From Acetobacteraceae bacterium (lineage in GTDB: Bacteria; Pseudomonadota; Alphaproteobacteria; Acetobacterales; Acetobacteraceae): a stretch of 18,608 nucleotides of DNA. The stretch's first letter is position 1; the number at the start of each line of letters is the position of its first letter. The position numbers and the translations under genes were made by a program. Below are positions 1 to 18,608 of this stretch, piece after piece. The stretch lies in the NCBI GenBank assembly GCA_947476855.1, contig CANJSR010000034.1, positions 1 to 18,608 of the forward strand, given 5' to 3'. Below the pieces are notes generated by a model, which was not told the DNA's origin, made no database searches, and saw only the letters and a list, made by a program, of their open reading frames with translations.

Positions 1-57
1 CCACGACTTCACCGCCCCCGGCTTCGCAAGTCGTGGGTGGTGGGCCTGCGCCCACCA
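1..57. repeat. Two adjacent hairpins upstream of hpnB
   Basis: Two perfect inverted repeats lie side by side. The first pairs CCACGACTT (1-9) with AAGTCGTGG (28-36) around an 18-nt loop and may extend beyond the window edge. The second pairs TGGTGGGC (38-45) with GCCCACCA (50-57) around a 4-nt loop. No T-run follows either stem, so a rho-independent terminator is not clearly supported. They could be the end of an upstream repeat element, a transcript-end structure for a gene outside the window, or a leader structure for hpnB. Nothing coding is recognisable in 1-144. Confidence 0.55.
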
Positions 58-123
58 TGACGGGTCTTGCATCGCCGCCCCCGCCTTCCACGACGCCCCC
101 GCTGCCGCCCACCATGACGGGTC
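50..123. repeat. 17-bp direct repeat in the hpnB upstream region
   Basis: GCCCACCATGACGGGTC occurs at 50-66 and identically at 107-123, start to start 57 nt. The first copy begins in the right arm of the hairpin at 38-57. The DNA between is C-rich and contains a partial echo (CCACGAC, near 88-94) of the hairpin at 1-9. Both copies contain an ATG, but no ORF from either resembles a known protein. This looks like a local duplication or a pair of binding sites; which of the two cannot be told from one sequence. Confidence 0.6.
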
Positions 124-144
124 CGTCGCCGGAACGCCCGCCGC

Positions 145-1260
145 ATGACCGCCCTCGCGACCCTCGCCCTGATCATCTGGCTGTATCTGATCTTCCTCCA
201 CGGCCGCTTCTGGCAGGCCGGGCCTGTTCTGACGGCCCGCGTCCCCGCCTCCGCGCCTCCCGTCGCCATCGTCGTCCCCGCCCGGGATGAAGCCGAGGTC
301 ATCGCCCGCACCCTCCGCTCCCTGCTCGCGCAGGACTATCCCGGCCCCTTTCGCGTGATCCTCGTCGATGATGGCAGCACCGACGGCACCGGCGCCATCG
401 CCCGCGGCCTGGACGACCCGCGGCTGACCGTCCTGACCGGCGCGCCCCGCCCGGCCGGATGGAGCGGCAAGCTCTGGGCCGTGCAGCAGGGCCTGCTCGC
501 CACCGGCGACTCCGAACTGGTGCTGCTGACCGACGCCGACATCGTCCACGACCCGCGCCACCTCGGCACCCTGGTCGCCAAGGCCGAGGACGACGGTCTC
601 GACATGGTGTCCGAGATGGTCGAACTCGCCTGCGACAGCCCGGCCGAACGCGCCCTGGTGCCGGCATTCGTTTTCTTTTTTCAGTTGTTGTATCCCTTCG
701 ATTGGGTAAACGATTCGCAGAAGGCCACCGCGGCGGCCGCTGGCGGAACGGTTCTGATCCGGCGAAGGGCCTTGCGGCGAACGAATGGGGTGGAGGCTGT
801 GCGCGGCGCGCTGATCGACGACGTGGCTCTGGCGACCGCGGTCAAGCGCGGTGGCCGCATTTTCCTGGGCCATTCCGTGCTGGCCCGGTCGGTGCGCCCA
901 TACCCCGATTTCGCGGATATCTGGCGGATGGTCGCGCGCACCGCCTATGTGCAACTGCGCTTTTCGCCGCTGCTGCTGGCGGCCACCACCCTGGGCATGG
1001 CGCTGACCTGGCTGGTGCCCCCCGCCGCCGCGTTGTTCGCCGATGGTCCCGCGCGCTGGTGCGGCCTGATCACCTGGATGCTGCTGGCAGGGTCCTATCT
1101 GCCGACGCTCCGCCGTTTCGGACGCTCCGCCGCCTGGGCGCCGTTCCTGCCGCTGATCGCGGGTTTCTACATGGCAGCAACGATTGGTTCCGCTTGCAAC
1201 CATCATTTCGGCCGTGGTGTCGCGTGGAAGGGCCGAGCGTATGAGGGTGATGGGAGATGA
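145..1260 (+). CDS. hpnB: Hopanoid-associated glycosyltransferase HpnB
   Basis: A 371-residue family 2-type glycosyltransferase of the hopene-associated HpnB group. Residues 5-20 form an N-terminal membrane segment. The GT-A nucleotide-binding elements follow: VVPARDE (43-49), VDDGSTD (74-80) and a DxD-type TDADI (129-133). The YPFDWVNDSQ and AAAAGG segments after residue 180 are typical of HpnB. Hydrophobic segments after about residue 265 are C-terminal membrane helices. In hopanoid clusters hpnB sits with hpnC and hpnD; its exact acceptor is not established, a role in hopanoid side-chain sugar transfer being an inference from context. The ATG at 145 precedes the membrane segment and has only a weak GGAA upstream. 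The stop overlaps the hpnC start (ATGA). A short run of AT-rich codons at 668-722 is unlike the rest of the gene. Confidence 0.9.
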   Translation: MTALATLALIIWLYLIFLHGRFWQAGPVLTARVPASAPPVAIVVPARDEAEVIARTLRSLLAQDYPGPFRVILVDDGSTDGTGAIARGLDDPRLTVLTGAPRPAGWSGKLWAVQQGLLATGDSELVLLTDADIVHDPRHLGTLVAKAEDDGLDMVSEMVELACDSPAERALVPAFVFFFQLLYPFDWVNDSQKATAAAAGGTVLIRRRALRRTNGVEAVRGALIDDVALATAVKRGGRIFLGHSVLARSVRPYPDFADIWRMVARTAYVQLRFSPLLLAATTLGMALTWLVPPAAALFADGPARWCGLITWMLLAGSYLPTLRRFGRSAAWAPFLPLIAGFYMAATIGSACNHHFGRGVAWKGRAYEGDGR

Positions 1261-2105
1261 GTGGGCATACGGAGAATGTTGAGGTTTGGTCGGGGAAAGA
1301 TCGCGGCGACGAAAATTTCCCGGTCGGTTCGGCGCTGATCAGCCCGGCGCTGCGTCCGCATGTTCATGCCTATTATGCCTTCGCGCGCAACGCCGATGAC
1401 ATTGCCGATTCCAAGGATCTTTCTCCCGCCGACAAGATCGCCCGCCTCGACATCATGGAAGCCGTTCTTCTCGGCGCGCGCGACACCGGTTCGCCCAGCG
1501 CGACGCGGCTGCGGGAGAGTCTGGCGCGGACCAAGGTCACGCCCACGCATGCAACGGACCTGCTGATCGCGTTCCGCCAGGACGCGACCAAGACGCGATA
1601 CGAAACGTTCGACGAGTTGTACGGCTATTGTCGCTACTCGGCGGTGCCGGTCGGGCGCTTCCTGCTGGACCTGCATGGCGAGAGTCACGAGTGCTATTCA
1701 TCCTCCGACGCGCTGTGCATCGCGTTGCAGGTCCTCAATCACATGCAGGACTGCGCCAAGGACCTGGCGGAGCTGGATCGTTGCTATCTGCCGATGGCGC
1801 TGCTGAACCATTTCGGGGTTCGCATCGACGACCTGCGCGCGAACCGGGAAACGCCCGGGTTGCGGCGGGTGTTCGTCACGTTGCTTGATCGGATCGACCG
1901 GCTGACGCAGGCCGCGATCGAACTGCCGGAGATCGCGCATAACCGCCGGTTGCGCCTGGAATCAGCCGTGATCCTCGGCCTCGCCCGACGGTTGGCTCGG
2001 CGGCTCGCGCGGACCGATCCGCTGGCAAGACGGGTCGCGCTGTCGAAGCTGGATTTCGCGTCCAGTTCCGTGGCCGCGCTGCGGTATTTCTGGCAGGTGG
2101 CATGA
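1257..2105 (+). CDS. hpnC: Hydroxysqualene synthase HpnC
   Basis: A 282-residue all-alpha prenyl synthase of the squalene/phytoene synthase fold. In hopanoid producers HpnC converts presqualene diphosphate, the HpnD product, to hydroxysqualene, which HpnE then reduces to squalene. The first Asp-rich motif is DDIAD (47-51), preceded by YYAFARNA. The second metal-binding region is N161-HMQD-CAKD169, followed by RCYLP (175-179). Length is normal for the family. The gene starts with an ATG inside the hpnB stop (ATGA) and its own stop overlaps the hpnD start in the same way, so the three are translationally coupled. HpnC rather than HpnD is assigned from operon order and the NHMQDCAKDL form of the second motif. 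Confidence 0.9.
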   Translation: MSGHTENVEVWSGKDRGDENFPVGSALISPALRPHVHAYYAFARNADDIADSKDLSPADKIARLDIMEAVLLGARDTGSPSATRLRESLARTKVTPTHATDLLIAFRQDATKTRYETFDELYGYCRYSAVPVGRFLLDLHGESHECYSSSDALCIALQVLNHMQDCAKDLAELDRCYLPMALLNHFGVRIDDLRANRETPGLRRVFVTLLDRIDRLTQAAIELPEIAHNRRLRLESAVILGLARRLARRLARTDPLARRVALSKLDFASSSVAALRYFWQVA

Positions 2106-2953
2106 CACCGCTGGGCGCCGAACAGGCCGATCTCGACGCGGTGGAAGCCATCGTCCGCGCGGCCGGCACGTCGTTCTATCGTGGCATGCGGGTGCTGCCG
2201 CCGGACCGCCGGCACGCGATGTACGCCGTCTACGCCTTCTGCCGCATCGTCGACGACATCGCCGATGAGGAAGGGACGCTGCCCGAGAAACTGACCGGCC
2301 TCGCGCAATGGCACGCCTGGATCGACGACGTCTATGCGGGCAGGAACCATGACCCCGTCACGCGGGTGCTGACCCGCGCGGTGGCGGCCTTCGACCTCCG
2401 CCGCGATGATTTCATTGCGGTCATCGACGGCATGCGGATGGACGCGGAAACCGAGATCGTGGCCCCCGACCTCGCGACGTTGGAACTTTATTGCGATCGC
2501 GTCGCGGTGGCCGTGGGCCGGCTGTCGGTGCGCGCGTTCGGCGATGCGTCACCCACCGCCGATCGTGTCGCGCATGCGCTGGGGCGGGCGTTGCAGTTGA
2601 CCAACATCCTGCGCGATCTGCAGGAAGATGCCGATCGCAACAGGCTCTATCTGCCGCGTGAGTATCTGGAGGACGCTGGCGTGCCGCTCGACGCACGCGC
2701 CGCGATCACCCATCCGGGGCTCGGGAAAGTGTGCTCCCGACTCGCGGCCCGGGCGCATGACTACTTCCGGGAGGCCGACGCCGCCATGCGCGCCTGCGAT
2801 CCCGTCGCCATGAAGCCGGCGAGGCTGATGGGCGCGACCTATGCGGCGATCCTGTCGATGCTGGAACGGCGCGGGTGGGAGCGTCCGGGGGAGCGGGTCA
2901 GCCTGCCGCTGTGGCGGAAGCTGTGGCTCGGGGTGCGCTACGGTCTGTTCTGA
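2102..2953 (+). CDS. hpnD: Presqualene diphosphate synthase HpnD
   Basis: A 283-residue squalene/phytoene synthase-family enzyme. HpnD condenses two farnesyl diphosphates to presqualene diphosphate, the first committed step towards squalene and hopanoids. Seen directly: FYRGMRVLPPDRRHAMYAVY (25-44), the first Asp-rich motif DDIADEE (51-57), and the second motif LTNILRDLQEDADRNRLYLP (165-184), all in canonical form. It overlaps hpnC by ATGA. After its stop the usual next gene, the FAD-dependent hpnE, is absent: 114 nt of non-coding DNA lead to an unrelated small secreted protein. A short GGGTT/AACCC hairpin at 2959-2973 lies just after the stop and has no T-run. Confidence 0.93.
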   Translation: MTPLGAEQADLDAVEAIVRAAGTSFYRGMRVLPPDRRHAMYAVYAFCRIVDDIADEEGTLPEKLTGLAQWHAWIDDVYAGRNHDPVTRVLTRAVAAFDLRRDDFIAVIDGMRMDAETEIVAPDLATLELYCDRVAVAVGRLSVRAFGDASPTADRVAHALGRALQLTNILRDLQEDADRNRLYLPREYLEDAGVPLDARAAITHPGLGKVCSRLAARAHDYFREADAAMRACDPVAMKPARLMGATYAAILSMLERRGWERPGERVSLPLWRKLWLGVRYGLF

Positions 2954-3008
2954 GACATGGGTTTCGGTAACCCGCGAAAGCACTTGCTATCGCACGGAAA
3001 AGGTGACC

Positions 3009-3071
3009 ATGAGCGGGCAGGCGGCCATCTCGGCTCGCCGATTCGTATCCCCCGTGGAGCAAAGACCATGA
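3009..3071 (+). CDS. Possible 20-aa leader peptide
   Basis: A 20-codon ORF (MSGQAAISARRFVSPVEQRP) begins with ATG at 3009 after an AAGGTG Shine-Dalgarno-like sequence at 3000-3005. Its TGA at 3069-3071 overlaps the ATG of the next small gene in an ATGA junction. That arrangement would allow translational coupling to the secreted protein downstream. No homologue is recognised and the peptide has no distinctive attenuation signature such as repeated codons for one amino acid. It may be chance; the ribosome-site-plus-ATGA geometry is the only support. Confidence 0.3.
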   Translation: MSGQAAISARRFVSPVEQRP

Positions 3072-3271
3072 TCGCTTCCGCCAAACGCCTGATCCTCGCG
3101 CTGGTCTTCGTCCTGCCGGTGGCCGCCCTGGTCGCGCCGCCTGCCATGGCGAAGCAGCAGACCACGACCCAGACCGGCGCGCAGTCGCAGAAGACCAAGA
3201 CCACCAAGACGAACAAGACGGCCAAGACGAAGAAGACGGGCACGAAGAAGACCACCACCACGACGGGCTGA
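3068..3271 (+). CDS. Small secreted Lys/Thr-rich protein
   Basis: A 67-residue protein of no recognised family. Residues 1-28 form a clear Sec signal peptide: basic SAKR, a hydrophobic core LILALVFVLPVAALVA, and an A-M-A cleavage site at about 28/29. The mature 39 residues are almost entirely Lys, Thr, Gln and Gly, with imperfect repeats of the K-T-K-K/T type (KTKTTKTNKTAKTKKTG) and no cysteine. GGAG at 3056-3059 is well placed before the ATG at 3068, which is why this start is preferred over longer in-frame options. Strongly cationic, low-complexity mature peptides like this could bind polyanions or cell-surface polymers; that is speculation. It converges on hyfI with only 17 bp between the stops. 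Confidence 0.7.
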   Translation: MIASAKRLILALVFVLPVAALVAPPAMAKQQTTTQTGAQSQKTKTTKTNKTAKTKKTGTKKTTTTTG

Positions 3272-3288
3272 TTTCCAGCCGCCCTTGT

Positions 3289-3801
3289 CTATGGGGCGTT
3301 GGCTTCCAGCAGCGCGCGCAGGCCGGCCAGGATGCGGGCCGGGGATGGCGGGCAGCCGGCGATCGTCAGGTCGATCGGCACCGCGTTTCCGGTTCCGCCC
3401 AGGACGGCGTAGCTGCCCTTGAAGACGCCGCCGTCGACCGCGCAGTCGCCCAGCGCCACGACCCATTTCGGATCGGGCGTGGCGTCCCAGGCCTGCTCCA
3501 GCGCCAGGCGCATGTTGCGGGTCATCGGGCCGGTCACCACCAGGATATCGGCGTGGCGCGGGCTTTCGACAAAGCGCAGGCCGAATCGTTCCAGTTGATA
3601 CAGCGGGCCTGAAAGGGCGCGCATCTCCCGCTCGCACCCCCCGCAACTGCCGGCGTCGATGTGGCGCAGCGCCAGGCTGCGCCCCAGCCGCGTCTGGGCG
3701 GCCGCGTCCAGGCGCGCCATCAGCGCGTTCACCGTATCGCCATCGACCGGGACATCGGGGTCGGGCGTGACGCGGGCGGGCAGCCAGGCGGGGCGGCGCA
3801 T
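3289..3801 (-). CDS. hyfI: HyfI-like (NuoB-family) small Fe-S subunit
   Basis: A 170-residue homologue of the small subunit of group 4 hydrogenases (HycG/HyfI) and of complex I NuoB. In those complexes it holds the proximal/N2-type [4Fe-4S] cluster next to the large subunit. All four ligand cysteines appear: C53 and C56 in GSCGGCERE, C120 in ALGDCAVDGG, and C150 in IAGCPPSPARIL. The GxCAxxGG and GCPPSP contexts are family signatures. The ATG at 3801 overlaps the hyfG stop as TAATG, and it is the last gene of the operon. Retaining the complete cluster set while the partner large subunit has lost its NiFe site argues for a role in electron transfer. Confidence 0.85.
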   Translation of the reverse strand: MRRPAWLPARVTPDPDVPVDGDTVNALMARLDAAAQTRLGRSLALRHIDAGSCGGCEREMRALSGPLYQLERFGLRFVESPRHADILVVTGPMTRNMRLALEQAWDATPDPKWVVALGDCAVDGGVFKGSYAVLGGTGNAVPIDLTIAGCPPSPARILAGLRALLEANAP

Positions 3802-5303
3802 TACAGGTCCATTCCCGATACCGTCAGTCCCAGGCTGCAACGGATCAACGCGACATCCTCCACGGCGGCGCCGGCCAAGACGTGTTCCGCCAGCGGCCAA
3901 AGTGCCCAGGCGGGATCGCGGGGGAAGGCCGCGGCGATATGGCCGTGATCGAGCCGCAGCCAATGCCAGATGTCGCCATGGGGTCCCTCGGCGCAACCGA
4001 TTCCCTCGCCGCTGCCGGCGGGCAGGGTGACGGCGACGGGCCCATCCGGCAGGAAGCCGGACAGCCGGTCGATGATGCCGATGCTGGCCGCGATTTCCCG
4101 CAGGCGGACCAGGTTGCGCGCGGTCTCATCGCCCTGGCGCTGGATTTCGGCCTCCCACTCGATGCCGCCATGGGCTTCGTCCAGGGCGCGGGCGTCGAAG
4201 GCGCGCCCCGATCCGCGGCCGACCACGCCACCGGCGCCCAGGCGGTTGGCCAGGGCCAGCGGCACGTGGGCCAGCCCCGACAGGCGGCTCGCGAGCGGCG
4301 GATGCTCCAACGCGGCGGCGAGCGGCGGCAGGGTTTCGACGAAGGCGGTCAGGGCGGCGCGCAGCACGACCTGCCCGTCGGGGGCGATGTCGTGGGACAC
4401 GCCGCCCGGCACGACGACATCCATCAGCAGGCGGTGGCCGAAGGCGGCCTCGGCGGCGCGGGCCAGGTGCTCGCGCGCGCCCTCGGCGATGCGGTGCAGG
4501 CCGGCGGCCCCGGTCAGGACGCCCAGGTCGGCGAAGTGGCCCAGATGGACGGACATCCGTTCCCATTCCGCCAGAAGCAGGCGCAGGGCCTGGGCGCGAG
4601 GCGGGGCCTCGGTTTCCAGCGCCGCCTCGGAGGCACGGGCGAAGGCGAGGGAATGCGCGACGGTGGCGTCTCCGGACAGGCGGGCGATGAAGCGGGCGGC
4701 GGCCCGGGGGGATTTGCCGCGCATCAGGGCCAGCGTGCCCTTGTGGGTGTAGCCGAGATGCGCCTCGGCCGAGCGGATCGCGGTGCCGGAGAGGGTCAGG
4801 CGCAGATGGGCCGCGTCGGTGATCAGGCCGGCGACGGGACCGATCGGCAGGCGGGTGGCGTGGTCGCCCTCGGCCGTGGGGAAGCTGGGCGGTTCGGGCT
4901 CGATGGGCGCGGAACCTGGGCGGGGGGAGAGCGGCAGGGTGACCGGCCATTGCCCGTGGTCGAGCCAGGGGCGCTCATCCCCGGCGTCGGCCGCGTGGTG
5001 GCCCCAGAGGTCGCGGATCATCCGCTCGAACGGTTCGGCAGCGGGGCGGACGGCCGAGAGCGCGGGATAGGCGCCGACCTCGACGGCGGTGGAGACGGCG
5101 ACGACGCCCAGGCCGGGATCGTGGAGCAGGAGGGCGTGGACCTCGATCGTGTCGGCCCAGAGGGCGAGCAGGCGGTGGGGTTCGTGGCGCAGGGCGTCGA
5201 TCAGGGCGCGCCAGGCGGTGTGCGGGAGGCGGTGGCGGGGCCAGGGGCGGCAGGGTTCGGCCTGCGAGGCGGCGAGGATGGTGGCGATGGTGGGCGGGGT
5301 CAT
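3801..5303 (-). CDS. hyfG: HyfG/HycE-like large subunit without NiFe ligands
   Basis: A 500-residue fusion of a NuoC-like domain (about 10-120, containing PFERMIRDLWG) and a NuoD/hydrogenase large-subunit domain (about 155-500), the same architecture as HycE/HyfG. The GYTHKG segment (184-189) matches the GYxHRG signature and EWERMSVHLGHFADLG (246-261) matches the conserved core. In active group 4 hydrogenases RxCGxC...AHS and a C-terminal DPCxxC bind nickel and iron. Here these read RLSGDATVAHS (208-218) and CSLGLTVSGMDL (489-500), so all four ligand cysteines are gone. It cannot house a NiFe centre. The start is the ATG at 5303, overlapping the hyfF stop (ATGA); a longer in-frame extension to 5468 would run back into hyfF and encodes Pro/His/Arg-rich shadow sequence. 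Best described as an Ehr-type subunit. Confidence 0.85.
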   Translation of the reverse strand: MTPPTIATILAASQAEPCRPWPRHRLPHTAWRALIDALRHEPHRLLALWADTIEVHALLLHDPGLGVVAVSTAVEVGAYPALSAVRPAAEPFERMIRDLWGHHAADAGDERPWLDHGQWPVTLPLSPRPGSAPIEPEPPSFPTAEGDHATRLPIGPVAGLITDAAHLRLTLSGTAIRSAEAHLGYTHKGTLALMRGKSPRAAARFIARLSGDATVAHSLAFARASEAALETEAPPRAQALRLLLAEWERMSVHLGHFADLGVLTGAAGLHRIAEGAREHLARAAEAAFGHRLLMDVVVPGGVSHDIAPDGQVVLRAALTAFVETLPPLAAALEHPPLASRLSGLAHVPLALANRLGAGGVVGRGSGRAFDARALDEAHGGIEWEAEIQRQGDETARNLVRLREIAASIGIIDRLSGFLPDGPVAVTLPAGSGEGIGCAEGPHGDIWHWLRLDHGHIAAAFPRDPAWALWPLAEHVLAGAAVEDVALIRCSLGLTVSGMDL

Positions 5304-6571
5304 GGGGCGGGACCCGCGGTCATGGCCGCGGGAGGCAGGGCCGAACGGAGCCAGAGGGTGAGGGGGGCGGGGGTGAGGAGGCCGATGAGGAGGACGGCTC
5401 CGATCGGCAGCCAGCCGAGGGCGGGTTGGACGATGCGGCGGCGGATGGTCGCGCCGCGGATGAGCCACCAGGCGGGGAGGGCGATCCCGGGCAGGCAGAC
5501 CAGCAGCAGAAGCGGTTCATGCCGAGCGATCTCCGGCAGGGCGAGCGCCAGGCCGGCGAAGGTGCCGAGGGGTGGCAGGCCGGCGAGTGCCAGCAGGGCC
5601 ACCGGGCGGGCGGGGTCGGAGAGGCGGGCGGCCGCGTCGCTCAATGTCAGGAGGGTCAGGAGGATGAGGGCGGCGAAGCTGCCACCCGCCGAACCCAGGC
5701 CGATCGCGGCGGCGGCGAGCGCCATCTGGCCGAGGACGGCGCCTCGTTCGGCGGTCAGGAGGCGGAGGGGGACGGCGATCGCGGCAAGGGCCAGGCCGAC
5801 CAGGGCGGTGGCGAGGAGGGGCGGGCTGCCGGTCTCGGCCCCGAGGCGGAGGAGGAGGGGCAGCGCGACGGGCAGGAGGGCGGGGACGAGGGCGAGCAGG
5901 GTGGCCAGTCCGACGATCTGGCAGCCCAGGCCGAACGGGGGGTCGAGTGGGGCGGTGATGGTGCCGAAGAGGAGGAGGATGAGGCCGGTCGCGGGTATGG
6001 CCGCCTGGAAGGTGGCGTGTGGGCGTGCACGGGGGCCGCCGTCGACGCCCCCCCTCCCCTTGAGGGAGGGGGATGGGGGGAGGGGTATCGCGGCACCGGC
6101 CGGGGGGGGATCACCCCTCCCCCCAACCTCGGTCCGCTTCGCGGCCCAAGCCCTCAAGGGGAGGGGGGGAATGGTGGTGGCAACGCCCTCTCCACCCCGC
6201 AGCACCGACGCGCCGACAACCACGACCACCGCGGCCCAGACCGCGACCCCGTGGGTCCCGCCGGCCACCATGCAGACCAGCAGCAACCCACCCAGCACCA
6301 CCTGATCAAGCGCCCGCGCCGCGGAGCCTGGCCCGTCCTCAGCCACCGTCCCGCCCCAGCGGGTCAGCGCGGCTGTCACCCAGACCAGTCCCGCGCTCAG
6401 CAGGCCCAGCTGGTCCAGGCCGCCGCTCCAGGCCGCGAGGCCGATCGCGGCCGGCAGGGCCAGCGTCACCACCCAGCGGTCGATCCGTTCGGCCAGGGCC
6501 TCGGACCGCAGCGCCGCCAACGCGAGCGCCGTCAGGAACGGGACCGAGACCAGCAGCAGGGCGGCGGTCAC
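5300..6571 (-). CDS. hyfF: HyfF-like antiporter-type membrane subunit with inserted repeat
   Basis: A 423-residue polytopic membrane protein of the NuoL/M/N-HyfF antiporter-like family, short for that family (typically about 480-530). LALAGLPPLGTFAGLALAL near the C-terminus matches the AGLPPFGxF signature, and LLLFGTI (199-205) matches another conserved helix. GTG at 6571 is chosen because it overlaps the hyfE stop as GTGA and gives a protein starting directly with a membrane helix. Residues 135-175 are encoded by a 122-bp palindromic repeat inserted in frame in a loop between helices. The only lysines, K145 and K171, fall inside this insert. The conserved helix glutamate, the helix lysines and the TKAG-type motif are not found. 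It overlaps hyfG by ATGA. Confidence 0.75.
   Translation of the reverse strand: MTAALLLVSVPFLTALALAALRSEALAERIDRWVVTLALPAAIGLAAWSGGLDQLGLLSAGLVWVTAALTRWGGTVAEDGPGSAARALDQVVLGGLLLVCMVAGGTHGVAVWAAVVVVVGASVLRGGEGVATTIPPLPLRAWAAKRTEVGGRGDPPPAGAAIPLPPSPSLKGRGGVDGGPRARPHATFQAAIPATGLILLLFGTITAPLDPPFGLGCQIVGLATLLALVPALLPVALPLLLRLGAETGSPPLLATALVGLALAAIAVPLRLLTAERGAVLGQMALAAAAIGLGSAGGSFAALILLTLLTLSDAAARLSDPARPVALLALAGLPPLGTFAGLALALPEIARHEPLLLLVCLPGIALPAWWLIRGATIRRRIVQPALGWLPIGAVLLIGLLTPAPLTLWLRSALPPAAMTAGPAP
6048..6169. repeat. Nested palindromic repeat inserted in frame in hyfF
   Basis: The outer arms are a perfect 19-bp inverted repeat: CCCCCCCTCCCCTTGAGGG at 6048-6066 and its exact reverse complement at 6151-6169. 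Inside is a second perfect 13-bp inverted pair, TGGGGGGAGGGGT at 6074-6086 and its complement at 6113-6125. The element is 122 bp and carries no transposase. Translated in the hyfF frame it gives a Pro/Gly/Arg-rich segment (residues 135-175) with PPLPL and SLKGRGG at its ends, unlike the Ala/Leu/Val-rich helices on either side. Palindromic repeats encoding such PLPL/LKGRG peptides are often scattered in alphaproteobacterial genomes; that is from general knowledge, and the copy number here is unknown. No target-site duplication is evident. Confidence 0.85.
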
Positions 6572-7170
6572 GACGTCCTCCACCCGGGCTGGCGTCCGGC
6601 AAGGACCACCAGCCCGGCCGCCACCGGCAGGCAGGCGGCCAGCGTGGTCGCGACGCCGTGTTCGGCCATGCCCCGGGCCGGCAGAGCGGTCCCCGCGACT
6701 CCCATGGCCGAGAGACCCGCCTCGGCGAGGCCCGTCCCCATCGCATCCATCCCGGCCAGGGCCGGCAGAACCAGGGCGGTTCCCACCTGCATCGTCGTCA
6801 GCGCCAGCGCCGAACCGGCCGGCCGAGCGAGGAGCGCCAGCAGGCCGACCAGGAGGATCGCCAGTGGCAGCCCCAGCGGCCCGACCGCGAGGCCAAGCGG
6901 GGTGACCACGATCGCGATCACCCAGGTCGGCCAGGGAGCGGCGGGCAGGGGGGCGCCTGGGGCGCGCCAGACCAGGAAGGGCAGCAGCAGCCCCGCCGCC
7001 AGCGCCGTCAGGCTCGCGCCGAGGATCAGCCCTTCGGCCAGCAGGGCGAGCGCCGCCAGCAACCCGCGCGACACCGCGAGTGCGAGCAGCCCGGCCGGCT
7101 GGCGCACCAGCAGGTCGGCCAGCGCCAGTGCCAGCACCAGCCCGGTCAGGCCCTGGGCCAGGACGCTCAT
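6568..7170 (-). CDS. hyfE: HyfE-like membrane subunit
   Basis: A 200-residue, strongly hydrophobic protein with roughly six membrane helices, in the position and size range of HyfE (about 216 residues in E. coli), a NuoK-related membrane subunit of hydrogenase-4. Its sequence is highly Ala/Leu/Val/Gly-rich and diverged. The usual RKAxSQ...ENG region appears replaced by RPAGSALALTTMQVGTAL, losing the conserved glutamate. There is no lysine anywhere in the protein. The ATG at 7170 overlaps the hyfC stop (ATGA), and the stop overlaps the hyfF GTG start. Assignment relies on operon position as much as on sequence. Confidence 0.7.
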   Translation of the reverse strand: MSVLAQGLTGLVLALALADLLVRQPAGLLALAVSRGLLAALALLAEGLILGASLTALAAGLLLPFLVWRAPGAPLPAAPWPTWVIAIVVTPLGLAVGPLGLPLAILLVGLLALLARPAGSALALTTMQVGTALVLPALAGMDAMGTGLAEAGLSAMGVAGTALPARGMAEHGVATTLAACLPVAAGLVVLAGRQPGWRTS

Positions 7171-8078
7171 GCGGCACCCGTGTGGGTCAGCGCCACGATC
7201 GCGGCCAGCACGGCCAGCCCTCCGGCCAGCAGCAGCGCGGGGGCCAGCCAGCGTTCGGGCGGCGGGCCGATCACGGCGGCGGCGCCGGCCAGCAGCGCGG
7301 TCAGCACGCCCAGCCGTCCGATCCAGGACAGCACCGCCAGCGGCCAGTCCGCCAGCGCCGAGTCCGGACCGACCAGCCCCAGCGGCGCGGCCAGCAGCAG
7401 GACCAGGTTGCACCAGACCAGCAGACGCAGCGCCTCGGTCACGCGGGCCATGGCCAGGTCGGGACCGGACAGTGCCTCGTCCAGCCGGGGCCCGGCCAGG
7501 TCCGCCACCGCGATCGCCGCGATCGCCGCCGCCGCGAGGCCTCGGGCCGCGCCCGGCACGAAGGCGTCATCGAACCGCGCCGCCCCGATCTGATCCAGCG
7601 TCAGCCCGCCGGCCCCGAGCGCCAGGGCCAGGATCGCCGGCGGAAAGGCGGCGGCGGCGAGGGTGCCGCGGCTGACATGGCGGGCGGCGGCGATGCCTCC
7701 CGCCGCCGATCCGGCATCGAGGCAGGCGAGCAAGGGCAGCAGGCGCGCCAGGGTCAGCAGCCCCGCGACCGTCAGGAAGTCCCCCAGCCCGCTCAGGGCC
7801 ATGCCCACCGAGAAGCTCGGCGTCACCAGCGCGACCACCAGGGTCAGGCCAGCGGCGATGGCGGGGGCGGCGCGCAGCAGGGGCGTGGACGGCTCGGTCG
7901 GCAGCGGGGTCTTGCGCCAGAGGCGGCGGAGCAGCGCGTGCTCGCGCCGGATCAGGGCGGCGGGGGTTTCGGCGAAGCCGGCCCCGGCCCAGCGCAGCAC
8001 GCCCGCCAGGATCGGCGTTGCCGCCACCAGCAGGGCGGCGTGCAGGATCTGGGCGAGCAGGGCGAGCAGCAGGGTCAT
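7167..8078 (-). CDS. hyfC: HyfC/HycD-like (NuoH-family) membrane subunit
   Basis: A 303-residue membrane protein of the HycD/HyfC/NuoH family, which anchors the Fe-S arm and forms the E-channel in group 4 hydrogenases and complex I. Recognisable elements: the first helix LLLALLAQILHAALLVAATPILAGVL, a charged loop RREHALLRRLWRKTP, then STPLLRAAPAIAAG matching the family xxLFRAAPYL segment, and LARLLPLLACLDAGSAAGGIAAAR matching LDTGSSFGGMGASRE. In that last motif the conserved Glu is replaced (AARH), and the PVDNPATHLELTMxHEAM region is replaced by a diverged stretch around RLDEALSGPDLAMARVTEAL. It starts at the ATG overlapping the hyfB stop (ATGA). Only one lysine is present. Confidence 0.8.
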   Translation of the reverse strand: MTLLLALLAQILHAALLVAATPILAGVLRWAGAGFAETPAALIRREHALLRRLWRKTPLPTEPSTPLLRAAPAIAAGLTLVVALVTPSFSVGMALSGLGDFLTVAGLLTLARLLPLLACLDAGSAAGGIAAARHVSRGTLAAAAFPPAILALALGAGGLTLDQIGAARFDDAFVPGAARGLAAAAIAAIAVADLAGPRLDEALSGPDLAMARVTEALRLLVWCNLVLLLAAPLGLVGPDSALADWPLAVLSWIGRLGVLTALLAGAAAVIGPPPERWLAPALLLAGGLAVLAAIVALTHTGAA

Positions 8079-9928
8079 CGGGCCAGCGCCGCCACCAGCA
8101 AGGGCACCAGCGCGGCCAGGACCAGCCAGGGGGTGAAGCAGCCCAGGCGGATCGCGGGCAGCCGGACCCGTGGCATGGGGGCCCGGGGCACCCGCACGAT
8201 CACCTCCGGCACGAACCCCGCGCCATCGGTCTGGGTCAGTGGGTCCCCATAGGGCAGCCAGGCCGGCGGCGGCGCGAACCCACCCGACCAGGCCGGCGTC
8301 GCGCGCTCATCCACCACCGGCCGGCGGACCAGGCGCCATGCCACGAAGATGGCGATCGCGACCACGGTGAACAGCAGGATCGGGGCATAGGCGTCCCGCC
8401 CGGCGGTCAGCGCCAGCAGGCTCGGGTCGGCGCGTTCGGCGCCCTCGTTCAGGGCGCGGATGGCAAGGCGGGCGAGCAAAGCGGGCACCAAAGCTGGGAG
8501 CAGGCCGACGATCAGGGCGAGGCCGGACAGCGCCAGCAGGATAAGGCGGGCCTGGGGCGGCACGTCCTCGGCCGCCGAGGACCGGGGCAGGCGGGGCCGG
8601 CCCAGGAAAGCCACGCCCAGCATGCGGATCGCGGCGGCGAGGGCCAGTGCGGCGGAGAGGGCCAGGACGGCGGCCAGCGGGGCCAGCACCCAGGCCGAGG
8701 CGAGGCCGGTGCGGGGGGCGGCCAGGATCGCCTGCGCCAGGTCCCACATCGCGGCGAAGCCGATCCCTGGCGGCAGCATCAGCAGGGCCAGCAGCCCGAC
8801 CAGCATGGCGGCGCCGGTGATGGGCATGCGGTGCAGCAGCCCGCCGAGCCGGTCCAGGCGCGCCGTCCCGGCCGCGGATGCGGCGGCGGAGGCGGCGAGG
8901 AAGACCAGCGTGCCGCCCAGCGCCTGTCCCGCCAGCAGCAGGCAGACCGCGCCCAGGGCAAGCTCGGCCATCCCCGGCAGGTCGGCGGACCGGGCGATCA
9001 GAGCAAGGCCGATCCCGATCGCCAGCAACCCGCCTTGGCGCTGGCTCAGGCCGATCAGGATGGCTGGCAGGTCGGTGCCGGCGGTGGCCCTCCAGGCGCC
9101 GGCCAGGGCGGCGAGGCTGCCGAGGGCCAGCAGGGGAACGCCCCACCAGAAGGACGCCTCGGCCGGCAGCGGGGCGAGGGTCAGGCGCAGCAGCAGCACC
9201 CCGGCGACCGGCAGCAGGCAGCCGGCGAGGATGGCGCGCCCGGTCGGGTCGGCGGTTGCCAGCAGGGCAGAGCCGCCGAAGGGAGGGAGGGCGAGGAGGG
9301 CGCCGGGGCCGGCGAAAGCGAGCAGCATGACCAGGGCCGTCCGGGCGGCGTCCGTGCCGATCGGCCCGAAACCGGGCGTGGCGGGCGCCAGCACCAGCAT
9401 GGCGGCGGCGGCGGCCAGGCCGGCGGCCGGGGGCAGGGCGCAGCCGACGCTCCGCCGAACGGTGCCTGTTCCGGCGAGCCAGAGGGAAAGGCCGGCGGTG
9501 GAGAGGGCCAGCACCAGCACCACCGGATCGGCGGCGAGCAGCGCCAGCACGCAGGCGCCCAGGATGGCGATGGGGGCGGAAAGGGCGGGTGGCGGGGCGC
9601 CTCGGGAGGGTGGCGGCTGTTCAGCGGCGAAGGCGATCACGGCGGCGCCGGCCAGGAAGACCAGCACCAGGGCGAAGGCGGCGAGCGGATCGAGCGCGAG
9701 ACCCAGGCTGGCGCCGGGCGGGCCGATCGGCAGGTCCAGCCGGACCGGCGCGTTGCCCATGACCAGGGCGATCAGCGCCAGCAGGGCGCCCCAGCCGGAC
9801 AGGCAGGCGGCGCCGAGACCGATCCCGTGGCGGATACGCGCGCCGCCCCACGCTTCCGCCGCGGCGAGGGCCAGCAGCAGACACGCGATACCGGCAAGAA
9901 GGGGCAGGATCGGGTCCGTCACCCGCAT
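8075..9928 (-). CDS. hyfB: HyfB/HycC-like antiporter-type membrane subunit
   Basis: A 617-residue polytopic membrane protein of the NuoL/HyfB antiporter-like family (E. coli HyfB about 672). Family landmarks remain: LDRLGGLLHRMPITGAAMLV matching MEKMGGLGKRMP..., LLMLPPGIGFAAMWDLAQA matching ALPPFNGFVSEW, and a C-terminal WSGGFAPP...YGDPLTQTDGAGFVPEVI tail typical of HyfB. The positions normally holding channel residues are altered: DLK reads DLP, HALFKGLLF reads QALGGTLVF, and GTKAGLIPLH reads GALLALPPFG. The protein has no lysine. The ATG at 9928 begins a normal hydrophobic N-terminus; the open frame continues upstream through antisense hemE but encodes no family sequence there. It is the first gene of the operon. 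Confidence 0.8.
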   Translation of the reverse strand: MRVTDPILPLLAGIACLLLALAAAEAWGGARIRHGIGLGAACLSGWGALLALIALVMGNAPVRLDLPIGPPGASLGLALDPLAAFALVLVFLAGAAVIAFAAEQPPPSRGAPPPALSAPIAILGACVLALLAADPVVLVLALSTAGLSLWLAGTGTVRRSVGCALPPAAGLAAAAAMLVLAPATPGFGPIGTDAARTALVMLLAFAGPGALLALPPFGGSALLATADPTGRAILAGCLLPVAGVLLLRLTLAPLPAEASFWWGVPLLALGSLAALAGAWRATAGTDLPAILIGLSQRQGGLLAIGIGLALIARSADLPGMAELALGAVCLLLAGQALGGTLVFLAASAAASAAGTARLDRLGGLLHRMPITGAAMLVGLLALLMLPPGIGFAAMWDLAQAILAAPRTGLASAWVLAPLAAVLALSAALALAAAIRMLGVAFLGRPRLPRSSAAEDVPPQARLILLALSGLALIVGLLPALVPALLARLAIRALNEGAERADPSLLALTAGRDAYAPILLFTVVAIAIFVAWRLVRRPVVDERATPAWSGGFAPPPAWLPYGDPLTQTDGAGFVPEVIVRVPRAPMPRVRLPAIRLGCFTPWLVLAALVPLLVAALAR

Positions 9929-9949
9929 GCGATAGCAGATACGGCTCGG

Positions 9950-9961
9950 ATTCGCGCGAAT
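9950..9961. promoter_or_regulatory. 12-bp palindrome between hyfB and hemE
   Basis: ATTCGCGCGAAT is a perfect 12-bp palindrome, 22 nt from the hyfB start and about 105 nt from the hemE start. It is more AT-flanked than its surroundings and sits in the only non-coding stretch between the divergent genes (9929-10066), so it is placed to act as an operator for the hyf-like operon. No convincing -35/-10 pair was found on either strand; TTGACC at 10007-10012 is a possible -35 towards hemE without a good -10. Confidence 0.3.
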
Positions 9962-10066
9962 GGCGGTCGGCCAGGGCGGAGGGGCCGTTTCCCTGATCCG
10001 AAACACTTGACCCGTCCGGGCGTCCGTGACACCCGAGGCTCCTGATTTCAGCCCCAGGAAAGCCTC

Positions 10067-11122
10067 GTGATCCAGGTAGCCTCCCCATCGAAGCCGTTCC
10101 TGCGCGCCCTGTCGGGGGAAGCCGTCTGGCCGCCGCCGCTGTGGCTGATGCGCCAGGCCGGGCGCTATCTGCCGGAGTATCGCGCCCTGCGGGCGACGGT
10201 GCCGGATTTCATCGCGCTGTGTACCTCCCCCGACAAGGCGGCCGAGGTCACGTTGCAGCCGATCCGCCGCTTCGGGTTCGATGCCGCCATCCTGTTCTCC
10301 GACATCCTGATCCTGCCCTGGGCGCTGGGCCACGGCCTGGCCTTCAAGGAAGGGGAGGGGCCGGTCCTGCCGAAGCTGCACGACGCCGCCGGGGTCGATG
10401 CGCTCGACCCGTCCAAGGTCGCCGCCCGGGTGGCGCCGGTGATGGAAACCGTCCGTCGCGTCCGCGCCGGCCTGGGGCAGGAGGGCTTTGACCGCACCGC
10501 CCTGATCGGCTTCGCCGGCGCGCCCTTCACGGTGGCCTGCTACATGGTGGAGGGCGGCGGCTCCCGCGATTTCGCCAATACCCGCGCGCTGGCCTTCGCC
10601 GATCCGGCCCTGTTCGGCCGGCTGATGGATGTGCTGACCGAATCGACGATCGAGTATCTCGCCGCCCAGGCCGAGGCGGGGGCCGAGGCGCTGATGCTGT
10701 TCGACAGTTGGGCCGGGGTGCTGCCGCCCTCGCAGTTCCGCCGCCATGTGATCGCGCCGGCGACCCGGATCGTGGCGGCGCTGCGGGCACGGTTTCCGTC
10801 GGTGCCGGTGATCGGCTTTCCCCGGCTGGCCGGCCCGATGCTCGCCGAATATGGCGCGACCGGGGTCAACGCGATCGGCATCGACACCGGGATGGATCCA
10901 GTCCGGGCCGCCGCCATGGTGCCGGTGGGCGTGGCGCTGCAGGGCAACCTCGACCCGATGGCGCTGGTCGCCGGCGGCGCGGCGGTGGAAACCGAAACAC
11001 GGTCGATCCTGGCCGCCATGAAGGGCAGGCCCTTCGTGTTCAACCTCGGCCACGGCATCGTTCCGCAGACCCCGCCCGAGCATGTCGGGGCGCTCGTGAA
11101 GCTCGTGCGGTCGGCGAACTGA
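10067..11122 (+). CDS. hemE: Uroporphyrinogen decarboxylase
   Basis: A 351-residue cytoplasmic enzyme that decarboxylates the four acetate side chains of uroporphyrinogen III to give coproporphyrinogen III in heme and related tetrapyrrole synthesis. Both family signatures are intact: [17 protein letters not shown] (23-39) and [19 protein letters not shown] (148-166). The catalytic aspartate is D79 in LFSDIL, the conserved tyrosine Y159, and the C-terminal histidine H329 in NLGHGI. Start is GTG at 10067, with AGGAA at 10056-10060; it gives the normal N-terminus. It stands alone between the divergent hyf-like operon and a terminator before purC, so it is probably a single-gene unit. Confidence 0.96.
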
Positions 11123-11147
11123 CCGACACACCGACCGACGCGAGGCC

Positions 11148-11183
11148 GGGCGCCTGTCCGCATTCGGACGGCGCGCCCTTTTT
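11148..11183 (+). terminator. Rho-independent terminator after hemE
   Basis: GGGCGCC...GTCCG pairs with CGGAC...GGCGCGCCC around a CATT loop (11161-11164), giving a GC-rich stem with small internal mismatches, followed directly by five T (11179-11183). It lies 25 nt after the hemE stop and upstream of purC, separating the two transcripts. Confidence 0.7.
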
Positions 11184-11201
11184 CCCGGCCCCCCGCGCTG
11201 C

Positions 11202-11207
11202 TATATC
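11202..11207 (+). promoter_or_regulatory. Possible -10 element for the pur operon
   Basis: TATATC is the only AT-rich hexamer between the hemE terminator and purC, 45 nt before the purC ATG. The region 17 nt upstream (T-run of the terminator) has no TTGACA-like -35. No recognisable riboswitch or operator was seen in 11184-11252. Weakly supported. Confidence 0.25.
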
Positions 11208-11252
11208 CCCCCCGCCGCCCGTTGCGGCCTGACCGCCAAGGGGACCGCTTCA

Positions 11253-12017
11253 ATGGCTCGCCGCCGCCAACTCTATGAGGGCAAGGCCAAAATCCTGTTC
11301 GAAGGGCCGGAACCGGGAACGCTTGTCCAATATTTCAAGGACGACGCGACCTCGGGCAACGGCAAGAAGAAGGGCGTGATCACCGGCAAGGGGGTCCTGA
11401 ACAACCGCATCAGCGAGTATCTGATGATGCGTCTCGGCGAAATCGGCGTGCCCACTCATTTCGTCCGCCGGCTCAATATGCGGGAGCAGCTGATCCGGGA
11501 GGTGGAGATCATTCCGCTCGAACTCGTGGTCCGCAACATCTCGGCCGGCAGTTTCTCCGAACGCCTGGGCATCGCCGAGGGCACCCGCCTGCCGCGCTCG
11601 ATCATGGAATATTACTACAAGAACGACGCGCTGAACGACCCGATGGTGTCCGAGGAGCACATCACCTGCTTCGGCTGGGCCAATACCGCCGACCTCGACG
11701 ACATGGTCGCGCTGGCGCTGCGGATCAACGATTTCCTGACCGGATTGTTCCTGGGCGTCGGCATCTCGCTGGTGGACTTCAAGCTGGAATTCGGCCGGCT
11801 GTGGGAAAACGATGAGATGCGGATCATCCTGGCCGATGAGATCAGCCCGGACAATTGCCGCCTGTGGGACAGCAAGACGCACGAGAAGATGGACAAGGAC
11901 CGCTTCCGCCGCGACCTTGGCCGTGTCGAGGAAGCCTACCAGGAAGTCGCCAAGCGCCTGGGCATCCTGCCCGAGGCCGGCATGCGCGACCTCAAGGGGC
12001 CGGAGATCATGCAGTGA
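11253..12017 (+). CDS. purC: SAICAR synthase
   Basis: A 254-residue phosphoribosylaminoimidazole-succinocarboxamide synthase, joining aspartate to CAIR with ATP in the purine pathway. Visible motifs: the N-terminal [12 protein letters not shown] nucleotide-binding strand, [16 protein letters not shown] (86-101) and [20 protein letters not shown] near residue 170, both PROSITE-type signatures of the family, then [13 protein letters not shown]. Length is normal. AAGGGGA at 11238-11244 precedes the ATG. It heads the purC-purS-purQ-purL cluster, and purS follows after 40 nt. Confidence 0.97.
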
Positions 12018-12057
12018 ACCGGTGCCCGCTCACCTTCCGTTTTTCAAGGACTCCGAC

Positions 12058-12300
12058 GTGAAAGCCATTGTCACGGTCATGCTGAAGCCCGGGGTCCTCG
12101 ACCCGCAGGGCAAGGCCATCGCCCACGCCCTCGGCACGCTGGGCTTCGCCGGTGTCAACGACGTGCGCGCCGGCAAGGTCATCGAACTCGAACTGACCGA
12201 GACCGATCCCGCCCGCGCCCGCGCGCAGGCCGAGGACATGGCCCGCAAGCTGCTGGCCAACACGGTCATCGAAAGCTTCCGGGTCCAGGTGGATGGGTAG
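12058..12300 (+). CDS. purS: FGAM synthase subunit PurS
   Basis: An 80-residue PurS, the small bridging subunit that with PurQ and PurL forms the three-part phosphoribosylformylglycinamidine synthase found in bacteria lacking the large single-chain enzyme. The sequence KAIVTVMLKPGVLDPQG opens with the family strand, followed by GxxxVNDVRxGKxIELEL. The start is GTG at 12058 with AAGGA at 12046-12050, which gives the standard family length; a longer in-frame reading into purC is shadow sequence. The stop lies 9 nt before the purQ ATG. Confidence 0.93.
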   Translation: MKAIVTVMLKPGVLDPQGKAIAHALGTLGFAGVNDVRAGKVIELELTETDPARARAQAEDMARKLLANTVIESFRVQVDG

Positions 12301-12309
12301 GAACCCCCG

Positions 12310-12993
12310 ATGAAGGCAGGCATCATCCTGTTTCCCGGCATCAACCGGGAACGCGACATGGCGATCGCGCTGGAGAATTCGGGCGGCGTGAAGCCCCGCA
12401 TGATCTGGCACAAGGAAACCGACCTTGGCGACCTCGACCTGGTGGTCATCCCCGGCGGGTTCTCCTTCGGCGACTATCTGCGCTGCGGCGCCATGGCCGC
12501 GCAGTCGCCGATCATGGCGGCCGTCCGCGCCCATGCCGCCCGCGGCGCCTATATCCTGGGCGTCTGCAACGGCTTCCAGATCCTGACCGAGGCCGGTCTC
12601 CTGCCGGGCGCCCTGCTCCGCAACGCCTCGCTGCGGTTCCTGTCGATGGACTGCCACCTGCGGGTGGAACGGGCGAACACCGTGTTCACCACCCGCTACC
12701 AGCAGGGCCAGACCTTCCGCGCCGTCATGGCGCATGGCGACGGCAATTATTTCGCCGACGACGCCACGCTCGACCGGCTTGAAGGCGAGGGCCGCGTCGC
12801 CTTCCGCTACGCCACCGCAACAGGCGAGATCTCGCCGGAGGTCAACCTGAATGGCAGCGCCCGCTCGATCGCCGGCATCTACTCCGACAACCTGCGCGTG
12901 CTGGGCATGATGCCGCACCCGGAGGACCTGGTGGACCCGCTGATGGGCGGCATCGACGGCAAGCCCTTGTTCGACGCGCTCGCGGCCGCATGA
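12310..12993 (+). CDS. purQ: FGAM synthase glutaminase subunit PurQ
   Basis: A 227-residue class I glutamine amidotransferase that releases ammonia from glutamine for FGAR amidation by PurL. The catalytic triad is visible: nucleophile C86 in GVCNGFQIL, and H203 and E205 in [16 protein letters not shown] (8-16) and [14 protein letters not shown] (48-61) are PurQ-specific segments. AGGA overlaps the purS stop. The ATGA overlap with purL indicates coupled translation of the two subunits. Confidence 0.97.
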
Positions 12994-15200
12994 TGGAAAA
13001 GCCCATGGGACGTGACGTCAACCAGCAACTCGCCCGTGAATTCGGCCTGACGGCGGACGAATACGCCAAGGTGCTCGAGATCATGGGCCGTACCCCCACG
13101 CTGACCGAACTCGGCATCTTCAGCGTGATGTGGTCGGAGCATTGCTCCTACAAATCCTCCCGCGTCTGGCTGCGGCAACTGCCGACCAAGGCGCCCTGGG
13201 TCATCCATGGACCCGGGGAGAACGCCGGCGTCGTCGATATCGGCGATGGGCTGGCGGCCATATTCAAGATGGAAAGCCACAACCACCCGAGCTTCATCGA
13301 ACCCTACCAGGGTGCCGCGACCGGCGTGGGCGGCATCCTGCGCGACGTCTTCACCATGGGCGCGCGCCCGATCGCCAACCTGAACGCGCTGCGCTTCGGC
13401 TCCCCCGACCATCCCCGCACGCGGCGGATCGTCGATGGCGTCGTGCGCGGCATCGGCGGCTATGGCAACTGCGTCGGCGTGCCGACCGTCGGCGGCGAGG
13501 TGAACTTCCACCCCGCCTACAACGGCAACCCGCTGGTCAACGCCATGACCGTCGGCATCGCCCGCCAGGACCGCATCTTCCTCTCGGCCGCGGCCGGCGT
13601 GGGCAACCCCGTCGTCTATGTCGGCTCGAAGACCGGGCGTGACGGCATCCACGGCGCGACCATGGCCTCCGCCGAGTTCGGCGCCGATTCCGAGGAAAAG
13701 CGCCCCACCGTCCAGGTCGGCGACCCCTTCACGGAAAAGCTGCTGATCGAGGCCTGCCTCGAACTGATGGAAACCGACGCGATCGTCGCCATCCAGGACA
13801 TGGGCGCGGCCGGCCTGACATCATCGTCCGTCGAGATGGCGGGCAAGGGCGGGGTCGGCATCGTGCTCGACCTCGACCAGGTGCCGGCGCGCGAAACCGG
13901 CATGACCGCCTATGAGTTCATGCTGTCCGAGAGCCAGGAGCGCATGCTCATGGTCCTCCGCCCCGAGCGGGAGGCCATGGCGCGCGCGATCTTCGAGAAA
14001 TGGGACCTCGATTTCGCCGTCATCGGCTACCTGACCGATACCGGCCGGATCACCATCCGCCACCAAGGCCGCGTGGAAGCCGATATTCCGCTCGCACCCT
14101 TGGCCGATGAGGCACCGCTCTACACCCGCCCCACCGTCGAATCCCCCAAGGGTGAGAAGATCAACCCCGCCCGGATCGAGGATCGCGTCGGCCTGACCGC
14201 CGCGCTGCGGACCCTGGTGGCCTGCCCGGACCTCTGCTCCCGCGCCTGGATCTGGGACCAGTACGACTCGACGGTTGGCGGCCAGACCACCAAGCGGCCC
14301 GGTGCGGCCGATGCCGCCATCGTCAAGCTCGATGGTCTGAAGCGCGGCATCGCCATGACCACGGACTGCACGCCCCGCTACTGCGCGGCCGACGCGGAGG
14401 AAGGCGGCAAGCAGGCCGTCGCCGAAGCCTGGCGCAACCTGACCGCCGTGGGCGCCCGCCCGCTGGCGATCACCGACAACATGAACTTCGGCAACCCGGA
14501 AAAGCCCGAGATCATGGGTCAGTTCGCAGCCGCGATCCGCGGCATGGCGGCGGCGTGTGAGGCGCTGGACTTCCCCGTCGTGTCGGGCAACGTCAGCCTG
14601 TACAACGAAACCGAGGGCAAGGGCATCCTGCCGACCCCGGCGATCGGTGGCCTCGGTGTGCTGGATGACGTGTCCAAGGCGGTGGGCCTGGCCCTTCCCC
14701 CCTGGCTCGACATCGTTCTCATCGGCGTCACCACCGGTTGGCTCGGCCAGTCGCTGTGGCTGCGGGAGATCGGCGGGCGAGAGGACGGCGCGCCGCCGCC
14801 CGTGAACCTCCAGGCCGAACGCGCCAATGGCGACTTTGTGCGGGCGCAGATCCTGGCCGGCCATGTCCGCGCCTGCCACGACGTCTCCGATGGCGGCATC
14901 CTGGTGGCGCTGGCGGAAATGGCGATGGCGAGCGGCGTCGGCGCCCGGGTGTCGACCCATCCGCGCGACATCCCCGGCCATGCGTTCTGGTTCGGAGAGG
15001 ACCAGGGCCGCTATCTGGTCGCCTGCCCCGATTCTCCCGCGCTGATCCGGGCCGCCGACGCCGCCGGGATTCCGGCGCTGCGAATAGCCGTGTCCGGCGG
15101 TCAGGATTTGACACTTCCGGATGGCGGTACAATATCGATCGCGGCGCTGCGTGAAGCCCATGCGCGCTTCTTCCCGGCCTGGATGGCAGGCCCGGGTTGA
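12990..15200 (+). CDS. purL: FGAM synthase large subunit PurL (small type)
   Basis: A 736-residue ATP-dependent synthetase that converts FGAR to FGAM using ammonia from PurQ. The length marks the small PurL used with PurS and PurQ. Motifs: [13 protein letters not shown] (45-57), [23 protein letters not shown] from about residue 94, the [13 protein letters not shown] segment, and a C-terminal CHDVSDGGI in the second ATP-binding half. The ATG at 12990 overlaps the purQ stop; ATGs at 12993 and 13005 are alternatives that change only a few residues. Confidence 0.97.
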
Positions 15201-15234
15201 CCCTGATCGTTTAACCCTACCGGAGACCGACCGC

Positions 15235-15468
15235 ATGCCGATGGCGGCCAATGAGATCGAAGCGCTGATCAAGGCGGCGTTGCCCGATGCGCGCGTGACG
15301 GTCGAGGACCTGGCCGGGGATGGCGACCACTATGCCGCCACGGTCGTGTCCGAGCAGTTCCGCGGCCTGTCTCGGGTTCGCCAGCACCAGGTCGTCTACG
15401 CTGCCCTGCGCGGTCGCATGGGGGGCGAACTGCACGCGCTCGCCCTGCAAACCTCCACGCCAGACTGA
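15235..15468 (+). CDS. BolA/IbaG-family protein
   Basis: A 77-residue BolA-like protein. BolA-family proteins pair with monothiol glutaredoxins to bind a [2Fe-2S] cluster, with roles in Fe-S trafficking and iron sensing. The DHYAATVVSEQFRGLS segment and SRVRQHQVVYAAL (46-58), with its conserved histidine H51, fit the family fold. The ATG at 15235 has GGAG at 15222-15225; ATG at 15241 is less well spaced. Lying just before a CGFS glutaredoxin, it most likely acts with that product. It is closer to the short IbaG/YrbA form than to full-length BolA. Confidence 0.88.
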   Translation: MPMAANEIEALIKAALPDARVTVEDLAGDGDHYAATVVSEQFRGLSRVRQHQVVYAALRGRMGGELHALALQTSTPD

Positions 15469-15489
15469 TTTTTCCTGAGGAATCCCACC

Positions 15490-15828
15490 ATGGCCAATTC
15501 GATCAACGACCGTATCCAGGGCGAAATCGGGCAGAACCCCGTGATGCTCTACATGAAGGGGACGCCGCTGTTCCCGCAATGCGGCTTCTCCGCCCGCGTG
15601 GTGCAGATCCTGACCCACATGGGCGTGCCCTTCGAGTCCGCGAACGTGCTGGAAGACGGCGAACTGCGTGAGGGGATTAAGGAATTCTCTCAGTGGCCGA
15701 CGATCCCGCAGCTTTACGTCAAGGGCGAGTTCGTGGGCGGCTGCGACATCGTGACCGAGATGTTCCAGAACGGCGAGCTTGAGACGATGCTGGCCGAAAA
15801 GGGCGTGGGCGCGAAGACCGGCGCCTGA
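15490..15828 (+). CDS. grxD: Monothiol glutaredoxin (Grx4 type)
   Basis: A 112-residue class II glutaredoxin. The active site is C31-GFS within [13 protein letters not shown]; the single thiol and CGFS sequence mark the Fe-S cluster-carrying type rather than a reductase. The glutathione-binding [18 protein letters not shown] (69-86) is complete. GAGGA at 15477-15481 is well spaced from the ATG. The gene follows the BolA-family gene by 21 nt, matching the known BolA-Grx partnership. Confidence 0.96.
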
Positions 15829-15856
15829 TTGTTGGGGCGGGCCGAATCCCGTTCCC

Positions 15857-15980
15857 GTCATGGGCGGGCTTGACCCGCCCATCGCCACGGGCGCGATAGA
15901 ACAGGGTCGGTAAGGCAGCCGATCGAACCGTTGGATAGGACGGAGTTCTGGGCGATGGACGGGTCAAGCCCGTCCATGAC
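15857..15980. repeat. Inverted pair of hairpin repeats
   Basis: A 30-nt hairpin unit at 15857-15886 (GTCA, stem TGGGCGGG, loop CTTGA, stem CCCGCCCA, TCGCC) recurs in reverse orientation at 15951-15980 with stem TGGACGGG. The two copies differ at only two positions, and these face each other across the stem, so a G-C pair has become A-T. About 64 nt of unrelated sequence lies between. It is a palindromic repeat pair in the 370-nt gene-free stretch between convergent grxD and ppdK, where it may also end transcription. Confidence 0.8.
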
Positions 15981-16011
15981 GTGAGGCACCGACACGTCTC
16001 CTCCCGCAAAC

Positions 16012-16155
16012 GTCATCCCCGGCCTTGTGCCGGGGACCATCGCCAGCACCCTGCCGCGAGTGGTCCCGGGACAAGCCCGGGATGACGTGGCGGGAGGCCG
16101 GGACCATCTTCACGGCCGTGCCGCGAACGGTCCCCGCGACAAGCGCGGGGATGAC
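16012..16155. repeat. Three further hairpin repeats (GTCAT-stem-CTTGT-stem)
   Basis: Three copies of a related hairpin: forward at 16012-16044 (stem CCCCGGC), reverse at 16061-16086 (stem CCCGGG), reverse at 16129-16155 (stem CCCCGCG). All keep GTCAT before the stem and CTTGT in the loop as read on their own strand, while the stems differ but stay fully complementary. The two reverse copies also share the flank TGCCGCGA. The rest of 15829-16198 shows no coding sequence I can support. Confidence 0.8.
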
Positions 16156-16198
16156 GGGGCGGAAGCCGGAGCTATCCCCCAACGTCCCCCCGGACAGC

Positions 16199-18608
<2,410 letters not shown>

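Follow-up and report, generated by a model that had tools for sequence, protein, structure and literature searches.

Ehr complexes are built from a group-4-like large subunit without nickel ligands, a small subunit with one iron-sulfur cluster, and membrane subunits of the HyfB, HyfC, HyfE and HyfF type, and their founding papers are those of Coppi in 2005 and Marreiros in 2013. Where these complexes come up in passages of PMC6349859, PMC10284858, PMC7894505, PMC10432482, PMC12361115, PMC9474812 and PMC7684303, they are described as lacking NiFe ligands and as having a function that is unknown or only suspected, and no such passage describes a lost pump. For E. coli formate hydrogenlyase (FHL), a passage of PMC9474812 reports that several channel mutants of HycC showed no significant change in H2 production. 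The P. furiosus sulfane sulfur reductase MBS, a relative missing two of the four NiFe cysteines, has two proton-pump subunits and a three-cysteine cluster, and in excerpts of PMC7684303 its chemistry takes place at the proximal [4Fe-4S] cluster. In the Acetobacteraceae themselves, deranged bc1 and COX1-like proteins without ligands are kept, and structural retention has been proposed for them in portions of PMC10715153; the main text of that paper makes no mention of Ehr or formate hydrogenlyase.

Here we analyze an operon in an 18,608-nucleotide stretch of Acetobacteraceae DNA (the window). Its large subunit, one-cluster small subunit and set of membrane subunits are those of an Ehr complex, and an intact second type (labels L039-L057) has this same Ehr form; the window type differs from it in having neither the channel Glu/Lys residues of HyfB, HyfE and HyfF nor the HyfC coupling loop. 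The closest solved relatives of HyfG and HyfB, by sequence and fold, are E. coli FHL (HycC/D/E/G) and hydrogenase-4, but the window is without their NiFe ligands, ferredoxin-like motif, formate dehydrogenase gene and C-terminal extension. Unlike MBS, the window complex has four cluster cysteines and no canonical pump residues, and this cysteine count argues against MBS-type cluster catalysis. Complex I shares the NuoB/C/D/H/L-type folds and differs in its tandem CC and NADH module. The deranged bc1 and COX1-like proteins offer a parallel within the same family, retention after loss of cofactor ligands, in another complex. A pump-less Ehr is not described in the open-licence literature searched, as represented by titles, abstract beginnings and passages.

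The genes hyfB-C-E-F-G-I are read on the minus strand from 9928 to 3289 and every gene overlaps its successor (Table 1). The first-pass annotation had delimited this six-gene operon correctly, and all six frames are open. The palindromic element within hyfF is inserted in frame, and the HyfF protein includes its product. By a family search, the chromosomal flanks are hpnB, hpnC and hpnD on one side and hemE, purC, purQ and purL on the other. The hpn genes were considered as operon partners and ruled out: they are convergent and common to 13 of 19 window-type loci, and thus mark a conserved place rather than an operon. No formate dehydrogenase gene lies within the window. Nor is an electron donor evident nearby: a six-frame search of 38 loci turned up no ferredoxin-type motif (C..C..C...CP).

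Table 1. Features of the operon, with positions in the window
Feature	Position	Strand	Length	Basis or detail
hyfB-like antiporter-like subunit	8075..9928	-	617 aa	Pfam and NCBIfam scans, predicted fold
hyfC-like membrane anchor, NuoH/HycD homologue	7167..8078	-	303 aa	PF00146, alignment, residue table
hyfE-like membrane subunit	6568..7170	-	200 aa	position, alignment, residue table
hyfF-like membrane subunit	5300..6571	-	423 aa	from GTG 6571; alignment, residue table
hyfG-like large subunit, NuoC-like and NuoD/HycE-like	3801..5303	-	500 aa	Pfam, alignment, fold
hyfI-like small subunit, one [4Fe-4S] cluster	3289..3801	-	170 aa	PF01058, alignment
palindromic repeat inside hyfF	6048..6169	.		19-nt perfect arms 6048-6066 / 6151-6169

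HyfG reads RLSGDATVAHS starting at residue 208 and closes with CSLGLTVSGMDL, which begins at residue 489. In an alignment to E. coli HycE, the nickel-ligand columns hold cysteine in 0 of 18 window-type sequences and 0 of 19 of the second Ehr type, and the earlier claim that all four [NiFe] ligand cysteines are absent is thereby borne out. The only cysteines of HyfG are C18, C437 and C489; since these three are scattered, there is no displaced CxxC pair elsewhere in the protein, one of the findings that the first-pass annotation had named as speaking against its reading, and a hydrogenase with displaced ligands is ruled out. The alignment shows no C-terminal maturation extension. HyfG matches PF00346 (3.9e-24) and PF00374 (1.3e-9), and its AlphaFold model (pLDDT 90) superimposes on HycE of E. 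coli FHL (7z0s_E) with a TM-score of 0.92. Sequence comparisons of HyfG and HyfB, with profiles and models that included both Ehr types, put FHL and Mbh nearest among the relatives of known structure and complex I after them. Conservation reaches 100% for R208, 98% for H187 and 96% for H217 over 57 large subunits of the degenerate kind, a set to which L021 belongs. R208 aligns with HycE R239, adjoining the lost ligand motif, at a position that we take to be near the cluster, going by complex I structures.

The cysteines of the small subunit HyfI (PF01058, 5.3e-31) are exactly C53, C56, C120 and C150, with the spacing C53-x2-C56, and are the ligands for one [4Fe-4S] cluster. All four had been listed in the first-pass annotation, and we find them conserved in 18 of 18 window-type loci and in 9 of 9 adjacent small subunits of the second type. 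They are kept in 71 of 72 named loci, the remaining sequence ending in a gap, and in 32 of 35 small subunits of a further set of relatives. Cluster ligands are lost in L219 and L220 (three of the four), in L197 (one) and in L240 (one). HyfI contains CGGC, not the tandem CC of NuoB, and no other subunit is as well conserved across window-type loci.

The membrane arm sets the window type apart. Going by the aligned residues, it is without the canonical ion path and is not an ordinary Ehr. We read the channel Glu/Lys residues as the mark of an energy-converting Ehr: in HyfB, HyfE and HyfF they are replaced in 16 of 16 window-type loci (0/16 retained) and kept in all of the intact second-type relatives (17-19 of 17-19). 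All 18 window-type places and 19 of 21 second-type matches were used (18 from the same genus, L040 from another family); the near-copy L021 is left out of these counts and of the identity and charge medians, the HyfB counts exclude L032, L034, L046 and L049, and the HyfE/F and HyfC counts exclude L032 and L034. HyfB has lost the TM5 Glu and the TM7, TM8 and TM12 Lys (0/16 versus 17/17), the window itself having S for the TM5 Glu, L and P for the TM7 and TM8 Lys, Q for the TM11 His and G for the TM12 Lys. The HyfF TM5 Glu, TM7 Lys and TM12 Lys are likewise gone (0/16 versus 19/19); in the window its TM7-8 region is shortened and the channel Glu, Lys and His are replaced or missing. The MENG Glu of HyfE is Gln in the window; over the window-type loci it is Gln in 15 and Ala in one (0/16 versus 19/19). 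For the HyfC loop Asp the counts are again 0/16 and 19/19, and the window protein lacks the conserved acidic TM5-6 loop, with the TM4 Asp retained.

Charge has not vanished from this arm. Of the 16 window-type loci, all retain the TM4 Asp of HyfC, 13 retain its TM5 Glu and 10 have an acidic residue in its TM6, and in HyfB the VEN Glu has become Arg in 15 of 16 and the DIKR Lys has become Asp in 13 of 16. The HyfB TM7 His stays in 5 of 16 loci and a loop His in 4 of 16; the HyfF TM12 Lys has become Arg in 8 of 16. Over the HyfE and HyfF pair, the median K+D+E content is 3.0 per 100 aa in the window type versus 6.4 in the second type. HyfB matches PF00361 above the cut-off (1.4e-7) and is predicted to have an antiporter-like, HycC-like fold; HyfC matches PF00146 below the gathering score (2.9e-5), and HyfE and the scanned part of HyfF have no Pfam or NCBIfam match. 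HyfB is thus antiporter-like by sequence and fold, and HyfF by position and alignment only. HyfE and HyfF form a single open frame in 8 of 16 window-type loci.

The operon looks to be under purifying selection. Compared with G001, the nearest genome (large subunit 98% identical, 35% of sampled words shared), dN/dS for this one close pair is 0.052 for hyfI, 0.094 for hyfG, 0.107 for hyfE, 0.134 for hyfC, 0.212 for hyfB and, outside the repeat, 0.20-0.28 for hyfF, and neutrality is rejected for each of the six genes (p from 7e-4 to 8e-15). The neighbouring genes have values of 0 (hpnC), 0.02 (hpnD and hemE), 0.03 (purC), 0.10 (purQ) and 0.11 (hpnB). Median pairwise identities within the window type are 71.5% for HyfI, 53.1% for HyfG, 41.4% for HyfB, 42.0% for HyfC and 31.8% for HyfE plus HyfF, versus 79.3%, 68.5%, 64.8%, 73.7% and 79.8% in the second type. 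HyfE and HyfF therefore evolve faster than HyfG in the window type and slower in the second type, a contrast that fits a working redox module on an anchor freed from ion conduction.

Named window-type loci come from Acetobacteraceae and Rhodospirillales MAGs, which include Rhodopila. Both Ehr types occur together in 12 of 24 genus members, and the window type occurs alone in six (G013, G016, G017, G021, G022 and G023; completeness 77-100%). An accessory role of the window type to the second type was considered and is ruled out by these six genomes. HypD, the sole Hyp gene searched, is required for building the NiFe site; 34 of 40 relatives lack it, among them 15 of the 18 window-type carriers, whose genomes vary in completeness. 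This and the absent NiFe ligands uphold the first-pass annotation where it set hydrogenases aside. Its exclusion of complex I also holds, the operon being only B-C-E-F-G-I with CGGC and no NADH module. A separate nuo operon had been proposed there as a check, and with Ehr places set apart a NuoD scoring above the family cut-off turns up in 33 of the 40 relatives, 13 of the 18 carriers included; among the remaining carriers, matches are partial in G003 and G006 and confined to Ehr places in G010, G017 and G023. The assignment to Ehr itself is made by the defining features (no NiFe ligands, cluster ligands, antiporter-like subunits) rather than by a tree with published Ehr sequences. What the annotation missed is the loss of the channel residues, by which this is no ordinary Ehr; its suggestion of a redox complex in the membrane that connects an Fe-S cluster with an unspecified partner is still plausible.

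Even more degenerate copies occur in the small genomes of acetic acid bacteria and their relatives. Of 150 genomes covered by the family search, 117 have large-subunit frames free of stops, and the size of some is about 2 Mb. Carriers include Entomobacter blattae, Saccharibacter, Bombella and Aristophania (in part by identical protein), and large-subunit homologues are on record for Gluconobacter oxydans, Komagataeibacter and Acidomonas. At one such locus (L203) the family search gives the layout pepA-holC-[operon] with pssA and psd convergent, and L195, L191 and L201 are similar; no recurrent partner enzyme is recognised among the shared neighbours that were named, here or around the window type. 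The four membrane proteins of L203 have no Pfam match. A missing small subunit in these relatives was considered and ruled out, as it was found in 14 of 14 genomes tested, sometimes far from the operon.

We then asked how the pump was lost. A scan of named genomes gave 80 loci, and Roseomonas, Belnapia, Siccirubricoccus and many other Acetobacteraceae relatives have intact pumps and a large subunit ending in PLCNKSFNCSYSGVDL or a close variant. A pump was scored as intact if HyfB has the TM5 Glu and the TM7, TM8 and TM12 Lys, or HyfF the TM5 Glu and the TM7 and TM12 Lys, and as lost if any of these is replaced. Across 111 related and thus non-independent loci, those with Asn at the HycE Asp529 column have an intact HyfB in 65 of 67 scored and an intact HyfF in 79 of 84, and every scored locus with Gly or Ala (21 of 21) has lost both. 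Rows without HyfB data number 21 for Asn and 2 for Gly/Ala, and those without HyfF data 4 and 2. The failing Asn rows are L079 and L121 for HyfB and L066, L076, L106, L121 and L126 (a gap) for HyfF; L095 and L129 retain some pump residues. Among 40 hand-picked loci, mostly lower-scoring matches of the family search, the Asn type is intact in 10 of 10 and pump residues are missing in 29 of 30 others, where the most divergent relatives align poorly in HyfB and HyfF and "lost" means no Glu or Lys in the aligned column, HyfF is unread for L197, L213, L218, L224 and L225, and for L224 and L225 the HyfB reading comes from remote places (L244 and L243). The exception among the 30, L198, has every pump residue except the HyfB TM8 Lys. 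Pump loss thus appears mostly to accompany loss of the large-subunit C-terminal motif; a perfect coupling of the two is ruled out by the failing Asn rows and L198.

Trees of loci from Acetobacteraceae and other Proteobacteria bear on the number of losses; they do not separate gain from loss, and loss is inferred from the E. coli state. A 64-row tree traces pump loss to one origin (98/98), with Rhodovarius L129 falling within that group, and a 76-row tree places L129 and L229 (both Rhodovarius) as well as L224 and L225 among intact relatives. In a 33-row tree, the starred branches force at least three changes, and a single clade is rejected modestly (AU p 0.037) in rows selected for the test, for a group named after the trees were seen and with long branches involved.

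The sequence features are very probably as described, and at that level they establish the loss of the NiFe ligands and of the canonical ion path, the retention of the cluster ligands, and purifying selection. From these we propose, at slightly less than even odds (about 0.48 for a redox-only mechanism), that the product of this operon is an Ehr derivative without a pump that does redox work only. Its cytoplasmic module would consist of HyfG and HyfI, with a single [4Fe-4S] cluster next to a [NiFe]/quinone pocket that has been emptied. HyfB, which would keep its antiporter-type fold, and HyfC, HyfE and HyfF may act for the most part as a hydrophobic anchor, since neither the canonical Glu/Lys channel nor the coupling loop of HyfC is left. 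The cluster would be redox-active, taking electrons from a soluble donor encoded elsewhere and handing them to an acceptor at the emptied pocket, a small molecule or a lipid-soluble compound, with no energy conserved. The HycC mutants with unchanged H2 production suggest that redox work is possible without channel residues. MBS, itself short of NiFe cysteines, is a precedent for a cluster at this position doing the chemistry. Given the hydrogenase-type four-cysteine spacing of the small subunit, no free iron site is evident here, unlike in MBS. Counterpoints to redox work without pumping are the residual charge in the membrane arm, where some replacements are charged and conserved, as well as the lack of a nearby donor motif, the few relatives without cluster ligands, and the putative nature of the acceptor pocket.

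The main rival, which we consider unlikely, is a structural pseudo-complex, a scaffold that would stabilise another membrane or respiratory complex and in which neither pumping nor redox chemistry matters. It draws on the deranged bc1 and COX1-like proteins retained in the same family (portions of PMC10715153), on the Fe-S ligands lost in some relatives, and on the fast evolution of the membrane arm relative to HyfG, which is specific to the window type. A scaffold does not readily account for four cluster cysteines that persist in nearly every small subunit of all three samples, for the near invariance of R208, H187 and H217, or for HyfI being the most conserved subunit of the window type. 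Furthermore, no NuoD passes the family cut-off in 7 of the 20 genomes that carry degenerate copies, so complex I is an unlikely client there. The cysteine record favours redox chemistry over a scaffold, and the ligand-loss exceptions keep the scaffold alive. It is quite improbable that the complex is an energy-converting Ehr still moving ions by non-canonical residues. The predicted HyfB fold is intact, acidic residues remain in HyfC, the conserved Arg and Asp of HyfB and the HyfF TM12 Arg leave room for a changed pump, and a passage of PMC9474812 proposes a different path for FHL HycC, which is without a canonical Lys; but HyfB, HyfE and HyfF have all had their canonical residues replaced together, the HyfC loop is missing, and the K+D+E content of the HyfE and HyfF pair is about half that of the second type. 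That the operon is a decaying relic under weak selection and on its way out seems very improbable: six open frames in the window, the stop-free large-subunit frames of the family search, the four hydrophobic frames that a crude filter picks out upstream of hyfG in 16 of the 30 degenerate loci and a dN/dS well below 1 in every gene weigh against decay, for which one can cite the values of hyfB and hyfF above all neighbours tested (0-0.11), losses graded along the tree, and the palindromic element within hyfF. A functional [NiFe] hydrogenase, or a large subunit with some other metal site, has the HycE-like fold of HyfG in its favour and is contradicted by the sequence to the point of near impossibility, given the missing ligand cysteines (0/18), the lack of a cleavable C-terminal extension, and the absence of HypD from most carriers.

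A wider scenario is more tentative, and we would give it well under an even chance. In the Acetobacteraceae an energy-converting Ehr complex may have turned uncoupled at least three times, losing its C-terminal motif and ion path together, and acetic acid bacteria, some of them lacking complex I, may have retained the remnant; there a single [4Fe-4S] cluster by the emptied pocket would do new redox chemistry that does not conserve energy. The way in which complex I couples electron transfer to proton pumping has long been debated. The window type offers a natural test, with pump residues replaced in several membrane subunits and a redox arm still under selection. Since intact sister complexes are present in the same genomes (the 12 of 24 above), comparison can show which redox-arm residues are tied to pumping, and the large-subunit C-terminal motif is the first candidate. 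The related large subunits in Gluconobacter and Komagataeibacter would make the question testable in laboratory strains that are harmless; these homologues are currently annotated as hypothetical or NuoD-related.

The genes flanking the window operon are recurrent in part. We find that hpnB, hpnC and hpnD are neighbors common to 13 of 19 window-type loci, which are Ehr operons in which the canonical channel residues are replaced. The small ORF beside them had no NCBIfam match and, among the loci compared, has a counterpart only in the near-copy L021.

Features within and beside the operon (window coordinates)
Feature	Position	Setting	Basis
hpnB, hpnC, hpnD	145-2953	convergent with operon	family search
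Lys/Thr-rich ORF, 104 aa	2957-3271	between hpnD and hyfI	
Nested palindromic repeat	6048-6169	in frame within hyfF	

Allowing up to 3 mismatches, the 35-nt core of the palindromic repeat has 21 matches in G001, the genome nearest to the window, and 25 in that of another relative (G024), with none in G013, G022 or G002. In G001, hyfF has an assembly gap at the site of the window's repeat.

Among second-type Ehr operons, which keep the channel residues, eight from the same genus (L043, L045, L046, L047, L049, L050, L052 and L053) lack hyfI downstream of hyfG. A matching small subunit was found elsewhere in all six of their genomes that were searched. Of these six, the one in G011 carries one internal stop codon.

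Among degenerate relatives, which have lost the pump residues, L203 has pepA and holC followed by the operon, with pssA and psd convergent to it, and the gene layout of L195, L191 and L201 is similar. For L224 and L225, our own filter found no membrane genes adjoining the large and small subunit genes; a degenerate HyfB-like gene is present in both genomes, far from those genes. Several small subunits have lost [4Fe-4S] cluster cysteines in an open frame: the four ligand positions read GCGS in both L219 and L220 and CCCS in L197, and in L240 one cysteine, read by eye, is replaced by serine.
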